Source: Deferrisoma camini S3R1 | GTDB taxonomy: Bacteria > Desulfobacterota > Deferrisomatia > Deferrisomatales > Deferrisomataceae | Assembly: GCF_000526155.1 (NCBI RefSeq) | Contig: NZ_JAFN01000001.1 | Location: 1,761,014 to 1,825,013, forward strand | Length of the DNA stretch: 64,000 nt | Direction: 5' to 3' | In this document: positions 1-64,000 of the stretch, piece after piece | How positions within the stretch are numbered: position 1 is the stretch's first letter | How the letters are laid out: each line of letters opens with the position of its first letter | Program-made: the position numbers and the translations under genes | The notes under the pieces: model-generated | Told to the model about the DNA's origin: nothing | What the model saw: the letters and a program-made list of their open reading frames with translations, nothing else | Database searches by the model: none

Positions 1-1879
1 AGTACGGCTCGAAGATCCGGGGCATCAGCTCCTCGGGGATGCCCGGCCCGTCGTCCTCCACCACGAGGAGCACCCCGTCCCGCTCCCCGCGCCGGGCCGG
101 CTCCACGGCCACGGTGACCCGGCCCCCTGAGCCGCGCACGGCCTGGTAAGCGTTGGTGACCAGGTTCATCACCACCCGCTGGAGCCCCGCCGGGTCGGCC
201 AGCACCGCACCCGCGGCCGGATCGATGCACTCCTCGATCTCGACGTTCGCCGGGATGGCCGCCCGCAGGAGCACCAGGGTGTCGGCCACGGCCCGGGCCG
301 CGTCCACGGGCTGCCGGGGGCCCTCGGTCTTCCGGCAGAACGCCAACAGCTGGGCCACCACCTGCCGGGCCCGCTCCGAGGCCTCGAGGATCCGTTCCAG
401 CCGCCTCCGCAGCTCGGGATCGGCCGGTCCCCGGCCCAGGGCCAGCTCGGCGTTGCCCAGCACCACGGCCAGGATGTTGTTGAAATCGTGGGCGATCCCC
501 CCGGCCAGCGTGCCCACGGCCTCCATCTTCTGGGCCTCCCTCAGCCGGGCCTCGAGGGCCTTTCGCTCGGTGATGTCTGTGGACGTCTCGAGCCGCACCC
601 ACCGACCGTCCACCCACCGGATGGCCCGGTCGCAGTTCAGGTAGAATCGACCGGTGACGGGGTTTCGTCCCTCCCACACCACCGTGGGGGCGGCCTCGCC
701 GTCGGGGCCGACCAGGCGGGGGTTCGTGCAGTGGTCGCACGGGCCGTCCCGGTGACGGAATACCTCCCAGCACCGTCGCCCGACCGGATTGGTTCCGAAC
801 GCCTCGCGCATGCGGGCGTTGGCGAACAGCACCTCGTGGGTCTCCATGTCGGCCACGAACACCAGTGCGTCCATGCCCTCGAGCACGGCGGTGAGGATCT
901 GCCGCGCCGCCTCGGCGTCGGCCTCGGCTCGGCTCGTCCGGGCCAGGGCCCCCTCGAGCTCTGCCGTTCGCTCGCGGACCTGCCGCGAGAGCGAACGGTT
1001 CCACACGATGACCAGGGCGAACAGCAGCCCCACCGCGCCCACCACCCCGGCCGAGGTCCACCACACCTCCGGCCGGCGGTAGAAGGGCTTTCCGATCAAC
1101 CCGATCCAGCGGCGCTGCATCGCCTCCTGCTCGTCCGGGGGAATCGCGGCCAGCCCCTTGTCCAGGATGCGGGCCAGCTCGGGCCAGTCGCTGCGCACCC
1201 CGAACCGCAGGTTCCACTCGAACCCGGAGTAACCGGCCACCCGCAGGTTCGTGATGCCGAGCCGGCCGATGAAATAGGACGCCACGGCCAGGTCCACCAA
1301 CGCCGCGTCCGCCCGCCCCAGCGACACGGCTTGGAGCGCTTCGGGGTCGTCCCGGGTGGGAACGACCACCACCTCGGGATAGTTCTGCCGCACCCACCCC
1401 ACCGTGGCATACCCGGCGGGCACGGCCACGTGCATGCCGGCCATGTTGGCCAGCGTGAGGTCCCGGTCCAGGTCCTCACGGGTGAGGATCACCACGGGGA
1501 TCGTGATGTAGGGGCGGGTGAAGGCGAGGTACTCGTCGCGTTCGGGGGTCTGCTCGATCGCGGCCACCAGGTCGACCCGCCGATCCCGCAGTTTCTCGAG
1601 GATCTCCATCCAGTCCCCGCACGACTCCACCCGGATCCGGAACCCCAGCATCTCCTGGATGCGGGCCAGATAGTCCGCGGCCAGGCCGGCCGGCCTTCCG
1701 TCGCCGTCCACGAAGTCGATCGGGGCGTAGTTGGGGATGGGGCACCACCGCACCTGGCCCTCGTGGGCCTGGAGCCAGGCGCGCTCGTCGGGCGTGAGCA
1801 GGTCCGATGCGCCGGCCGGCGGGCACGCGAACATCCCTGCCAGCAGAAGAGCGGTGACCAGCCAACGTGTGCGGGCCAT
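1..1879 (-). CDS. Sensor histidine kinase with periplasmic solute-binding domain (C-terminus cut by window edge)
   Basis: Hybrid membrane sensor kinase. The ATG at 1879 follows a GGAGG-like ribosome site. Visible domains over 626 residues are a signal peptide (about 1-24), a family-3 solute-binding domain (about 30-255, like the sensor half of BvgS-type kinases), one membrane helix (about 268-290), a PAS domain with several cysteines (about 325-430), and a HisKA motif with the phospho-accepting His near residue 464 in AHDFNN. The HATPase N-box (MNLVTNA) and the DDGPGIP glycine box follow, and the reading frame leaves the window just after them. It is inferred to sense an amino-acid-like or other small periplasmic ligand. 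No response regulator is adjacent. It is divergent from the MFS gene at 2028. Confidence 0.85.
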   Translation of the reverse strand, partial: MARTRWLVTALLLAGMFACPPAGASDLLTPDERAWLQAHEGQVRWCPIPNYAPIDFVDGDGRPAGLAADYLARIQEMLGFRIRVESCGDWMEILEKLRDRRVDLVAAIEQTPERDEYLAFTRPYITIPVVILTREDLDRDLTLANMAGMHVAVPAGYATVGWVRQNYPEVVVVPTRDDPEALQAVSLGRADAALVDLAVASYFIGRLGITNLRVAGYSGFEWNLRFGVRSDWPELARILDKGLAAIPPDEQEAMQRRWIGLIGKPFYRRPEVWWTSAGVVGAVGLLFALVIVWNRSLSRQVRERTAELEGALARTSRAEADAEAARQILTAVLEGMDALVFVADMETHEVLFANARMREAFGTNPVGRRCWEVFRHRDGPCDHCTNPRLVGPDGEAAPTVVWEGRNPVTGRFYLNCDRAIRWVDGRWVRLETSTDITERKALEARLREAQKMEAVGTLAGGIAHDFNNILAVVLGNAELALGRGPADPELRRRLERILEASERARQVVAQLLAFCRKTEGPRQPVDAARAVADTLVLLRAAIPANVEIEECIDPAAGAVLADPAGLQRVVMNLVTNAYQAVRGSGGRVTVAVEPARRGERDGVLLVVEDDGPGIPEELMPRIFEPY

Positions 1880-2027
1880 GGAAACCTCCCGGTCCCCGTT
1901 TCGACTGGGGTCGCGGAACTCTTGAAAAATCGGCGGGGAGAGCCGGTGCCGTTCTCAATCTATCACCGTTTCGGTCCTTGGCCATGTCGCGCTCCGCGCT
2001 TGACAGCCGCACCGCGGCTGGGCCACC

Positions 2028-3506
2028 GTGGCGCCCATGGAAAGGGAATCCCCGAAGTCCCCGTGGCCCGCCTTCTCCTGCGTGGCCGCCGGGGTGTTCA
2101 TGGCCACCCTTGACTCCAGTGTCGTGCACGTGGCCCTGCCCGCGATCCGCACCGACCTGGGGGCGAGTCTCGCGGTGGTGGAATGGGTGCCCAACGCCTA
2201 CCTGATCGTGATCACGGGGCTCCTGCTGGCGTTCGGCCGGCTCGCCGATCTGCTGGGCCAGCGGCGGGTGTACCGGTGGGGCCTCGGCGTGTTCACGGCC
2301 GGATCGGGGCTGTGCGCGCTGGCCCCCGGTGCGGGGGCCCTGGTGGCGGCGCGGGTGGTGCAGGGAACCGGAGCGGCCATGCTCATGGCCTGCTCCCCCG
2401 CGATCATCACGGCGGTGTTCCCCCCCGAGCACCGGGGCCGGGGGCTGGGGCTCGTGGGCACGACCGTTGCGGCCGGTCTCACGGCCGGGCCTGCCGTGGG
2501 CGGGGTGCTGTTGGGGGTGTGGGGGTGGCGTAGTCTGTTCGCGGTGAACCTGCCCTTGGGGATCGCGGCTTGGCTCTGGGCCGGGCGCGTGCTGCCCCCC
2601 CTCCGGTTCCAGAAAGGCCGCGAAGGGTTCGACCGGCTCGGCGCGGCGTTGCTGACGGCAGGCCTCGTGGGGGTGGTGCTGGCGGTGAACCGGCTGGGGG
2701 TCTGGGGGGTCGGGGCCCCCCGGCTGTGGGCGCTGACCTCGGGGGCGGGGGCGGCGCTGGCAGCCTTCGTCTGGCGTCAACGTCGGGCCCCTTGGCCGCT
2801 GGTGGATCTGGGGCTGTTCCGGAACCGCTCCTTCTCCGCGGCCGTGACGGCGGCCGTGTTGGCGTACCTGGCCGGGTTCGTGGCGGTATTCCTCCTGCCG
2901 TTCTACCTGGCGGATCTGCGCGGCCTGTCGCCCCGGGCCATGGGGCTGGTGCTCACGGTGCCGCCGCTGGTGATGAGTCTGGTGGCACCGTGGGCCGGCG
3001 GGTTGTCGGACCGGATCGGGTACGGCCGGCTCACGGCCGTGGGGCTGGCGGTGCGGAGCGTGTCCCTGTTCGGGCTCATGCTCCTCGGCGCCCGCACCCC
3101 CATGCCCGGCCTGGTGTTGGCCCTGGGCCTGCTCGGCGCGGGGAGCGCCCTGTTCAGCCCGCCCAACACGTCGTCGATCATGGGGAGCGTACCGCCCGAA
3201 CGCCTGGGCGTGGCCGGGGGGGTGGCCGCCGTGGCCCGGAACCTGGGCATGGTGCTGGGCATCGCCGTGGCCGGAGCCGTGTTCCGGAGCGTGGCCGGCG
3301 ACCCGGCCGAGGTCGCTCCGGCCCGGTTCGTGGCCGGCTGGCGGGCCGCCATGGCTGCGGGCCTGGCGGCCTGCCTCCTGGCCCTCGTGGTCTCGTTGAC
3401 CCGGGGCCGGGACCCTCGGAGGGGGGAGGCCCGGTTCACACCGACCCAACCGGCGCCCGCTGGCCGCCCCAACAGCGAACCGGAGCACGCCGTCCCAACG
3501 TCCTAG
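2028..3506 (+). CDS. MFS transporter, DHA2 (EmrB/QacA-like) drug efflux family
   Basis: Proton-driven inner-membrane exporter of 492 residues, the usual size of 14-helix DHA2 proteins. The N-terminal LDSSVVHVALPAI segment matches DHA2 motif D1, and GRLADLLGQRRVY (about 67-79) matches MFS motif A. Many hydrophobic helices follow along the whole length. The start is taken as GTG 2028; an in-frame ATG lies at 2037. The last codons and the TAG stop fall inside a low-complexity repeat string (3491-3535), so the C-terminus has probably been changed by that repeat. The substrate cannot be told from sequence. Confidence 0.85.
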   Translation: MAPMERESPKSPWPAFSCVAAGVFMATLDSSVVHVALPAIRTDLGASLAVVEWVPNAYLIVITGLLLAFGRLADLLGQRRVYRWGLGVFTAGSGLCALAPGAGALVAARVVQGTGAAMLMACSPAIITAVFPPEHRGRGLGLVGTTVAAGLTAGPAVGGVLLGVWGWRSLFAVNLPLGIAAWLWAGRVLPPLRFQKGREGFDRLGAALLTAGLVGVVLAVNRLGVWGVGAPRLWALTSGAGAALAAFVWRQRRAPWPLVDLGLFRNRSFSAAVTAAVLAYLAGFVAVFLLPFYLADLRGLSPRAMGLVLTVPPLVMSLVAPWAGGLSDRIGYGRLTAVGLAVRSVSLFGLMLLGARTPMPGLVLALGLLGAGSALFSPPNTSSIMGSVPPERLGVAGGVAAVARNLGMVLGIAVAGAVFRSVAGDPAEVAPARFVAGWRAAMAAGLAACLLALVVSLTRGRDPRRGEARFTPTQPAPAGRPNSEPEHAVPTS

Positions 3507-3541
3507 CGTCCCAGCGTCCTAGCATTCCAACTCCCGAACGA
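3491..3541. repeat. Low-complexity CGTCC(C/T)A(A/G)CGTCCTAGC string
   Basis: Short drifting units of the type CGTCCCAACGTCCTAGC. It is the reverse complement of the string near 46238-46342. It supplies the stop codon of the MFS gene and ends just before the ribosome site of the DUF166 gene. Confidence 0.7.
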
Positions 3542-3549
3542 GGGAAGCC

Positions 3550-4182
3550 ATGCAGAAGATCCTTGTGTTCCAACGAGACGGAATGGGAGCCGAAAAGGTG
3601 CGGGCCGTGAGGGAGCTGCGGCCCGACCTGGAACTGCGGGTGATCGACGTGGACGGGCCGTTCCCCCCCATCGTGGACGATCCCCAGGACCACTTCCCGC
3701 CGGACCTGGAGGAGCAGCTCGCCTGGGCCGACCTGGTGCTCGACCACCTCTACCACCCGGACCTCACCGGGTTCCTGCTCGACCGGTGCGACCGGGCCGG
3801 CAAGCCCGTGGTGGCCTCGGGCCGCAAGCTGCCCCGGGCCCACACCCCCACCACCTGCTGCACCCTCGGCCGGATCGCCGAGCTCGGGGAGTACGCCGAG
3901 TCGTTTGGCGCGCCCGAATTCTGCGTGGAGATCCGCGACGGCCGGATCGCCGCCGTGGAGGTCATTCGGGGGGCACCGTGCGGGGCCACCTGGAAGGCCG
4001 CCCGCAAGGTCGTGGGGCTCCCGGTCGAGGAGGCCGTGCCCCGGCTCGGCCTGGAGACCCAGTTCCACTGCTATGCCAAGGCAAACCCCAACGTGTTCCT
4101 CACGAACCCCCTGCACGTGGCGGGCGAGGTCCACGCCGCGGCCCTGCGAAAGGCCTTGAGGGCGAAAAACGGGGAGGGGTGA
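3550..4182 (+). CDS. DUF166 domain-containing protein
   Basis: Soluble protein of 210 residues resembling the DUF166 family, which has been loosely called thymidylate-synthase-like in archaea but has no settled function. Conserved-looking features are the N-terminal ILVFQRDGMGAEKV strand-loop, an acidic LVLDHLYHPDLT segment, a cysteine pair in TPTTCCTLGR and a further motif RGAPCGATWKAA. The ATG at 3550 follows a GAGGGAAGCC ribosome site. The gene appears to be expressed alone. Family assignment is by motif recall only. Confidence 0.6.
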   Translation: MQKILVFQRDGMGAEKVRAVRELRPDLELRVIDVDGPFPPIVDDPQDHFPPDLEEQLAWADLVLDHLYHPDLTGFLLDRCDRAGKPVVASGRKLPRAHTPTTCCTLGRIAELGEYAESFGAPEFCVEIRDGRIAAVEVIRGAPCGATWKAARKVVGLPVEEAVPRLGLETQFHCYAKANPNVFLTNPLHVAGEVHAAALRKALRAKNGEG

Positions 4183-4257
4183 TCTCGGACCGCCCCGCCG
4201 CCTTGCGGGGCTGGCGCCGCTCGCCGGACAGACGCCCTCCTGGAGCAGGGTGTCGGC

Positions 4258-5277
4258 TCAGAAATAGGGCCGAAGTTGCCGGGCCAGATCCTCGGGCCAC
4301 ACCGCGCACACCGGCTCTTCCAGCACCGCCTGGAAGAAGTTCAGGTCCGGTGCGAAATCGCGGAGGTTCAGGTGGGTGCGGGGCACGATCCGGAGCTGCG
4401 CCGGAAGGGGCTCGCCCGCGTCAGGGCCCACGAACAACGCGGCGTTGAAGCTGTGGATCCCGGCGTCGGCAAAGCAGGCCAGCACCCGCCCCAGGCCGTC
4501 GAGCAGGGCGCCCCATCCTGCCGACTCCAAGGCCTCCAGACGCCCCAGGCCGGGGGCCAAGGCCCAAACCTCCCCCCAGATCCCCACCGGTGCGAACGGC
4601 ACCCACCACTCCCATGGCCCGGTGCGTCCCAGGTACCTTTCGTCCCGGGCCCTCTCCGCCTCGGCCAGGGCGGCCCACACCCCCGGATGCCGGGCGGTGG
4701 CCTCGAGCGCCTCGGCCAACGCCCGCGGCGCGATGTCGAACCGGAAGAACTGGATGTGGGGATGGACGAGCCCCCCGCCCGACGGGGGCATGTAGTTCCA
4801 GGCCATCACCGGGTACCGGTGCCGGGGGTCGGCCCGGCCCACGGCCTTCCAGTAGGCCAGGCCCAGTCCCAGCCCGTCGGCGAGGCGCCGGCGGGTCAGC
4901 CCCTCGAGCCCCACCACGTGATCGCGGGTCAGCACGCACACGGCGCCGTGCACGTCGTAGGGGAACAGGTTCGGCGCGAGCACGGCCTCGCCCGCCTCGA
5001 GCCGGCCCCCGGGGATCACGGCCGGGTCGAACCGCGGCAGCTCCCGCTCCCGGTTCCCGGGGCAGAACGGGCAGTGGCCCTTGACCTCGGGCGCCGCGTA
5101 CCGCTCCAGATCCAGGGGAACGGGCCGCACCGCTCCGAAGTGCCCCACGCGCACCGTCCGGCCCGTCACCGGGTCGCGGCGCACCTCCACCGGCGCAGCA
5201 GCAGGCGAAAACCCCTGCCGCGGGTCGAGGAGCCGGCTCACGGCCGGCCGCCGCTCGAACGAGACCGCCACGCTCAC
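4258..5277 (-). CDS. Galactose-1-phosphate uridylyltransferase-like protein
   Basis: Enzyme of 339 residues in the GalT branch of the HIT superfamily, transferring nucleotidyl groups between sugar phosphates. The zinc-type CPFCPGN motif is at residues 69-75. The active-site signature N-x-x-P-P-S-G-G-x-x-x-HPHIQ spans residues 161-176, with His174 the expected nucleotidylated histidine. Classical GalT has HPHGQ, so this is a divergent or DUF4931-like member and the sugar is uncertain. The GTG at 5277 is chosen because GGAGG lies 8 bases upstream; longer upstream ORF sequence is antisense to dctP. There are no Leloir-pathway neighbours. Confidence 0.75.
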   Translation of the reverse strand: MSVAVSFERRPAVSRLLDPRQGFSPAAAPVEVRRDPVTGRTVRVGHFGAVRPVPLDLERYAAPEVKGHCPFCPGNRERELPRFDPAVIPGGRLEAGEAVLAPNLFPYDVHGAVCVLTRDHVVGLEGLTRRRLADGLGLGLAYWKAVGRADPRHRYPVMAWNYMPPSGGGLVHPHIQFFRFDIAPRALAEALEATARHPGVWAALAEAERARDERYLGRTGPWEWWVPFAPVGIWGEVWALAPGLGRLEALESAGWGALLDGLGRVLACFADAGIHSFNAALFVGPDAGEPLPAQLRIVPRTHLNLRDFAPDLNFFQAVLEEPVCAVWPEDLARQLRPYF

Positions 5278-5410
5278 GGCCGGTCCTCCACCCGGATCGT
5301 CACGGCCTGCGCGGTGAGCCCCTGCCCGCCGCCGTGCGCTGCGAACTCCCTCGTGCCATCCCTCTGCCTCCGCCCCCCTCCCCTTGGGCAAACATAGTTT
5401 ATTTTTCCCC

Positions 5411-5440
5411 CTTGTAACCCGAACCGGACCCCCCTGCCAA
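5411..5440 (-). promoter_or_regulatory. Possible sigma-70 promoter for the GalT-like gene
   Basis: On the minus strand TTGGCA (5440-5435) is separated by 18 bases from TACAAG (5416-5411), upstream of the GTG at 5277. The match is modest. Confidence 0.3.
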
Positions 5441-5448
5441 CTCCCGGG

Positions 5449-5478
5449 TTGACAAACCGGCCAACCTGCGCCTAGGCT
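5449..5478 (+). promoter_or_regulatory. Predicted sigma-70 promoter of the TRAP operon
   Basis: A perfect TTGACA at 5449-5454, an 18-base spacer, then TAGGCT at 5473-5478. It lies 64 bases before the dctP start codon. Confidence 0.55.
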
Positions 5479-5541
5479 CTCCACCGGTTGTTTGAACCGG
5501 GAGAAGGGGCGTTTTGTTACCACGCGGCAAGGAGGGTCGTC

Positions 5542-6561
5542 ATGCGGAAAGGTCTGGTGTGTGCGCTCGCCGTCGTTCTCGCCCTGCTCGCCGGTCCCGG
5601 CTGGGCCGGCAGGGTGGTGAAGCTGGGCCACGTGGCCCCACCGTTTCACGGCCAGCACCAGGGGCTCCTGAAGCTGGCGGAGGTGGTGAAACAGGAAACC
5701 GGGGGGCAGTGGGAGGTGAAGGTGTTCCCGCTGGGCCAGCTGGGCGGGGAACGGTCCATGGCCGAGCAGGTCCAGATGGGCACCCTTCAGGTCGCGGCCA
5801 TCACCACGGCCGTGCTCTCCAACTTCGTGCCCCAGGCCGCGGCCCTGGACCTCCCGTTCCTGTGGCCCGACCGGAAGACCGCCTACGCGGTGCTGGACGA
5901 CCCGGAGTTTCAGAAGGAGTTCTTCAAGTTCTTCGAGCCCAAGGGGTTCGTTGCCATCGGGTTCGCGGAGAACGAGTTCCGCCACCTCACCAACTCCAAA
6001 CGCCCGGTCCGGCGGCCCGAGGACCTGAAGGGCTTGAAGCTCCGGCTCATGGAGGCCCCCATCTTCCTCGACACGTTCAAGCTGCTGGGCGCCACGCCCG
6101 TGCCGATGCCGTTTCCCGAGGTGTACAACGCCCTGCAGCAGGGGGTGATCGACGGCCAGGACAACCCCCTGCTCACCTCGGTCCTCATGAAGTTCACCGA
6201 GGTCAACAAGTACGTGACCCTGCTCAACCACACCCTCACCGAGACCGTGATCGTGGTGAACGCCGACTTCTGGAACAGCCTGCCGCCCGACGTGCAGAAG
6301 GCGTTCCGCAAGGGCGCCCGGGAGTGCATCCGCACGAACCGGGCCGTGAACGCCGCCCTGTACAAGAAGCTGCCCAAGCTGGGCATCTCGGTGGAGGAGT
6401 ACTGCAAGAAGAACGGGATCCAGGTCATCGATCTCACGGCCGACGAGCGGGCCGCCTTCCGCAAAGCGGTGAATCCCATCTACGACAAGTACCGCGCCCA
6501 GATCGGGCCCGGATTCATGGACTTCCTGCTCTCGAAGGTCAAGGAGCACCAGGGCAAGTAG
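5542..6561 (+). CDS. dctP: TRAP transporter substrate-binding protein DctP
   Basis: Periplasmic solute receptor of a tripartite ATP-independent transporter, typically for C4-dicarboxylates or other organic acids. The 339-residue product starts with a clear signal peptide (MRKGLVCALAVVLALLAG, cleaved near AWA/AGR-like residues). The DctP fold follows, with the family features KLRLMEAPIFLDTFKLLGA and GVIDGQDNPLLT, including the ligand-contacting Arg in LRLM. The ATG at 5542 is preferred over the upstream ATG at 5488 because AAGGAGG sits just before it and the signal peptide begins there. It is the first gene of dctP-dctQ-dctM; the ligand is unknown. Confidence 0.93.
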   Translation: MRKGLVCALAVVLALLAGPGWAGRVVKLGHVAPPFHGQHQGLLKLAEVVKQETGGQWEVKVFPLGQLGGERSMAEQVQMGTLQVAAITTAVLSNFVPQAAALDLPFLWPDRKTAYAVLDDPEFQKEFFKFFEPKGFVAIGFAENEFRHLTNSKRPVRRPEDLKGLKLRLMEAPIFLDTFKLLGATPVPMPFPEVYNALQQGVIDGQDNPLLTSVLMKFTEVNKYVTLLNHTLTETVIVVNADFWNSLPPDVQKAFRKGARECIRTNRAVNAALYKKLPKLGISVEEYCKKNGIQVIDLTADERAAFRKAVNPIYDKYRAQIGPGFMDFLLSKVKEHQGK

Positions 6562-6565
6562 TCCG

Positions 6566-7063
6566 GTGCGGCTCCTGAAACTGGCGGAACAGATCGAGGA
6601 GGCCCTGCTGGGGTGGGGCCTCCTCGCTTTGGCGCTCCTGGGGTTCGTGCAGGTGGTGCTGCGCTACGCGTTCGGCACCGGCATCGACTGGGCCGAGGAG
6701 GCGGGGCGGTACGGCTGCATCGCCCTCACGTTCCTGGGGGCCAGCGTGGGGGTGCGCCACGGCACCCACTTCTCGGTCGAGCTCGTGGAGCGGCTGCTGC
6801 CCGAGGGCGGCCGGCGGTGGCTCAAGGCCTTCGCCAGCCTGGCCAGCGCCGTGCTCTTCGGCCTGGTGGCGTGGTACGGCTACGCCCACGCGGCCAAGCT
6901 CCACCGGTTCGGGGTGACGAGCGCATCGCTCCAGATACCGATGTGGGTCCCCTACGCCGCCATCCCCCTGTTCTCGAGCACCATGGCGGCCCGGTTCCTG
7001 GCCGATGCGGTGCTCCGGGTCGCCCGGGGCCGGGGACTTGCCTCGCCCGAAGGGGGGGCGTGA
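6566..7063 (+). CDS. dctQ: TRAP transporter small permease DctQ
   Basis: Small membrane subunit (165 residues, four predicted helices) that bridges the DctP receptor and the DctM channel. The GTG start lies 4 bases after dctP. The features RYAFGTGIDWAEEAGRYGCIALTFLGAS and RHGTHFSVELV are typical of DctQ. The stop codon overlaps the region of the dctM ribosome site, indicating one transcript. Confidence 0.9.
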   Translation: MRLLKLAEQIEEALLGWGLLALALLGFVQVVLRYAFGTGIDWAEEAGRYGCIALTFLGASVGVRHGTHFSVELVERLLPEGGRRWLKAFASLASAVLFGLVAWYGYAHAAKLHRFGVTSASLQIPMWVPYAAIPLFSSTMAARFLADAVLRVARGRGLASPEGGA

Positions 7064-7067
7064 TCCC

Positions 7068-8345
7068 GTGCTCACCACGGTCGTCCTCACGTTCACGGTC
7101 CTTCTGCTCCTGGGGCTCCCCATCGCCGCGGTCATGGTGGGGGTCACGGCGCTGGCGCTGAGGCTCCACACCTTCACGCCCCTGCTGATCATCCCCCAGC
7201 AGCTGTTCAACGCGCTCGACAACTTCGTCCTCCTGGCCATCCCGTTCTTCATCCTGGCCGGCCGGATCATGACCGAGGGGGCCATGGCCCGCCGGCTGGT
7301 GGACGTGATGCGGGCCCTGGTGGGCACCAAGCGCGGCGGGCTGGCCGTCACGGCCGTGCTGGCCTGCCTCTTTTTCGCGGCGCTTTCCGGCTCGAGCCCG
7401 GCCACGGTGGTGGCCATCGGGTCGATCATGATCCCCGCCCTCGTGCGCAGCGGGTACCCCGAGCAGTTCAGCATCGGCCTGATCACCAGCGCGGGCTCCC
7501 TGGGCATCGTGATCCCCCCGTCGATCCCGATGATCCTGTACGCACTGGTCATGAACGTGTCGGTGGCCGAGCTGTTCATGGCCGGCATCGGGCCGGGGCT
7601 GCTGATCGGGGGGGTGTTCACGGCCTACGTGCTGTGGAAGGCCCGGCGGGAGAACTGGCGGATCGAGGGGGGGCTCACCTGGGCCGAGGCCCTGCGGGCG
7701 GTGCGCCACGGGATCTGGGCCCTGTTCCTGCCGGTGCTGGTGCTGGGGGGGATCTACTCGGGGGTGTTCACCCCCACCGAGGCGGCGGCGGTGAGCGTGG
7801 TGTACGCCCTGTTCGTGGAGGCGGTGATCCACCGGGAGCTCACCTGGAAGGGGCTCCACCGGGCCCTCGTGGAGTCGGCCGTGCTCTCCGGCTGTCTCCT
7901 TCTGATCCTGGCCTGCGCCATGGCGTTCGTCTGGCTGCTCACGGCCGAGGGGCTGCCCGCCACCGTGGCGGAGTGGGTGGTGGCCCGGGTGGAGAGCCCC
8001 TGGGCCTTCCTCCTGTGGGTGAACCTCTTGTTCCTCGCCCTGGGGTCGGTCATGGACGACGTGTCGGCGATGCTGATTCTATCGCCGATCTTCGCCGAGA
8101 CCCTTCGGCGGCTGGGCATCGACCCCGTGCACTACGGCATCGTGATGGTGCTCGTGATCGAGTTCGGATTCCTGACCCCCCCATTCGGTCTGAACCTGTT
8201 CGTGGCCATGGGGCTCACCCGCAAGCCCATGGGCTACGTGGCCCGGGCCACCCTGCCGTTCCTGGCGCTCCTGCTCCTGGCCCTGGCCGTGGTCACCTAC
8301 GTGCCGGCCGTGAGCCTGTGGCTGCCCTCGCTGTTCTTCCGGTGA
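7068..8345 (+). CDS. dctM: TRAP transporter large permease DctM
   Basis: Channel-forming permease of 425 residues, the normal DctM length, with about 12 hydrophobic helices. Recognisable family segments are the NALDNFVLLAIPFFILAG region, AALSGSSPATVVAIGSIMIP and GSLGIVIPPSIPMILYALVMN. The GTG at 7068 is chosen because it gives the family-standard N-terminus and follows a G-rich ribosome site; the in-frame ATG at 7005 would lie inside dctQ. It completes the dctPQM operon, which ends at the hairpin at 8377-8401. Confidence 0.92.
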   Translation: MLTTVVLTFTVLLLLGLPIAAVMVGVTALALRLHTFTPLLIIPQQLFNALDNFVLLAIPFFILAGRIMTEGAMARRLVDVMRALVGTKRGGLAVTAVLACLFFAALSGSSPATVVAIGSIMIPALVRSGYPEQFSIGLITSAGSLGIVIPPSIPMILYALVMNVSVAELFMAGIGPGLLIGGVFTAYVLWKARRENWRIEGGLTWAEALRAVRHGIWALFLPVLVLGGIYSGVFTPTEAAAVSVVYALFVEAVIHRELTWKGLHRALVESAVLSGCLLLILACAMAFVWLLTAEGLPATVAEWVVARVESPWAFLLWVNLLFLALGSVMDDVSAMLILSPIFAETLRRLGIDPVHYGIVMVLVIEFGFLTPPFGLNLFVAMGLTRKPMGYVARATLPFLALLLLALAVVTYVPAVSLWLPSLFFR

Positions 8346-8376
8346 GCAAGGCGGCCGGCTGGGGGTAGGGGAAAAG

Positions 8377-8401
8377 AGAGGGGCCCGAACCGGGCCCCTC
8401 T
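8377..8401. terminator. Bidirectional intrinsic terminator between dctM and the CBS gene
   Basis: An 11-bp perfect stem (AGAGGGGCCCG / CGGGCCCCTCT) with a three-base loop. It is followed by a short T tract on the minus strand and TT on the plus strand. It sits between two convergent genes. Confidence 0.75.
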
Positions 8402-8418
8402 TGTGGGCTTCCGCGGCT

Positions 8419-9060
8419 CTACCGCTCGCGCTCCTCGGCGTCGAGCCCCTCCTCCTTCATGCACTCCACGAGCTTCGAGGCGTCCTCCCCGTCGATGTGG
8501 ATCAGGAAGTCCCGCTCTCCGCCCCGGCGGCTCGGCAGGTAGGCGGCGTTCAGGACCCGGTGGCCCATCTTGGCCACGCACTCCAGGGCCTTCATCATGA
8601 GCTCGGGCGTGTCGCAGTGGCGCACGATGACCCGGGCCCCCTTTTCGCCGATCCCCAGCAGGGGGTTCAGCACCAGGTAGAAGAAGTCGTTGGTGGTGAG
8701 AATGCCCACCACCTCGCCGTCCTCCACCACCGGCAGGCAGCCCACCCGCTTCTCCTGGGCCAGGCGCACCGCGTTCTCCACCGTGGTGTCCGGGGTCACG
8801 GTGACCACGTTGCGCTGCATGATCTCTTTGACGGTCAGCTTGGCGAACAGGTAGTGGATCTCGTGGAGCGAGAGGCTGGTGGCCATGGACGGCGACGCCC
8901 GCAGCACCCGGTCCTTGGTCACGATGCCCATCAGCTTGCCGTCGTCCACCACCGGCAGCCGCTCGATTCTCTTTTCCTTCATGAGCTTGGCGGCTTCCAG
9001 GACCGGGGTGGTGCTGGGTACCGTGATCACGGGGCTCGTCATGATGTGGCGAACGCGCAT
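8419..9060 (-). CDS. CBS domain pair protein with C-terminal ACT-like region
   Basis: Predicted nucleotide-sensing protein of 213 residues. Two CBS domains are visible (about 1-60, MTSPVITV... to GIVTKDRVL, and about 75-130, MQRNVVTVTPDTTVENAVRLAQ to GILTTNDFF). A C-terminal segment (about 140-205) has an ACT-like alternation with GARVIVRHCDTPELMMKALE. Such proteins often bind adenylates or SAM and regulate partner enzymes. The ATG at 9060 follows GAAGGAGG. It looks monocistronic and shares a terminator with dctM. The partner is unknown. Confidence 0.8.
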   Translation of the reverse strand: MRVRHIMTSPVITVPSTTPVLEAAKLMKEKRIERLPVVDDGKLMGIVTKDRVLRASPSMATSLSLHEIHYLFAKLTVKEIMQRNVVTVTPDTTVENAVRLAQEKRVGCLPVVEDGEVVGILTTNDFFYLVLNPLLGIGEKGARVIVRHCDTPELMMKALECVAKMGHRVLNAAYLPSRRGGERDFLIHIDGEDASKLVECMKEEGLDAEERER

Positions 9061-9137
9061 GGGTTTCCTCCTTCGGGCTGGGGAACGAATCCACGAGATC
9101 AAACGAAGGGTCAGTATACACAAATTCGCGGCGAACG

Positions 9138-9938
9138 CTACGAGCCCAGAAACGCGAGCACCGCCTCCTGGGCCGCGGCGGCGGCCTCACGGAGCCGCCA
9201 CGAGCCCCGGTCCCGGGGCCCCACCGGGTTCGAGACGCCCCGCACCTCGCCGAACGGCACCCCGAAGGCGAGGCAGGCGTGGGCCGCGGCCGCCCCCTCC
9301 ATGCTCTCGCACACGGCCCGGTGGCGCCGGGCCAGGCGCACGGCCCGATCGGCCGTGCCCGTGACCGTGGACACCGTGACGAACCCCCCCTCTCGGCACG
9401 GAGCCACCCTCCCCGCCGCCGCCGAGAGCCGGCCGCACAGCCCCGGGTCCACCGGCAGGGTCTCGTACCACTCTCGGTCTTCGGCCCGCCACACCGGCAG
9501 ACCCAGGGCCTTGAGCCCCCGCAGGCCCGCCCGGGTCTCGGCCCCCTCGTCGCCGTAGACCTCGCGGGTGGCCACGGCCAGGTGGCCGGGCTCGAGCCCC
9601 GAGCCCGGGTAGGCCCCCCCCACCCCCACCTGCACCACCGCGGCCGGACGCAGCACCGGCACGAGCGCGCCCAACGCCAGGGCGGTGTTCGCCTTGCCGA
9701 CGCCGGTCACCAAGACCCGGACCGGCGTTCCTCCCAGCACGCCCTGCCAGGCCGGCCACGGACCCGCGCACCGCACCGCTTCAAGCCTCCGGGTCAGGCG
9801 CGACACCTCGGCCTCGGTCGCCGCGATCACGAGGATCGGGCCCGGAACCTCGGTCGCCGGTCGTCGGTCGTCGGTCGTCGGTCGTTGGTCAGGGCCCCCA
9901 CCCAACGCCGGTGACCCGCAGGCACGGGGCCGGGTCAT
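9138..9938 (-). CDS. mqnB: Futalosine hydrolase MqnB
   Basis: Nucleosidase of the PNP/UDP family that splits futalosine in the alternative menaquinone pathway. Family signatures are GVGKANTALAL, VGVGGAYPGSGL, REVYGDEGAET, the nucleoside-binding ESMEGAAAA and SNPVGPRDRGSW. The ATG at 9938 overlaps the upstream stop as ATGA, which supports it. However, about 30 N-terminal residues (PTTDDRRPATE region) are encoded by a low-complexity repeat (9851-9890) that homologues should lack, so the true start may lie after it near ILVIAATEAEV. It is the last gene of the minus-strand operon with two desulforedoxin-like proteins. Confidence 0.8.
   Translation of the reverse strand: MTRPRACGSPALGGGPDQRPTTDDRRPATEVPGPILVIAATEAEVSRLTRRLEAVRCAGPWPAWQGVLGGTPVRVLVTGVGKANTALALGALVPVLRPAAVVQVGVGGAYPGSGLEPGHLAVATREVYGDEGAETRAGLRGLKALGLPVWRAEDREWYETLPVDPGLCGRLSAAAGRVAPCREGGFVTVSTVTGTADRAVRLARRHRAVCESMEGAAAAHACLAFGVPFGEVRGVSNPVGPRDRGSWRLREAAAAAQEAVLAFLGS
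9851..9890. repeat. Low-complexity TCGGTCGTCGGTCGTTGGTC string inside the mqnB 5' end
   Basis: Drifting 7-base units (CGGTCGT) that lie in frame within the annotated start of mqnB. The same unit occurs intergenically at 30918, 32374 and 48822. Confidence 0.7.
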
Positions 9939-10192
9939 GCCGCCTCCCGGGCCTCCCTCGGCTCCATGGGCCGGCCGCAGCAGATCAGCTCGGGCGCCTC
10001 GTCGTCCTGGCGCAGCACGGCCACCTCGCTGCCGCACACCGGGCACCGGTACACCGGCACCACCCGAACGGCCTCCATGGGTTGATTGCAGCAGTGGGGC
10101 TCCAGCGCGGCCGAGGCCGCGTTGATCACCACCACCTCGGCCCGGCACACCGGGCACCGGTACACCTGGCCCACCCGCACCGGCCGGCTCAT
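9935..10192 (-). CDS. Tandem desulforedoxin-like iron protein
   Basis: Small protein of 85 residues made of two desulforedoxin-type rubredoxin modules. Each has CPxC at its start and a CC pair followed by xxPM at its end (YRCPVC...HCCNQPM and YRCPVCGSE...ICCGRPM). These are Fe(SCys)4 ligands as in desulforedoxin and in the N-terminal domain of some superoxide reductases. No superoxide reductase catalytic domain is present. The start overlaps the preceding gene by ATGA, and its stop overlaps mqnB. An electron-carrier or metal-site role is inferred. Confidence 0.7.
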   Translation of the reverse strand: MSRPVRVGQVYRCPVCRAEVVVINAASAALEPHCCNQPMEAVRVVPVYRCPVCGSEVAVLRQDDEAPELICCGRPMEPREAREAA

Positions 10193-10377
10193 CGCTTCGG
10201 CTCCACGGCCACCATGGGCTTTCCGTGGCACCGGGGCTCCAGGGTGCCGGTGCCGCCCTTGATCACCATGATCATGTTCGAGCACTCCTGGCACCGGTAG
10301 GCCGTGCCCACCCGAATGTGCCAGGCTTGGAGCCACTCGTCCACGGTCCACTCCGGGCTGGAATACCGATCCTGCAT
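10189..10377 (-). CDS. Single-module desulforedoxin-like protein
   Basis: A 62-residue protein with one desulforedoxin-like module: YRCQEC, then GGTGTLEPRCHGKPM. The usual terminal CC pair is CH here, so the fourth ligand would be a histidine or is lost. The ATG at 10377 follows a GAGGAGC ribosome site. It heads the three-gene operon that continues, with ATGA overlaps, into the tandem desulforedoxin gene and mqnB. Confidence 0.65.
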   Translation of the reverse strand: MQDRYSSPEWTVDEWLQAWHIRVGTAYRCQECSNMIMVIKGGTGTLEPRCHGKPMVAVEPKR

Positions 10378-10745
10378 CCCGCTCCTCCTCTCCGCGTTCC
10401 GGTCGATCCCGCACCCGCGGGCCGGCTTCCCCACGGGGTCGTGGGACCGTCCCCGCCGGCGGCGCGGCCCCTGCCGCACCTCAGCGGGGCCGATGGGTTG
10501 GTTCCCGCAGCGGCTGCAGAATATACCATGCCGTTCCCCTTGCCACACTCACCGCCGAAACGGCGCCACCCTCGGCCGCCGAGCCAAAAGGCGGGGTTGT
10601 CCAATCGACCACCGTTCTGGTAACAAGGAGAGCATCTCCCTCGGGGCGGGAGACGAGCCCCGAGCCGGAGGCCTCCGCCCCAGGAGGGCTTCCGGCTTGG
10701 AGGGCTCGGCCGCACGCAAGGGCCGACGGGCCGGAAAGGGGGGGC
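10378..10745. other. Divergent intergenic region between the desulforedoxin operon and the WYL gene
   Basis: No gene was recognised. It holds GC-rich inverted stretches near 10650-10740 (CTCGGGGCGGGAG / GAGCCCCGAG-like) and, at the end, the G-rich ribosome site of the WYL gene. No convincing -35/-10 pair was found on either strand. Confidence 0.5.
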
Positions 10746-11732
10746 ATGGCTTCCACCCAGCTCATCCGTCAGTGGACACTTCTCCAGGAGCTCGCGGTCT
10801 CCCGGTTCGGCCGCACCGCCGCCGAGCTGGCCCGGGCCGCCGAGGCGTCGGCCCGCACCGTGCGCCGCGACCTGGCCGACCTGGAGGCGGCCGGGTTCCC
10901 GGTCGAGCGCCTCCGCGACGGCCGGGAGGTGCGCTACCGCCTGGCCCACACCAAGGCCCTGCCCCAGATCCCCCTGGACCTCCACGAGGCCCTGGCCCTG
11001 CACCAGGCCGCGCTCACCGCCTCGCTGTTCCACACCGCGGCCTTCCACGAGCCCCTCGAGTCGGCCCTGCGCAAGATCCTCCGGACCCTGCCCGAACGCG
11101 TGCGCAACCACCTGGGCCGGGTGTCGGCCGCCTGGTCCCACCGATCGCCGGCCTCGTCCCGGGCGGGCCTGCTCCACACCCTGCGCGTCCTGTCCGAGCA
11201 GGCCGCGGCCCGCTGCCGGGTGCGGATGCGCTACCACAACCTGGAGGCCGAGCTGCGCGACCGGGTGGTGGACCCCTACCTCCTGCGCCAGCACAACACC
11301 GACGTGTACCTGCTGGCCCACTGCCACTTCCGGAGTGAGGTGCGCCTGTTCCACACCGAGCGGATCCTCGAGGTCGAGCCCTTGGACGAGGAGTACCAGA
11401 TGCCCCCCGGGTTCGACCCGGACCGGGTGTTCGCCGAGAGCCTGGGCGTGTTCCTGGGCCCGGCCGGCCACGCCGTGGTGCGCTTTACCGGCTGGGCCGC
11501 CCGGTACGTCATGCACCGCCCCCTCCACCCGGACCAGCAAGTGCTGGAGCGCGCCGACGGCCACGTGGTCGTCCGGGTGCCGGTCCGGGGCCACGCCGAG
11601 ATCACCCAGGCCGTGCTCCGCTTCGGCGACCGGGCCGAGCTCCTGGGCCCGCCGGACCTGCGCGCCCACGTGGCCCAACAGGTTCGCACCCTGGCGGAGC
11701 GGTACAGCCGGGACGGGGAGGATGGGCAGTGA
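10746..11732 (+). CDS. WYL-domain transcriptional regulator upstream of the cas operon
   Basis: DNA-binding regulator of 328 residues. A winged HTH occupies about residues 5-70 (TAAELARAAEASARTVRRDLADLEAAGFPVE). A WYL domain follows at about 145-220, in which DVYLLAHC takes the place of the WYL core (W replaced by V). A C-terminal WCX-like segment runs to the end. WYL proteins bind nucleic-acid-type ligands and several control CRISPR-Cas or other defence loci. It sits 190 bp upstream of cas6 on the same strand, so regulation of the cas operon is an inference from position and family. The start is well supported by an AAAGGGGGG site directly upstream. Confidence 0.85.
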   Translation: MASTQLIRQWTLLQELAVSRFGRTAAELARAAEASARTVRRDLADLEAAGFPVERLRDGREVRYRLAHTKALPQIPLDLHEALALHQAALTASLFHTAAFHEPLESALRKILRTLPERVRNHLGRVSAAWSHRSPASSRAGLLHTLRVLSEQAAARCRVRMRYHNLEAELRDRVVDPYLLRQHNTDVYLLAHCHFRSEVRLFHTERILEVEPLDEEYQMPPGFDPDRVFAESLGVFLGPAGHAVVRFTGWAARYVMHRPLHPDQQVLERADGHVVVRVPVRGHAEITQAVLRFGDRAELLGPPDLRAHVAQQVRTLAERYSRDGEDGQ

Positions 11733-11922
11733 TCGGCACCCTCGCTTCCGGGACGCCCGAGCCTTCCAGCTTTCTGGCTTTCCAGCCTTCGAGCGCGACG
11801 AAGTCGCCCGATGGACAGGATCTGACCGGAATGGGGGGTAAATTTCTTTGAACGCCCCGCCGGCGCCGTAGTACCACAAATGAAAGCGCGGGATGGAGGA
11901 GTCCGTACGAGGAGTGGACCAG
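11733..11922. promoter_or_regulatory. Upstream region of the cas operon
   Basis: Contains a low-complexity CCTTCCAGCTTTCTGGCTTTCC-type string (about 11760-11795). A weak promoter candidate lies nearer cas6: TTGAAC (11848-11853), 18 bases, TACCAC (11872-11877). No palindromic operator was obvious. Confidence 0.3.
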
Positions 11923-12513
11923 ATGACCGTTGAACCGAAAGTGGATCTTGGTTTTCAGCTCCTGGGGCAAACATTGCCCGTGGACCACGGCTATCTCCTC
12001 TATGCGGCCATCAGTCGCATCTTGCCCCGGTGGCACGACATGACCGGAGTGGGGATGGCGCTGGTTCGAGGGCGGTACATCGGGCAGGGCTTGCTCGACA
12101 TCTCGCCACGCTCGGAACTGGTGCTGCGGGTGCCCGCAGGCCTCATCTCAGAAGTCTTGCCGCTGGCCGGCAAAAGCCTCGACATTGCCGGCCACGCCGT
12201 TCGGGTGGGTGTCCCCGTCACCCGTGCCCTGGCGCCAGCGGCCACCCTGTACGCCCACCTCGTCACCACACGGAACGGGCACGACCAGGCCCGATTCGAG
12301 GACGAGATCCGGCGCCAGGCCGGCGCACTCGGTGTGAAAGGGAAACTCACGATCGGGCAACGCAGGACCTTCGCCGTCCACCGCAAGCAGGTGGTCGGCT
12401 ACTCTGTGCTGGCCAGCGAACTCACGGCGGAGGAGTCTATCGAACTGCAAGAAAGCGGGCTCGGGGGGAGGCGGAAGATGGGGTGCGGGGTGTTCGAGGT
12501 GTGGAAGGGATGA
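11923..12513 (+). CDS. cas6: CRISPR-associated endoribonuclease Cas6, I-MYXAN type (Cmx6)
   Basis: Processes the pre-crRNA by cutting at the base of the repeat hairpin. The 196-residue product matches the MYXAN-type Cas6 style: VDLGFQLLGQTLPVDHGYLLYAAISRILP at the N-terminus, RGRYIGQGLLDI in the middle, and a glycine-rich C-terminal GLGGRRKMGCGVFEVWKG. The ATG at 11923 is preferred over 11893 because GAGGAG lies 8 bases upstream and the family N-terminus begins here. It is the first gene of the operon and its TGA overlaps the cas3 start (ATGA). Confidence 0.85.
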   Translation: MTVEPKVDLGFQLLGQTLPVDHGYLLYAAISRILPRWHDMTGVGMALVRGRYIGQGLLDISPRSELVLRVPAGLISEVLPLAGKSLDIAGHAVRVGVPVTRALAPAATLYAHLVTTRNGHDQARFEDEIRRQAGALGVKGKLTIGQRRTFAVHRKQVVGYSVLASELTAEESIELQESGLGGRRKMGCGVFEVWKG

Positions 12514-14825
12514 CCGTTACGAGTCCGCCGGTTGTTCTCGCCAAGAAGCCGCGGGAGAGAACCTCACCACGGCCCGAGGAAACCCTGGTCGGCCACACCG
12601 CCAGCGCTTTGGCGTGTTTCACCAAAATGTTCGGGCGCGCTCACGCCCCGACTCGCCTCGCCCAGCTCTGGTTGGCGTTCTTTCGGGTCCCGAAGGTACT
12701 TTGGCCGGCCTTCTGGCGGAACGGGCCCCTTGCGGTCGCTCTCCACGACGTGGGGAAAGCCAACTCCGGATTTCAGGGCATGCTTCTGAGGGGTAAACCC
12801 CAGGTCCTCTGGCACGACCACTTGGGTGCCATGCTCCTTGGATGGGACGAGATAGGACGTTGGTTCGGCAGCCTACCGGAAATCGACGGTGACCTGGTGC
12901 GTAGCGTCGTCGCGGCACACCACCTGCGGTCGGCCTTCGAAACGTTCGGGGAGCGCCTCGATGCGGACCGGGACGCCTTCGAGCCGATCTGGCCTGGAAT
13001 CCTTGACGTGCTCGAAGTCGCGGCCCGAACGGTCGATGCAGCGCCGCCCACGTTTGATCTTCGCGACGGCTTCTGGTCGTTGGGGGGACCCCGAGGGTTC
13101 GATTGTACGCCGCTGCGCAAAGCGACCAAAGACATGCTCCGGAAGCTTCGGCGGGCACTGGGTCGGGACGAAAACCGTGCGCGGCTCCTCTGGGCCGTTC
13201 GCTCTGCGGTGATTCTCGCAGACAGTGCCGGATCCGGCCTCGTGCGCGAGGGGCACGACATCGCGGAGTGGCTCGACGAGGCATTCTCTCCTCGGCTCGT
13301 CCTCGACGGTGCCTACATCGAACGCGAGGTGATCGAGCCCCGTGTCAGGGAGATCAAGGAGAAGAAGGGGAGTTTTCAGTGGAGCGGCTTCCAGGTCGCC
13401 GCAGACGACCTGCCGGCCCGGGCGCTCTTGCTAGCCCCCTGCGGCAGCGGGAAAACCCTGGCGGCCTGGCGGTGGATCCGGGCTCAACTCGACCGGCGGC
13501 CCGCCTCCCGCGTGCTCTTCCTCTACCCGACCCGAGCCACGGCCACCGAGGGGTTTCGCGACTACGTCTCCTGGGCGCCCGAGGCGGATGCTCGCCTCCT
13601 GACGGGTACCGCTGCCTACGAGCTCGAAGGCATGTTCGAGAACCCAGCGGACCCTCGGTCGGGCAAGAATTTCACCGACGAGGACCGCCTCTTCGCCCTT
13701 GCCTTTTGGCACCGCCGCATCTTCAGCGCCACGGTCGACCAGTTCTTCGGGTTTCTCCAGCACGTATACAAGTCCACCTGCCTCCTGCCGCTCCTGGCCG
13801 ACAGCGTGGTCGTGATCGACGAGGTGCACAGCTTCGACCGGAGTCTTTTCTCCGCCCTGAAAGGGTTCCTGCAAACTTTCGACGTGCCCGTGCTCTGCAT
13901 GACCGCAACCTTGCCAGCCAACCGCCGCGCCGAGTTGGTGGGGGCCTGCGGCCTGACGCCGTTCCCCGCCGAAGCACAAGACTTCCCGGACCTTGCGGCA
14001 AAGGCGAAGATGCCCCGCTATCGCACGAAACGCATCGACCGAGACGACGCGCCGATGATCGTGCAGGAGGCCCTGGACCAGGGCAAGCGCGTGCTCTGGG
14101 TCGTGAACACCGTATCCCGCTGCCAGCAGTTGGCTTTGACTCACCGGGCCCTCTGCTATCACAGCCGGTACCGGCTGCGCGACCGCAAGAAGCGACACCG
14201 CGAGGTGGTCGACGCGTTTCAGGCGGGCAGCGGGCCCGTGCTGGCGGTCACGACCCAGGTGTGCGAGATGAGCCTTGACCTCGACGCCCATGTCCTCGTT
14301 TCGGAGGATGCCCCGGTCACGAGCCTCATCCAGCGCATGGGGCGATGCAACCGCCACGCTGAGCCGGGGGCGGGATCTCTCGGAGAGGTCTTCCTGTACG
14401 AACCCGAGGATTGGAACCCCTACTCCCCCGAGGACCTGGCCGGCACCGCCGAGTTCGTGGCAGCCGTGGACGGCCGTTGCGTGAGCCAGGAGGAGTTGGA
14501 GGAACTACTGGAGAGGCACGGCCCGAAGGGCGTGCAGCCTGACACCTACACGGCCTTCCTACTGAGCGGGCCCTGGGCCGTGAGCGGGGAGGAGCGACTC
14601 CGCGACGCCCGGGATCATTCGGTGCCGTCGATCCTACGGGGCGACCTTCCTGAGTATTTCGACCTGAAGCGATCAGGAGAGCCGGTTGACGGCCTTGTCG
14701 TACCGGCACCCCGTCGGCTGGTGCGCCCCGATACCCGCCTCGGCCGGCTCTACCAGGTGGCACCCTCCGAGAACTACGACCCGCAGTATGGGCTCCTCGA
14801 CAGTCCGCAGGTGGTGATCGAATGA
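12510..14825 (+). CDS. cas3: CRISPR-associated nuclease/helicase Cas3
   Basis: Destroys target DNA after Cascade binding. The 771-residue protein has an N-terminal HD nuclease (H29, HD at 79-80 in LHDVGKANSGFQ, H102 in WHDHL, HH at 137-138). An SF2 helicase follows, with Walker A APCGSGKT near 309-316, DEVH near 436-439, MTATLP near 463 and motif VI QRMGRCNRH near 607. The ATG at 12510 overlaps the cas6 stop. All key residues are present, so it should be active. The gene overlaps cas8 at its end (ATGA). Confidence 0.95.
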   Translation: MTVTSPPVVLAKKPRERTSPRPEETLVGHTASALACFTKMFGRAHAPTRLAQLWLAFFRVPKVLWPAFWRNGPLAVALHDVGKANSGFQGMLLRGKPQVLWHDHLGAMLLGWDEIGRWFGSLPEIDGDLVRSVVAAHHLRSAFETFGERLDADRDAFEPIWPGILDVLEVAARTVDAAPPTFDLRDGFWSLGGPRGFDCTPLRKATKDMLRKLRRALGRDENRARLLWAVRSAVILADSAGSGLVREGHDIAEWLDEAFSPRLVLDGAYIEREVIEPRVREIKEKKGSFQWSGFQVAADDLPARALLLAPCGSGKTLAAWRWIRAQLDRRPASRVLFLYPTRATATEGFRDYVSWAPEADARLLTGTAAYELEGMFENPADPRSGKNFTDEDRLFALAFWHRRIFSATVDQFFGFLQHVYKSTCLLPLLADSVVVIDEVHSFDRSLFSALKGFLQTFDVPVLCMTATLPANRRAELVGACGLTPFPAEAQDFPDLAAKAKMPRYRTKRIDRDDAPMIVQEALDQGKRVLWVVNTVSRCQQLALTHRALCYHSRYRLRDRKKRHREVVDAFQAGSGPVLAVTTQVCEMSLDLDAHVLVSEDAPVTSLIQRMGRCNRHAEPGAGSLGEVFLYEPEDWNPYSPEDLAGTAEFVAAVDGRCVSQEELEELLERHGPKGVQPDTYTAFLLSGPWAVSGEERLRDARDHSVPSILRGDLPEYFDLKRSGEPVDGLVVPAPRRLVRPDTRLGRLYQVAPSENYDPQYGLLDSPQVVIE

Positions 14826-16537
14826 CGACGGCTCGCTTTGAAGGCAACGAGGGAAAGACCCTCGTCCTGGAGTACGACCTCTTCGACCTTCCAACGGCCC
14901 AGCACAAGGCCGGGCTCGCGGGACTCTTGCTCGTGGTCGAGTCGATGAAACGCCGCGGGCTGGCGCCGCGGCCAGAGGTGGACGTTGGCGCAACGTCGGC
15001 GACGGTACGAACGAGCCGAGAGGGCTTTCAGGCGCTTTTCGATGACTTGTACGATGCGGAATGGGTGGAGACCGAATCGCGCCAGAAATGGCCAGGAAAA
15101 ACGCCAAAGCGAACCGAAGAACGAGAGGTGGGCACGAGCGATAAACCAAAGAAGGAGAAGCGTTTCATCTATGACGTCGTGCAACCGCGGGGCAGGTTCC
15201 TGCGGGCATTCTACCCGCCTGGGGCGGAATCATGGGTGAAGCTCTGGCGCGACATGATCTGGAACACCCAACGCAGCCGACCGAGGGCCCGGCGCGTTTA
15301 CGACGAACGCGCCGACGGGAAACCCTCGTCCCTCGGTGGGCTGTGGGCCGAGTTCGAGAAGTCGGCCAAAGACAGAGTTCGGGGCCGCACGCGGACCACC
15401 GGCTTCGGGGGCTCCCTTTTTGTCGGTGCCCAAGACTCGAACGCAGAGCGCGTCTCTTTCAAAGGCACGGTGGAGGAGACCCTCCTCCTCCACTTCTGGC
15501 CCGCCATCGCGGCGATCTACGCCCCCAGTCGGCTGAAAATCGATCGCGGGCAAGAGGGCCTCCAAGCCAAATCGGAGGACGCAGGCTATCTCGTGGTGAT
15601 ACCTGAACCCGGGCACTTGGAAGATTTCGTGGCCGACTCCATCAGCGCGCTCGGCTCGCTGGACCCCGCGGCCAGGGGGAACGACTACCGGCCGAAAGCG
15701 GCTCGGATCGACGTGCCCGCCGAAGGAGGGTTGGAGTACCTCTACCACCTTGCCATGCACCGCACGGCGGGTCGTGAGTTGGCCGACCTGCTGGTCGCCG
15801 TGGAGATCTACCACCTGGAAAAACGAGGGAACAACGTAAGGATGCTCGCCGCCGACCGGCTCGCACCCCGGCGGCGCCTCTTGGAGCAGTACGAACGGCT
15901 CCGCGAACAGTGGGCGAACCCGCTGTACAAGGCGGTGAGGCTGTCGAACCTGCTGGCCGACGCGCCCTGGTTCCAGGGGTTCGACAGGTGTTTCGCCGAG
16001 AACCCCTGGCAGATGTTTGTCCATACGAAGGAGACGCCAGCGTGGCCCCGCTTCTTCGGTCGCGATGTGAGGGACGTATTGGCAACGATCGAAGAGCGAG
16101 ACTCATCCAGGAAGGGAGAAGACGACATGAGCGAAGAGGAACGGATCGACGCACTGGCGCTGCGGGTGCATCGGCTCATTCGAGGCTACGTCAACGCCCG
16201 CACGGAAGAGAGGTCCGGGAAGAAGTACAAGGATTTCAAGAATAACCGGGACGACAAAGGCCGGGTGATTTACCCGAAGGAGTACCGCGAAGCCAGAGAG
16301 AAGGTCTGCTCGGACGCCTTTCTCGCCATGCGCGGCCGGCGCGACCAGGACTTCGTGGAGTACTTCACCGGCACGATCTGCTCGGTCCCCCATTATCTCC
16401 CCGAGGACGACTATCTCGCCGTCGCCCAGGCACTGCTCGCCGACTGGCAGACTGTGAAGACGCTCTCGATGCTTGCTCTCTCGGCGAGTTCCTTTCTTGC
16501 CTCAGAAACCCCTGCCATCCAGGAGGATGCATCATGA
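14822..16537 (+). CDS. cas8: Cascade large subunit Cas8 (DevT/Cmx1-like)
   Basis: Large subunit of the type I interference complex, expected to recognise the PAM and recruit Cas3. Its 571 residues have no strong short motif, and assignment rests on position between cas3 and the devR-like cas7, on size, and on general resemblance to the Myxococcus DevT/Cmx1 group (EYDLFDLPTAQHKAGLAGLLL at the N-terminus). The ATG overlaps the cas3 stop, and its own TGA overlaps cas7. Charged C-terminal stretches (about 430-520) fit nucleic acid binding. Confidence 0.75.
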   Translation: MTTARFEGNEGKTLVLEYDLFDLPTAQHKAGLAGLLLVVESMKRRGLAPRPEVDVGATSATVRTSREGFQALFDDLYDAEWVETESRQKWPGKTPKRTEEREVGTSDKPKKEKRFIYDVVQPRGRFLRAFYPPGAESWVKLWRDMIWNTQRSRPRARRVYDERADGKPSSLGGLWAEFEKSAKDRVRGRTRTTGFGGSLFVGAQDSNAERVSFKGTVEETLLLHFWPAIAAIYAPSRLKIDRGQEGLQAKSEDAGYLVVIPEPGHLEDFVADSISALGSLDPAARGNDYRPKAARIDVPAEGGLEYLYHLAMHRTAGRELADLLVAVEIYHLEKRGNNVRMLAADRLAPRRRLLEQYERLREQWANPLYKAVRLSNLLADAPWFQGFDRCFAENPWQMFVHTKETPAWPRFFGRDVRDVLATIEERDSSRKGEDDMSEEERIDALALRVHRLIRGYVNARTEERSGKKYKDFKNNRDDKGRVIYPKEYREAREKVCSDAFLAMRGRRDQDFVEYFTGTICSVPHYLPEDDYLAVAQALLADWQTVKTLSMLALSASSFLASETPAIQEDAS

Positions 16538-17484
16538 ACCTCTTCGCCACTGTACTCACCTACGCCGCCCCCAGCGCCAACTACCGAGGCGAGTCCGCCG
16601 AGAACCGCGCGGTGATCCAGAAGATCACGAAGGGGCGCTTCGAGTACGCCATCATCTCTCCAGAGGCCATCCGGAACGCGCTGAGGGAGACATTGCGTAA
16701 ATTAGGGCTGCCCTGTAACCGGAGTCGCCTCGACGACGAGGAGCAACTCGCCGTAGAGTTCCAGGACTACCCGGATAGTGGCCGCTTCGCGGATGATTTC
16801 TTCATGGGCTGGATGATCGCCCCAAAGCCCCAAGAACGTAAGAAGATCCTCGACGCTGTAGCGAAGTCTCCGCACCGGTCAAGCCAACCCTTCACGTTCA
16901 AACGCGACTCTGTTCTTCGAATGAACATGGCCGTCGCCCTGGAGCCTTACCGTCACGACAGCGTGTTCACCCAATCGCCGCTCAACGCCGGCAAGAGCCC
17001 TTGGAAGAACGCTACCAGCTCCCAACTCCTGCATCGGGAGACCGCCTACACCGCATACCAGTTCCCGTTCGCCCTGAACCTGGAGGACTGCCGCGTAAAA
17101 CCTCACTGGACCCGGACGCTGCTGCGGGCAATCGGACAACTGAACGAAGTTGCAGGCAACCACGCCCGTAGCTATTTCGAGATGGCGCCCGCTAGCATCG
17201 TGGTTCGGCTCACCCCAAGCCTGGTTGCCGGCTTCAACACCTACGGCTTCGAGATCGCCGAGGACGGGCGCCACGTGCTCCCTGAGATCGAACAGGGCCT
17301 TTTGGCCGGCGAGACAGCCGACGAAGCGGACTTCCCCGGAGGCGAGTTCTACCTTGGTGGCAAGGTCGTCCGGGACATGGACGAGGCCACGGTGAAAGAA
17401 CTGCAGAATCGGGGCGTCACGCTCGATCGAAGCCCTCAGAGGTTGCTTGAACGTGTGGCAGACGCAGCATTGCCGTCTTCCTAG
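16534..17484 (+). CDS. cas7: Cascade backbone subunit Cas7 (DevR family)
   Basis: RNA-binding backbone protein that polymerises along the crRNA. The 316-residue product is DevR/Cst2-like: NLFATVLTYAAPSANYRGESAENRAVIQKI at the start, SALE-type ordered segments, the central RMNMAVALEPYRHDSVFTQSP and FPFALNLEDCRVKPHW. In Myxococcus xanthus the homologue DevR belongs to the dev operon. It overlaps cas8 by ATGA and is followed by cas5 after 11 bp. Confidence 0.85.
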   Translation: MNLFATVLTYAAPSANYRGESAENRAVIQKITKGRFEYAIISPEAIRNALRETLRKLGLPCNRSRLDDEEQLAVEFQDYPDSGRFADDFFMGWMIAPKPQERKKILDAVAKSPHRSSQPFTFKRDSVLRMNMAVALEPYRHDSVFTQSPLNAGKSPWKNATSSQLLHRETAYTAYQFPFALNLEDCRVKPHWTRTLLRAIGQLNEVAGNHARSYFEMAPASIVVRLTPSLVAGFNTYGFEIAEDGRHVLPEIEQGLLAGETADEADFPGGEFYLGGKVVRDMDEATVKELQNRGVTLDRSPQRLLERVADAALPSS

Positions 17485-17495
17485 CCGGGTCGCTC

Positions 17496-18182
17496 ATGCT
17501 GACGCTCTATCTGCAGGCGCCGTTCGCGACATTCCGCCACTTCACCGCCGGGAGCTTTCGGCCCACCGCCGGCTTCCTCACACCGTCAGCGGCCTACGGG
17601 CTCCTGCTCAACGTCGCAGGCATCGAGATGCGCATAGACGAAGGCAGGGAAATGACCGTGGTCCGGCAAGGGCTCCCCGCTGTGCGACTCGCCTTGGGTG
17701 CCCTCTCGATGCCGATACAGCACTTCGTTTACCAGCAACTCCACAACTATCCTGTGGGTAAGGATGCAGGGAAGAACTATGCGGCCGGCGCCAGGGGCAA
17801 CAAGTACAACATCAGCCCGGTCCGCAGGGCCTTTCTCTCTGGGATCCGTGCCTATGTTTGCATGGACGGGAACCCGGAATTGGAGAAGCAAGTTCTGGAG
17901 GGGGTGGCGGGCAGAGGGGCGAGAGGGTACGGCCTGCCCTTCCTGGGCGACAACAGCTTCCTGATCGACCGCCTGGAAGCCGTCGAACGGCGCGAACCGG
18001 CGTATTGGTTTGAACGCATCGAGGGCGGCGACGGCGAGGGTATCCGCCCCGGCACCAGCCGTCTCACCGTTACTATCGACCGCGCCAACATGGCCGGGAC
18101 GAGGAGCTTCTTGTATGCTCCAACTGAACACAAAACAGTCGATATCCCGGAACGCGCGTGGACCGAGGTCGCGTATTCCTGA
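17496..18182 (+). CDS. cas5: Cascade subunit Cas5 (DevS family)
   Basis: Caps the 5' handle of the crRNA. The 228-residue product starts with the Cas5 signature APFATFRHFTAGSFRPTAGFLTPSAAYGLLLNVAGIE. It ends the block of interference genes. Downstream there is a 46-bp gap and then a toxin-antitoxin module instead of the expected adaptation genes. Confidence 0.87.
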   Translation: MLTLYLQAPFATFRHFTAGSFRPTAGFLTPSAAYGLLLNVAGIEMRIDEGREMTVVRQGLPAVRLALGALSMPIQHFVYQQLHNYPVGKDAGKNYAAGARGNKYNISPVRRAFLSGIRAYVCMDGNPELEKQVLEGVAGRGARGYGLPFLGDNSFLIDRLEAVERREPAYWFERIEGGDGEGIRPGTSRLTVTIDRANMAGTRSFLYAPTEHKTVDIPERAWTEVAYS

Positions 18183-18228
18183 CCTGGGGTGATGGGCGCG
18201 CCCCGCAGAACACCAGAGAGGTGACGCC

Positions 18229-18459
18229 ATGCAGTCCGCGAAGAAGATCACGGCCGCCGACGCCTTGGCGCTGGACATCCCCGAGCGCATCCGGTTGGTG
18301 GGGGACATCTGGGACAGCATCGCCGAGGTTCCGGAGGCGGTGCCCGTAACCGACGAGATACGGGCCGAACTGGACCGTCGGCTCCGGGCTTACGAGGACG
18401 CAACCGAGGCCGGCGAGCCCTGGAGCGTGGTTCGGGAGCGCCTCCTGCATCGCAAGTGA
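18229..18459 (+). CDS. Antitoxin, TIGR02574-type addiction module protein
   Basis: Small acidic protein of 76 residues resembling the family of addiction module components that pair with RelE/ParE toxins (LALDIPERIRLVGDIWDSI, then a charged helix ELDRRLRAYEDATEAGEPWSVVRERLL). It has a good GAGAGGTGACGCC ribosome site. It lies 46 bp after cas5 and 4 bp before the toxin, on the same strand as the cas genes. It should neutralise the toxin and repress its own promoter; the repressor role is family knowledge. Its site inside a cas operon is unusual. Confidence 0.85.
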   Translation: MQSAKKITAADALALDIPERIRLVGDIWDSIAEVPEAVPVTDEIRAELDRRLRAYEDATEAGEPWSVVRERLLHRK

Positions 18460-18463
18460 AGCG

Positions 18464-18760
18464 ATGCTGCGGATACAGAGCGAAGCCGAGAAAGATCTCG
18501 CCACCGCATATGACTGGTACGAGGCCCGGCAACCCGGACTTGGGGCGGAGTTCTTGGCAGAGATCGACGCGGTGCTTTCACGGATCGGGGAGGCACCCAC
18601 CCGGTACCCTGTGGTCCACCGCGGCGTGCGCCGAGCACTTGCTCGGCGCTTCCCGTACGGCGTCTTCTATCTGATCGCCCCGGATGCCGTCGTCGTGATC
18701 GCCGTTCTCCACGCCGCCCGAGACCCCGCTCTTCTGCGCCGGCGCTCCAAGTCGGTCTGA
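18464..18760 (+). CDS. RelE/ParE superfamily toxin
   Basis: A 98-residue type II toxin of the RelE/ParE fold (IQSEAEKDLATAYDWYEARQPGLGAEFLAEIDAVLSRI, then RRALARRFPYGVFYLI and VIAVLHAARDP). The sequence pattern is ParE-like, a group whose members often act on gyrase, though the target cannot be told. It starts 4 bp after its antitoxin and ends 29 bp before cas4-cas1, so it probably shares the cas transcript. Confidence 0.87.
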   Translation: MLRIQSEAEKDLATAYDWYEARQPGLGAEFLAEIDAVLSRIGEAPTRYPVVHRGVRRALARRFPYGVFYLIAPDAVVVIAVLHAARDPALLRRRSKSV

Positions 18761-18789
18761 CCCCAAGACTTGCCACGAGAGGCCTGAAT

Positions 18790-20517
18790 ATGGCCGATGC
18801 CGAGTTCGAAGACGCCTTCCGCTCGCACCACCACGCCGAACGGACCACCGACGAGCCCTTCATCCGGGTGATGGCCCTGCACGCCCTGGCTTACTGCGAG
18901 CGGCTTTTCTATCTGGAAGAGGTGGAAGAAATCCGCGTCGCCGACGCCAACGTGTACTCGGGGCGGCGGCTTCACGACCAGATCGACAAGGGGCCTGATA
19001 CCTATACCGTCGAGCTTGCGAGCGAGCGCCTGGGCATCCGGGGCAAGGTCGACGCGGCCCGGCGCGAAGACGGGCACCTGGTGGTCACCGAGCACAAAAA
19101 AGGGCGGTCGAAGAAAGGGGTGGAAGCGTGGCCCAGCGATCGGCTCCAGGTGCTGGCCTATGCTCTGCTCTTATCGGAACACCGGGGCGAACCCGTCCCC
19201 GAAGCCGTCATCCGCTACCACGCCGACCGGAAGACGATTCGAATCCCCGTGGATGAGAAGGAAGCCGAAGCGGTGGTCGGGGCCGCCGTCCAGAGGGCCC
19301 GCGAGTTGCGGGCGGGACTGGAGCGGCCCCCGGTTAGCGTGCCGGAACACCAGTGCCGCACCTGTTCCCTGGCCCCGGTCTGTCTTCCGGAAGAGGAACG
19401 CTTTGCCGTCGCGGGCGAGGGCAAGGCACAGCGATTGTTCCCAGCGGACGAGACCCGGCGGGTCGTCCACGTGGTGGAGCAAGGCAGCTTCGTTCGCAGA
19501 GAGGGCGACCGCTTCGTGGTCGGCACCCCGGACGGGGCCAAGAAACCCCTTCCTGCCAGGACCGTCTCGGCGTTGGTGCTGCACGGAAATGTCCAAGTGA
19601 CCACCCAGGTGATCCACTACTGTGCGGGGAACGACATCAGTGTTCACTGGCTGTCGTACGGGGGCCACTATGTGGCGGGAGTAGCTGCGGGGGCAGGAGG
19701 GGTGCAACGGCGAAACCGCCAATACCAAGCTCTCTGCAACCCTTTGCTGAGGGCGCGCCTGGCTGCGCGGATCGCCCTGGCCAAAACAGAGAACCAGCTC
19801 CGTTACCTGCTGCGGGCCACCCGGGGAGCAGAAAGAGGCCGTTCGGCCACGGTCGAGGAGGGCATCGCCGCCCTGCGCGCGGCGGTATCCGGGCTGGCAG
19901 CCCAAGTGAAGGATTTGGATGCCCAGGAAAGTCTGAGCACCGACGAAGCCGAGCGGCAAATCGCCAGCCTGCGGGGTCATGAGGGGTTGGCCGGCAGGAG
20001 GTACTTCGAGTTGTTGCCGGCTGTACTCAAGCTGCAAGCGGACGATTTTCTCTATTTCACCGGTCGCAACCGCAGGCCGCCTAAAGATCCGTTCAATGCC
20101 CTTCTCTCTTTCGGGTACGCCCTGCTGTATCGCGACTGCGTGGCAGCGCTCATGACGGTCGGCCTGGAACCGTCTCTTGGGATTTTGCACACGCCGAGAT
20201 CGACGGCGTACCCCCTCGCCCTCGATCTGATGGAGCTGTTTCGCTTGATCGTATGGGACGTTCCCCTGATCGGCTCGGTGAACCGCCGCCAGTGGACCAA
20301 AGCGGATTTCGATATCACCAGCGGGCAGGTGTGGCTGAATCCGGACGGTCGCCGCAAGGCCATCCAGGTGTACGAGAGCCGGAAGCAGGAGAAGTGGAAA
20401 CACCCTGTTCTTGGTTACTCGTTGAGCTACGCCCGTACCCTGGAGCTGGAGGCCCGGCTCCTCGAGAAGGAGTGGAGCGGCCAGCCGGGGCTCTTCGGAA
20501 AGTTGAGGTTGCGCTGA
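18790..20517 (+). CDS. cas4-cas1: CRISPR-associated Cas4-Cas1 fusion protein
   Basis: Spacer-adaptation enzyme of 575 residues. The N-terminal half (about 1-215) is Cas4: AYCERLFYLEE with the first cluster Cys near 36, the RecB nuclease residues in GKVDAA and TEHKKG, DRLQVLAYALL, and the C-terminal cluster HQCRTCSLAPVC (about 187-197). The C-terminal part (about 230-575) is Cas1 integrase, with LLSFGYALLYRD, GLEPSLGILH and LALDLMELFR carrying the metal-binding Glu, His and Asp. Cas4 selects PAM-bearing prespacers and Cas1 integrates them. Such fusions are typical of dev-type and some I-U loci. The stop overlaps cas2. Confidence 0.93.
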   Translation: MADAEFEDAFRSHHHAERTTDEPFIRVMALHALAYCERLFYLEEVEEIRVADANVYSGRRLHDQIDKGPDTYTVELASERLGIRGKVDAARREDGHLVVTEHKKGRSKKGVEAWPSDRLQVLAYALLLSEHRGEPVPEAVIRYHADRKTIRIPVDEKEAEAVVGAAVQRARELRAGLERPPVSVPEHQCRTCSLAPVCLPEEERFAVAGEGKAQRLFPADETRRVVHVVEQGSFVRREGDRFVVGTPDGAKKPLPARTVSALVLHGNVQVTTQVIHYCAGNDISVHWLSYGGHYVAGVAAGAGGVQRRNRQYQALCNPLLRARLAARIALAKTENQLRYLLRATRGAERGRSATVEEGIAALRAAVSGLAAQVKDLDAQESLSTDEAERQIASLRGHEGLAGRRYFELLPAVLKLQADDFLYFTGRNRRPPKDPFNALLSFGYALLYRDCVAALMTVGLEPSLGILHTPRSTAYPLALDLMELFRLIVWDVPLIGSVNRRQWTKADFDITSGQVWLNPDGRRKAIQVYESRKQEKWKHPVLGYSLSYARTLELEARLLEKEWSGQPGLFGKLRLR

Positions 20518-20810
20518 TGGGCGCGGAGCAGCACTGGCATCTGGTCAGCTACGACATACGGGACGACCGGCGCTGGCGGCGTGCGTACAAGATCTTGAAC
20601 GGGCGGGGCGAGCGGATCCAGTACTCCGTGTTCCGGGTGCGCATGAGCCGTACCCAGTTGGAGGAACTCCGGTGGGAACTCGGCAAGATTTTGGCCGAAG
20701 AAGACGACCTGATGATCATCCGGCTCTGCCAAGGGTGCGCCCAGCGGGTTATCGACAGCCGTGGGGAAGATGCTTGGAAGAACGCACCGCCGAGGTTCGA
20801 GATTCTTTGA
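20517..20810 (+). CDS. cas2: CRISPR-associated endonuclease Cas2
   Basis: Dimerises between Cas1 dimers in the adaptation complex. The 97-residue protein has the ferredoxin-like start LVSYDIRDDRRWRRAYKIL with the conserved Asp after beta-1, and YSVFRVRMSRTQLEELRWEL. It overlaps the cas4-cas1 stop (TGATG). It is the last gene before the leader. Confidence 0.93.
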   Translation: MGAEQHWHLVSYDIRDDRRWRRAYKILNGRGERIQYSVFRVRMSRTQLEELRWELGKILAEEDDLMIIRLCQGCAQRVIDSRGEDAWKNAPPRFEIL

Positions 20811-21046
20811 TCAAGCACCAAGAAAAACACGAATGCGAATCCCGCCCACAGGGCCGAAACCGCCTGTCCAGCCGGGCCGAAAAGGCAACCGGGAGAGGGA
20901 AAGGTGCGTGAACGAAAAAAACTACGTCATTCCAACGGATTTCGCGTCGCACGAAGGTTCGTTCGCAAACACCCAGCATCAATCTTGGTAGTGCCTGATT
21001 ACAGGTCCAAAAACACCAATGGTCACAAGTCCTTGCGGGGGGCGCA
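20811..21046 (+). promoter_or_regulatory. CRISPR leader
   Basis: 236 bp between cas2 and the first repeat, visibly lower in GC than its surroundings, with A-rich stretches (GAACGAAAAAAACTACG near 20908). It ends with GGGGGGCGCA before the first repeat. The leader should hold the array promoter and integration signals; no clear -35/-10 pair could be assigned. Confidence 0.6.
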
Positions 21047-24000
21047 GTGACCCGATCTTCGATGCCGAAAGGCGTTGAGCACCGCACGTCTCCACCGGTC
21101 TCCCGGGCCTCGCGGTACGTGACCCGATCTTCGATGCCGAAAGGCGTTGAGCACCGCACGTCTCCACCGGTCTCCCGGGCCTCGCGGTGTGACCCGATCT
21201 TCGATGCCGAAAGGCGTTGAGCACGTGCCGTAGGCCCTCCGCTCGTCGTCCGAGGCTTTGTGACCCGATCTTCGATGCCGAAAGGCGTTGAGCACTAGAA
21301 GGTCCTTCGGCGTTTCATCGTTCTATTTCGTGACCCGATCTTCGATGCCGAAAGGCGTTGAGCACTCCACCTCGATGGAAAGGGAAGTGATCGGATTGGG
21401 GTGTGACCCGATCTTCGATGCCGAAAGGCGTTGAGCACATGAAGTGGGCCTTGGGTGTGCTGGTGACGACCACAGTGACCCGATCTTCGATGCCGAAAGG
21501 CGTTGAGCACTCGCGGATGATCTGGTGCATGTGGTCCTCCTTGGGTGACCCGATCTTCGATGCCGAAAGGCGTTGAGCACTCCAACCCTGCGGCAAGGTC
21601 CGGATCTCGGATTGGGTGACCCGATCTTCGATGCCGAAAGGCGTTGAGCACATGGTCCCGCCGTTGTGGTTTGATTTGTCTTCGCTGTGACCCGATCTTC
21701 GATGCCGAAAGGCGTTGAGCACAACCCCGAGAATCCGGGACGGACGGAGGGAGACGGTGTGACCCGATCTTCGATGCCGAAAGGCGTTGAGCACTTTTCT
21801 TGCCCCTCAAGCGCCTCCTTGACCACTTCGTGACCCGATCTTCGATGCCGAAAGGCGTTGAGCACTCCGGAAGCACGAGCTCCGAGCCCACGCCGTGGGG
21901 TGACCCGATCTTCGATGCCGAAAGGCGTTGAGCACGCCTCCACCCCTGCGGCCGATTCCACCCGCCGCACGTGACCCGATCTTCGATGCCGAAAGGCGTT
22001 GAGCACCCTTTGAGGAGGTCGGGGTTCTTTGACATGGGCGCGTGACCCGATCTTCGATGCCGAAAGGCGTTGAGCACTCCCGCAGGCCGCCTTTCTGTCG
22101 CAGGAACTCCAGTGACCCGATCTTCGATGCCGAAAGGCGTTGAGCACTCCGAGAACACGAGTTCCCGCACCTGGTCCCGGTGTGACCCGATCTTCGATGC
22201 CGAAAGGCGTTGAGCACACGGAAAGCGGGAAAACGGCGCTAGCGAAGCGACTGTGACCCGATCTTCGATGCCGAAAGGCGTTGAGCACGCGTACAGCAGC
22301 ATGTTCAGCCAGGACTCGGTCTTCGTGACCCGATCTTCGATGCCGAAAGGCGTTGAGCACATGGTCATCTGCGGATTGCTGGGCCTGATCACGCGTGACC
22401 CGATCTTCGATGCCGAAAGGCGTTGAGCACGAGATGCTTCGGTTCGTCACGGGCGGCGGCACGGTGACCCGATCTTCGATGCCGAAAGGCGTTGAGCACT
22501 CGAGGATCTCCGCCCGGGCCCGCACGGCCACCCGCGTGACCCGATCTTCGATGCCGAAAGGCGTTGAGCACGCGTACAGCAGCATGTTCAGCCAGGACTC
22601 GGTCTTCGTGACCCGATCTTCGATGCCGAAAGGCGTTGAGCACATGGTCATCTGCGGATTGCTGGGCCTGATCACGCGTGACCCGATCTTCGATGCCGAA
22701 AGGCGTTGAGCACTCGAGGATCTCCGCCCGGGCCCGCACGGCCACCCGCGTGACCCGATCTTCGATGCCGAAAGGCGTTGAGCACTCCACCTCGATGGAA
22801 AGGGAAGTGATCGGATTGGGGTGTGACCCGATCTTCGATGCCGAAAGGCGTTGAGCACATGAAGTGGGCCTTGGGTGTGCTGGTGACGACCACAGTGACC
22901 CGATCTTCGATGCCGAAAGGCGTTGAGCACTCGCGGATGATCTGGTGCATGTGGTCCTCCTTGGGTGACCCGATCTTCGATGCCGAAAGGCGTTGAGCAC
23001 TCCAACCCTGCGGCAAGGTCCGGATCTCGGATTGGGTGACCCGATCTTCGATGCCGAAAGGCGTTGAGCACATGGTCCCGCCGTTGTGGTTTGATTTGTC
23101 TTCGCTGTGACCCGATCTTCGATGCCGAAAGGCGTTGAGCACAACCCCGAGAATCCGGGACGGACGGAGGGAGACGGTGTGACCCGATCTTCGATGCCGA
23201 AAGGCGTTGAGCACTTTTCTTGCCCCTCAAGCGCCTCCTTGACCACTTCGTGACCCGATCTTCGATGCCGAAAGGCGTTGAGCACTCCGGAAGCACGAGC
23301 TCCGAGCCCACGCCGTGGGGTGACCCGATCTTCGATGCCGAAAGGCGTTGAGCACGCCTCCACCCCTGCGGCCGATTCCACCCGCCGCACGTGACCCGAT
23401 CTTCGATGCCGAAAGGCGTTGAGCACCCTTTGAGGAGGTCGGGGTTCTTTGACATGGGCGCGTGACCCGATCTTCGATGCCGAAAGGCGTTGAGCACTCC
23501 CGCAGGCCGCCTTTCTGTCGCAGGAACTCCAGTGACCCGATCTTCGATGCCGAAAGGCGTTGAGCACTCCGAGAACACGAGTTCCCGCACCTGGTCCCGG
23601 TGTGACCCGATCTTCGATGCCGAAAGGCGTTGAGCACACGGAAAGCGGGAAAACGGCGCTAGCGAAGCGACTGTGACCCGATCTTCGATGCCGAAAGGCG
23701 TTGAGCACGCGTACAGCAGCATGTTCAGCCAGGACTCGGTCTTCGTGACCCGATCTTCGATGCCGAAAGGCGTTGAGCACATGGTCATCTGCGGATTGCT
23801 GGGCCTGATCACGCGTGACCCGATCTTCGATGCCGAAAGGCGTTGAGCACGAGATGCTTCGGTTCGTCACGGGCGGCGGCACGGTGACCCGATCTTCGAT
23901 GCCGAAAGGCGTTGAGCACTCGAGGATCTCCGCCCGGGCCCGCACGGCCACCCGCGTGACCCGATCTTCGATGCCGAAAGGCGTTGAGCACTTGTTAAGC

Positions 24001-24061
24001 TTCTCGGCGTCGTCGGCGCCGTGGAGTGACCCGATCTTCGATGCCGAAAGGCGTTGAGCAC
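21047..24061 (+). CRISPR. CRISPR array, 43 repeats of 36 bp and 42 spacers
   Basis: The repeat begins GTGACCCGATCTTCG and ends AAAGGCGTTGAGCAC. All copies read were identical, including the last (24026-24061). Spacers are 33-37 bp. The core ATGCC-GAAA-GGCGT can form a 5-bp hairpin with a GNRA loop. Cutting at its 3' base leaves the 8-nt handle TTGAGCAC only in the plus orientation, matching a leader at 20811-21046. Only about 21 distinct spacers exist. Spacers 5-21 (21366-22535) recur exactly at 22786-23955, with a further copy of spacers 18, 19 and 21 between the blocks. Spacers 1 and 2 share one sequence but differ by 2 nt in length. The long minus-strand frames across it are repeat artefacts. 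Confidence 0.97.
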
Positions 24062-24733
24062 TTCAACACGTGGGAGGGGATGGGACTCCGACAACTTGGT
24101 TCGGCGGGAGAGCCCGAGAGTCAACGTAGAGGCACCGACCTCGAGCGGGACAATCCTGGGCTTCTCTGCCGGATCTGCGAGCCTGGATGAGGAGTGGTGG
24201 ACGCTGCGGTACCGGACAGGAGGGCCGCGGACGTCGGGTTGCCCGATAACGGTGAGGTTGCAGATCCGCCGAGGCAGAGACGTCGTCGACGTGATCCGAT
24301 CGGGGGTGGGGTGTGCCCGGAAACCATGGGTCCGCTCAACTGCTTGTTATCACCGCATAAATTTTTTGCTTGACGGAGGGACTATAGAGTGTCCCTCGGC
24401 GCACTTGCTCTCCTCGCGCTCGTACCCGCCCCCTCTGGCGCACCCCCCGCGGTTTCGCGACGGATGCCCAAGAGTCATGCGGACAAGGGAGGCGCCGCCG
24501 GGTGGGTCTCACCCCTCTTGCCCCTTGCCGCCCCCTCCACCGTCCACCCGCCAACCGAAAGCTCCTCCGTCAGATCGCTCTCACCGGCCCACCGCGCCGC
24601 GCCGCTGCCCCCGGTCCGACACACTCTCAACGGTCTCGGGACGAACGCTCATGAAAAAGCAGGCTAAAGGAAGGAGTGGGGGTGTCCGAAACCATTCTTA
24701 CACCTTCACCGCGTTTTTCTGAGGAGGCGAAAG
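24062..24733. other. Gap between the CRISPR array and the PKD lipoprotein gene, with relic repeat sequence
   Basis: No supported gene; the plus-strand frame 24054-24722 lacks recognisable features. The part from about 24600 to 24667 (ending ACGAACGCTCATGAAAAAGC) closely resembles the right end of the palindromic element at 63640-63825. A second, weaker resemblance (GCGGTTTCGCGACGGATG) lies at 24461-24478. An AT-rich patch, CATAAATTTTTTGCTTG, at about 24355-24371 could hold promoter signals. A GAGGAGG ribosome site precedes 24734. Confidence 0.5.
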
Positions 24734-26878
24734 ATGCGAAGAGCGATTTGGGCTGTGGCCGTGGTAGGGCTCGGTTTGGGAATCGCGGCGTGCGGCGGCA
24801 CCGGGGGTGGAACCGGGGGTGATGTGGGATCGACCGCCAACTCCGCACCCACGGCTGATGCCGGCCCGGATCAGAACGTGGCCACCGGCTCCACCGTCAC
24901 CCTCGACGGAAGCGCCAGCTCCGACGCCGACGGCGACCCGCTCACCTATGCCTGGGGCTTTGTCTCGAAGCCCTCGGGGAGCACGGCCACCCTGTCGGAT
25001 GCGGCCGCGGCCAAGCCCTCCTTCACCGCCGACCTGGACGGTGACTACGTGCTGCAGCTCGTCGTCAACGACGGCACCGTGGACAGCACCGCTGACTCCG
25101 TGACCGTCACCGCGGCCACCGCCAACTCCGCACCCACGGCCGATGCCGGCCCGGATCAGAACGTGGCCACCGGCTCCACCGTCACCCTCGACGGAAGCGC
25201 CAGCTCCGACGCCGACGGCGACCCGCTCACCTATGCCTGGAGCTTCGTCTCGAAGCCCTCGGGGAGCACGGCCACCCTGTCGGACGCGGCCGCGGCCAAG
25301 CCCTCCTTCACCGCCGACCTGGACGGTGACTACGTGCTGCAGCTCGTCGTCAACGACGGCACCGTGGACAGCACCGCCGACTCCGTGACCGTCACCGCGG
25401 CCACCGCCAACTCCGCACCCACGGCCGACGCCGGCCCGGATCAGAACGTGGTCACCGGCTCCACCGTCACCCTCGACGGAAGCGCCAGCTCCGACGCCGA
25501 CGGCGACCCGCTCACCTATGCCTGGAGCTTCGTCTCGAAGCCCTCGGGGAGCACGGCCACGCTGTCGGACGCGGCCGCGGCCCAACCCTCCTTCACCGCC
25601 GACCTGGACGGTGACTACGTGCTGCAGCTCGTCGTCAACGACGGCTTCGTGGACAGCACCGCCGACTCCGTGACCATCACCGCGTTCGCTCCGGCGACCC
25701 CCGCCGATGCGCTGGACGACACCTTCGGCCGGGGTGGCATCGCGTACTGGGACAACGGGGGAGGCAGCGACTCCGGCCAGGCCCTCCTCCAGGCTGGCGG
25801 ACGTTTCCTGGTGGCGGTCTCCACATCGTTGAGCTACAGCTCGGGGGAGACCTCCATCGTGGCGTTCGATTCGTCCGGAGTCCTGGACACCACGTTCGGC
25901 ACGGACGGGGTTGCCACGTGGACGCTGGGGGGCACGAGCAGCGGCACCTCTGCCCTGGCCGTGCAGCCCGACGGGAAGATCCTGGCGGCAGGCTCGGCCT
26001 TTGCCAGTGGCGTTACCACGTATAAGGACATGGCCGTCGCCCGGTTCACGGCGGACGGGGTGCTGGACACCACGTTCGGCACCGATGGCATCGCCACATG
26101 GGACTCCGGGGGGATCGACGAGGCCGCCGACGTGGCCGTTCTGGACACGGGCGAGATCGTCTTGGCCGGGGCGACCGCGTATCCGTACGACCTGGTGCTG
26201 GCCCGATTCCTCTCCGACGGGTCGATGGACACGTCGTTCGGGACGGGGGGATCGGTCACCTGGGACAACAGCGGCGGGACGGATAGCGCGGCCGCGGTGG
26301 CCGCCCTGTCCGGGGGAGCGATCGTGGTGGCCGGAAACACGTTCGTGAGCGGCGGCACGAAGGATGTCGTGCTCCTCCGTTACCTGTCCGACGGCACGCT
26401 GGACCCCGGTTTCGGGACGAGCGGGGTCGTGACCTGGGACGGGGGGCAGTCGGACTCCGCCGCGGACATGGTGGTGACGGACGACGGATCCATCCTCGTG
26501 GTAGGCACCTCGGACAACGGTACGGACACGGATGTGCTGCTCCTCAAGTTCGGAGCGGACGGGGCCCTGGACACCACCTTCGGTTCCGGCGGAGCGGTCA
26601 CCTGGGACGGAGGTGGGACCTCCGACCAGGGCCTGGGTCTGGCCGTGACAGCCGACGGGAAGATCCTGGTCGGCGGATCCACCGACGGTTCCGGAGTGGT
26701 GCTCCGGTTCTCCGGCGCGGGCCAGTTGGACACGACCTTTGGCACGAACGGCGTGCTCACCTGGTCCGGAGGTTCCGTTGTCGTGGCGTTCCAGGTTCTT
26801 TCCGATGGGAGCGTTCTAGCCGCGGGCACCGAAAACACGGGCACGGACAACGACGCGGCCGTGCTGAAACTCAAGTGA
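24734..26878 (+). CDS. Lipoprotein with three PKD domains and delta-60 repeats
   Basis: Surface or periplasmic protein of 714 residues. It has a lipoprotein signal (GLGLGIAAC, Cys near 21), then a glycine-rich linker. Three tandem 95-residue PKD-type Ig domains follow (about 36-320; TADAGPDQNV, GSASSDADGDPLTYAWSF, DGDYVLQLVVNDG). About seven delta-60-type repeats run to the end (LDTTFGTDGVATWTLGG ... AVQPDGKILAAGSA). Delta-60 repeats form a beta-propeller-like array in large secreted proteins. The three PKD units are almost identical at DNA level. The ATG has a GAGGAGG site. An adhesion or binding role is inferred. Confidence 0.85.
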   Translation: MRRAIWAVAVVGLGLGIAACGGTGGGTGGDVGSTANSAPTADAGPDQNVATGSTVTLDGSASSDADGDPLTYAWGFVSKPSGSTATLSDAAAAKPSFTADLDGDYVLQLVVNDGTVDSTADSVTVTAATANSAPTADAGPDQNVATGSTVTLDGSASSDADGDPLTYAWSFVSKPSGSTATLSDAAAAKPSFTADLDGDYVLQLVVNDGTVDSTADSVTVTAATANSAPTADAGPDQNVVTGSTVTLDGSASSDADGDPLTYAWSFVSKPSGSTATLSDAAAAQPSFTADLDGDYVLQLVVNDGFVDSTADSVTITAFAPATPADALDDTFGRGGIAYWDNGGGSDSGQALLQAGGRFLVAVSTSLSYSSGETSIVAFDSSGVLDTTFGTDGVATWTLGGTSSGTSALAVQPDGKILAAGSAFASGVTTYKDMAVARFTADGVLDTTFGTDGIATWDSGGIDEAADVAVLDTGEIVLAGATAYPYDLVLARFLSDGSMDTSFGTGGSVTWDNSGGTDSAAAVAALSGGAIVVAGNTFVSGGTKDVVLLRYLSDGTLDPGFGTSGVVTWDGGQSDSAADMVVTDDGSILVVGTSDNGTDTDVLLLKFGADGALDTTFGSGGAVTWDGGGTSDQGLGLAVTADGKILVGGSTDGSGVVLRFSGAGQLDTTFGTNGVLTWSGGSVVVAFQVLSDGSVLAAGTENTGTDNDAAVLKLK
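24841..25695. repeat. Three near-identical 285-bp tandem repeats encoding PKD domains
   Basis: Units begin at 24841, 25126 and 25411, each starting CTCCGCACCC. They differ at only a few positions each (for example GGC/AGC in the TYAW region and GCC/GTC in QNVA/V), so they have duplicated recently or are being homogenised. Confidence 0.85.
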
Positions 26879-27361
26879 CCGAAACCCAGCATCCGCCCCG
26901 GCCTCCGCCTGCCGTGGGGGCTGGGGCGGATGCGCAGAGGAGGAGGTCTGGGAGAAACCCTGTTGGCTCTGAGGGGTTGACGTAGACCCCTTTCTCTGCC
27001 CCCCTTGCCCAGCCGTGAGCGCGTTTTTTGCTACGGCCTGGCCCACCCGACGGCGGTTGGGTTGCCCACCGAATCGATCCATGGCGAGCCCACAGTACGT
27101 TACCGATCAGCCCACTCCGAGACGCACTCGAATTCTCTCTGGCCCCACGCCCCCCGGACCAAGCTGCACACGATCCGGGTCTCCCGACCCCACTCTGCCG
27201 GGCAGGGAAGCCCGTTCAGGCCCCGGCAGGGTACCGATCGGCGGAGATGGGAACCCGACCAGTCCACGTGTTTTGGGCGGCGAGCGGGCCTCTCGTTGAC
27301 CCGGGGTTGGGGCGTTGCTACCATCGCCGGCCTTTCCCCTGTGGACGCGGAGGGAGCGGCG
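26879..27361. other. Gap before tyrS, with hairpins
   Basis: Starts with a large inverted repeat (GCATCCGCCCC at 26889, GGGGCGGATGC at 26923-26933) that may end transcription of the lipoprotein gene, although no T tract follows. A second stem lies at 27196-27230 (CTGCCGGG / CCCGGCAG). The tyrS promoter is at the end. No gene or T-box was recognised. Confidence 0.45.
27296..27324 (+). promoter_or_regulatory. Predicted sigma-70 promoter of tyrS
   Basis: TTGACC at 27296-27301, a 17-base spacer, then TACCAT at 27319-27324. It lies 37 bases before the ATG. Confidence 0.5.
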
Positions 27362-28591
27362 ATGACCCACGTGCTTGACGTGCTCAAGGACCGGGGGTTT
27401 GTGGAGCAGACCACCGACGAGGCGGAGCTGCGGGAGCTCCTGCGAAACCCCACCACCTGCTACATCGGGTTCGACCCCACGGCCTCGAGTTTCCACGTGG
27501 GCAGCCTGGTTCCGATCATGGCCCTGGCCCACATGCAGCGGGCCGGCCACCGACCCATCGCCCTGGTGGGGGGCGGCACGGCCATGATCGGAGACCCCTC
27601 GGGCAAAACCGAGATGCGCAAGCTCCTGACCCGGGAGCAGATCGAGGCCAACGCCCAGGGGCTCAAGGCCCAGCTCGCGAGGTTCCTCGACTTCGACCGC
27701 GGCGCGCTCCTGCTCAACAACGCCGAATGGCTGCTGGGGCTCAACTACATCGAGTTCCTGCGGGACATCGGGGTGCACTTCTCGGTGAACCGGATGCTCG
27801 CGGCCGAGTCGTACCGCCAGCGCCTGGAGACGGGGCTCAACTTCATCGAGTTCAACTACATGCTGCTCCAGGCATACGACTTCCTGCACCTGTTCCGCCG
27901 TTACGGCTGCCGGGTGCAGATGGGCGGCAACGACCAGTGGGGCAACATCGTGGCCGGGGTGGAGCTGATCCGGCGCACCGAGGGCCAGGCCGCCCACGCG
28001 ATCACCTTCCCCCTGATCACCACGGCCTCGGGCGCCAAGATGGGCAAGACCGCCCAGGGCGCGATCTGGCTCGACCCGGAGCGCACCAGCCCCTACGACT
28101 TCTACCAGTACTGGATCAACACCGAGGATCCGGACGTGGAGCGGTTCCTGGGCCTGTTCACCTTTCTGCCCATGGACCGGGTCCGGGAGCTGGGCCGGCT
28201 CGAGGGCGCGGCGATCCGCGAGGCCAAGGAGGTGCTGGCCTTCGAGGTCACCCGCCTGGTGCACGGCGAGGCCGAGGCCCGAAAGGCCCGCGACGCCAGC
28301 CGAGCGCTGTTCGGAGGCGGGGGCCGGTTGGACGAGGCCCCCACCCACGAGGTGGACCCGGCCCGGCTGGCGGAGGGGATCGAGGCGTTCATCCTGCTCC
28401 ACGAGGCCGGGCTGACCAAGAGCCGGGGGGAGGCCCGCCGGCTGATCGGCCAGGGCGGGGCCTACCTCCACGGCGAGCCGATCCGGTCGTTCGACCAGCG
28501 GATCACCGCGGCGGACCTGAGGGACGGGGTGATCCTTCTGCGCGCGGGGAAGAAGAAGTACTGCGTGGTCCGGCCCGGGCGGGAGGGGTAA
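27362..28591 (+). CDS. tyrS: Tyrosyl-tRNA synthetase
   Basis: Charges tRNA-Tyr in the cytoplasm. The 409-residue class I synthetase has CYIGFDPTASSFHVGSL (the HIGH-equivalent HVGS), GDPSGK, the tyrosine-binding NYMLLQAYDFLHL and GGNDQWGNI, the KMSKS loop as KMGKT, and a C-terminal S4 RNA-binding domain (about 345-405). The ATG at 27362 gives the normal length; upstream in-frame sequence is non-homologous. It is followed by the EamA gene after 22 bp. Confidence 0.96.
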   Translation: MTHVLDVLKDRGFVEQTTDEAELRELLRNPTTCYIGFDPTASSFHVGSLVPIMALAHMQRAGHRPIALVGGGTAMIGDPSGKTEMRKLLTREQIEANAQGLKAQLARFLDFDRGALLLNNAEWLLGLNYIEFLRDIGVHFSVNRMLAAESYRQRLETGLNFIEFNYMLLQAYDFLHLFRRYGCRVQMGGNDQWGNIVAGVELIRRTEGQAAHAITFPLITTASGAKMGKTAQGAIWLDPERTSPYDFYQYWINTEDPDVERFLGLFTFLPMDRVRELGRLEGAAIREAKEVLAFEVTRLVHGEAEARKARDASRALFGGGGRLDEAPTHEVDPARLAEGIEAFILLHEAGLTKSRGEARRLIGQGGAYLHGEPIRSFDQRITAADLRDGVILLRAGKKKYCVVRPGREG

Positions 28592-28613
28592 GGCCCGGGA
28601 GCCGGAGGCCTCC

Positions 28614-29501
28614 ATGGGCCCGCATCGCAGGGGGCCGGCGCTTCTGCTGGCGGGGGGCGTGGCGGTCATCTCCAGCGCGGCCATCCTGATCCGGCTGTGC
28701 CAGGCCCCGAGCCTGGCCATCGCGGCCTACCGGCTCGGGATCGCGGCCGCCCTGCTGGTGGGGTACGACCTCGCGCGCCACCGTCGCCTGCCCCCGGCCC
28801 GATCCTGGCCCTGGTTCGCCTCGGCCGGGCTGTTCCTGGCCGTGCACTTCGCCGCGTGGATCGCGAGCCTACGTTACACCACCGTGGCCAGCTCGGTGGT
28901 CTTGGTGACCACCAACCCCCTGTTCGTGGCGCTGTTCGCGTGGCTCCTGGGGGAGCCGCCCGACCGCCGGACCCTGGCGGGCATCGTCCTGGGGTTGGGG
29001 GGGGCGGTGCTGATCGGGTGGGGGGATTTCGGGGGCGGACCGGCGCCGCTGGTGGGGGACGGGCTCGCCCTGATCGGGGCGCTGGCCATGTCCGCCTACC
29101 TCACGGTGGGCCGCCGGGCCCGGGCCGGGTTGGACGCCCGGACCTACTCCACCTGGGTGTACGCCGTGGCCGCGGTGCTTCTGGCCGCTGCCGTGGGGAT
29201 CACGGGCACGTCGGTGGGGCCGTACCCGGCCGCCACCTACGGGTGGCTGGTGCTCCTGGCCCTGGGGCCCCAGATCCTGGGCCACACGGCCATCAACGCG
29301 GCCCTGGCCCATCTGACCGCGCCAGCCGTGGCCCTGGCCATCCTGGGCGAGCCGGTGGGCTCGACCCTCCTGGCCTACCTCGTGCTGGGCGAGGTGCCCT
29401 CGGTCAGCACGGTGGCCGGCGGGGCGCTGATCCTGGGGGGCATCGCCCTGGGGCTGGGAGGGGCCGGGAAGCCGGTCACAGGTCGATCTCGTAGTCCTTG
29501 A
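28614..29501 (+). CDS. EamA-family (DMT) transporter
   Basis: Inner-membrane permease of 295 residues with about ten hydrophobic helices forming two EamA repeats (about 8-140 and 150-285). Typical features are ILIRLCQAPSLAIAAYRLG, ASLRYTTVASSVVLVTTNPLFVALFAWLLGEPPDRR and ALAILGEPVGSTLLAYLVLGEVPS. It probably exports a metabolite or amino acid. The ATG follows GGAGGCC. Its 3' end overlaps the convergent response-regulator gene by 26 bp. Confidence 0.87.
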   Translation: MGPHRRGPALLLAGGVAVISSAAILIRLCQAPSLAIAAYRLGIAAALLVGYDLARHRRLPPARSWPWFASAGLFLAVHFAAWIASLRYTTVASSVVLVTTNPLFVALFAWLLGEPPDRRTLAGIVLGLGGAVLIGWGDFGGGPAPLVGDGLALIGALAMSAYLTVGRRARAGLDARTYSTWVYAVAAVLLAAAVGITGTSVGPYPAATYGWLVLLALGPQILGHTAINAALAHLTAPAVALAILGEPVGSTLLAYLVLGEVPSVSTVAGGALILGGIALGLGGAGKPVTGRSRSP

Positions 29502-30852
29502 TCTTGTACAGCAGGGTGCGGTGGCTGATCTCCAGCAGCCGGCTCGCCCGGCTCCGGTTGCCCCGGGTCTTGCGCAGGGCGCGCCGGATCAGCTCCTCCT
29601 CCACCCGGGCCACCACCTTCTTGATGGAGTACTCGTCGGGGCCGATGCCCGGGAACACGCCCTCCTGGTCGTCCTGGATCCAGGGGCTCAGGTGGGCCTC
29701 GTCGATCACGGGGCCCTCGGCCATGACCACGGCCCGCTCGATCACGCTCTCCAGCTCCCGCACGTTCCCCGGCCACCGGTAGCGCAGCAGCATCTCCATG
29801 CCCTCGGCGCTCACGCCGGTCACCGACTTGCCGGTCTCCCGGGCGAACCGGTCCAGGAACCGGTTCACCAGCAGGGGGATGTCCTCCCGCCGCTCACGCA
29901 GGGGCGGCACCAGCACCGGGATCACGCTGAGCCGGTAGTACAGGTCCTCCCGGAAGCTCCCCTCGGACACGGCCTTCTTGAGGTCCACCCGGCACGAGCT
30001 GACCACCCGCACGTCCACCGGCAGGTCGGCCGTTCCGCCGGCCCGGCGCACCACGCCCTCCTGGAGCACCCGCAGCAGCCGCACCTGGAGGAACGCCGGC
30101 AGGCCGTCCACGTCCTCGAGGAACACCGTGCCCCCCTGGGCCTGCTCGAACAGGCCGGCCCGGGCCCGGGGGGCGTCGGACACGGCGCCGGGCTCGTGGC
30201 CGAACAGCTCGCTCTCCAGCACCGCGTCGGCCATGGCCCGGCAGTTCACCTTCAGCAACGGCCCGTCGCTGCGCCGGGAGTTGTAGTGAAGCGCCCGGGC
30301 CAGCATCTCCTTGCCGGTGCCGGCCTCGCCCACCAGGAGCACGCTGGTCCGGTAGTCGGCCACCTTGGCCAGCAGCTCCAGCACGGCCCGCATGCGGGCA
30401 CTGCGGGCCACCAGGTTCTCGAACTGGTACTCCCGCCGGATCGCCTCGCGCAGGGCCCGATTCTCGCGGATCAGCCGCTCGCGCTCCTCGGCCTTGCGCA
30501 GGGTCAGGAGCACCTCGTCGGTTTTGAACGGCTTGGAGATGTAGTCGTAGGCGCCGAGCTTCAGGGCCTCGAGGGCGGTGTCCACCGTGCCGTAGGCCGA
30601 CATCATGACGATGGTGGCCGCGCAGCCCCGGGCCCGGGCCTTCCGCAGGAACTCCAGGCCGTCGACCCGGGGCATCTTGATGTCGCACAGGATGAAGTCG
30701 AAGGCGTCGCCCCCGTGCTCGTCCAGGAGGTCCAGGGCCTCCTGCCCGTCGCCGGCCTCCGAGACCCGATACCCCTCCTCGGCAAGGATCGAGGCCAGGG
30801 TCTCCCGGACGATCGCCTCGTCGTCCACGATCAGCAGGGAATGGTCTTTCAC
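29476..30852 (-). CDS. NtrC-family response regulator with degenerate sigma-54 motifs
   Basis: 458-residue regulator: REC domain (D10, D11, phospho-acceptor D57), AAA+ domain (about 145-385) and a Fis-type HTH (about 415-455). Walker A is intact (GEAGTGKE, 175-182). The sigma-54 contact loop, normally GAFTGA, reads GAVSDA (222-227), and Walker B reads FLED rather than FLDE (244-247). These changes suggest weakened ATPase or loss of sigma-54 dependence. REC and HTH look intact. There is no kinase neighbour. The start at 30852 lies next to a repeat-filled gap. Confidence 0.85.
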   Translation of the reverse strand: MKDHSLLIVDDEAIVRETLASILAEEGYRVSEAGDGQEALDLLDEHGGDAFDFILCDIKMPRVDGLEFLRKARARGCAATIVMMSAYGTVDTALEALKLGAYDYISKPFKTDEVLLTLRKAEERERLIRENRALREAIRREYQFENLVARSARMRAVLELLAKVADYRTSVLLVGEAGTGKEMLARALHYNSRRSDGPLLKVNCRAMADAVLESELFGHEPGAVSDAPRARAGLFEQAQGGTVFLEDVDGLPAFLQVRLLRVLQEGVVRRAGGTADLPVDVRVVSSCRVDLKKAVSEGSFREDLYYRLSVIPVLVPPLRERREDIPLLVNRFLDRFARETGKSVTGVSAEGMEMLLRYRWPGNVRELESVIERAVVMAEGPVIDEAHLSPWIQDDQEGVFPGIGPDEYSIKKVVARVEEELIRRALRKTRGNRSRASRLLEISHRTLLYKIKDYEIDL

Positions 30853-30917
30853 GCGGTCACCTCCGTCTCAGCGACCGGGCCGGAAACCCGGCCGGCCGAT
30901 TTCGCCCCTTCCAGTAA

Positions 30918-30995
30918 CTTCGGTCTACGGTCGTCGGTCGACGGTCTTCGGTCTGGGGCCTTCGGCCCGCTAGGCGGCTAGGCGGCCTTCGAGCC
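30918..30995. repeat. Low-complexity string with GGGCCTTCGGCCCGCTAG core
   Basis: CGGTCGT-type units, then the mini-hairpin GGGCCTTCGGCCC, then GCTAGGCGGCTAGGCGG units. The same three-part layout occurs at 31272 and 32374, and without the first part at 63001. Confidence 0.75.
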
Positions 30996-31004
30996 GCACC
31001 AAAG

Positions 31005-31198
31005 CTCGGGGGGCATGGGGTCTGCTGGAGTGCCGCGCGCGGCTCCTTGGCTCGCCGCGCAGCGCCTCCAACGCTCGCACCGTGAGTTCGTTCGTGCCCC
31101 GCCGAACGGTCATGAAGCCACCGCCGGTGCCCCGTGCCTGCGCGGCGAATCTCCATGCCCGGCTTCGCGCGCGGCCGGAAGCAGACCCCATGCCCCGC
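31005..31198. repeat. Palindromic element family B, copy 1
   Basis: About 190 bp with imperfect inverted ends (GGGGCATGGGGTCTGCT on the left, its complement AGCAGACCCCATGCCCC on the right). It is about 85% like 32489-32677 by eye, with shared internal AGCGCCTCCAACGCTCGCAC. No coding capacity is supported. Confidence 0.7.
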
Positions 31199-31271
31199 CG
31201 CAGCTACCCGGTTCAGGGAAAGTTACTCTCCCCGTTGTAGGGCCCCCAAGGGCCGTAGGGGGCTACCCGGA

Positions 31272-31349
31272 AGCTTCGGTCGACGGTCGTCGGTTCGGGG
31301 CCTTCGGCCCGCTAGAAGGCTGGAAGGCCAAGAGGCTAGAAGGCTTAAA
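31272..31349. repeat. Low-complexity string with GGGCCTTCGGCCCGCTAG-type core
   Basis: TCGGTCGACGGTCGTCGG units, the TTCGG mini-hairpin, then AAGGCTGGAAGGCCAAGAGG and GCTAGAAGGC units. It is followed by a segment (about 31350-31372, AACATCCCGGATTCC) that recurs in inverted form near 63328-63345. Confidence 0.7.
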
Positions 31350-31583
31350 AACATCCCGGATTCCATCACGTTATAGGAGCCTTCTTGCCTTTTCGCCTCC
31401 ACCTCATGGCCCGGGGGGGGCAACGTCCCGTACCAGGGAGAAGATACCCTTCCCCGTTGTGGGGCCCCGCAGGGGCCTGGTAGAGCCCCAACCCAACGGT
31501 CTGCCCCCCCGGTTTTTCTAGTTTCTAGTCTCTAGTTTCCAGTCTCTGGACGGTCCCGCAGGGGCCTGAGGGAGCTCCCCCCC

Positions 31584-32375
31584 TCACCCCAGCAGCCCCA
31601 GGTACCAGGTCACGAGCTCCGGGCCGGCGTACACATACAGGGCCGCGCCCAGGGCCAGGAACGGGCCGTAGGGCACCTCGAGCCGGAGCCCGCCGCCCCG
31701 CGCCAGGCCCCAGGCCACGCCCACGGACGCCCCCACCAGCGACGAGACGAACACCGTGAACAGCACCGCCTGCCACCCCAGGAACGCCCCCACCGCACCG
31801 AGGAACTTCACGTCGCCCAACCCCATGCCCTCCCGGCCGGTCACCGCCCGGTACCCCAGGGCCACGGCCAGCAGGAGGCCGGAGCCCACGGCGATTCCCA
31901 GCAGGCTCTGGACGGGCCCCAACCCCGTCACGAACGAGGCGGCCAGCCCGGCCGGCATCCCCCCCAGGCTCAGGGAGTCGGGGATGATCCGGTGGTCCAG
32001 GTCGATGAAGGTCACCGCCACCAGACCGGCCACGAACACGAAGTAGACGCCGAACGCGGGCGTGGGTCCGAACCGCACCCAAAGCAGGCCGCTCAGGCCG
32101 GCGGTGAGGGCCTCGACCAGGGGATAGCGCAGGGGGATGCGCATCCCGCAGTCCCGGCACCGGCCCCGGAGCACCAGATAGCTCACGATCGGCACGTTGT
32201 CCCAGGGCCGCACCGGACGGCCGCACCCGGGGCAGTGGCTCGGCGGCCGCACCAGCGACTCGCCCCGGGGCAGGCGGTGGATCACCACGTTCAAGAAACT
32301 GCCCACCACGGCCCCCAGCACGGCCGCCGCGGCCAACCCGATCCCGTACCACGGTTTCAAGGCACCCCTCGGCAA
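31584..32375 (-). CDS. pilD: Prepilin peptidase / N-methyltransferase (PilD-type)
   Basis: Bifunctional inner-membrane aspartic protease that cleaves and methylates type IV pilins or type II pseudopilins. The 263-residue protein has about eight helices, the zinc-type cysteine pairs CPGC and CRDC (about 48-76) of the methyltransferase domain, and both catalytic aspartates (FIDLDHRIIPD and GLGDVKF). The gene is alone, with no pilus or secretion genes in the window, and is flanked on both sides by repeat elements. The N-terminal start lies next to the repeat string at 32374. Confidence 0.9.
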   Translation of the reverse strand: MPRGALKPWYGIGLAAAAVLGAVVGSFLNVVIHRLPRGESLVRPPSHCPGCGRPVRPWDNVPIVSYLVLRGRCRDCGMRIPLRYPLVEALTAGLSGLLWVRFGPTPAFGVYFVFVAGLVAVTFIDLDHRIIPDSLSLGGMPAGLAASFVTGLGPVQSLLGIAVGSGLLLAVALGYRAVTGREGMGLGDVKFLGAVGAFLGWQAVLFTVFVSSLVGASVGVAWGLARGGGLRLEVPYGPFLALGAALYVYAGPELVTWYLGLLG

Positions 32376-32458
32376 CTTCGGTCGTTGGTCGTCAGTCGTT
32401 GGTCTAGGGCCTTCGGCCCGCTAGGCGGCTGGGCTGCTAGGCCGCTAGGCGGCCGGGT
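32374..32458. repeat. Low-complexity string with GGGCCTTCGGCCCGCTAG-like core
   Basis: GGTCGTTGGTCGTCAGTCG units, AGGGCCTTCGGCCCGCTAG, then GGCGGCTGGGCTGCTAGG units. It directly abuts the prepilin peptidase start codon. Confidence 0.75.
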
Positions 32459-32488
32459 CGCTTCCCCGAACCGCCGCCAAACGCTCGG

Positions 32489-32677
32489 TGGGGCACGGGG
32501 TCTGCTGGAGAGCCGCGTGCGGCTCCTTAGCTCGCCGCGCAGCGCCTCCAACGCTCGCACCGTGAAACCGTTCGGTCCCCGGCCGGACTGCCATGAAACC
32601 ACGGTTGGTGCCCCGTGCCTGCGCGGCGAATCTCATGCCCGGCTTCGCGCGCGGCCGGAAGCGGACCCCATGCCCTC
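32489..32677. repeat. Palindromic element family B, copy 2
   Basis: Second copy of the element at 31005-31198, in the same orientation and again just downstream of a GGGCCTTCGGCCC string. The ends are GGGGCACGGGGTCTGCT and GCGGACCCCATGCCC. The gap 32376-32880 holds nothing else apart from this, the string before it and the tol promoter. Confidence 0.7.
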
Positions 32678-32803
32678 CGTCGGCAATGGCCCGCCGGAAG
32701 GCTCAAGGGCTCGAAAGCTGGAAACAACGCTTTTGCGGGTTTTACTAGTACCACGGACCCGCCCCCCGTTCCCAGGGCCCCGGGTGAGGCCGACTGAGCC
32801 GCG

Positions 32804-32833
32804 TTGACACCCCATACCCCGGACGCCTATCTT
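32804..32833 (+). promoter_or_regulatory. Predicted sigma-70 promoter of the tol operon
   Basis: TTGACA at 32804-32809, an 18-base spacer, then TATCTT at 32828-32833. It lies 47 bases before the tolQ start. Confidence 0.6.
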
Positions 32834-32880
32834 CATCGTTTCCACACCCCCTCTCCCGCCAACGCGAAGGACGAACGACG

Positions 32881-33594
32881 GTGCATCCCTGGAACGGTTC
32901 CTCCAGCATTCTGGCCATGGCCTTCGGGTCCGGGCCCGTGGTGGGGGGCGTGCTCCTCCTGCTGGTGTTCGCCTCGGTGCTGTGCTGGGGCATCATCCTC
33001 TACAAGTTCTGGGTGATCCGCCAGGCCGCCCGCCAGAGCCGGGACTTCCTGGAGGTGTTCTGGGGCGGCAACCGGTTCGAGGCCATCCTGGCGGCGTCCC
33101 AGGACCTGACGGAGAGCCCCCTCGCCCAACTGTTCCGTGCGGGCTACCGGGAGTGGCGCCGCCGCCGCACCCGCCCCCAGGGCCAGGGCGAAGCCGAGGA
33201 CCTGTCCCCCCAACTGGGCCGGGTCGAGGCGGTCCAACGCACCCTGCGGCTCGTGGCCGACGCCGAGATCACCCGGCTGGAGCGGATGCTGGTGTTCCTG
33301 GCCACGGTGGCCAGCGCCGGCCCCTTCGTGGGTCTGTTCGGCACGGTGTGGGGGATCATGGACTCGTTCCGCCAGATCGGGGCCATGGGCACGGCCAACC
33401 TGGCCGTGGTGGCCCCCGGCATCTCCGAGGCCCTGATCGCCACGGCCACCGGTCTGGCCGCGGCCATCCCGGCCGTGGTGGCGTACAACTACTTCAACAA
33501 CGCCATCAAGGTGCTGGCCACCGAGATGGAGGCGTTCTCGAGCGAGTTCCTCAACATCGTGACCCACCACGACGCGACGAGGGGCGCCCCATGA
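32881..33594 (+). CDS. tolQ: TolQ/ExbB-type proton channel protein
   Basis: Inner-membrane subunit that, with TolR, couples the proton gradient to TolA for outer-membrane constriction. The 237-residue product has three helices and the conserved segment GPFVGLFGTVWGIMDSFRQIG, then ISEALIATATGLAAAIPAVVAYNYF. TolQ rather than ExbB is chosen because tolR and a tolA-like gene follow. The GTG start at 32881 follows an AAGGA site. Its stop overlaps tolR (ATGA). Confidence 0.88.
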   Translation: MHPWNGSSSILAMAFGSGPVVGGVLLLLVFASVLCWGIILYKFWVIRQAARQSRDFLEVFWGGNRFEAILAASQDLTESPLAQLFRAGYREWRRRRTRPQGQGEAEDLSPQLGRVEAVQRTLRLVADAEITRLERMLVFLATVASAGPFVGLFGTVWGIMDSFRQIGAMGTANLAVVAPGISEALIATATGLAAAIPAVVAYNYFNNAIKVLATEMEAFSSEFLNIVTHHDATRGAP

Positions 33595-34016
33595 ACGCAC
33601 CGGGCCCGGCGGGCGGCCGCACGGCCCGCACCCACCTGGCCGAGATCAACGTCACCCCTTTGGTCGACGTGATGCTCGTGCTGCTGATCATCTTCATGGT
33701 CGCGGCGCCCATGATCCAACAGGGGGTGGACGTGAACCTGCCCGAGGTGGTGGCCACCGAGCTGCCCGCCCAGACCGACCTGATGGTCATCTCGGTGGAC
33801 CGCGCCGGGCGGGTGTTCCTGGGCAACACGCCCGTCCCCATGGAGGCCCTTGCCGAGAAGCTCGGCGCGATCTACCGCCGCAAAGGGACCAAGGAGGCGT
33901 TCCTCCGGGCCGACCGGGACGTGCCCTATGGGGTGGTCGTGCGGGTCATGGCCGAGGCCAAGCGCGCCGGCATCGAACGGCTCGGCATGATCACCGAGCC
34001 CCCTGAGGAGCCGTGA
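33591..34016 (+). CDS. tolR: TolR/ExbD biopolymer transport protein
   Basis: 141-residue single-helix partner of TolQ. It has the signature INVTPLVDVMLVLLIIFMVAAP, with the membrane Asp essential for proton use, followed by a periplasmic domain. The ATG at 33591 overlaps the tolQ stop. The end overlaps the GTG start of the tolA-like gene. Confidence 0.9.
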   Translation: MNAPGPAGGRTARTHLAEINVTPLVDVMLVLLIIFMVAAPMIQQGVDVNLPEVVATELPAQTDLMVISVDRAGRVFLGNTPVPMEALAEKLGAIYRRKGTKEAFLRADRDVPYGVVVRVMAEAKRAGIERLGMITEPPEEP

Positions 34017-34963
34017 GAGTCGACCGATACCACGGCCTGTTCGGCGACCGCCGCGACCACCGCGTCTGGAAGGCCCTGGGGTTTTCGGCGGTGCTCCACG
34101 CGGCCCTGTTCCTGGCGTTCGGGCGGTTCCACATCCGGCCCGTCGAACGCACGTTCTACGCCCCGATCCAGGTGGTGAACCTGGTGCCGCCCTCCGGCCG
34201 GTCCAAGCCGGGCGGGGTCGTGGGCACGCCCCGACGCGCCTCCCCCGCGGCACCGAAGGTCAAGACCCCGACGAAGCCGAAGCCCAAGGCGAAGAGCAAA
34301 CCCAAGGCGAAGGCCAGGGTCGTCTCCCGCCCCCCCAAGCCGAAACCCAAGCCGTCCCCCACCCGGCCCTCCGCGGCCCGGCCCAAACCTGCGCCGGCCC
34401 AGGTGGCCCGGCCCAAGGGGTCTGCCGCGCCCGCGCCGGCACCGGAGCCCAACCCCGAGGCCTTGGAGCGGAAGGTCGCCGAGCGGATCGCCGCCATGCG
34501 CGCCAAGCATGCGCAGGCCCCGCCGCCGGCCCCCGCGTCGGCCGACGACCGATCGGAGCTGGGGGAACGCCGGGTGGGGCAGGCCATCGAGGCGATCCGC
34601 CGGCGCATCGACCAGGCGTCGGCCGGGGGCCCGGGGGGGTCCGGCGCCGCCGGTATCTCGGGCAGCCGCACGGCCCTCGAGGAGGTGCGGCTCCGAGCCT
34701 ACTACAACCGCCTGTGGGAACGGGTCAAGGACCACTGGACCATCCCCCCCGGCCTGAAGGGCCGGGACCTGTCGGTGATCGTCTCGGTGGTGCTCGACCG
34801 CCAGGGCAGAATCCTCCGCAGGGTGGTGGAGGAGTCCTCGGGCAGCGAGGCGTTCGACACCGCGGCGTTGATGGCCCTGGAAAGGGCCCAGCCCCTGCCC
34901 CCCATGCCGGACGAGGTGCGAGATGAAACCCTGGAGGTGGGTTTCCGATTCCACGGCGAGTAG
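34013..34963 (+). CDS. tolA: TolA-like protein with TonB-type C-terminal domain
   Basis: 316-residue periplasm-spanning energy transducer. It has an N-terminal membrane helix (about 24-40), a long Lys/Pro/Ala-rich rod (about 65-150, PKPKAKSKPKAKA type), a charged helical region, and a TonB-like C-terminal domain (about 225-316; YYNRLWERVKDHWTIPP, VVLDRQGRILRRVVEESSGSEAFDTAALMAL). GTG start by GTGA overlap with tolR. Position makes TolA more likely than TonB. Its end overlaps rlpA by 41 bp. Confidence 0.82.
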   Translation: MRVDRYHGLFGDRRDHRVWKALGFSAVLHAALFLAFGRFHIRPVERTFYAPIQVVNLVPPSGRSKPGGVVGTPRRASPAAPKVKTPTKPKPKAKSKPKAKARVVSRPPKPKPKPSPTRPSAARPKPAPAQVARPKGSAAPAPAPEPNPEALERKVAERIAAMRAKHAQAPPPAPASADDRSELGERRVGQAIEAIRRRIDQASAGGPGGSGAAGISGSRTALEEVRLRAYYNRLWERVKDHWTIPPGLKGRDLSVIVSVVLDRQGRILRRVVEESSGSEAFDTAALMALERAQPLPPMPDEVRDETLEVGFRFHGE

Positions 34964-35615
34964 GGGGCTCGTGCTCCTGCTCGCCTTGGTGGCCGCCTGT
35001 GCCGGGCCTCCCCCGCCGGGGACGTACCGGGTCAAGGGCCGGATCTACCGGCCGCTGCCCTCGGCCCGGGGCTACGTGGCCGAGGGCCTGGCCTCGTGGT
35101 ATGGTCCTGGATTCCACGGTCGGCCCACGGCCAGCGGGGAGCCGTTCGACATGTACGCGGCCACCGCGGCCCACCGCACCCTGCCCCTGGGAACCCGGGT
35201 TCGGATCACCAACCTGGAGAACGGCCGGTCCGCCGTCGCCCGGATCAACGACCGGGGACCGTTCGTGGAGGGCCGGATCATCGACCTCTCCTACGGCGTG
35301 GCCCGGAAGCTGGGCATGGTCGAGGCCGGGGTGGCCCGGGTGCGAGTCGAGGCCCTGGACGGGGTGACCGACGAGCGCGGCCCCCTGGCCTGGCAGGTGG
35401 GGGCGTTCCGGGTGGCGGCGAACGCCGAGCGGCTCCGGGCGCGCCTGGACGGGCGGTTCGGAAGGGCGTGGGTCGAACGGTTCGACCGGGGGGATGCGGT
35501 GTTCCTGAGGGTGCGGGTGGGGCCCTTCCCCGACCGGAAGGCGGCCCGAGACGCCCTGGCACGGCTCCGGGACCTGGGTCTTCGGCCCTTCCTGGTACGG
35601 ATCGACGAGCCATGA
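34923..35615 (+). CDS. rlpA: Septal ring lytic transglycosylase RlpA-type lipoprotein
   Basis: 230-residue lipoprotein that acts on denuded peptidoglycan at the septum in characterised species. It has a lipobox VAACAG, then the double-psi beta-barrel (GLASWYGPGFHGRPTASGEPFDMYAATAAHRTLPLGTRVRI, with the active-site region RINDRGPF) and a C-terminal SPOR domain (about 155-230). It is translated from an ATG inside the end of tolA, and its stop overlaps the sensor kinase start. Tol and RlpA both work in envelope constriction, so the cluster is coherent. Confidence 0.9.
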   Translation: MKPWRWVSDSTASRGLVLLLALVAACAGPPPPGTYRVKGRIYRPLPSARGYVAEGLASWYGPGFHGRPTASGEPFDMYAATAAHRTLPLGTRVRITNLENGRSAVARINDRGPFVEGRIIDLSYGVARKLGMVEAGVARVRVEALDGVTDERGPLAWQVGAFRVAANAERLRARLDGRFGRAWVERFDRGDAVFLRVRVGPFPDRKAARDALARLRDLGLRPFLVRIDEP

Positions 35616-37486
35616 CCGAGACCCTGTGCGTTCTGCTGGTCGACGACCAGGCCGACCACCGGCTGCTCCTCTCGGCCAACCTGCAGGACCAGGACCCCTC
35701 GATCCGGGTGCTCGAGGCCCGGGGCGTGGACGAGGCGCTGGGGCAGCTCCGGGCCGGCGGGGTGGACGTGGTCCTGTGCGACTTCTGGCTCGGTGGGGAG
35801 ACCGGGCTGGACCTCCTGCGCCGGGCGCGGGACGACGAGCGCGCCGTGCCGTTCGTGCTGGTCACGAACCACGGCAGCGAAGAGCTCGCCCGGCAGTCGT
35901 TCATGGAGGGAATCGCCGACTACACCACAAAGGAGGTGGCGCTTCGCAACCCGGCCGACCTGGTCCGCCGAATCCGTCGGGCCGCGGACAAGGCCCGCAT
36001 GGCCGAGGAACGACACCGGGCCGAGGTGCTCCTGGAGAGCTTTCTCACCAACAACCCCTTCGCCATCCTGATCCTGGACCAGGCCGGCCGACCCGTGCGC
36101 TGGAACCGAGCCCTGGAGCGCATGGAGACCCACCCGAAGAACCTGGAGCGCCTCCGGGAGTACCGGCCGTTCGAGGATCCCCAGCTGCGGGAGGCGGGCG
36201 TGACCGCCCTGCTGGATCGCGCCCGGGCCGGCGAGTGGGTAGAGCTGCCGCCGTTCCCCTGGGACCCCGGTCGGGCCGGCCTGGGAGGGCCGTCGAGGAT
36301 CCTGAGCGGGGTGGCGTTCCCGGCCACGGTGGGCCCCGGCGAGTCGTACCTGTGCGTGATGATCCAGGACGTCACCCAGGCCGAGACCGCCCGACGGGAG
36401 CGCGACGAGTACGCCGCGGTGCTGGCGAGCCTGCTGAACTCGTCCCCGGCCGGCATCGTGTTCGTGGACGTGGAAGGCCGGGTCCGGTTCGCGAACCGGT
36501 GGATCGAGACCTTCTTCGGGGTGGATCCCCGGCCGTTCGTCGGCCGGCCCTACACCGAGCTCGCCCGGGAGATGACCTCCGCCCTGGCCGACCCCACCGG
36601 GCTGCTGGAGCATCCCGCGGATCCCGAGGCCTGTTCGGTGGAAGCCTGGGAGCAGGCCATAGAGGTCTGCCGCCCCCAGCCCCGACACCTGCTCCGGGTG
36701 GTGGGGCCGGTTCGCGGGCCCGGCGGCCGGTACCTGGGCTGCATCGAGGTGTACATCGACGAGACCGGCGCGGTGGAGCGCCAGAGGCTGCTGGAGGAGC
36801 GCAACCGGGAGCTCGACGCGTTCGCCTCGCGCCTCGCCCACGACCTCAAGACCCCCCTGGTCAGCCTGAAGGGGTTCGCCGATCTGTTGGCCCGCACGGC
36901 CGGTCCGGACCTGGACGAGCGAAACCGCATGTTCCTCGAGCGGATCCGCACCTCGGCCGATCTGCTCAACGAGATGGTGGACGGGCTTCGCGAGTTGTCC
37001 CAGGCCAGCCAGCCGGTGGCCGAACTCCACGACATGGACCCCATTCCGGTGGTGCGGCTGGCGGCCGAGAACCTGGCGGAAGGGGCGGCCGAGGCCGGGG
37101 TGAGGCTGGAGCTGGCGGCGGACGCGCCGCGGCTTCGGTGCGCCCGGGCGAAGCTGTTCCAGATCGTCCAGAACCTGCTCTCCAACGGCATCCGGTACGC
37201 CGACCCGGCCAAGGACGATCGGTGGGTGCGCCTGGAGTTCCGGTCCGCCGGCGACCGGGTGGTGCTGCGGGTGAGCGACAACGGCCTGGGGATCGACCCG
37301 GCCGAACTGCCCCACCTGTTCGAGCCGTTCCGCCGGGGCAAGGCCGCCGGCAGGACCCCGGGCATGGGCCTGGGCCTGGCCCTCACCCACCGCCTGGCCC
37401 AAGCATGCGGCGCCCAGGTCGAGGTGCGGTCCGCACCCGGGGTGGGCACCGCGTTCGAGGTGTGGTTCCAAGCCGCCGGAGGATGA
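35612..37486 (+). CDS. REC-PAS-PAS-histidine kinase
   Basis: 624-residue cytoplasmic signalling protein. N-terminal receiver (LLVDDQADHR, phospho-acceptor in LCDFWLGGETG), two PAS domains (about 145-265 and 275-395), coiled coil, HisKA (LAHDLKTPLVSLKGF) and HATPase (LLSNGIRYADPA, VSDNGLGIDP, GMGLGLAL). No membrane helices are seen. The ATG overlaps the rlpA stop, so it is translated with the Tol-RlpA genes. A receiver ahead of the kinase suggests control by another kinase. The output partner is unknown. Confidence 0.87.
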   Translation: MTETLCVLLVDDQADHRLLLSANLQDQDPSIRVLEARGVDEALGQLRAGGVDVVLCDFWLGGETGLDLLRRARDDERAVPFVLVTNHGSEELARQSFMEGIADYTTKEVALRNPADLVRRIRRAADKARMAEERHRAEVLLESFLTNNPFAILILDQAGRPVRWNRALERMETHPKNLERLREYRPFEDPQLREAGVTALLDRARAGEWVELPPFPWDPGRAGLGGPSRILSGVAFPATVGPGESYLCVMIQDVTQAETARRERDEYAAVLASLLNSSPAGIVFVDVEGRVRFANRWIETFFGVDPRPFVGRPYTELAREMTSALADPTGLLEHPADPEACSVEAWEQAIEVCRPQPRHLLRVVGPVRGPGGRYLGCIEVYIDETGAVERQRLLEERNRELDAFASRLAHDLKTPLVSLKGFADLLARTAGPDLDERNRMFLERIRTSADLLNEMVDGLRELSQASQPVAELHDMDPIPVVRLAAENLAEGAAEAGVRLELAADAPRLRCARAKLFQIVQNLLSNGIRYADPAKDDRWVRLEFRSAGDRVVLRVSDNGLGIDPAELPHLFEPFRRGKAAGRTPGMGLGLALTHRLAQACGAQVEVRSAPGVGTAFEVWFQAAGG

Positions 37487-37585
37487 ACCGCCGAGGCGAG
37501 CATTCCTCGTTCCCCGCCGCGCCTCTACGTGGAGAGGCATTTTTCGCATGGGCAAACTTTGGGCCCGCAACCCGGCAGGAGGGGC

Positions 37586-38410
37586 ATGAGCGACCCGAGC
37601 ACCGAATCCCTTGCGGCCCCCTCGGGCCCCCGGAGTATGCGGGACCTGTGGGAGGCCGAACCGGCCCTGCGCCACCGCTACCTGGCCCGGCTGGTCCCGG
37701 CGCCGCTGCTGGAGCACTACGGCTTGGGGCCGCCCCGCTCGTGGTCCGAGGGACCCGAGGGGGTGTTCCGCTGCCTCGAGGTTCCCGGAGAGGACGCGGT
37801 TCGGCTGGAGGTGTGGCCCGACCCGGCCGGCGAGGACCCGGCCCTGGTGCTGGAGCTCACCGACACCTACCTGGGCCACCTCGAGGCGTCGTGGATCGTG
37901 ATCAACGACATCCACGGCCCCCGGTTCCACGTGGACCGGGACCCCCAGGGCAACCCCATCCCCCTGGGCTCGACCGTGCGCAACCTGCGCGAGGAGATCC
38001 GGGCGCTGGCCGCAGGCCTGGCCCCCAACCAGGTTCGGCCGGGGCTGCGCATGTTCCGTCCCCTGATCCGGGGGGTGGAGGCGTTCGCTCGGACCCTGGG
38101 CGTGGAGATCCTGTACGTGGCGCCCCTGGCCTACCACAACGCCATCAAGTACGAGCAGTACGGGTTCACCTACTCGTCCGGCCAGGAGCAGATGGAATGG
38201 ATCCACCGCGAGTTCCAGCCCGGCGGGGTGCTGCGGGCCCGCATGGACGGATCGCGGCCGTTCCGGATGCCGTGGATGTCCGACACGGTGCGCGGCCGGT
38301 CGTGGGCCATCCACGACGGGGTGCTGGGGCGGCGGTGGATGGCCCCCCAGATGTACAAGTTCGTGAGCCGCGACTTCCACACCCGCACCTTCCCGAACGC
38401 CGTGTGGTGA
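37586..38410 (+). CDS. Hypothetical protein, possible GNAT-like fold
   Basis: 274-residue soluble protein not assigned to a family. The stretch VEILYVAPLAYHNAIKYEQYGFTYSSGQEQMEWIHREF weakly recalls the acetyl-CoA-binding end of GNAT acyltransferases. Other conserved-looking parts are SWIVINDIHGPRFHVDRDPQGN and a C-terminal GRSWAIHDGVLGRRWMAPQMYKFVSRDF. It has a strong AGGAGGGG ribosome site. It is followed after 4 bp by a second unknown gene, so the two are probably one operon. Confidence 0.6.
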   Translation: MSDPSTESLAAPSGPRSMRDLWEAEPALRHRYLARLVPAPLLEHYGLGPPRSWSEGPEGVFRCLEVPGEDAVRLEVWPDPAGEDPALVLELTDTYLGHLEASWIVINDIHGPRFHVDRDPQGNPIPLGSTVRNLREEIRALAAGLAPNQVRPGLRMFRPLIRGVEAFARTLGVEILYVAPLAYHNAIKYEQYGFTYSSGQEQMEWIHREFQPGGVLRARMDGSRPFRMPWMSDTVRGRSWAIHDGVLGRRWMAPQMYKFVSRDFHTRTFPNAVW

Positions 38411-38414
38411 CGCC

Positions 38415-38804
38415 ATGCCCGACTACCCCTACGTGTACGGCACGGCCGGCCCCCGGCCGGTGGAGCCGGGCGGCACCCGGATCCGGGTGTTCCGGCGCCG
38501 TCCCCGCCGGGGCGAAGAGGAGGGGGGCGAACAAGACCGGGACTCCGCCGAAGACCGCTGGGCCGCCTGGCGCGAGGCCCTGGCCGACGCCGTGGAGGAG
38601 CTGAACCGGGCCCTCGAGGCCGAAGGGGTGGCCACCCGGTTCCTCCTGGTGGAAGAGGAGGCGGGCCTGGGGCTCGAGGTGACCGGCCTTCCCCCCGGGG
38701 CGAACCTCCCTCCCCTGCCCGAGGCCCTGGATCCGGACGACCTGCCCGCCTGGTTCGCCCGGCTGCGCACCCGGCTGGGCCTCCTGCTGGACCGACGCGC
38801 GTAA
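38415..38804 (+). CDS. Hypothetical protein
   Basis: 129-residue acidic protein with a basic, proline- and arginine-rich N-terminal region (about 20-40) and a predicted helix-strand core (LADAVEELNRALEAEGVATRFLLVEEEAGLGLEVTGLPPG). No family was recognised. It directly follows the 37586 gene. A T-rich stretch (TTCTTTTTTTCTC) 10 bp past the stop may mark transcript end. Confidence 0.6.
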   Translation: MPDYPYVYGTAGPRPVEPGGTRIRVFRRRPRRGEEEGGEQDRDSAEDRWAAWREALADAVEELNRALEAEGVATRFLLVEEEAGLGLEVTGLPPGANLPPLPEALDPDDLPAWFARLRTRLGLLLDRRA

Positions 38805-38919
38805 ACCTCCTCGTTCTTTTTTTCTCAAGTCTTCCCCGACATCGGCCGATCCATGGTCCCCGGGGCGGCGGACCGGTGTATCGACCTCTCAACCCCGTAC
38901 AGCCGGGAATCCTCCTGCC

Positions 38920-41052
38920 TTGATCGACCGACCGACCCAAGCGTTTCGAAGCCTTCGCCGTGCCCTGGCCGTGGGCCTGCTGTGCCTGCTCGTCCTGGGA
39001 GCCGCCGCCCTCTGGGGGCTCGACCGCCATACCCGCATCATCCGGTCCCTGCGGGAGGTGGCCGTGGAGGACCTCTCGGCCATGGCCGCGCTCCAGGAGG
39101 CGGTGGCCGAGTTCGAGATCGCGATCCTCCGGTTCATGGAGTACATCGACCCCGACCTCTCCCGGGCCGAGAAGGCCCTGGATGCGGCCGAAACGGCCCT
39201 GGATCGTCTGCCCGAACCCCGCCGGGCCCGGCTGGCCCCGGCCCTGGCGCAGCTGCGCGACGGGGCCAGCGTTCTGGTGGACATGGCGGAGGACCCGGAG
39301 GTGTTCGAGGAGCTCGACCGCCAGTTCCAGGCCCTCGCCGCCCGGGCCGATGCGGTGAAGCAGGAGGTGGGCCGCGGCCTGGAGGAGCTCCGCCGGGCCT
39401 CCGCGGCCCGGGCCGAGACCGCGGTGGGCGAGTCCGCCTCGCTCCGGTTGTTCATCGGGGCCACGGCCGCGGCCGGATGGCTCGTGCTCCTTGCCGCGGC
39501 CGTGGTGAGCATCCGGTCGATCCAGGCCCCGTTCCGCCAGGTTCTGGCATTCCTCCAGGGTGCATCCCAACGGGACCTGACCGTGCCCCTGGAGGTGGGC
39601 GAGCGAAACGAACTGGGAGAGCTGGCCCGCGCCGCGGCAACCCTGCGGCAGAACCTGGTGGCCGGTCTGAGCCGGCTGAGGCAGGCGGCCGCCTCGCTGG
39701 CGGCCCAGAGCCACGCCCTGGAGGAGGAGGCCCAGGCGGGCCGGGCCCGGGCCGAGGAGACCCTGGGGCGGGTGCGCGAAGGCGGCGCCGCGGCCGGCAG
39801 GGTGGCCGGCGAGACCCGGGCACTGCGCCAGGCGGCCGAGAGCCTGCGGAAGCGGGCCGAGGAGACCGCGTCGGGGGTCCAGCAGATCCTGGCCATGACC
39901 GAGGAGGTGCGGGCCGAGATGGAGGGCCTGTGCCAGAGGGCCGAGGAGTCGGACCGGGCCGTCGAGGAACTGGGTCGGGCGGCCTCCCAGGTGGCCGCGT
40001 TCGCCGAGCAGGTGGGCGCTGCGGCCCAGACCGTGGGCGCCTCGGCCGCCTCCATCGAGAACGTCGCCGCCACCCTGCGGCAGGGCGCGGTCGAGGGCCG
40101 CTCCCTCACGGCGGCCGTGCTGGACCGGGCCGACGAGGGGCTGGTGGCCATGGAGGAGGCCCGGGCCGCCATGGACCGGATCGGCCAGGCCGTGGCCGCA
40201 GCCGTGGACCGGTTCGACCGCCTCGACGCCGGCCTGGCCCGGGTGGGGCGGGTGCTCCAGGTGATCGACGAGGTGGCGGGGCGTACCAACCTGCTGTCGC
40301 TCAACGCGGCCATCATCGCGGCCCAGGCCGGTGAGAAGGGCCGCTCGTTCGGCGTGGTGGCCGGCGAGATCCGGGCCCTGGCCGAGCAGGTGAGCGTGGG
40401 CACCCGGGAGATCCGAGGCATCGTGGACGGGCTGGTGGCCAGCGGCCGCGACACGGCCGAGGCGATCGCCCGGGGGTCCGAGCGGGTGGCCGAGGGCCAG
40501 CAGCGGGTGCTCGCCACGGCCCGGGTCCTGGACGCCATCCACGAGGCGGCCCACCTGGCCGCGGAGCACCTGGCCGCCATCGAGGAGGCCGGCACCGCCC
40601 AGGCCCGCGAGGCGGAACAGGTGGCCCGGGAGATCCTGCAGGTGATCCAGGGGGTCGAGGGCATCGTGGAGGCGGTGCGCACCCAGGAGCGCGAGGTGCA
40701 CGCCGTGCACGAGCACATCGAGGCCATGGTGCGGGTGGCCCGCCAGACGGTCCGCGCCGCGGACGAGCAGACCCAGGGTACCGAGCTGATCACCCGGGGG
40801 GCCATGGAGGTGACCCGGGTGGGCGAGGAACTGGAGGCGGGCGCCGGCCGGTTGGACGAGTCGGCCGAGGCCCTGGCGGAGAACCTGGCCGCCCTGTCGG
40901 AGCGGGCGGCCGAGGATCTGGAGCGGGCCGGCAACCTGGAGGCGGCCGGCGAGACCCTGGCCGAGACCGCCGACCAACTGGCCCGGCAGGTGGGTGCCTA
41001 CCAGCTTCCCGACGAACCGACCGAGATCGCCCCTCCAGAGGGCAGCGCGTAG
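38920..41052 (+). CDS. Methyl-accepting chemotaxis protein
   Basis: 710-residue chemoreceptor: N-terminal helix (about 17-40), periplasmic four-helix-type domain rich in charged helices (about 40-165), second helix (about 173-195), HAMP, and a long coiled-coil signalling domain with tip TNLLSLNAAIIAAQAGEKGRSFGVVAGEIRALAEQV (about 455-490). The tip departs from the usual [13 protein letters not shown], with ISA-type substitutions. The start is taken as TTG 38920, with weak ribosome site support. Ligand unknown. Confidence 0.85.
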   Translation: MIDRPTQAFRSLRRALAVGLLCLLVLGAAALWGLDRHTRIIRSLREVAVEDLSAMAALQEAVAEFEIAILRFMEYIDPDLSRAEKALDAAETALDRLPEPRRARLAPALAQLRDGASVLVDMAEDPEVFEELDRQFQALAARADAVKQEVGRGLEELRRASAARAETAVGESASLRLFIGATAAAGWLVLLAAAVVSIRSIQAPFRQVLAFLQGASQRDLTVPLEVGERNELGELARAAATLRQNLVAGLSRLRQAAASLAAQSHALEEEAQAGRARAEETLGRVREGGAAAGRVAGETRALRQAAESLRKRAEETASGVQQILAMTEEVRAEMEGLCQRAEESDRAVEELGRAASQVAAFAEQVGAAAQTVGASAASIENVAATLRQGAVEGRSLTAAVLDRADEGLVAMEEARAAMDRIGQAVAAAVDRFDRLDAGLARVGRVLQVIDEVAGRTNLLSLNAAIIAAQAGEKGRSFGVVAGEIRALAEQVSVGTREIRGIVDGLVASGRDTAEAIARGSERVAEGQQRVLATARVLDAIHEAAHLAAEHLAAIEEAGTAQAREAEQVAREILQVIQGVEGIVEAVRTQEREVHAVHEHIEAMVRVARQTVRAADEQTQGTELITRGAMEVTRVGEELEAGAGRLDESAEALAENLAALSERAAEDLERAGNLEAAGETLAETADQLARQVGAYQLPDEPTEIAPPEGSA

Positions 41053-41198
41053 GGACCGCCCCCCCTCCCGCTCTTCGCCCCCATGCCAGGGCCCCGCTTT
41101 CCCGACTCATCCGCTCAAGTCCTTCGCTCCACTGGCCGATGCGAAAGCCGCACCGGCGGGGGTGAACATTCGTTCCCTTTTGCCTAGGAGGAAGTCCC

Positions 41199-42386
41199 AT
41201 GAACAAGGTGATGTCCATGGTAACGCTCCTTGGGCTGGCAACGTTCGCCGTGCCTCGCGCCCAAGCCATCCCGGCTTTCAGCCGAGCCTACAAGACCGAG
41301 TGCGCCACCTGCCACACGGTGATCCCCCACCGCAACGCCTTTGGGGAGGCGTTCCGGCGCAACGGCTACGTGTGGCCCGGGGCCGAGGGCGCTCGCAAGC
41401 CCGCCAAGGGGATGGAAGCCCTGTGGAGATCCGGGGCCTTGGAGGCCCTGCCCGTCTCCCTACTCGGCATGCACGACGCCCGGTACGACCGCGAGGCCGA
41501 AAGCGGGGACAAGCTGGACCTGGAGCCCCACGAGTTCGAGCTCATGGCAGGGGGAAGCCTTCGTGACCGGGTGACCTTCTGGATGGAGTACCGGCTGGAA
41601 GAGGTGGAGGACAACGAACGCGAGGGCACCGAGATGGAGGAGGCGTTCGTGATGTTCCGCCGCGTGCTCGGCACCCCGCTCAACGTGAAGTACGGCCTCT
41701 TCCGGCCCGACCTCACCCTGTGGAAGCACAACGACCGGCTCACCGCGGCCACCTGGGCGCCCTTGGACAAGATCCACGGCGAAAAGCTCAAAAGCGCCAG
41801 GGACGGGGTCGAGATGAACGGCGTGTTCGGCGGCCGACTGTTCGCCGCCGCCGGCGCGGTGGACCGGGAGGAACAGGACGGGTACGAGTTCTACGGCCAC
41901 GTGGCCTACAAGTTCGGCGGCGCCGACCTCGACGGCAACGAACCCGAGATCGACCTGGAGGCGGATCCGAGCGTCTGGGACGACCTGGCCGTAACCCTTA
42001 GCGCCTACGGATACGTCGGCCGGCGCGGGGACACCGACACCCAGAGCTGGTCCCGGGTCGGGGCCGAAGCCGAGGTTCTGTACAAGGGGTTCACCCTACT
42101 GGTATCCGGGCTCAACGGCAGGGACGAGGTCGCCGGCGCGGACGACGCCGACACCTGGGTGTACGCGGCCGAGGCCCTGTACGTGTGCCGGGGCAAGTAC
42201 TTCATCCTGGCCCGGTACGAGTACAAGGACGAAGAGGGAGACGGGAGCGGGGTGATCAATCGGTTCATCCCGGCCGTGGGATGGACACCGGTTCCCAGCG
42301 TTCGTCTGAGCCTGGAGCACCGCTGGGAGAAGGCTGCCCCCGAGGTGGACAACACGACCCTGATGCGGCTCCTGTACAGCTTCTGA
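41199..42386 (+). CDS. Outer-membrane porin with N-terminal c-type haem motif
   Basis: 395-residue protein: signal peptide (about 1-23, cleaved near AQA), then immediately one CxxCH haem site (ECATCHTVIPHRNAFGEAFRRNGY). A long sequence with alternating beta-strand pattern follows, ending in an aromatic residue (RLLYSF), as in outer-membrane beta-barrels. A haem-bearing plug in a porin would fit electron or redox transfer across the outer membrane; this is inference. The ATG follows TAGGAGGAAG. It is followed directly by a family A palindromic element. Confidence 0.8.
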   Translation: MNKVMSMVTLLGLATFAVPRAQAIPAFSRAYKTECATCHTVIPHRNAFGEAFRRNGYVWPGAEGARKPAKGMEALWRSGALEALPVSLLGMHDARYDREAESGDKLDLEPHEFELMAGGSLRDRVTFWMEYRLEEVEDNEREGTEMEEAFVMFRRVLGTPLNVKYGLFRPDLTLWKHNDRLTAATWAPLDKIHGEKLKSARDGVEMNGVFGGRLFAAAGAVDREEQDGYEFYGHVAYKFGGADLDGNEPEIDLEADPSVWDDLAVTLSAYGYVGRRGDTDTQSWSRVGAEAEVLYKGFTLLVSGLNGRDEVAGADDADTWVYAAEALYVCRGKYFILARYEYKDEEGDGSGVINRFIPAVGWTPVPSVRLSLEHRWEKAAPEVDNTTLMRLLYSF

Positions 42387-42609
42387 TACCAAGTCGCATT
42401 CTAAAGCCAGCGATTTGGAGGCCGTTGGCCCGGAGCGCTACGGCCGAGCCGTTCATGCCGCTCGGCGCAGGGGAGCGCCCGCGGCGCGTGCCCTCACGCG
42501 CCGCAGCGGACCGGGCCGTAGCGACTTCGGCGAGGCCGTCTTTTCCGGCGAAGGACCGACGGCCCCCAAATCGCCCCTCTATGAGCTCATCTTGATCGCA
42601 AATTGGTAT
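42386..42609. repeat. Palindromic element family A, copy 1
   Basis: About 224 bp with inverted ends (ATACCAAG...GGTAT) and inverted sub-terminal GCGATTTGG / CCAAATCGC blocks. The first base is the last base of the porin stop codon. It ends at an ATG (42608) that is in frame with the next gene. It is about 88% like 59784-60005 by eye. Confidence 0.8.
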
Positions 42610-42625
42610 GAGCGGGAGGCTCCCC

Positions 42626-42997
42626 ATGATCCGCAAGATGGTTTTGGCCGCATGCCTGTGCGGTCTTCCCGCCGCGGCCCTCGCAGGGCTGGCCGTAGTC
42701 GGCCAGGGAGAGGCCCGGCGGTTCGACCCCTCGGGGTTCCCACCCGATATGCAGAAACGCTACGCACTCATGGAGGTCAAGTGCGCCAACCCGGCCGAAG
42801 GCTGCCATAGCCTGGGCAGGGTGGTCGAGGCCGTCACCACAGGCATCGCTCCGATCTCCCACACCCCCTTCGACAAGAAGGCCGCCAAAATGTACGGCAT
42901 CAAGATGATGCGCAAGCCCGACTCCGGCATCGACAAGAAGACGGCCCGGGAGCTCGTCCGTCTCCTCTACTTCCTGCTGGATCAGGCGCGCCCGTAG
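42626..42997 (+). CDS. Small periplasmic haem-like protein with C-x6-CH motif
   Basis: 123-residue exported protein. Signal peptide (about 1-21, MIRKMVLAACLCGLPAAALA), then RYALMEVKCANPAEGCHSLGRV, where the expected CxxCH haem motif has six residues between the cysteines. It also contains TGIAPISHTPFDKKAAKMYGIKMMRKPDSGI. It may be an atypical cytochrome c or one that has lost haem. The ATG at 42626 is preferred to 42608 because GGGAGG precedes it and 42608 lies in the repeat. The chemoreceptor at 43015 follows after 17 bp. Confidence 0.7.
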   Translation: MIRKMVLAACLCGLPAAALAGLAVVGQGEARRFDPSGFPPDMQKRYALMEVKCANPAEGCHSLGRVVEAVTTGIAPISHTPFDKKAAKMYGIKMMRKPDSGIDKKTARELVRLLYFLLDQARP

Positions 42998-43014
42998 GGC
43001 CAGAGGCCAACCCT

Positions 43015-44989
43015 GTGCTCCCCAACGTCGGGCTCCGGGTCAAACTATTCGCCATCGGGCTTGCAGCGGTGGCCGCCGCAGCCGCGGTGACAGGGGGGTG
43101 CGCCCTTTGCCGAGGCAGGGACGCCATCCTCGCAGAGGTGGAGGCGCGGATTTTGCGGGAGGCCGCGGCCGCGGCCCGGCGAGTGGCCGAGGTGCTGGAG
43201 GACTCCTGGGCCGACCTGGCCGTGTGGTCTAGCCTGGACGCGGCCCCCATGAGCCTGGACAACGGGGACCCGAAGTTCTTCGCCCAGTTCGCGGATGCGG
43301 CTGTCGCCCGAAAACCCGCCTACGCCCTCCAAGCCCTCATTCGGTCCGACGGCGCCGTGTTCGCCGTGAACGAGACCGGTCCGGGTGGGACGCCCTGGGC
43401 CTCCCACCCCCTTCCCCGGGCCTCGGTGGCACGGAGCCGGTGGTTTCAGGCCGTGGCGGGGGGTGCGGCAGGAGCCTTTGCCGGCCCCCTGGTCCCCGGG
43501 GAGCTCCTGCGGGCGGTCCCCGGGGCTCCACGGGGGATGCGGGTGGTCCTGCTCGCCCGGCCCGTGCTCGACCTGATGGACGACCTGGCCGGGGTGTGGG
43601 TATCGTGTCTGGACTGGGGCTGGTTCGAGGCGTACCTGGAACGGCTGGCCCTCCGCACCGAAGAGGGCGGCCTCCGAGGGTTTGCTGCGGTGATCGGTCC
43701 GGACGGCAAGGTGATTGGGCTCCCAGCCGGAGGGGGCCCCCCCGGACCTTTCCGCCTTGGGAGAGGTCGGCACGGACGGTGCCGGGGCTCAGACCATCGT
43801 TTTGGAGGGCGTTCCCCACCTGGCGGCGCCGGCCCCGGTGCTGGCCGAGGGCGTGCCCGGGAGCGGCGAGTGGAGGGTCGTCGTGGTCCGGGACCGGAAG
43901 GCCGCCCTTGCGCCGGTGCGGCAGTTCCGGCGCCGGCTGGCCGTGGTGGTGGTGGCGGCCCTGCTCCTCCTGGCGCTCCAGGCGACGGCATCCCAGATGA
44001 CCGCGCCCTTGCGCCGGCTCGCCAGGGCTGTGGAGGTGCTGGGGCAAGGCACCCTGCCCGCGTCTCTCCCCCCGCCCCGGGATCCCACTCCCGCCGGGGT
44101 GTTCGACGCGTTCAACCATACTGTGGAGACCCTGCGCCGCGTGTTGCCGCGGGCGGGCCGCACCGCCGAGGCCGTGGCCGCGGCCGGAGCCTCGGTGGAC
44201 GAGGCGTTCCTCGCCTACGACCGCCGCCAGGACCGCTTGGCCGAGGCGAGCCGGTCGGCGTCCGAGGCGAGCCAGAACATGGCCGCCACCCTTCGCCGGT
44301 TGGCGGCCCATTGCGAGGACTTGGAACGATTGGCCGCGGACACGCGCAACGCGGCCCAGGACGGCCGGACCCAGGTGGAGGCCACGCTGGAGGCGGCGGC
44401 CGAGGGGGCTCGGGCCACGGGAGCGGTCACCGAGGCCCTCGGGACCCTGCGCCGGCCCCTGGAGAAGATCTCGGAGGTGGCGGGCACCGTGGAGGACGTG
44501 GCGGACCGGACCAACCTCCTGGCCCTCAACGCGGCTATCGAGGCCGCCCGGGCGGGGGAGCACGGCCGGGGGTTCGCCGTGGTGGCCTCTGAGGTGAAAA
44601 AGCTGGCCGATCAGACCGGCAAGGCCACCCGGGAGATCCAAACCCTGGCCGCCACGGTCCAGTCCGCGTTCGCCGAGGTGACCCGCAGGGCCGAACGGGC
44701 GCGCCTTCGGGCGGCCGCCTCCATCGAGACGTCCCGGCAGGCCGAGGGCGCCCTGGGGCGGATCCTGGCGGCCGCTGGGGCCAGCGCCGAGAGGCTGCTG
44801 GAGATCTCCGGGGCCATCGACGAGCAGAGCCGAGCCGCACCCCAGATTCCCAAGTTGCTGGATTCGCTGGCCGAGGCCCTGGAGGCCACCCGCCGCGACC
44901 TGGCCGAGGCCCGCACCCGGGTGGAACGGCTTCGGGACGCGGCCGGCGAGCTCCAGGCCGAGCTCTCCGGGTTCCGTACCGGGGAATGA
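43015..44989 (+). CDS. Methyl-accepting chemotaxis protein, reading frame broken at a C7 tract
   Basis: Frame 1 from GTG 43015 encodes a membrane helix and a Cache-like periplasmic sensor ([16 protein letters not shown] and [27 protein letters not shown]) as far as about 43735. Frame 2 continues with the rest of the sensor, a second helix ([14 protein letters not shown]), HAMP, and a canonical signalling tip ([36 protein letters not shown]) to 44989. The switch lies at GGGGG-CCCCCCC (43732-43743); removing one C restores one frame of about 657 codons. Either a sequencing error, a mutation, or slippage control. It follows the small haem-like protein. Confidence 0.8.
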
Positions 44990-44999
44990 GCCGGCCCCC

Positions 45000-46217
45000 T
45001 CACCCGACCCAGTCCGCCTCCACCGCCTCGCGCAAGGCCCCCCCCACGCCTGGGTCGGCGGCGAGCACCTCGGCCCACGAGGGGATCGGTGGCGTGCCCC
45101 CTGGATCTTCGTGAAACGCCTCGGCCGCCCCGGCCAGGGCCTGCGCGAACGTCTCGACCAGCCCCAGCTCGCCCCCGAGATCGTGGCCCAGGCCGTTGGC
45201 ACGGGCCAGGTGGCCATAGCGCCGCACCGCCTCCCGGGCCTCCCTCCGGTAGGCCACCGGCAGGGTCTGCAGCAGGTCCCGATCGAGCACCGCCCCCTCC
45301 TCGGCCAGGGCCCGGAACAGGGCCAGGGCGATCTCCCGGGCCATCCGCACCAGGCCCCGGGGCTCCCCTGCCCCTTCTCCCGTGGCCTGGTGCTTGTGGT
45401 CGTAGGCCACGGCCAGATCCACCTGGCACACGGCCCGAGGGCCGCAGATCCGCCAGGCCTCGACCAGGGTGCCGATCTCCAAGCCCCAGTCGGCCGGGAT
45501 CCGGGCCTCCCGGGCCAGCCGGGCTCCCATGGCGAACTCCCCGGCCAGGGGGTACCGGAACGAGGCCAGGTACCCGAGCAGCGGGTGGGGCCCCAGGCAC
45601 CGCGCCAGGGCCTCGAGCACCGGCCCCACGAACAGGCGACACACCCGGCCATGGAGCCGGTCGGTGACCCGGGCGTAGTACCCCTTGGCGAACCCGTACC
45701 CCAGGCCGGGGTGTACCACCGGCAGCACGAGCCGGTCGAGCAGCTCCCGCTCGTAGGTCACGATGTCGGTGTCGTGCAGCGCGATCGCGGCCGGAGGCCG
45801 GTCGGAGGCCAGCAGGTACCCGTAGGCCATCCAGGCGGCCAGCCCCTTGCCGGGCTCCCCCAGGGCGAACCCGGCCGCCCGGATCCGGTCCTTCACCGCC
45901 GAGATCCTCGGCCCGTCGTTCCACACCACCCGCACCCGACCCGGCAGCCGGCCGAACACCTGCCGGGCGTGCCGGAACTCGGCCTCGCCCGCCACCCCCA
46001 GGGTGACCACGATCTCGGCCAGGTACCCCACCGACGCCAGCCGGTCCAGGATGCGGGGCAGGGCCGGGCCGGCCAGCTCGGAGTACAGGCACGGCAGCAC
46101 GAGGGCCAACGGTGCCTCGGCCACGGCCTGCCCCACCCGCCGCTCCCATTCGGCCGGGTCGTGGTCCGTGAGCGCCTGGATCGTGGTGATGGGCCCGGTC
46201 TGCGAAAAGTCCGCCAT
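45000..46217 (-). CDS. Glycosyltransferase, glucosyl-3-phosphoglycerate synthase-like
   Basis: 405-residue GT-A glycosyltransferase. It has the metal-binding HDTDIVTYERELL, VVHPGLGYGFAKGYYARV, RLFVGPVLEAL, PLAGEFAM and the GpgS-type segment IPADWGLEIGTLVEAW with VCQVDLAVAYDHKHQ. These resemble GT81 enzymes that make glucosyl- or mannosyl-3-phosphoglycerate, precursors of the solute glucosylglycerate. No phosphatase partner is adjacent, so the exact product is open. The ATG at 46217 follows GGAGGAG. Confidence 0.72.
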   Translation of the reverse strand: MADFSQTGPITTIQALTDHDPAEWERRVGQAVAEAPLALVLPCLYSELAGPALPRILDRLASVGYLAEIVVTLGVAGEAEFRHARQVFGRLPGRVRVVWNDGPRISAVKDRIRAAGFALGEPGKGLAAWMAYGYLLASDRPPAAIALHDTDIVTYERELLDRLVLPVVHPGLGYGFAKGYYARVTDRLHGRVCRLFVGPVLEALARCLGPHPLLGYLASFRYPLAGEFAMGARLAREARIPADWGLEIGTLVEAWRICGPRAVCQVDLAVAYDHKHQATGEGAGEPRGLVRMAREIALALFRALAEEGAVLDRDLLQTLPVAYRREAREAVRRYGHLARANGLGHDLGGELGLVETFAQALAGAAEAFHEDPGGTPPIPSWAEVLAADPGVGGALREAVEADWVG

Positions 46218-46237
46218 GTCGAACTCCTCCGGGGATA

Positions 46238-46342
46238 CGTTGGGACGTTGGGACGCTAGGAGGCTAGGACGTTAGGACGTTGGGACGTTGGGACGTTGGG
46301 ACGGGAGACGGCCTCCCAGCTTCCTGGCCTTCTAGCCTCCCA
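46238..46342. repeat. Low-complexity ACGTTGGGACGTTGGGACGCTAGG string
   Basis: Units of 8 bases (GACGTTGG) that drift to GACGCTAGG and then to CCTCCCAGCTTCCTGGCC and TTCTAGCC. It fills the divergent gap between the GpgS-like gene and mazG. It is the complement of the string at 3491-3541. Confidence 0.75.
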
Positions 46343-46383
46343 ACCGCTACACTCGCCCCCACTTTACCGCACGGAGGACCGAG

Positions 46384-47295
46384 ATGTCCCTACCCTTGTC
46401 CGAGGAGACGGCCGGGCTGTTCGTACGGCTCCTGGAGATCGTGGAACGGCTGCGGGGGCCCGACGGGTGCCCCTGGGACCGGGAGCAGACCCCGGCCACC
46501 ATCGCCCCCTACCTGGTGGAGGAGGCCTACGAGGTCCAGGAGGCCGTGGAGCGGGGCGACCCGGCCGAGCTGCGCGAGGAGCTCGGCGACGTGCTGCTGG
46601 AGGTGGCGCTCCTGGCCCAGATGGCCCGGGAGCAGGGGGAGTTCACCGTGGCCGACAGCCTCCGGGACATCTACGACAAGCTGGTTCGGCGTCACCCCCA
46701 CGTGTTCGGCGACGCCCGGGCCGACACCCCGGACGAGGTGGCCGTGTCCTGGGCCCAGATCAAGGTCCGGGAGAAGGAGGGCCGGGGCGTGGTCGAGGGG
46801 GTGCCCCGCCGGCTGCCGGCGCTGCACCGGGCCCGACGGGTCTCGGAGAAGGCGGCCGGGGTGGGGTTCGACTGGGACCGGGCCGAGGCGGTGCTCGAGA
46901 AGGTGGACGAGGAGCTCTCCGAGCTGCGCGCCGCCGTGGGCCGGGGCGACCGGGAGGGGGCGGCCGAGGAGCTGGGAGACCTCCTGTTCGCCCTGGTCAA
47001 CCTGGGCCGGCACCTGGGGGTGGACGCGGAGCGGGCCCTGCACGGCACGGTGGAGAAGTTCCTGCGGCGGTTCGCCCGGATCGAGGCGGCCCTGGCCGGC
47101 CGGGGCCTTCGGCCCGACCAGGTGGGGCTGGATGAGCTCGAGGCCCTGTGGCAGGCGGCCAAGGGAGGCTCAGCCGCGGCCGAGACGCCGGCCCACCACG
47201 GCGAGCACCCGGCCGACCTCCCGGGCTCCGAGCGCCCGGGCGAGCCCGGCGTACAGCACCGCCCCGGCGGCCACGAGCCCCAGGACGGCCAGTAG
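46384..47295 (+). CDS. mazG: Nucleoside triphosphate pyrophosphohydrolase MazG
   Basis: House-cleaning enzyme that hydrolyses NTPs to NMPs. Of 303 residues, the first 265 hold two MazG domains with EExxE-type metal sites (RGPDGCPWDREQTPATIAPYLVEEAYEVQEAV, EELGDVLLEVALLAQMA; and the second copy EKVDEELSELRAAV, EELGDLLFALVNLGRHLG). The last 40 residues or so are antisense to the end of murJ (126-bp convergent overlap) and look non-homologous. The ATG follows GGAGG. Confidence 0.92.
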   Translation: MSLPLSEETAGLFVRLLEIVERLRGPDGCPWDREQTPATIAPYLVEEAYEVQEAVERGDPAELREELGDVLLEVALLAQMAREQGEFTVADSLRDIYDKLVRRHPHVFGDARADTPDEVAVSWAQIKVREKEGRGVVEGVPRRLPALHRARRVSEKAAGVGFDWDRAEAVLEKVDEELSELRAAVGRGDREGAAEELGDLLFALVNLGRHLGVDAERALHGTVEKFLRRFARIEAALAGRGLRPDQVGLDELEALWQAAKGGSAAAETPAHHGEHPADLPGSERPGEPGVQHRPGGHEPQDGQ

Positions 47296-48753
47296 GGCCC
47301 CCACCCCGCCCCCGCCGGGGAGCCAGGGACGGGCGGCCGCCACGGCCGCGGCCATGCCGGCCGACCCCGCGGCCATGGGAGCCAACCGCCGGCCCAGGGC
47401 CCGCAGCCGCAGGGACTCGCCCCGCCGGCCCAGGGCCCAGGCCAGATAGGCCAGGTTGAACGCGCTGGAGATCCCCGTGGCCAAAGCCAGGCCCACGTGC
47501 TTCAGGGGCCCCATCAGGGCCAGGCTCGCCCCCAGGTTCACCCAGAACGCCCACCACGAGGCCTTCACCGGGGTGCGGGTGTCACCCAGGCTGTAGAACG
47601 CCGGGGCCACCACCCGCACCCCTGCCACCGGGGCCAGAGCCGCGGCATACGCGGCCAGGGCCCGGGCCGTGGCGTCCACGGCGGCCGGCCCGAAGGCGCC
47701 CCGCCCGAACAGGGCCCCCACAATCGGCCCGGCCAGCACGGCCAGCCCGGCCGCGGCCGGCAGCACCACCAGGCCGGTCATGGCCAGGGCGTCCTCCAGG
47801 GTGCGGCGGAACCCCTCGTGATCCCCCCGGGCCCTCAGCCGGCTCAGGCTGGGAAGCGCGGCCGTGCCCACGGCCACCGCGAACAGCCCCAGGGGAAGCT
47901 GGAACAGGCGCTCGGCATAGTACAGGTACGACACGCTTCCGTCCGGGAGCCACGAGGCCAGGAACGTGCTCACCAGAATGTTCACCTGGTACACGGCCAC
48001 CCCGAACACCGCCGGCCCCATGAGGCCGAGAATCCTGCGGATGTGCCGGTCCGCCGGGGCCCAATCGGGCCGAAACCGGAACCCCAGGGCCCCCAGGGCC
48101 CGGACCTGAAGGGCCAGCTGCCACACCCCCCCGGCCAGGACCCCGGCGGCCAGGGCCAGGATCGGCGGGTCCACGAACGGGGCCAGGCCCAGGGCCGCGG
48201 CGATGAGGCACACGTTCAGCACCACCGGCGCGAGCGCGGGCGGCCCGAACACGTTCCAGGCGTTCAGCATGCCTCCGGCCAGTGCCGTGAGACCGATCAG
48301 GGCGATGTAGGGGAACACCCACCGGGTCAGCTCCACGGTCAGGGCGAACTTGGCCGGGTCGCGGCCGAAGCCGGCGGCGGTGGCCCGCACGATCCACGGG
48401 GCCCCGGCCACGCCCAGGGCGCTCACCGCCGTGAGCACCACGGCCAGCAGGGTCAGGGCCCGCCGCCCCAGCCGCACGGCCGAGCCCCGGCCCTCCCGCT
48501 CGGTGACCTCCACGAACACCGGCACGAACGCCACGGTGAGGCTGCCCTCGGCGAACAGCCGCCGCAGGGTGTTGGGAAGCCGGAACGCAACGAAGAAGGC
48601 GTCCAGCGCGCCCCCGGCCCCGAACGCCCAGGCCAGGACCACGTCGCGCACCACCCCCAGCACCCGGGACAGGCCGGTGGCCGCCGAGACCACCCCCGCG
48701 GCCCGGGCGATGCGGCGCCCCTCGCCCGCGGCCGGTTCGTTCGTGCCGCCCAT
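47170..48753 (-). CDS. murJ: Lipid II flippase MurJ (MviN)
   Basis: Membrane protein of 527 residues with about 14 helices that moves lipid II to the periplasm for peptidoglycan synthesis. MOP-superfamily features include GVVRDVVLAWAFGAGGALDAFFVAFRLPNTLRRLFAEGSLTVAFVPVF, the hallmark MurJ N-terminal segment. The ATG at 48753 follows AGGAGG. Its 3' end overlaps mazG. It is divergent from the glycosyltransferase at 48836. Confidence 0.93.
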   Translation of the reverse strand: MGGTNEPAAGEGRRIARAAGVVSAATGLSRVLGVVRDVVLAWAFGAGGALDAFFVAFRLPNTLRRLFAEGSLTVAFVPVFVEVTEREGRGSAVRLGRRALTLLAVVLTAVSALGVAGAPWIVRATAAGFGRDPAKFALTVELTRWVFPYIALIGLTALAGGMLNAWNVFGPPALAPVVLNVCLIAAALGLAPFVDPPILALAAGVLAGGVWQLALQVRALGALGFRFRPDWAPADRHIRRILGLMGPAVFGVAVYQVNILVSTFLASWLPDGSVSYLYYAERLFQLPLGLFAVAVGTAALPSLSRLRARGDHEGFRRTLEDALAMTGLVVLPAAAGLAVLAGPIVGALFGRGAFGPAAVDATARALAAYAAALAPVAGVRVVAPAFYSLGDTRTPVKASWWAFWVNLGASLALMGPLKHVGLALATGISSAFNLAYLAWALGRRGESLRLRALGRRLAPMAAGSAGMAAAVAAARPWLPGGGGVGALLAVLGLVAAGAVLYAGLARALGAREVGRVLAVVGRRLGRG

Positions 48754-48821
48754 GGCTCCTCCTGCTGGCCGGTGGGGGAAAGAGCGGGTAGGATACCACT
48801 ACGGCTCCTCCGATTGGCCAC

Positions 48822-48870
48822 CCGACCGAAGACCGTTGACCGACGACCGAAGACCGACGACCGACTCTCC
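48822..48870. repeat. Low-complexity GACCGAAGACCGTTGACCGACGACC string
   Basis: Complement-strand form of the CGGTCGT string found at 9851, 30918 and 32374. It lies at, and in frame with, the N-terminus of the gene at 48836. Confidence 0.7.
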
Positions 48871-49573
48871 CCATCTTCTGGTGTTCGCCAAGGAGCCCGT
48901 GGCCGGCAGGGTGAAGACCCGCCTCGCTCCGGCCCTGGGTGCGGCCGGGGCGGCCCGGCTCTACGAGGCGTTCCTGGAGGACCTGGGGCTCGTGCTCGAC
49001 CGGTTGGGCCGGGGCCGGGTCACCTGGTTCGTGGATGGAGACCCGGCCCACCCCTCGTTCCGGGGCCGGGACGTCCGGGCCCAGGCCGGGGGAGACCTGG
49101 GACACCGGCTGGAGGGGGCCTTTGCCTGGGCCTTCTCCCAGGGCCCGGGCCCGGTGGCTGTGATCGGGTCGGACAGCCCCCTGCTGGAGCCCGGGCACCT
49201 GGACGGGCTGCTGGGCGCGGTGGCTGGCCCGGACGAGGCGGCCGTGATCCCGGCCGACGACGGGGGCTACACGGGCCTCGCCCTGGGCGCCCCCTGCCCG
49301 GCCGCGTTCCGCGGGATCGCGTGGTCCACCGGGGGGGTGCTCGGGCAAACGCTCCGAGCCCTCGAAGCGGCCGGGTTCCGGGTGCGGGTGCTGGCGGCCG
49401 TGCCCGACGTGGACGAACCGGCCGACCTCCGGCGCCTGGCCCGCCGGCTGCGGGAGCGGCCCGGCCTCGCGCCCCACACGTTCCGGGCCCTGGGACTGCG
49501 CGTGAGCGAAAGGCCCCACTCCTCCGCGCCGCCGGCAGGGTCCCCCCGCCGCGATCCGGCAAAAACCCGTTGA
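48836..49573 (+). CDS. TIGR04282-type glycosyltransferase
   Basis: 245-residue small GT-A enzyme (family named after arsenosugar synthesis in some bacteria; the substrate here is unknown). Signatures are LLVFAKEPVAGRVKTRLAPALG, VIGSDSPLLEPGHLDG, IPADDGGYTGLALG and GIAWSTGGVLGQTL. No clear start codon: TTG 48836 is in frame but lies in a repeat, so that the N-terminus reads TDDRRPTTDSPHLLVFAK. The next option, ATG 48752, would overlap the murJ start. The start is therefore uncertain, but the domain is not. Confidence 0.75.
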   Translation: MTDDRRPTTDSPHLLVFAKEPVAGRVKTRLAPALGAAGAARLYEAFLEDLGLVLDRLGRGRVTWFVDGDPAHPSFRGRDVRAQAGGDLGHRLEGAFAWAFSQGPGPVAVIGSDSPLLEPGHLDGLLGAVAGPDEAAVIPADDGGYTGLALGAPCPAAFRGIAWSTGGVLGQTLRALEAAGFRVRVLAAVPDVDEPADLRRLARRLRERPGLAPHTFRALGLRVSERPHSSAPPAGSPRRDPAKTR

Positions 49574-49673
49574 CGTACCGCCCGAAATCCGAAGGCCCCG
49601 GGCTGCGGGGGCGGGCGGACCCGATGTTGCGGGGGCGCAGCCCCAACGACCACCCGAGAAACGAGCGAACGCC

Positions 49674-52019
49674 GTGGCATCCGAAAGCGAGAAGCTGATC
49701 CTCCTGGAAGACATCTCCCGGATCGTGGTCTCGTCCCACGACCTGGTGGAGACCCTCAACCAGATCACCGGGCTGCTGCGGGAGCGCCTGGGGGTGGAGG
49801 TGTGCTCGGTCTACCTGGACGAGGGGGGGGACCTGGTGCTCCGGGCCACCCGGGGACTGAACCCCGAGGCCGTGGGCCGCATCCGCATGGCCCCCTCCGA
49901 GGGGCTGACCGGCCTGGCGTTCGAGACGGGCGAGCCGGTCAACGAGGAGCGGGCCGACGCACACCCGCGGTTCAAGTTCTTCCCGGGCATCGGGGAGGAG
50001 CGGTTCCGGTCGTACCTGGGGGTTCCCCTGATCCACCGCCGGAGGCCCATCGGCGTGCTGGCGGTCCAGACCACCGAGGCCCGGCGGTTCACCCCGGACG
50101 AGGTCCGGCTCCTGGTCACCGCGGCCAGCCAGGTGGCCCCCCTGATCGCCCAGGCGCGGTTGCTGGACGCCCAGGCACGGACTGAAGAGCCCGAGCCAGA
50201 CCTCTCCCCGGCCCCGGCGTTCCTGCGGGGCATGGCCGTGTCGCCCGGGTTCGCCCGGGGGCGCGCCTACCCGCTGACCGAGGAGCTGGGGTTGGAGCCG
50301 CCGGCCGAGCCGGCCCCCGAGGACCCGCGGGCCGAGCTGGACCGCCTGGAGGCCGCGGTCGAGGCCAGCGTGTCCGACGTGGAGGGGCTGCGGGCCCAGG
50401 TGACCCAGGCCCTCTCCCCCGAGGAGGGGGCGATCTTCCACGCCCACCTCCTGATCCTGGAGGACCGGTCGCTCCGGGCCAAGATCCGCGACCGCATCCT
50501 GGCCGGCTCGTCGGCCGGCCAGGCCGTGGTGGCGGTGGCCCGGGAGTACATCGGCGCGTTCCTGCGGGTCGAGGACCCCTACCTGCGCGAGCGGGCGGCC
50601 GACGTGCGCGACGTGGCCCTGCGGGTGCTGGGCCATCTGAGCGAGGGCCGGCCCCCGGGAGAGCCCATCCGCTTCTCCCGGCCCACGGTGGTGGTCGCCG
50701 AGGATCTCACGCCGTCCCGGTTCGTCCAACTGCTCCAGCCCAACCTGGCGGGGGTGGTGCTGGCCAAGGGCGGTCGCAACTCCCACACCGCCATCCTGTG
50801 CCGCTCGGCCGGGATCCCGGCCGTGATGGGAATGGGGGACCTGCCCCACGTGGAGCCCGGGGCCGAGACCATCGTGGACGGCAACGCCGGCGTCGTCTAT
50901 TTCGAGCCGCCCGAGCCCGTGGTGCAGGAGTACGCGAGGCTCGAGGCCGACGCCGCGGCCGTGGAATCGGACCTACGGGCCCACCTGGCCGAGCCCCCGG
51001 TCACCCGCGACGGGGTGCGGGTGCGGCTGCTGGGAAACGCGGCGCTCCTGAGCGACGTGCCCCGCATCCTGGAGGCCGGCGGCGAGGGGGTGGGGCTGTA
51101 CCGCACCGAGTTCCCGTTCCTGGTGCGGGACCGGTTCCCCGACGAGGATGAGCAGGTGGAGATCTACCGCCGCATCCTCGCGGCCCTGGACGGCCGGGTG
51201 GCCACCCTGCGCACCCTCGACGTCGGGGGGGACAAGAGCCTGCCGTACCTGCGCCTGCCCCGGGAGGAGAACCCCCACCTGGGATGGCGGTCGATCCGGG
51301 TCAGCCTCGAGATGGACGAGCCGTTCCGGATCCAGCTGCGGGCCCTGCTGCGGGCCGGCCTCCACGGCCCCCTGCGGATCGTGTTTCCCATGATCTCCAC
51401 GGTGGAGGAGCTCGCCCGGGCCCGGGCCATGCTGGAGGACGAGCGGGCCCGGCTGGCGCGGCAGGGGGTCGAGGTGCCGGCCGTGGCCGTGGGCATCATG
51501 GTGGAGGTGCCGTCGGCCGTGTTGTGCCTGGACCGGCTGGCGCCCCTGGCGGACTTCTTCTCGGTGGGCACCAACGACCTCGTGCAGTACGTGCTGGCGG
51601 TGGACCGGGCCAACCCCAGGGTTGCCCACCTGTACACCCCCCTGCATCCGGCGGTTCTCGAGCTGCTCCACCGGGTGGCCCAGGTGGGCCGGCACGAGGG
51701 CAAGCCCGTGTCGGTGTGCGGGGAGATGGCGAGCCGCCCCCTGGGCGCGGCCGCCCTGCTCGCCCTGGGGATCGAGGATCTGTCGGTCAGCCCCGGATCG
51801 CTGCCGCGGATCCGGCGGCTCGTCCAGACCGTGCGCAGCGCGGACCTCCGGGCCCTGGCCCCCGCCCTGCTCGCGGCGCAAGGGGCGGGGGAGGTGGAGG
51901 AGCGCCTCGCCACCGAGCTCCGGCGCCAGGGGGTGCCCGATGGGCTGCTGGCTCCCCCGGGCCGGGAAAACGGTGTTTTTGCCAGCAACCCCCTTGAGTT
52001 CCGGCACCAACGCGGGTAA
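49674..52019 (+). CDS. ptsP: Phosphoenolpyruvate-protein phosphotransferase PtsP (EI-Ntr)
   Basis: 781-residue first enzyme of the nitrogen-type PTS. An N-terminal GAF domain (about 1-160) is followed by the EI N-domain (about 180-300), the phospho-His domain (GGRNSHTAILCRSAGIPAVMG, His near 372) and the PEP-binding TIM barrel (GVGLYRTEFPFLVRD, VGTNDLVQYVLAVDR, catalytic Cys in VSVCGEMAS). It transfers phosphate from PEP to an HPr-like protein; none is in the window. GTG start; the ribosome site is weak. Confidence 0.93.
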   Translation: MASESEKLILLEDISRIVVSSHDLVETLNQITGLLRERLGVEVCSVYLDEGGDLVLRATRGLNPEAVGRIRMAPSEGLTGLAFETGEPVNEERADAHPRFKFFPGIGEERFRSYLGVPLIHRRRPIGVLAVQTTEARRFTPDEVRLLVTAASQVAPLIAQARLLDAQARTEEPEPDLSPAPAFLRGMAVSPGFARGRAYPLTEELGLEPPAEPAPEDPRAELDRLEAAVEASVSDVEGLRAQVTQALSPEEGAIFHAHLLILEDRSLRAKIRDRILAGSSAGQAVVAVAREYIGAFLRVEDPYLRERAADVRDVALRVLGHLSEGRPPGEPIRFSRPTVVVAEDLTPSRFVQLLQPNLAGVVLAKGGRNSHTAILCRSAGIPAVMGMGDLPHVEPGAETIVDGNAGVVYFEPPEPVVQEYARLEADAAAVESDLRAHLAEPPVTRDGVRVRLLGNAALLSDVPRILEAGGEGVGLYRTEFPFLVRDRFPDEDEQVEIYRRILAALDGRVATLRTLDVGGDKSLPYLRLPREENPHLGWRSIRVSLEMDEPFRIQLRALLRAGLHGPLRIVFPMISTVEELARARAMLEDERARLARQGVEVPAVAVGIMVEVPSAVLCLDRLAPLADFFSVGTNDLVQYVLAVDRANPRVAHLYTPLHPAVLELLHRVAQVGRHEGKPVSVCGEMASRPLGAAALLALGIEDLSVSPGSLPRIRRLVQTVRSADLRALAPALLAAQGAGEVEERLATELRRQGVPDGLLAPPGRENGVFASNPLEFRHQRG

Positions 52020-52084
52020 AGTCGGCGCGTTGTCGTTTCCGAAGGGTGTCCGTCCCCCTTTTCCAGAAAAGCAAGGAGGATCTC

Positions 52085-52357
52085 ATGAACAAGGCCGAAC
52101 TGCTCCAGGAAATCAGCGTCAAGGCCGGTCTCAAGGCGAAGGAGGCCGAGGCCCTGCTCGAGGCGTTCATCGCCACCACCGAAGAGACCCTGGCCAAGGG
52201 CGACAAGGTCTCGATCACCGGGTTCGGCACCTTCGCGGTGACCGAGCGGGCCGCCCGCAAGGGCCGTAACCCCCAGACCGGACAGACGATCGACATCCCG
52301 GCGAGCAAGACCCCCCGGTTCACGGCCGGCAAGAGCTTCAAGGACGCCGTGAAGTAG
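52085..52357 (+). CDS. hup: HU family DNA-binding protein
   Basis: 90-residue nucleoid protein (MNKAELLQEISVKAGL, ITGFGTFAVTERAARKGRNPQTGQTIDIPASKTPRFTAGKSFKDAV). It bends DNA non-specifically as a dimer. The ATG at 52085 follows GCAAGGAGG and gives the standard length. It ends at a strong terminator. Confidence 0.95.
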   Translation: MNKAELLQEISVKAGLKAKEAEALLEAFIATTEETLAKGDKVSITGFGTFAVTERAARKGRNPQTGQTIDIPASKTPRFTAGKSFKDAVK

Positions 52358-52387
52358 CCGCGGGATCCTGCTGGTTCTCCCGGAATG

Positions 52388-52419
52388 AAAGCGGGCGGCC
52401 CCGAGGGGCCGCCCGCTTT
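52388..52419. terminator. Bidirectional intrinsic terminator between hup and the PpiC gene
   Basis: A 14-bp stem AAAGCGGGCGGCC / GGCCGCCCGCTTT with a tiny loop, and A/T runs at both ends, between convergent genes. Confidence 0.8.
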
Positions 52420-52441
52420 GCGTCTGGGACGTGGGGCCGGG

Positions 52442-53461
52442 CTAGAGAGGGGAGGCCACCACGTCCACCTTGGCCGACTTGCGCAGCTCGGCCAGCTTGG
52501 CCTGCACCGCCTGGTCCAGGGCCCGGGCCTTGAGGTACTGGGCGATGGACTCCTTGACGTCCTCGAACTTCTGCTGGGTGGCCTCCTTGCGGTCGGTCAC
52601 CTTGATCACGTGGTACCCGAACCGGGTCTCCACCACGTCGCTCACCTTGCCCTTCTCCAGGGCGAACGCCGCGTCCGCGAACGGCTTGACCATGCGGTCC
52701 CGGGTGAAGAACCCGAGATCCCCGCCGTTGGGGGCGCTGCCCGGGTCCTCCGAGTTCTCCTTGGCGAGGGTGGCGAAGTCCTCGCCGGCAGCGGCCCGTT
52801 TCCGCAGCGCCTCGGCCTTCTCCCGGGCGGCCTTCCGGTCGGCCTCGGAGGCCGAGGGGTCGGTGCGGATCAGGATGTGGCTCGCCCGCACCTGCTCGGG
52901 CGTGGCGAACTTGTCCTGGTTGTCCTCGTAGAACTTCTTCACCTCGTCGTCCGAGACCTTCACGCTCGGCTGGATCTCGGTCTCCACGTAGTGGCGCACC
53001 AGCACCTGCTGGGCGATCAGGTCCTTCAAGCTGTCCTCGGTGAGCTGCTCGCTCTCCAAGGCCTTCTGGTAGGTGGCCTCGTCGGGGAACCGGCCCTTGA
53101 TGCCCTTGAGCTCCTCGGCCACCTTGGCGTCCAGGTCGTCCACCGGCTTCTTCTTGGCCTCCTGGTACAGGAGCGTGCGGTCCACCAGCTGGCGCAGCAC
53201 GTCCTCCTTCATCTTCTCGTTGGGCTGGCTCACCCCGCCGTGCATCCCGCCGGTGAGCTGGCGGAACCGGCGCAGGTAGGCCGACATGGCCCGGTCGAAC
53301 TCGGCCTTGGTCACCGGCTGACCGTTCACCACCGCCACGGGCGCGTCGGGCGCGAGGGCGGCCCCCTTCTCGGCCTTCGGTTTCGCGGCGTCGTCCCCCG
53401 CCAAGGCAGGGCCGCCCAGGGCCAGGCCCGCCAGGACCATTCCGACTACGATTCGCTTCAT
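52442..53461 (-). CDS. Peptidyl-prolyl cis-trans isomerase, PpiC/SurA type
   Basis: 339-residue periplasmic chaperone/isomerase. It has a signal peptide (MKRIVVGMVLAGLALGGPALA), a SurA_N-like helical region (about 40-170), and one parvulin domain (about 185-285; RASHILIRTDPSASEADRKAA, LGFFTRDRMVKPFADAAF, VETRFGYHVIKVTDRK). It helps outer-membrane or exported proteins fold. The ATG shares its A with the lipA stop (TGATG), so the two are one operon; the ribosome site is AAGGAG. Confidence 0.88.
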   Translation of the reverse strand: MKRIVVGMVLAGLALGGPALAGDDAAKPKAEKGAALAPDAPVAVVNGQPVTKAEFDRAMSAYLRRFRQLTGGMHGGVSQPNEKMKEDVLRQLVDRTLLYQEAKKKPVDDLDAKVAEELKGIKGRFPDEATYQKALESEQLTEDSLKDLIAQQVLVRHYVETEIQPSVKVSDDEVKKFYEDNQDKFATPEQVRASHILIRTDPSASEADRKAAREKAEALRKRAAAGEDFATLAKENSEDPGSAPNGGDLGFFTRDRMVKPFADAAFALEKGKVSDVVETRFGYHVIKVTDRKEATQQKFEDVKESIAQYLKARALDQAVQAKLAELRKSAKVDVVASPL

Positions 53462-54348
53462 CACTTGCTCCTTCTTGGTTGGGTTTCGGGCGCCCCAGGG
53501 CGCCCTCGGGATGACACACGGTACGAGCTCCGCACCCGGGGCCCACTCCACACCTCTGCGAACCCCAGCGCCCGGGCCTCCTCGGCCCAGCGCTCGAACT
53601 CGGCCTCCTGCAGGTACCGGCTCACCGGGACGCGACCCGGGCCCGGCCGAAGATACTGCCCCAGGCACACGGCGTCCACGCCGGCCCCCCGGAGATCGGC
53701 CAGCACCCGGCGCACCTCGTCGGCGCTCTCGCCCAGGCCGAGCATGAGCCCGCTCTTCACGGTCTGACCCCGGTCCGCCAGCCCGGCGAACGTTCGCAGC
53801 ACGCCCAGGCTCCGGGCGTAGTCGGCGCCCGGCCGGATCCGGGGGTACAGGCGGGGCACGGTCTCCACATTGTGGGCCAGCACCCGGTACGGCGCGGCAG
53901 CGACCACGGCCAGGGCCTCCGGGTCCCCCTGAAAGTCCGGAACCAGGGCCTCGGCCGTGACCGGTCCGGGCAAGGCCGCCACGGCCCGGGCCACGGCCGC
54001 GTACTGGCCGGCTCCGCCGTCCGGCAGGTCGTCACGGGTGACGCTGGTGACCACCACGTGGCGCATCCCCAGACGTGCAGCCAGCTCCGCCACCCGGGCC
54101 GGCTCGTTCGGGTCCACGGGCTCGGGCCCGCCGTGGTCCACGGCGCAGAAGCCGCAGGCCCGGGTGCAGCGCCGGCCCAGGATCAGCACGGTCACGTGGC
54201 CGGCATCGTAGCACTCGGGCCGGTTGGGGCACAGGGCCCCCTCACACACCGTGGGGATGCCGAGGTCCTCGAAGACGCGCCGCGTGCGGCGCAGCCCGCT
54301 TGGGCGAACGCGGATCCGGGGGAGCGACGGGGTGGGGGTGACAGACAA
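53461..54348 (-). CDS. lipA: Lipoyl synthase
   Basis: Radical SAM enzyme that inserts two sulfurs into octanoyl groups on lipoyl-dependent proteins. The auxiliary cluster CEGALCPNRPEC and the radical SAM cluster CTRACGFC are both complete. Further signatures are VVVTSVTRDDLPDGGAGQYA, HNVETVPRLYPRIRPGADY, KSGLMLGLGE and the C-terminal RSSY, which contains the serine that ligates the auxiliary cluster. The start is uncertain: TTG 54348 (295 residues, MSVTPTPSLPRIRV) fits the family length. A longer frame runs into the divergent rlmD gene. A hairpin lies just upstream at 54369-54396. Confidence 0.88.
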   Translation of the reverse strand: MSVTPTPSLPRIRVRPSGLRRTRRVFEDLGIPTVCEGALCPNRPECYDAGHVTVLILGRRCTRACGFCAVDHGGPEPVDPNEPARVAELAARLGMRHVVVTSVTRDDLPDGGAGQYAAVARAVAALPGPVTAEALVPDFQGDPEALAVVAAAPYRVLAHNVETVPRLYPRIRPGADYARSLGVLRTFAGLADRGQTVKSGLMLGLGESADEVRRVLADLRGAGVDAVCLGQYLRPGPGRVPVSRYLQEAEFERWAEEARALGFAEVWSGPRVRSSYRVSSRGRPGAPETQPRRSK

Positions 54349-54368
54349 TCCAGAAGCGTTCCGTGTCA

Positions 54369-54396
54369 GCCCGGGCGGTCCATGAACCGCCCGGGC
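54369..54396. other. Perfect 11-bp inverted repeat in the lipA/rlmD divergent gap
   Basis: GCCCGGGCGGT, a 6-base loop, then ACCGCCCGGGC. It lies between two divergent starts, 21 bp from the proposed lipA start. It could be an operator or a leader hairpin. Confidence 0.5.
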
Positions 54397-54484
54397 CCGG
54401 CGGCGTGGACCCGCCGGGGGATCGGGGTGTAGGCTAGCGAGCCACGAGACAACACCAGCCGAGTTCGTGGGAGACGAGTCTATC

Positions 54485-55852
54485 ATGCCCTCCCTGAGCG
54501 CACCACCCGAAACCCCTCGGCCCCGCCGCCGGATCCGGGTGTTCGCCCTGGCTGACCGGGGCATGAGCATGGCCCACCTAGACGGCAAGGTGGCGTTCGT
54601 GCCCCGGGCCGCCCCGGGCGACACCGTGGAGGTGGAGGTGGTGCGGGAGAAGCGGCGGTACGTGACCTGCCGGCTCCTGGAGGTGGTGACCCCTTCGCCG
54701 CTTCGGCGTCCCCCCGCCTGCCCCCATTTCGGCCGGTGTGGCGGATGCCACTGGCAGCACCTGCCCTACCCCGATCAGCTGGCGGCCAAGGACCGAAGCT
54801 TCCGGGGGTTCGTGCGGAGCCGCCTGGGCGCCGGCGCGGAGGGCCGGTTCCGGGACCCCATCCCGTCCCCCCGGGAGCTCGGGTACCGCAACCGGGTGGG
54901 CTGGAAGGTGCGGCGGCTCGGGGACCGGGTCGGGGTGGGGTACTTTGCGGAGGGGACCCATCGGCTCGTGCCGGTGGCGGCGTGCCCCGTGGCCCATCCC
55001 GCCCTGGAGGGCCTGCTGGAGCCCCTGACCCGGTTCCTGCAGGGCTTCCGGCCGGCCCGGGGCCATCTGCCCCAGGTGGATCTCCAGGTGGACGGGGAGG
55101 GCGGGGTGTGGGCGGTGTTCCACCTGCTTCGCCCCCTCGAACCGGACGAGCGGCGCGAGCTCCTAGGGTTCTGCGGCCGGGCGGGGCTCCGGGCCGCGGC
55201 GGTGCAGGCCGGCCGCAAGCACTCTCTGGAACCCCTGGGAGAGGACCCCGGTCCGATGCCGTTCTCGGTGCGGGCCGGAGGACGCGTGCTGCCGGTGGGC
55301 GTGCGGCCCGGCGGGTTCGTGCAGGCCAACCCCTGGGTGAACCAGGCCCTGGTGGACGAGGTGGCGAGCCTGGCCCCCCTGTACCGGGGGGGCGAGGTGC
55401 TGGAGCTTTACGCCGGCGCGGGCAACTTCACCCTGCCCCTGGGGCTCGAGGCCCGGCGGGTGGTGGCCGTGGAGGGGTATCCCCCGGCTGCCGAGGACCT
55501 GGCCCGGAACGCCCGCGCCCTGGGATGGGACCACGTGGAGGCCCGCGCCGAGCCGGCCGGCCGGGCGTTGGAGCGGTTGGCCCGGCAGGGGTTTCGACCC
55601 CGGTTCGCCCTTCTGGATCCCCCCCGCGAGGGCGCGGCCGACGCCATGGAGGCCCTGGCGGACCTGGCCCCGGAGCACATCCTGTACGTGTCGTGCTCTC
55701 CGCCCACCCTGGTGCGGGATCTGGGGGTCCTGCTCGGCCGGGGGTACCGGATCGAGTGGATCCGGGCCGCGGACATGTTCCCCCAGACGGCCCATCTGGA
55801 GAGCCTGACCCTCCTTCGGCTCGCTTTGACTCCCCGGAACGGGGGTGCGTAA
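54485..55852 (+). CDS. rlmD: 23S rRNA (uracil-5-)-methyltransferase, RlmD/TrmA family
   Basis: 455-residue SAM-dependent RNA methyltransferase. It has an N-terminal TRAM-like domain (AHLDGKVAFVPRAAPGDTVEVEVV), iron-sulfur cysteines CPHFGRCGGC and the fourth in AACPVAH, SAM-binding LELYAGAGNFTLPL, LDPPREGA, and the catalytic YVSCSPPTLVRDL. RlmD or RlmCD is most likely; TrmA usually lacks the cluster. The ATG at 54485 is preferred; a GTG at 54467 is in frame. Confidence 0.87.
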   Translation: MPSLSAPPETPRPRRRIRVFALADRGMSMAHLDGKVAFVPRAAPGDTVEVEVVREKRRYVTCRLLEVVTPSPLRRPPACPHFGRCGGCHWQHLPYPDQLAAKDRSFRGFVRSRLGAGAEGRFRDPIPSPRELGYRNRVGWKVRRLGDRVGVGYFAEGTHRLVPVAACPVAHPALEGLLEPLTRFLQGFRPARGHLPQVDLQVDGEGGVWAVFHLLRPLEPDERRELLGFCGRAGLRAAAVQAGRKHSLEPLGEDPGPMPFSVRAGGRVLPVGVRPGGFVQANPWVNQALVDEVASLAPLYRGGEVLELYAGAGNFTLPLGLEARRVVAVEGYPPAAEDLARNARALGWDHVEARAEPAGRALERLARQGFRPRFALLDPPREGAADAMEALADLAPEHILYVSCSPPTLVRDLGVLLGRGYRIEWIRAADMFPQTAHLESLTLLRLALTPRNGGA

Positions 55853-55900
55853 AATGCCGCAGTTTGGAGGAAGGAGGAACCCGGGGGTCGCGGAGAGGCC

Positions 55901-57292
55901 ATGCCCAAACCGAAGATCCTGATCGTGGACGACGAGTACCTGATCCGGTGGTCCCTGTCGGAGAACCTCCAGAAGGAGGGGTACCGGTGCGTGACCGCCG
56001 AGAACGGGGAGGAGGCCCTGGAGCTGTTCCGGACCGAGGGCCCGGACCTGGTGCTGCTCGACATCAAGCTGCCGGGCATCGACGGAATCCAGGTGCTCCA
56101 GCAGATCAAGGAGGCCGACCCGGACATCCCGGTCCTCATGATCACGGCCACGACCCAGGTGGAGGTGGCGGTCAAGGCCATGAAGCTCGGGGCCTACGAC
56201 TACGTGTCCAAGCCCTTCGACCTCACCGAGATCCAGACCAAGGTCCAGCACGCCCTCGAGACCACGCAACTGCGGCAGGAGGTGGCATACTTCCGGAGCC
56301 GGCACGCCCACCGCCTGGGGTTCGACGCCATCATCGCCGGCTGCCCCCGGATGCAGGAGGTGCTGTCCGTGGCCCGCCGGGTGGCCCGCTCCTCGTCCAC
56401 CACCGTGCTGCTCACCGGGGAGAGCGGCACGGGCAAGGACGTGCTCGCCCGGGCCATCCACTACGAGAGCCCCCGAGCCGACCGGCCGTTCATGCCGATC
56501 AACTGCACGGCCCTTCCCGAGGAGCTTCTCGAGAGCGAGCTCATGGGCTACGAGAAGGGCGCGTTCACGGACGCCAAGAAGACCAAGAAGGGCCTGTTCG
56601 AGCTGGCCGACGGAGGCACCATCTTCCTGGACGAGATCGGGGACATGAAGCCGGGCCTCCAGTCCAAGCTGCTGCGGTTCCTGGAGGACCGGTCGTTCAA
56701 GCGGGTCGGCGGCAAGGAAGACATCGAGGTGGACGTGCGGATCATCGCCGCCACCAACGCCGACCTGGAGCGGGCCATCGAGGAGAAGCGGTTCCGGGAG
56801 GACCTGTTCTACCGGCTGAGCGTGGTGCCGATCGTGCTTCCTCCGCTCCGGGACCGGCAGGAGGACATCCTCCCCCTGGCCTACCACTTCCTCGAGACGT
56901 TCAACCGGGAGTTCAAGACCTCGTTTCGAGGGTTCTCGGCCGAGGCCGAGGCGTTCCTGACCCGGTACGACTGGCCCGGCAACATCCGCGAGCTGCGCAA
57001 CGTGGTGGAGCGGGCCGTGATCCTGTCGACCGGCGAGGAGATCGGGGTGGACGCCCTGCCCTGGAAGATCAAGGGCGGCGAGCGGGCGGGCGGGGTCAGG
57101 AGGCCGGGCGAGGAGCCCCAACCGGGCGTGGTGGTCCTCCCGGATCACGGGGTGGACATCGAGGAGGTCGAGCGGGAGCTGATCGTCCAGGCCCTGGAGA
57201 AGACCGGCAACAACCAGACCCGGGCCGCCAAGATGCTGGGCCTCACCCGCGACGCCCTGCGCTATCGGATGAAGAAGTACGATCTTCTGTAG
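55901..57292 (+). CDS. Sigma-54-dependent NtrC-family response regulator
   Basis: 463-residue activator: REC (D10, D11, phospho-acceptor D54), AAA+ (Walker A GESGTGKD, sigma-54 loop GAFTDA, Walker B FLDE, arginine-finger region FREDLFYRLSVVPI), and a Fis-type HTH (IVQALEKTGNNQTRAAKMLGLTRDALRYRMKKYDLL). GAFTDA is a tolerated variant of GAFTGA, so it should act with sigma-54. No cognate kinase is beside it. It follows rlmD by 48 bp. Confidence 0.92.
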   Translation: MPKPKILIVDDEYLIRWSLSENLQKEGYRCVTAENGEEALELFRTEGPDLVLLDIKLPGIDGIQVLQQIKEADPDIPVLMITATTQVEVAVKAMKLGAYDYVSKPFDLTEIQTKVQHALETTQLRQEVAYFRSRHAHRLGFDAIIAGCPRMQEVLSVARRVARSSSTTVLLTGESGTGKDVLARAIHYESPRADRPFMPINCTALPEELLESELMGYEKGAFTDAKKTKKGLFELADGGTIFLDEIGDMKPGLQSKLLRFLEDRSFKRVGGKEDIEVDVRIIAATNADLERAIEEKRFREDLFYRLSVVPIVLPPLRDRQEDILPLAYHFLETFNREFKTSFRGFSAEAEAFLTRYDWPGNIRELRNVVERAVILSTGEEIGVDALPWKIKGGERAGGVRRPGEEPQPGVVVLPDHGVDIEEVERELIVQALEKTGNNQTRAAKMLGLTRDALRYRMKKYDLL

Positions 57293-57331
57293 GCCGAAAG
57301 CCGAAACCCAACCACCAACCCCTGCATCCAC

Positions 57332-58240
57332 GTGGAACCACTCGTCCGGGTCCTTCCCGTCTTTCTCGTGATCCTGGTGGGCTGGGTCGGCCGCCGGGTG
57401 GGGCTGATCCCGCCGGGATTCCAGGCCCCGGCCAACCGGGTGGCCTACTACCTGGCCGTGCCGTGCCTCATCTTTCTCAAGATCTCCGCAGCCCCGTTCC
57501 GCGAGGTGTTCCGGCCGGGGGGGATCCTGGCGGCGCTGGCGGCCGTGGTGGCGGTGTGGGCGGCGGCCCAGGCCGCGGCCCGGGTGTTGGGGCTCAAAGG
57601 GGGGACCCGGGGCACGTTCGTTCAGGCGTCGGTCCACGCGAACCTGGGCTACATCGGGCTTGCCGTCGCCTACTACGCCCTGGGCGACCGGGGCCTCCAG
57701 TTCGCCGGGGTGTACGCGGCCTTCTTCATGCTGGCCAACAACTTCCTGTCGGTCGTGGCCCTCACGGCGGCCTCGGGGCGACGCCCCGGCCTGGCGCGGC
57801 TCGCAGCCCGGATCGGGCTCCAGCCGGTGATCGTGGGAAGCCTGCTGGGGCTGGTCTGGAGCTTCTTCCAACTGCCCTTGCCCGGCCTGGCCCGGGAGAC
57901 CATCCGGATTCTCGGCAGCATGGGCCTCCCGCTGGCCCTGTTGCTGATCGGCGCCGACTTGGGGCTGGACGCCCTGCGCCGGCCCCTGCCCGCCCTGGTG
58001 TCGCTGGGGCTCAAGAACCTGGCCCTCCCCGCCCTGGGCATGGTGCTCCTGGGGCTGGCCGGGGCCGGGGCCACGGAGCGGGCCGCGGCCGTGGTTCTCT
58101 TGGCCGCGCCCACCGCCACCCTGACCCTGGTGATGGGCCGGGAGCTCGGGGGTGACCCCGCGTTCGCCTCCACCGCCATCAGCCTGAGCACCCTGGCGAG
58201 CGCCGCCACCCTGCCCCTCTGGCTGGCCCTGGGCCACTGA
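57332..58240 (+). CDS. AEC family transporter (auxin efflux carrier-like)
   Basis: 302-residue permease of about ten helices in two inverted halves. It has VFLVILVGWVGRRVGLIPPGFQ, VAYYLAVPCLIFLKIS, FVQASVHANLGYIGLAVAYYALG, and LGSMGLPLALLLIGADLGLD. The bacterial AEC family moves carboxylates such as malate or malonate. GTG start 40 bp after the regulator gene; both may be cotranscribed. Substrate unknown. Confidence 0.85.
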   Translation: MEPLVRVLPVFLVILVGWVGRRVGLIPPGFQAPANRVAYYLAVPCLIFLKISAAPFREVFRPGGILAALAAVVAVWAAAQAAARVLGLKGGTRGTFVQASVHANLGYIGLAVAYYALGDRGLQFAGVYAAFFMLANNFLSVVALTAASGRRPGLARLAARIGLQPVIVGSLLGLVWSFFQLPLPGLARETIRILGSMGLPLALLLIGADLGLDALRRPLPALVSLGLKNLALPALGMVLLGLAGAGATERAAAVVLLAAPTATLTLVMGRELGGDPAFASTAISLSTLASAATLPLWLALGH

Positions 58241-58332
58241 CCCGACGATCCGACCGGCTCACCCGGCCGAAGCCGGATCCCCCTCCCCCGCCCCGGCAGG
58301 ACCGAACCGGACGATTCCCCCGGGCCGGCCGG

Positions 58333-58362
58333 TTGACCGGCACCCGGAGGTTCCCGTACAAG
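58333..58362 (+). promoter_or_regulatory. Possible sigma-70 promoter of the aldolase gene
   Basis: TTGACC at 58333-58338, an 18-base spacer, TACAAG at 58357-58362, in the 248-bp gap before the aldolase. Confidence 0.4.
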
Positions 58363-58488
58363 TACCGGTGGGGATGCCGCCCGATCCGAACGAAGGCGTT
58401 GCAGGCTCCCCCCCGTCCCTTGGTCGCACGGCATCGTAGGCGGACACCATCCACCCGAACCCGTTCTTTCTTCACGGAGGGGTAACCC

Positions 58489-59784
58489 ATGAGCCAGATC
58501 GTGTCGTCCCCGTCCCAGCGGTTCGACAAGGCCCTCGAGATAGGCCGGCCGCCCAACATCCGCAAGCTGTTCCCCCACTCCCGGGCCCTGATCGTGAGCG
58601 GAAAGGTGATCGACCGGGCCATGCTCGCCAAGGGCGGGGCCATGGCCATCGCGGCCAACGCCCGAAACCGGTTCGTGATCCACGGCGTGCTCCGGGCCGC
58701 CCAGAGGGCCAACGCCGCGGTGATCATCGAGATCGCCAAGAGCGAAGGCGGCGCGGACGCCTACTGCGCCGTGAACTACTGGAACATGGCCACCTACGTG
58801 GACCAGGCGGCCAACGAGCTGGGGGTCACCGTGCCGGTGGCGGTCCACGCAGACCACTACACCCTCAAGAAGCCCCAGGACATCGAGACGGCCCGCTCCC
58901 AGATCCCCAGCATGTTCGATGCGGGCATCACCTCGATCGCCATCGACGCCTCCCACCTTCCCGACGACGAGAACCTGCTGGCGAACCTGGACCTGTACCG
59001 GTACGTGCCCGTCTGGGCCGGGCTCGAGACCGAGGTGGGAGAGATCAAGGGCGCCGCAGGGCTGTCCACCGTGGACGAGGCCCGGTTCCTGATCCAGGGG
59101 CTCAACGCGAACGGGGTGTTCCCCGACTGGATCGCCCTGAACAACGGCACCACCCACGGCATCCAGGCCTCGGACGCCGGCATCCAGGTGGAGCTCACCG
59201 CCGAGATCCACAAGGCCCTCGAGCCCTACGGCGTGTCCGGGGCCCAGCACGGAACCTCGGGCAACAGCTTCGACCGGCTGCGGCGCATCGCGGCCGAGAC
59301 CCGCACCACCAAGGCCAACGTGGCCACGGCCCTGCAGATGATCTCGTGGGGGGTCAAGGTGAACGAGTACGGCAACGCCATCCTGGACGACCAGGGGCGG
59401 TTCGTGCGGGAACCCGGGGCGGGGGTCTCCGACGAGCTGTGGGCCGAGATGGTGGCCTACGCCGACGAGCGGGGCTGGAAGAAGGGCGACTACAAAAAGC
59501 TCAACCTGCCGTTCGAGAACAAGCTCTGGGCCCAGCCGGCCGAGATCCGCGAGCGCATGATCCGGGGGGTGGAGGAGTTCGTGTACCACCTGCTCACCCA
59601 GGTGTTCAACACGGCCGACACCGCGCCCCTGGCGATCGAGGCGATCCTCCGGGCCGAGTCCTACGACCTGGGGCCCAAGGCGGAACGCAGGGAGAACCCG
59701 TCCGACTGGACCGAAGAGAAGATCCGCGAACGGGCCAAGGCCCTCCAGAAACAGGAGGGTCCGGGGGGCGATTTCGACGACTGA
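58489..59784 (+). CDS. fba: Class II fructose-bisphosphate aldolase family protein
   Basis: 431-residue zinc-dependent aldolase of the long type. Key features are the zinc/catalytic segment PVAVHADHYTLKK, DAGITSIAIDASHLPDDEN, the ligand GLETEVGEI, NNGTTHGI and the GAQHGTSGN phosphate/zinc motif. It splits or joins fructose-1,6-bisphosphate in glycolysis/gluconeogenesis; tagatose-type activity cannot be excluded. The ATG follows GGAGGGG. A family A repeat begins at its stop codon. Confidence 0.88.
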   Translation: MSQIVSSPSQRFDKALEIGRPPNIRKLFPHSRALIVSGKVIDRAMLAKGGAMAIAANARNRFVIHGVLRAAQRANAAVIIEIAKSEGGADAYCAVNYWNMATYVDQAANELGVTVPVAVHADHYTLKKPQDIETARSQIPSMFDAGITSIAIDASHLPDDENLLANLDLYRYVPVWAGLETEVGEIKGAAGLSTVDEARFLIQGLNANGVFPDWIALNNGTTHGIQASDAGIQVELTAEIHKALEPYGVSGAQHGTSGNSFDRLRRIAAETRTTKANVATALQMISWGVKVNEYGNAILDDQGRFVREPGAGVSDELWAEMVAYADERGWKKGDYKKLNLPFENKLWAQPAEIRERMIRGVEEFVYHLLTQVFNTADTAPLAIEAILRAESYDLGPKAERRENPSDWTEEKIRERAKALQKQEGPGGDFDD

Positions 59785-60005
59785 GACCAAGTTGCGTTCG
59801 AAGCCGGCGATTTGGGGCCGGCGGCCCGGAGCGCTACGGCCGAGCCGTTCAAGCCGCTCGGCGCAGGGGAGCGCCCGCGGCGCGTGCTCTCACGCGTCGC
59901 AGCGGACCGGGCCGTGGCGGCTTCGGCGAGGCCGTCTTTTCCGGCGGAGGACCGACGGCCCCCAAATCGCCCCCCTATGAGCTCCTCTTGATCGCAAATC
60001 GGCAT
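59784..60005. repeat. Palindromic element family A, copy 2
   Basis: Like 42386-42609: starts at the stop codon of the upstream gene (TGAGACCAAG) and ends at an ATG (60004) in frame with the downstream lipoprotein gene. The internal GCGCGTGCTCTCACGCG and GACGGCCCCCAAATCGCCC blocks are shared. Confidence 0.8.
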
Positions 60006-60051
60006 GAGAGTGAGACTCTGTCCCACCCACACCCTGAAAAGGGGGAAATCC

Positions 60052-62229
60052 ATGCGTGTTCGCCTCGCCGTGATCGTCCCGGTCCTCGCGGCCCTGGTGC
60101 TCCTCGGTGCCTGCTCCAAGAGCCCGGAGGAGAAGTTCGCCCTCCACAAGGCCCGAGGCCACGCCTTCCTGCAGGACGGCAAGATCGACGAGGCGGTCCT
60201 GGAGCTCCGGGGGGCCCTCCAGATCAAGCCCGACTCGCCCGAGGTGCTGTTCGACCTGGGGGATGCGCTCCTGAAGAAGGGGCGGATCCGCGAGGCGTAC
60301 CAGGCCTTCCGCAAGGTGTCGGAGCTCGAGCCCGACAACCTCGACGTGCAGATCCGGCTCGGCAACCTGGAGCTCCTGGCCAACATGGCCGCCGAGTCCC
60401 GGGGCCGGGCGGAGAAGGTGCTCGAAGACGCCCCGGACCGGGCCGACGCCCACCTCCTGCTCGGCAAAGCATACCTGCGCGAGCGCAAACTGGACGAGGC
60501 CCTGGCCCAGTTCGACAAGGCCATCGAGCTCGAGCCGAAGAAGGTGGGGTACCGCCTGGTCAAAGCCACCGCCCTGCTGGCCGGCCAGCGCCTGGCCGAG
60601 GCCCGGGCCGAGGTGGACCGGGCCCTCGAGATCGCCCCCGACAACCGGGACGGCCTGCTGCTGCTCGCCCAGATCGCGGACCTCCAGAAGGACACCGAGG
60701 CGGTGGACCGAGCCTTCACCAAGGCCCTCAACACCTCGCCCGACGACCCGGCCGTGTGGCTGAGCTACGGCAACTACTGGATGACCAAGGGCGAGGTGGA
60801 CAAGGCGGTGGATGCCTTTCGCAAGGCCGGCGAGAAGGAAAAACGCACCACCCGGGGGTGGGAGAAGGTGGCCGAGATCGCCCTGGCCCGCCGGGACCTG
60901 GACCTGGCCCGGGAGGCCGTGGCCAAGATCCGGGAGAAGAACCCCAAGAGCGCGGCGGCCCTGTACTACGAGGGCCGGATCTTCCTCCAGCAGCGCAAGT
61001 TCGACGAGGCCTCGGCCCGGCTCGCCCAGGTGCTCCAGCAGTACCCAGACCACCCCGAGGCCCACTACTTCCAGGGGCTGGCCCGGTACGGGAGCGGGAG
61101 CCTGGAGCTGGCCCAGGCCGAGCTGGAGAAGGCCGTGCAGGTCAACCCCAACTTCTACAAGGCGCGGATGCTCCTGGCCCAGGTGCTCCTGGACCGCCGG
61201 GACTTCGAAGGCGCGCTCAAGGCCACCGATCCCCTGGTCTCGACCCCGAAGGTCCACACCGAGGCCGTGCTGATCCGGGCCACCGCGCTCATGGGCCTCG
61301 ACCGGCCGAAGGAGGCCCGGAAGCTGCTGGAGGCCCTGGTCAAGGCCGTGCCCGGCCACGGCCGGGCCTGGGAGCGGCTCGGGGTGTGCTACGTGACCCT
61401 CAAGAAGCCCGACCTGGCCCTCAAGGCGTTCCGCAAGGCCATGGAGGCCGACCCCGCCAACCTGCGGCCCGTGATCCTGGCCACGGCCCTGCTCACGGCC
61501 CAGAAGAAGACCAGCGACGCGGTCAAGCTGGTGGAGGGCCACATCCGTGCCGGCAACGACTCGGCCCCGGCCCGGATCCTGCTGGCCAAGGTCCGGCTGG
61601 CCGCCAAGGACCCGGACGGCGCCCGCAAGGACCTGGAGAAGGCGTTGGAGCTCGACGAGAACGCGGCCGAGGCCTACCTGCTGCTGGCCCGGCTCCAAAG
61701 CGGGCCCGACGCCGGCGACAAGGCCCTGGCCGATCTGGAGAAGGCCGTGGAGAAGCGGCCCGACTACCTGCCCGCGTGGGTGCTCAAGGGCTCGCTCCAC
61801 GACCTCAGGGGCGAGTACGACGCGGCCAACGAGGCCTACCGCAAGGTGCTCGACCGCAACCCCGACTTCATCCCCGCGCTCAACAACCTGGCCTGGAACC
61901 TCTCGGAGCACGGCGGCAACATCGACGAGGCCCTGAAATTCGCCGAGCGGGCCGTGGAGCTGGCCCCGGACTCCCCGCCCCTGAACGACACCCTGGGCTG
62001 GATCTACGTGAAGAAGGGGGTACCCCTGAAGGGAGCGCGGCACCTGGAGACCGCGGCCGAGGGCCTGCCCGACAACCCGGTGGTCCAGTACCACCTGGGG
62101 GTGGCCTACGCCCGCCTGGGCGAGAAGAAAAAGGCCCGGTCCGCCCTGGAGAAAGCCCTGAAGCTCGCCAAGGACTTCCCCGGCGCCGACGAGGCCCGCA
62201 AGGAACTCGAGGCCCTGGGGGCGGACTGA
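60052..62229 (+). CDS. TPR-repeat lipoprotein (PrsT-like)
   Basis: 725-residue exported lipoprotein. Signal peptide with lipobox LLGACSKS (Cys near 21), then about 18-20 tetratricopeptide repeats to the end (for example FLQDGKIDEAVLELRGALQIKPDSPEV and LNNLAWNLSEHGGNIDEALKFAERAVELAPDSPPL). It resembles the PEP-CTERM-associated TPR lipoproteins that accompany exopolysaccharide clusters, but no such cluster is here. The ATG at 60052 is preferred (GGGGGAAATCC site, signal peptide) over 60004 in the repeat. trmJ follows after 7 bp. Confidence 0.85.
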   Translation: MRVRLAVIVPVLAALVLLGACSKSPEEKFALHKARGHAFLQDGKIDEAVLELRGALQIKPDSPEVLFDLGDALLKKGRIREAYQAFRKVSELEPDNLDVQIRLGNLELLANMAAESRGRAEKVLEDAPDRADAHLLLGKAYLRERKLDEALAQFDKAIELEPKKVGYRLVKATALLAGQRLAEARAEVDRALEIAPDNRDGLLLLAQIADLQKDTEAVDRAFTKALNTSPDDPAVWLSYGNYWMTKGEVDKAVDAFRKAGEKEKRTTRGWEKVAEIALARRDLDLAREAVAKIREKNPKSAAALYYEGRIFLQQRKFDEASARLAQVLQQYPDHPEAHYFQGLARYGSGSLELAQAELEKAVQVNPNFYKARMLLAQVLLDRRDFEGALKATDPLVSTPKVHTEAVLIRATALMGLDRPKEARKLLEALVKAVPGHGRAWERLGVCYVTLKKPDLALKAFRKAMEADPANLRPVILATALLTAQKKTSDAVKLVEGHIRAGNDSAPARILLAKVRLAAKDPDGARKDLEKALELDENAAEAYLLLARLQSGPDAGDKALADLEKAVEKRPDYLPAWVLKGSLHDLRGEYDAANEAYRKVLDRNPDFIPALNNLAWNLSEHGGNIDEALKFAERAVELAPDSPPLNDTLGWIYVKKGVPLKGARHLETAAEGLPDNPVVQYHLGVAYARLGEKKKARSALEKALKLAKDFPGADEARKELEALGAD

Positions 62230-62236
62230 TACCGCG

Positions 62237-62998
62237 GTGACCGACAGCCCCCTTCTCCACCCCACCATCGTCCTCGTCGAGCCCCTGTACGGCGGGAACC
62301 TGGGCAGCGTGGCCCGCGTCATGGCCAACTTCGGGCTCCGGGATCTGGTGCTCGTGAACCCGGCCCCGGGCATCCTGGAGGACCCGCGCCTGGAGCCCAT
62401 GGCGAGAAAGGCCGTGGAACTGGTGCGGGGCGCGAGGATCGTGGGCACCCTGGCCGAGGCCGTGGCCGACGCCGAGCTGGCCCTGGGGTTCACCACCCGG
62501 CTGGGCCGCCGCCGCAACGACGGCCTCGAGCTCCGGCAGGCCGTGGAGCAGGCGGCCCGGTTCCTCGCGCCCGGCGCCCGCATCGCGGCCGTGTTCGGCC
62601 GGGAGGATGCAGGCCTCACCACGGCCGAGCTGGACCTGTGCCACTGGCTCGTGCGGATCCCCACGGACCGGGGCCTGCCCAGCCTCAACCTGGCCCAGGC
62701 CGTGGGCCTGTTCTGCTACGAGGTGCGCATGGCCCGGCTGGCCGCGGCTCCGGAGTCGGTGCCGTACCGGCCGGCCACCGTGGCCGAGATGGAGGGCATG
62801 TACGCCCACTTCGAGCGGGTGCTGTGGGAGATCGGGTTCATCGAGGAGGAGAGCCCGGAGCGCATGATGAACCAGATCCGCCGGATCTTCTCCCGCCGGC
62901 TCCCCAGCCCCCGGGACGTGCGGATCCTCCGGGGCATCCTGTCGAAGGTGGAGCTGGCCCTGCGCCGGCCGGAGCTGCGGAAAGCGCCCCCGGAGTGA
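62237..62998 (+). CDS. trmJ: tRNA/rRNA methyltransferase, TrmJ type (SPOUT family)
   Basis: 253-residue SPOUT 2'-O-methyltransferase. It has the RNA-binding VEPLYGGNLGSVARVMANFGLRDLVLVNP, the SAM-knot AAVFGREDAGLTTAELDLCH, and IPTDRGLPSLNLAQAVGLFCYEVR. C-terminal extension about 170-253 as in TrmJ, which methylates position 32 of some tRNAs. GTG start 7 bp after the lipoprotein gene. Confidence 0.87.
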   Translation: MTDSPLLHPTIVLVEPLYGGNLGSVARVMANFGLRDLVLVNPAPGILEDPRLEPMARKAVELVRGARIVGTLAEAVADAELALGFTTRLGRRRNDGLELRQAVEQAARFLAPGARIAAVFGREDAGLTTAELDLCHWLVRIPTDRGLPSLNLAQAVGLFCYEVRMARLAAAPESVPYRPATVAEMEGMYAHFERVLWEIGFIEEESPERMMNQIRRIFSRRLPSPRDVRILRGILSKVELALRRPELRKAPPE

Positions 62999-63000
62999 GA

Positions 63001-63070
63001 GAGTTCGGGCCTTCGGCCCGCTGACGGGCCAGGCGGCTGGGCAGCTTGGCGGCCGGGCGGCTCCCGGGCT
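63001..63070. repeat. Low-complexity GGGCCTTCGGCCCGCT string
   Basis: Mini-hairpin GGGCCTTCGGCCC, then GGCGGCTGGGCAGCTTGG-type units, directly after the trmJ stop. Confidence 0.7.
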
Positions 63071-63417
63071 GCTGCCAGCGGGGCAGGTTTTATTAACCCG
63101 GCGGCAAAATAGGCGCGTCACCACGGAGGGCGGGGCAAGGGACCTGCATCCCAGGAACCAGGAGCCGGTGGACAGAAGACAGGGGAGAACCGCTCCTGCA
63201 GTTCTCCTGTCTATTGTTCTCTGAACTCTGCCCCCTGATACGGCCACGCCCGGCGCTCCACCAGGCCCCTCGCCCCCCGAAATCGTGAAGAGGAGGCGAA
63301 GGGGCGTAGTAATGGGTAGAACGCGTGGGAATCCGGGAGGCTTTCAAGCCTCCTAGCATTCCGGCTTTCTAGCTTTCCAGCCACTTGGCGGACCGATGGC
63401 CTGACCGATTCGTGTTC

Positions 63418-63636
63418 CGTTTCGCAAAAAATATGCGGATTACGGCGGTGGGGCTGGGGGCTCCGACGAAGCGCGACGGCCGAGCAGCCCGGGCCGCCCG
63501 GCGCCAGGGGAGCGGCCGCGGCGCGTGCTCTCACGCGCCGCAGCGGACCGCGCCGAGGCGGCCCCTGCGAGGCCGTTCAGCGAAGGAGGGGCCCCCAGCC
63601 CCACCCCCTGGGAACACCGCGAAATTTCCGAAACCC
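63418..63636. repeat. Palindromic element family A, divergent copy 3
   Basis: Shares the core AGGGGAGCGGCCGCGGCGCG and CTCTCACGCGCCGCAGCGG with the other two copies. Its outer arms differ but are again inverted to each other (GGGGTGGGGCTGGGGG type). Confidence 0.65.
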
Positions 63637-63639
63637 GAC

Positions 63640-63825
63640 GCTAGCCCGCATTATTCATGGAGCCTTCTGCTGCAACCGCCGATTGCACACCATCTCGGGG
63701 CGTGCTCGCGCCTCGGGGCTCGACGTACCGTCCAGTACGCCTGCGCCCCTCGGCGCTGCGCTTGCCCCGATCTGACGCACACTCGACGGTTTCGCGACGA
63801 ACGCTCATGAATAATGCGGGCTAGC
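63640..63825. mobile_element. MITE-like palindromic element (family C)
   Basis: About 186 bp bounded by 20-bp perfect terminal inverted repeats, GCTAGCCCGCATTATTCATG and its complement. The interior is also self-complementary (CATCTCGGGGCG pairing with GCTTGCCCCGATCTG). It has no coding capacity. The right end supplies the TAG stop of the gene at 63821-64000. A partial relative lies near 24600-24667. Confidence 0.75.
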
Positions 63826-64000
63826 CGGGGATCTCCGGGGACCACAGGAGCCGGTGGGCCCCCAGCCGGACCAGGTACCGGGCCGTGGGCTCGTCGTCCC
63901 GGCGAAGGAACAGGGCGTTGCCCCGGGACCACAGGGGGGTGGGGTCCTCCTCGTTGCGCAAGCGGGCCTCGGGGTGGGCGAGGCAGGGCCGGCCGCACCG
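63821..64000 (-). CDS. Unidentified protein, C-terminal 59 residues only
   Basis: Open frame entering from the right window edge on the minus strand (PTPLWSRGNALFLRRDDEPT, then ARYLVRLGAHRLLWSPEIPG). No family was recognised. The stop codon TAG is formed by the terminal inverted repeat of the family C element, so the C-terminus may be altered by its insertion. Confidence 0.5.
   Translation of the reverse strand, partial: RCGRPCLAHPEARLRNEEDPTPLWSRGNALFLRRDDEPTARYLVRLGAHRLLWSPEIPG

Follow-up and report, generated by a model that had tools for sequence, protein, structure and literature searches.

An intact type II toxin-antitoxin pair, by origin an ordinary and scattered module, appears to have been captured as cargo at a permissive boundary between the effector and adaptation genes of a type I-MYXAN CRISPR-Cas operon in Deferrisoma camini S3R1. 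There it is probably transcribed with the cas genes and would stabilise the locus passively; we give this reading a probability of roughly 0.6. The pair lies in a 64,000-nucleotide stretch of the genome, referred to here as the window.

A ParE-type pair inside a complete type I-MYXAN operon

The host operon is a complete type I-MYXAN system, with cmx6, cmx8, the devS-type cas5 and cas1_MYXAN all scoring above cut-off and a CRISPR array present (Table 1). A regulator with a WYL/WCX domain is a candidate controller of this operon; its relatives are located upstream of cas6 in loci L012, L017, L022 and L046, and upstream of cas genes in L023. Between the end of cas5 (18182) and the start of the cas4-cas1 fusion (18790) lie an antitoxin gene and a toxin gene, co-directional on the + strand, antitoxin first and separated by 4 nt, leaving gaps of 46 bp before the antitoxin and 29 bp after the toxin. 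The first-pass annotation had placed a TIGR02574 antitoxin and a toxin in the same direction at this point, and its coordinates proved exact to the base.

Table 1. Features of the CRISPR-Cas operon and the embedded pair (positions in the window)
Feature	Position	Strand	Evidence
WYL/WCX-domain transcriptional regulator, upstream of cas6	10746..11732	+	PF13280, PF25583, HTH_11
cas6 (cmx6)	11893..12513	+	TIGR02807, 199 bits
cas3 helicase with HD domain; start approximate, overlaps cas6	12510..14825	+	TIGR01587, TIGR01596
cmx8, large subunit, Cas8b_N and Cas8b_C	14822..16537	+	TIGR04413, 452 bits; PF24121, PF24122
cas7 (DevR family)	16534..17484	+	TIGR01875/TIGR02585 below cut-offs; position; 64-81% identity to cas7 of relatives
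cas5 (devS)	17496..18182	+	TIGR02586, 121.5 bits over cut-off
Antitoxin, PF09720/TIGR02574 family, 76 aa	18229..18459	+	TIGR02574 and PF09720 profile matches
ParE-type toxin, 98 aa	18464..18760	+	PF05016; AlphaFold2 model; conserved columns
cas4-cas1 fusion	18790..20517	+	TIGR03983, 438.8 bits; TIGR00372
cas2	20520..20810	+	TIGR01573, PF09827
CRISPR array, 43 exact 36-bp repeats, 42 spacers	21047..24061	+	Exact repeats

The antitoxin matched TIGR02574 with 66.2 bits (cut-off 31.9) and PF09720 with 53.1 bits (cut-off 23.3), and it is the sole PF09720 match over cut-off in the 4.24 Mb genome. The toxin matched PF05016 (ParE_toxin) with 44.4 bits (cut-off 23). Its AlphaFold2 model (mean pLDDT 91.6) was compared with known structures by Foldseek, with ParE2 of M. 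tuberculosis (8c26) and ParE (3kxe) as the best matches (TM 0.75-0.85); RelE and YoeB ranked behind the ParE structures, and Cami1 (8phb) was a weak fold match. On this model the toxin is of the ParE fold and not RelE, so that of the earlier label, RelE/ParE, only the ParE half is retained. Gyrase would be the target expected from the family. The pair looks intact because the toxin retains all 25 of the 25 columns conserved at at least 80% in an alignment of 28 toxins. With a GC content of 0.66-0.68, against 0.61-0.66 for the cas genes, it is not strikingly foreign. No Rfam match was found near the pair, and no inverted-repeat operator was detected in 18150-18300 or 18700-18800 at the lengths tested.

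The array of this operon holds only 22 distinct spacers among its 42, with a block of about 1420 bp duplicated internally, so that part of the memory is carried twice; no spacer matched the rest of the window at the threshold used. Just past the array (24833-26800), a 285-bp unit occurs in three tandem copies (95-98% identity to the first), and diverged repeats encoding LDxxFG-type motifs follow; the region probably codes for a surface or propeller protein rich in repeats. A second CRISPR locus of this genome is of type III-A (L118, G000:C1:3781000-3800500), with Cas10/Csm1, Csm2, a Csm6-type NE0113 protein, a TIGR02619 protein, cas1 and a second cas1-like fragment. It also encodes a 722-aa protein with a C-terminal adenosine deaminase and a weak CARF-type match near the N-terminus, resembling Cad1 of PMC11645235.

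Unrelated inserts at the same junction of other MYXAN loci

Gene gaps were measured in 20 MYXAN loci including the window, taken from genomes and plasmids, with gene starts called automatically. Seventeen offered a usable cas5/cas4-cas1 junction; these represent three bacterial groups, and 5 of them come from cyanobacterial plasmids. Adding the classes of G571, G029 and G468 to the sample yielded no clean new MYXAN junction, and viral contigs queried with two cas4-cas1 proteins returned no relatives. Inserts of at least 300 bp occupied 7 of the 17 effector/adaptation junctions and 1 of the 81 other cas junctions (Fisher p ~1e-5, for loci that are few and phylogenetically non-independent), the latter mostly overlapping or abutting, with a median gap of 1 bp. 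Complete pairs alone occurred at 4 of the 17 (p 0.003). Since the window prompted the survey, counts that exclude it give the fairer estimate, and both enrichments persist in them (p 7e-5 for inserts, 0.016 for complete pairs). The earlier view that dev-type loci are normally uninterrupted at this point is accurate for about 10 of the 17, which have 177 bp or less at the junction and no recognised gene, and fails for the seven with an insert.

The inserts are diverse, and the window pair itself was not found at this junction in the relatives; other pairs, other cargo or nothing stood in its place. In the closest relative (L010, cas proteins 67-81% identical) an 87-aa ParE_like toxin (PF24732) is preceded at the junction by a small protein of 76 aa that falls into no clear family; neither has detectable homology to the window pair. 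MntA-HepT fills the junction of a Desulfobacteraceae MAG (L011), and that of a planctomycete (L034/L043) is occupied by a PIN toxin with a FitA-like antitoxin, both encoded on the opposite strand. The insert of Gloeothece (L018) is a Uma2 gene, and those of L022 and L023 are of unknown family. The sole insert at the other cas junctions, a small gene and a PIN toxin, lies between cas7 and cas5 of a Synechococcus NIES-970 plasmid (L023, 6841-7454), and a HicBA pair is located 13 bp before cas6 on a Synechocystis PCC 6714 plasmid (L022, 1807-2218). As the pair differs from locus to locus, there is no co-evolution of pair and CRISPR type.

Cargo at the equivalent junction of type I-C operons

As a control we used type I-C loci of the same phylum, drawn from the 30 best-scoring, 27 of which had both cas7 and cas4 visible. 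The loci set aside were L079 (a VapBC-like pair, followed by a type III-B-like locus and not by cas4), L056 (contig end) and L078 (no cas4). In L121 (G249:C116:6000-15000), a MazE-like antitoxin and a PIN toxin were observed on the opposite strand between a I-C effector operon and the next locus, which seems to encode Cmr proteins of type III-B. Cargo was present at the cas7/cas4 junction in 5 of the 27 (RhuM twice, Fic, Bro-N and an IVP-like gene), and no insert was seen between cas8 and cas7 in about 27 loci. Since type I-C also carries cargo at the equivalent junction, the effector/adaptation boundary seems to serve type I operons in general as a site for cargo. None of the 27 I-C junctions held a toxin-antitoxin pair, compared with 4 of 17 in MYXAN (p ~0.018, from a small sample, uncorrected for relatedness or choice of test and one of several tests on the same data). 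Pairs are possibly favoured in MYXAN, and such an excess over I-C would hint at something beyond plain permissiveness.

This excess bears on an explanation in which selection acts for any pair at the module boundary, where loss of either module would be punished, the identity of the pair being interchangeable and its function conserved. The four non-homologous complete pairs at one junction among 17 loci point in this direction, as do the HicBA and PIN pairs of the cyanobacterial plasmids, and CreTA offers a precedent for addiction to a CRISPR system (PMC9458426, PMC10097628). Against such selection, 10 of the 17 loci lack an insert of at least 300 bp, type I-C has RhuM, Fic and Bro-N cargo instead of pairs, and one MYXAN pair is on the opposite strand. 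Moreover, any pair stabilises its neighbourhood, which makes special selection unnecessary. We consider this explanation unlikely, and slightly more doubtful still its strongest form, in which MYXAN operons keep a dedicated, interchangeable slot between effector and adaptation genes and any pair there acts as a protein addiction guard coupling the modules, a counterpart of RNA-based CreTA that evolved repeatedly out of unrelated toxin families. The first-pass annotation had suggested that the embedded pair could serve as an addiction guard. A complete same-direction pair within the operon and a recurrently filled junction are consistent with a guarding role, which the pair could have; its difference from locus to locus speaks against a dedicated guard.

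CreTA (type VIII) likewise places a toxin-antitoxin module within a CRISPR-Cas locus, on which cells can come to depend. It works through RNA, however: its toxin is a small RNA, which Cascade represses by means of an RNA derived from a repeat, whereas the window pair consists of two proteins. Near the pair, the best 36-nt match to the repeat had 20 identities, against 19-22 in shuffled sequence, a comparison that a strongly degenerated single repeat could escape. A guard of the CreTA type is thus not supported, both parts being proteins and no repeat-like sequence rising above the shuffled controls.

A scattered module with little room for its own promoter

The family of the pair is scattered, with members in 99 of 390 genomes from this phylum. 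The 29 nearest relatives of the toxin that were retrieved occupy scattered sites in other genomes of the phylum, and 24 of them have the same antitoxin family immediately upstream, which excludes pairing by chance. None of the 29 has cas genes within about 1.5 kb. This is the scatter at random sites that had been named beforehand as a result that would speak against a guarding role. Judged by these relatives, the window pair is by origin an ordinary scattered type II module. Its free-standing PF09720/TIGR02574 and ParE counterparts share the family, gene order and spacing, but stand away from cas genes; in most of them the upstream DNA is free over at least 97 bp (20 of 21, by distance to the nearest upstream ORF of at least 120 aa, a count that misses small genes).

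Embedded pairs are more tightly placed. The gap between cas5 and the pair is 46 bp in the window, 13 bp in L010 and 11 bp in L011, and the Shine-Dalgarno sequence of the L010 antitoxin starts at the cas5 stop codon. With gaps of 11-46 bp before same-strand pairs, little room is left for a promoter of their own. A sigma-70 scan of 11700-21100, which is weak evidence in a GC-rich genome, returned no promoter-like site, and terminator-like sites in the same interval were not above chance. From this spacing we infer that embedded pairs on the same strand are carried by the cas transcript; the window pair is probably expressed from the cas promoter, together with the cas genes. Such co-transcription is not general, since the planctomycete pair lies on the opposite strand.

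These observations also weigh on another alternative, in which a free module landed there by chance, is expressed independently behind its own insulating signals without connection to cas expression, and is merely tolerated by the operon. A family this common and scattered, the absence of cas genes near all 29 close relatives and the opposite-strand planctomycete pair would all fit it. The inserts are, however, far from randomly placed (7 of 17 junctions against 1 of 81), the same-strand pairs leave only 11-46 bp for a promoter, and the window has no terminator beyond chance. Chance insertion of this kind is in our view improbable.

A proposed permissive joint between two modules

In the reading that we prefer, capture as cargo, the pair would have entered at the boundary of the effector genes (cas6-cas3-cmx8-cas7-cas5) and the adaptation genes (cas4-cas1, cas2). 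This boundary may be a permissive, loosely joined point of an operon whose effector genes mostly overlap or abut. Translational coupling would be lost if a cassette entered among the effector genes, but would be left intact by one lying between the modules. Permissiveness at this joint would explain why different lineages hold different, unrelated pairs or cargo there. Once in place, the labile antitoxin would be supplied from inside the operon, and deletion or silencing of the operon would leave the stable toxin behind. Provided that the ParE homologue is toxic, the leftover toxin would penalise loss of the operon and so stabilise the locus, following the usual addiction logic and without a CRISPR-specific mechanism. 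A passive stabilising effect of the pair is plausible on these grounds.

MntA-HepT, VapBC-like and ParE-type toxins all slow growth. A toxin of this sort could be part of immunity itself, unleashed if interference is overwhelmed or if time must be gained for adaptation, with dormancy or abortive infection as the outcome. This is the hypothesis of Makarova and Koonin, put forward when coupling of immunity and suicide was proposed and toxin-like genes in CRISPR loci were pointed out (Makarova et al., PMC3506569), and Zhang, Doak and Ye (2013, PMC3936711) read their pairs in that way. Yet PMC3506569 itself emphasised toxins without typical antitoxins, and each unrelated pair would need its own trigger. 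Neither a sensor nor a CARF domain was seen, nor any physical link to a Cas protein, and the pair had no PADLOC match. Direct coupling of the toxin to immunity is therefore a poor candidate, with a low probability. Cami1 and other CARF-RelE toxins of type III systems resemble the window toxin as members of the RelE/ParE superfamily linked to CRISPR. They differ in that Cami1 is a CARF fusion, activated by cyclic oligoadenylate and without an antitoxin, while the window toxin consists of ParE alone and is paired with an antitoxin that is a protein.

Relation to earlier reports and significance

Pairs in type I cas loci, PF09720 members included, have been known since 2013 (PMC3936711). Complete pairs were described there in type I cas loci only, antitoxin first and mostly on the cas strand; Unstab_antitox (PF09720) was among the antitoxin families, and Fic and 23S_rRNA_IVP were reported as cargo too. 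In the window, too, both genes of the pair are complete and lie within a type I cas locus, and this arrangement may itself be among those examples. The text of that article, unlike the present study, gives no analysis of the junction used or of the MYXAN type. In the main texts of the open-access literature searched, we found no description of recurrent use of this junction. Typical antitoxins were said in 2012 to be absent from immunity loci (PMC3506569), and the present data qualify that statement on the antitoxins of typical toxin-antitoxin systems.

The repeated filling of one junction suggests a cargo site that might help to keep the immune system from being lost, and the pattern is worth a proper survey. 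Even if the pairs are no more than passive cargo, defence or toxin genes captured by type I operons can be sought cheaply at the effector/adaptation boundary. If the slot is real and under selection, it would represent a protein-based addiction mechanism, and would help to explain the persistence of an immunity that is costly and often lost.
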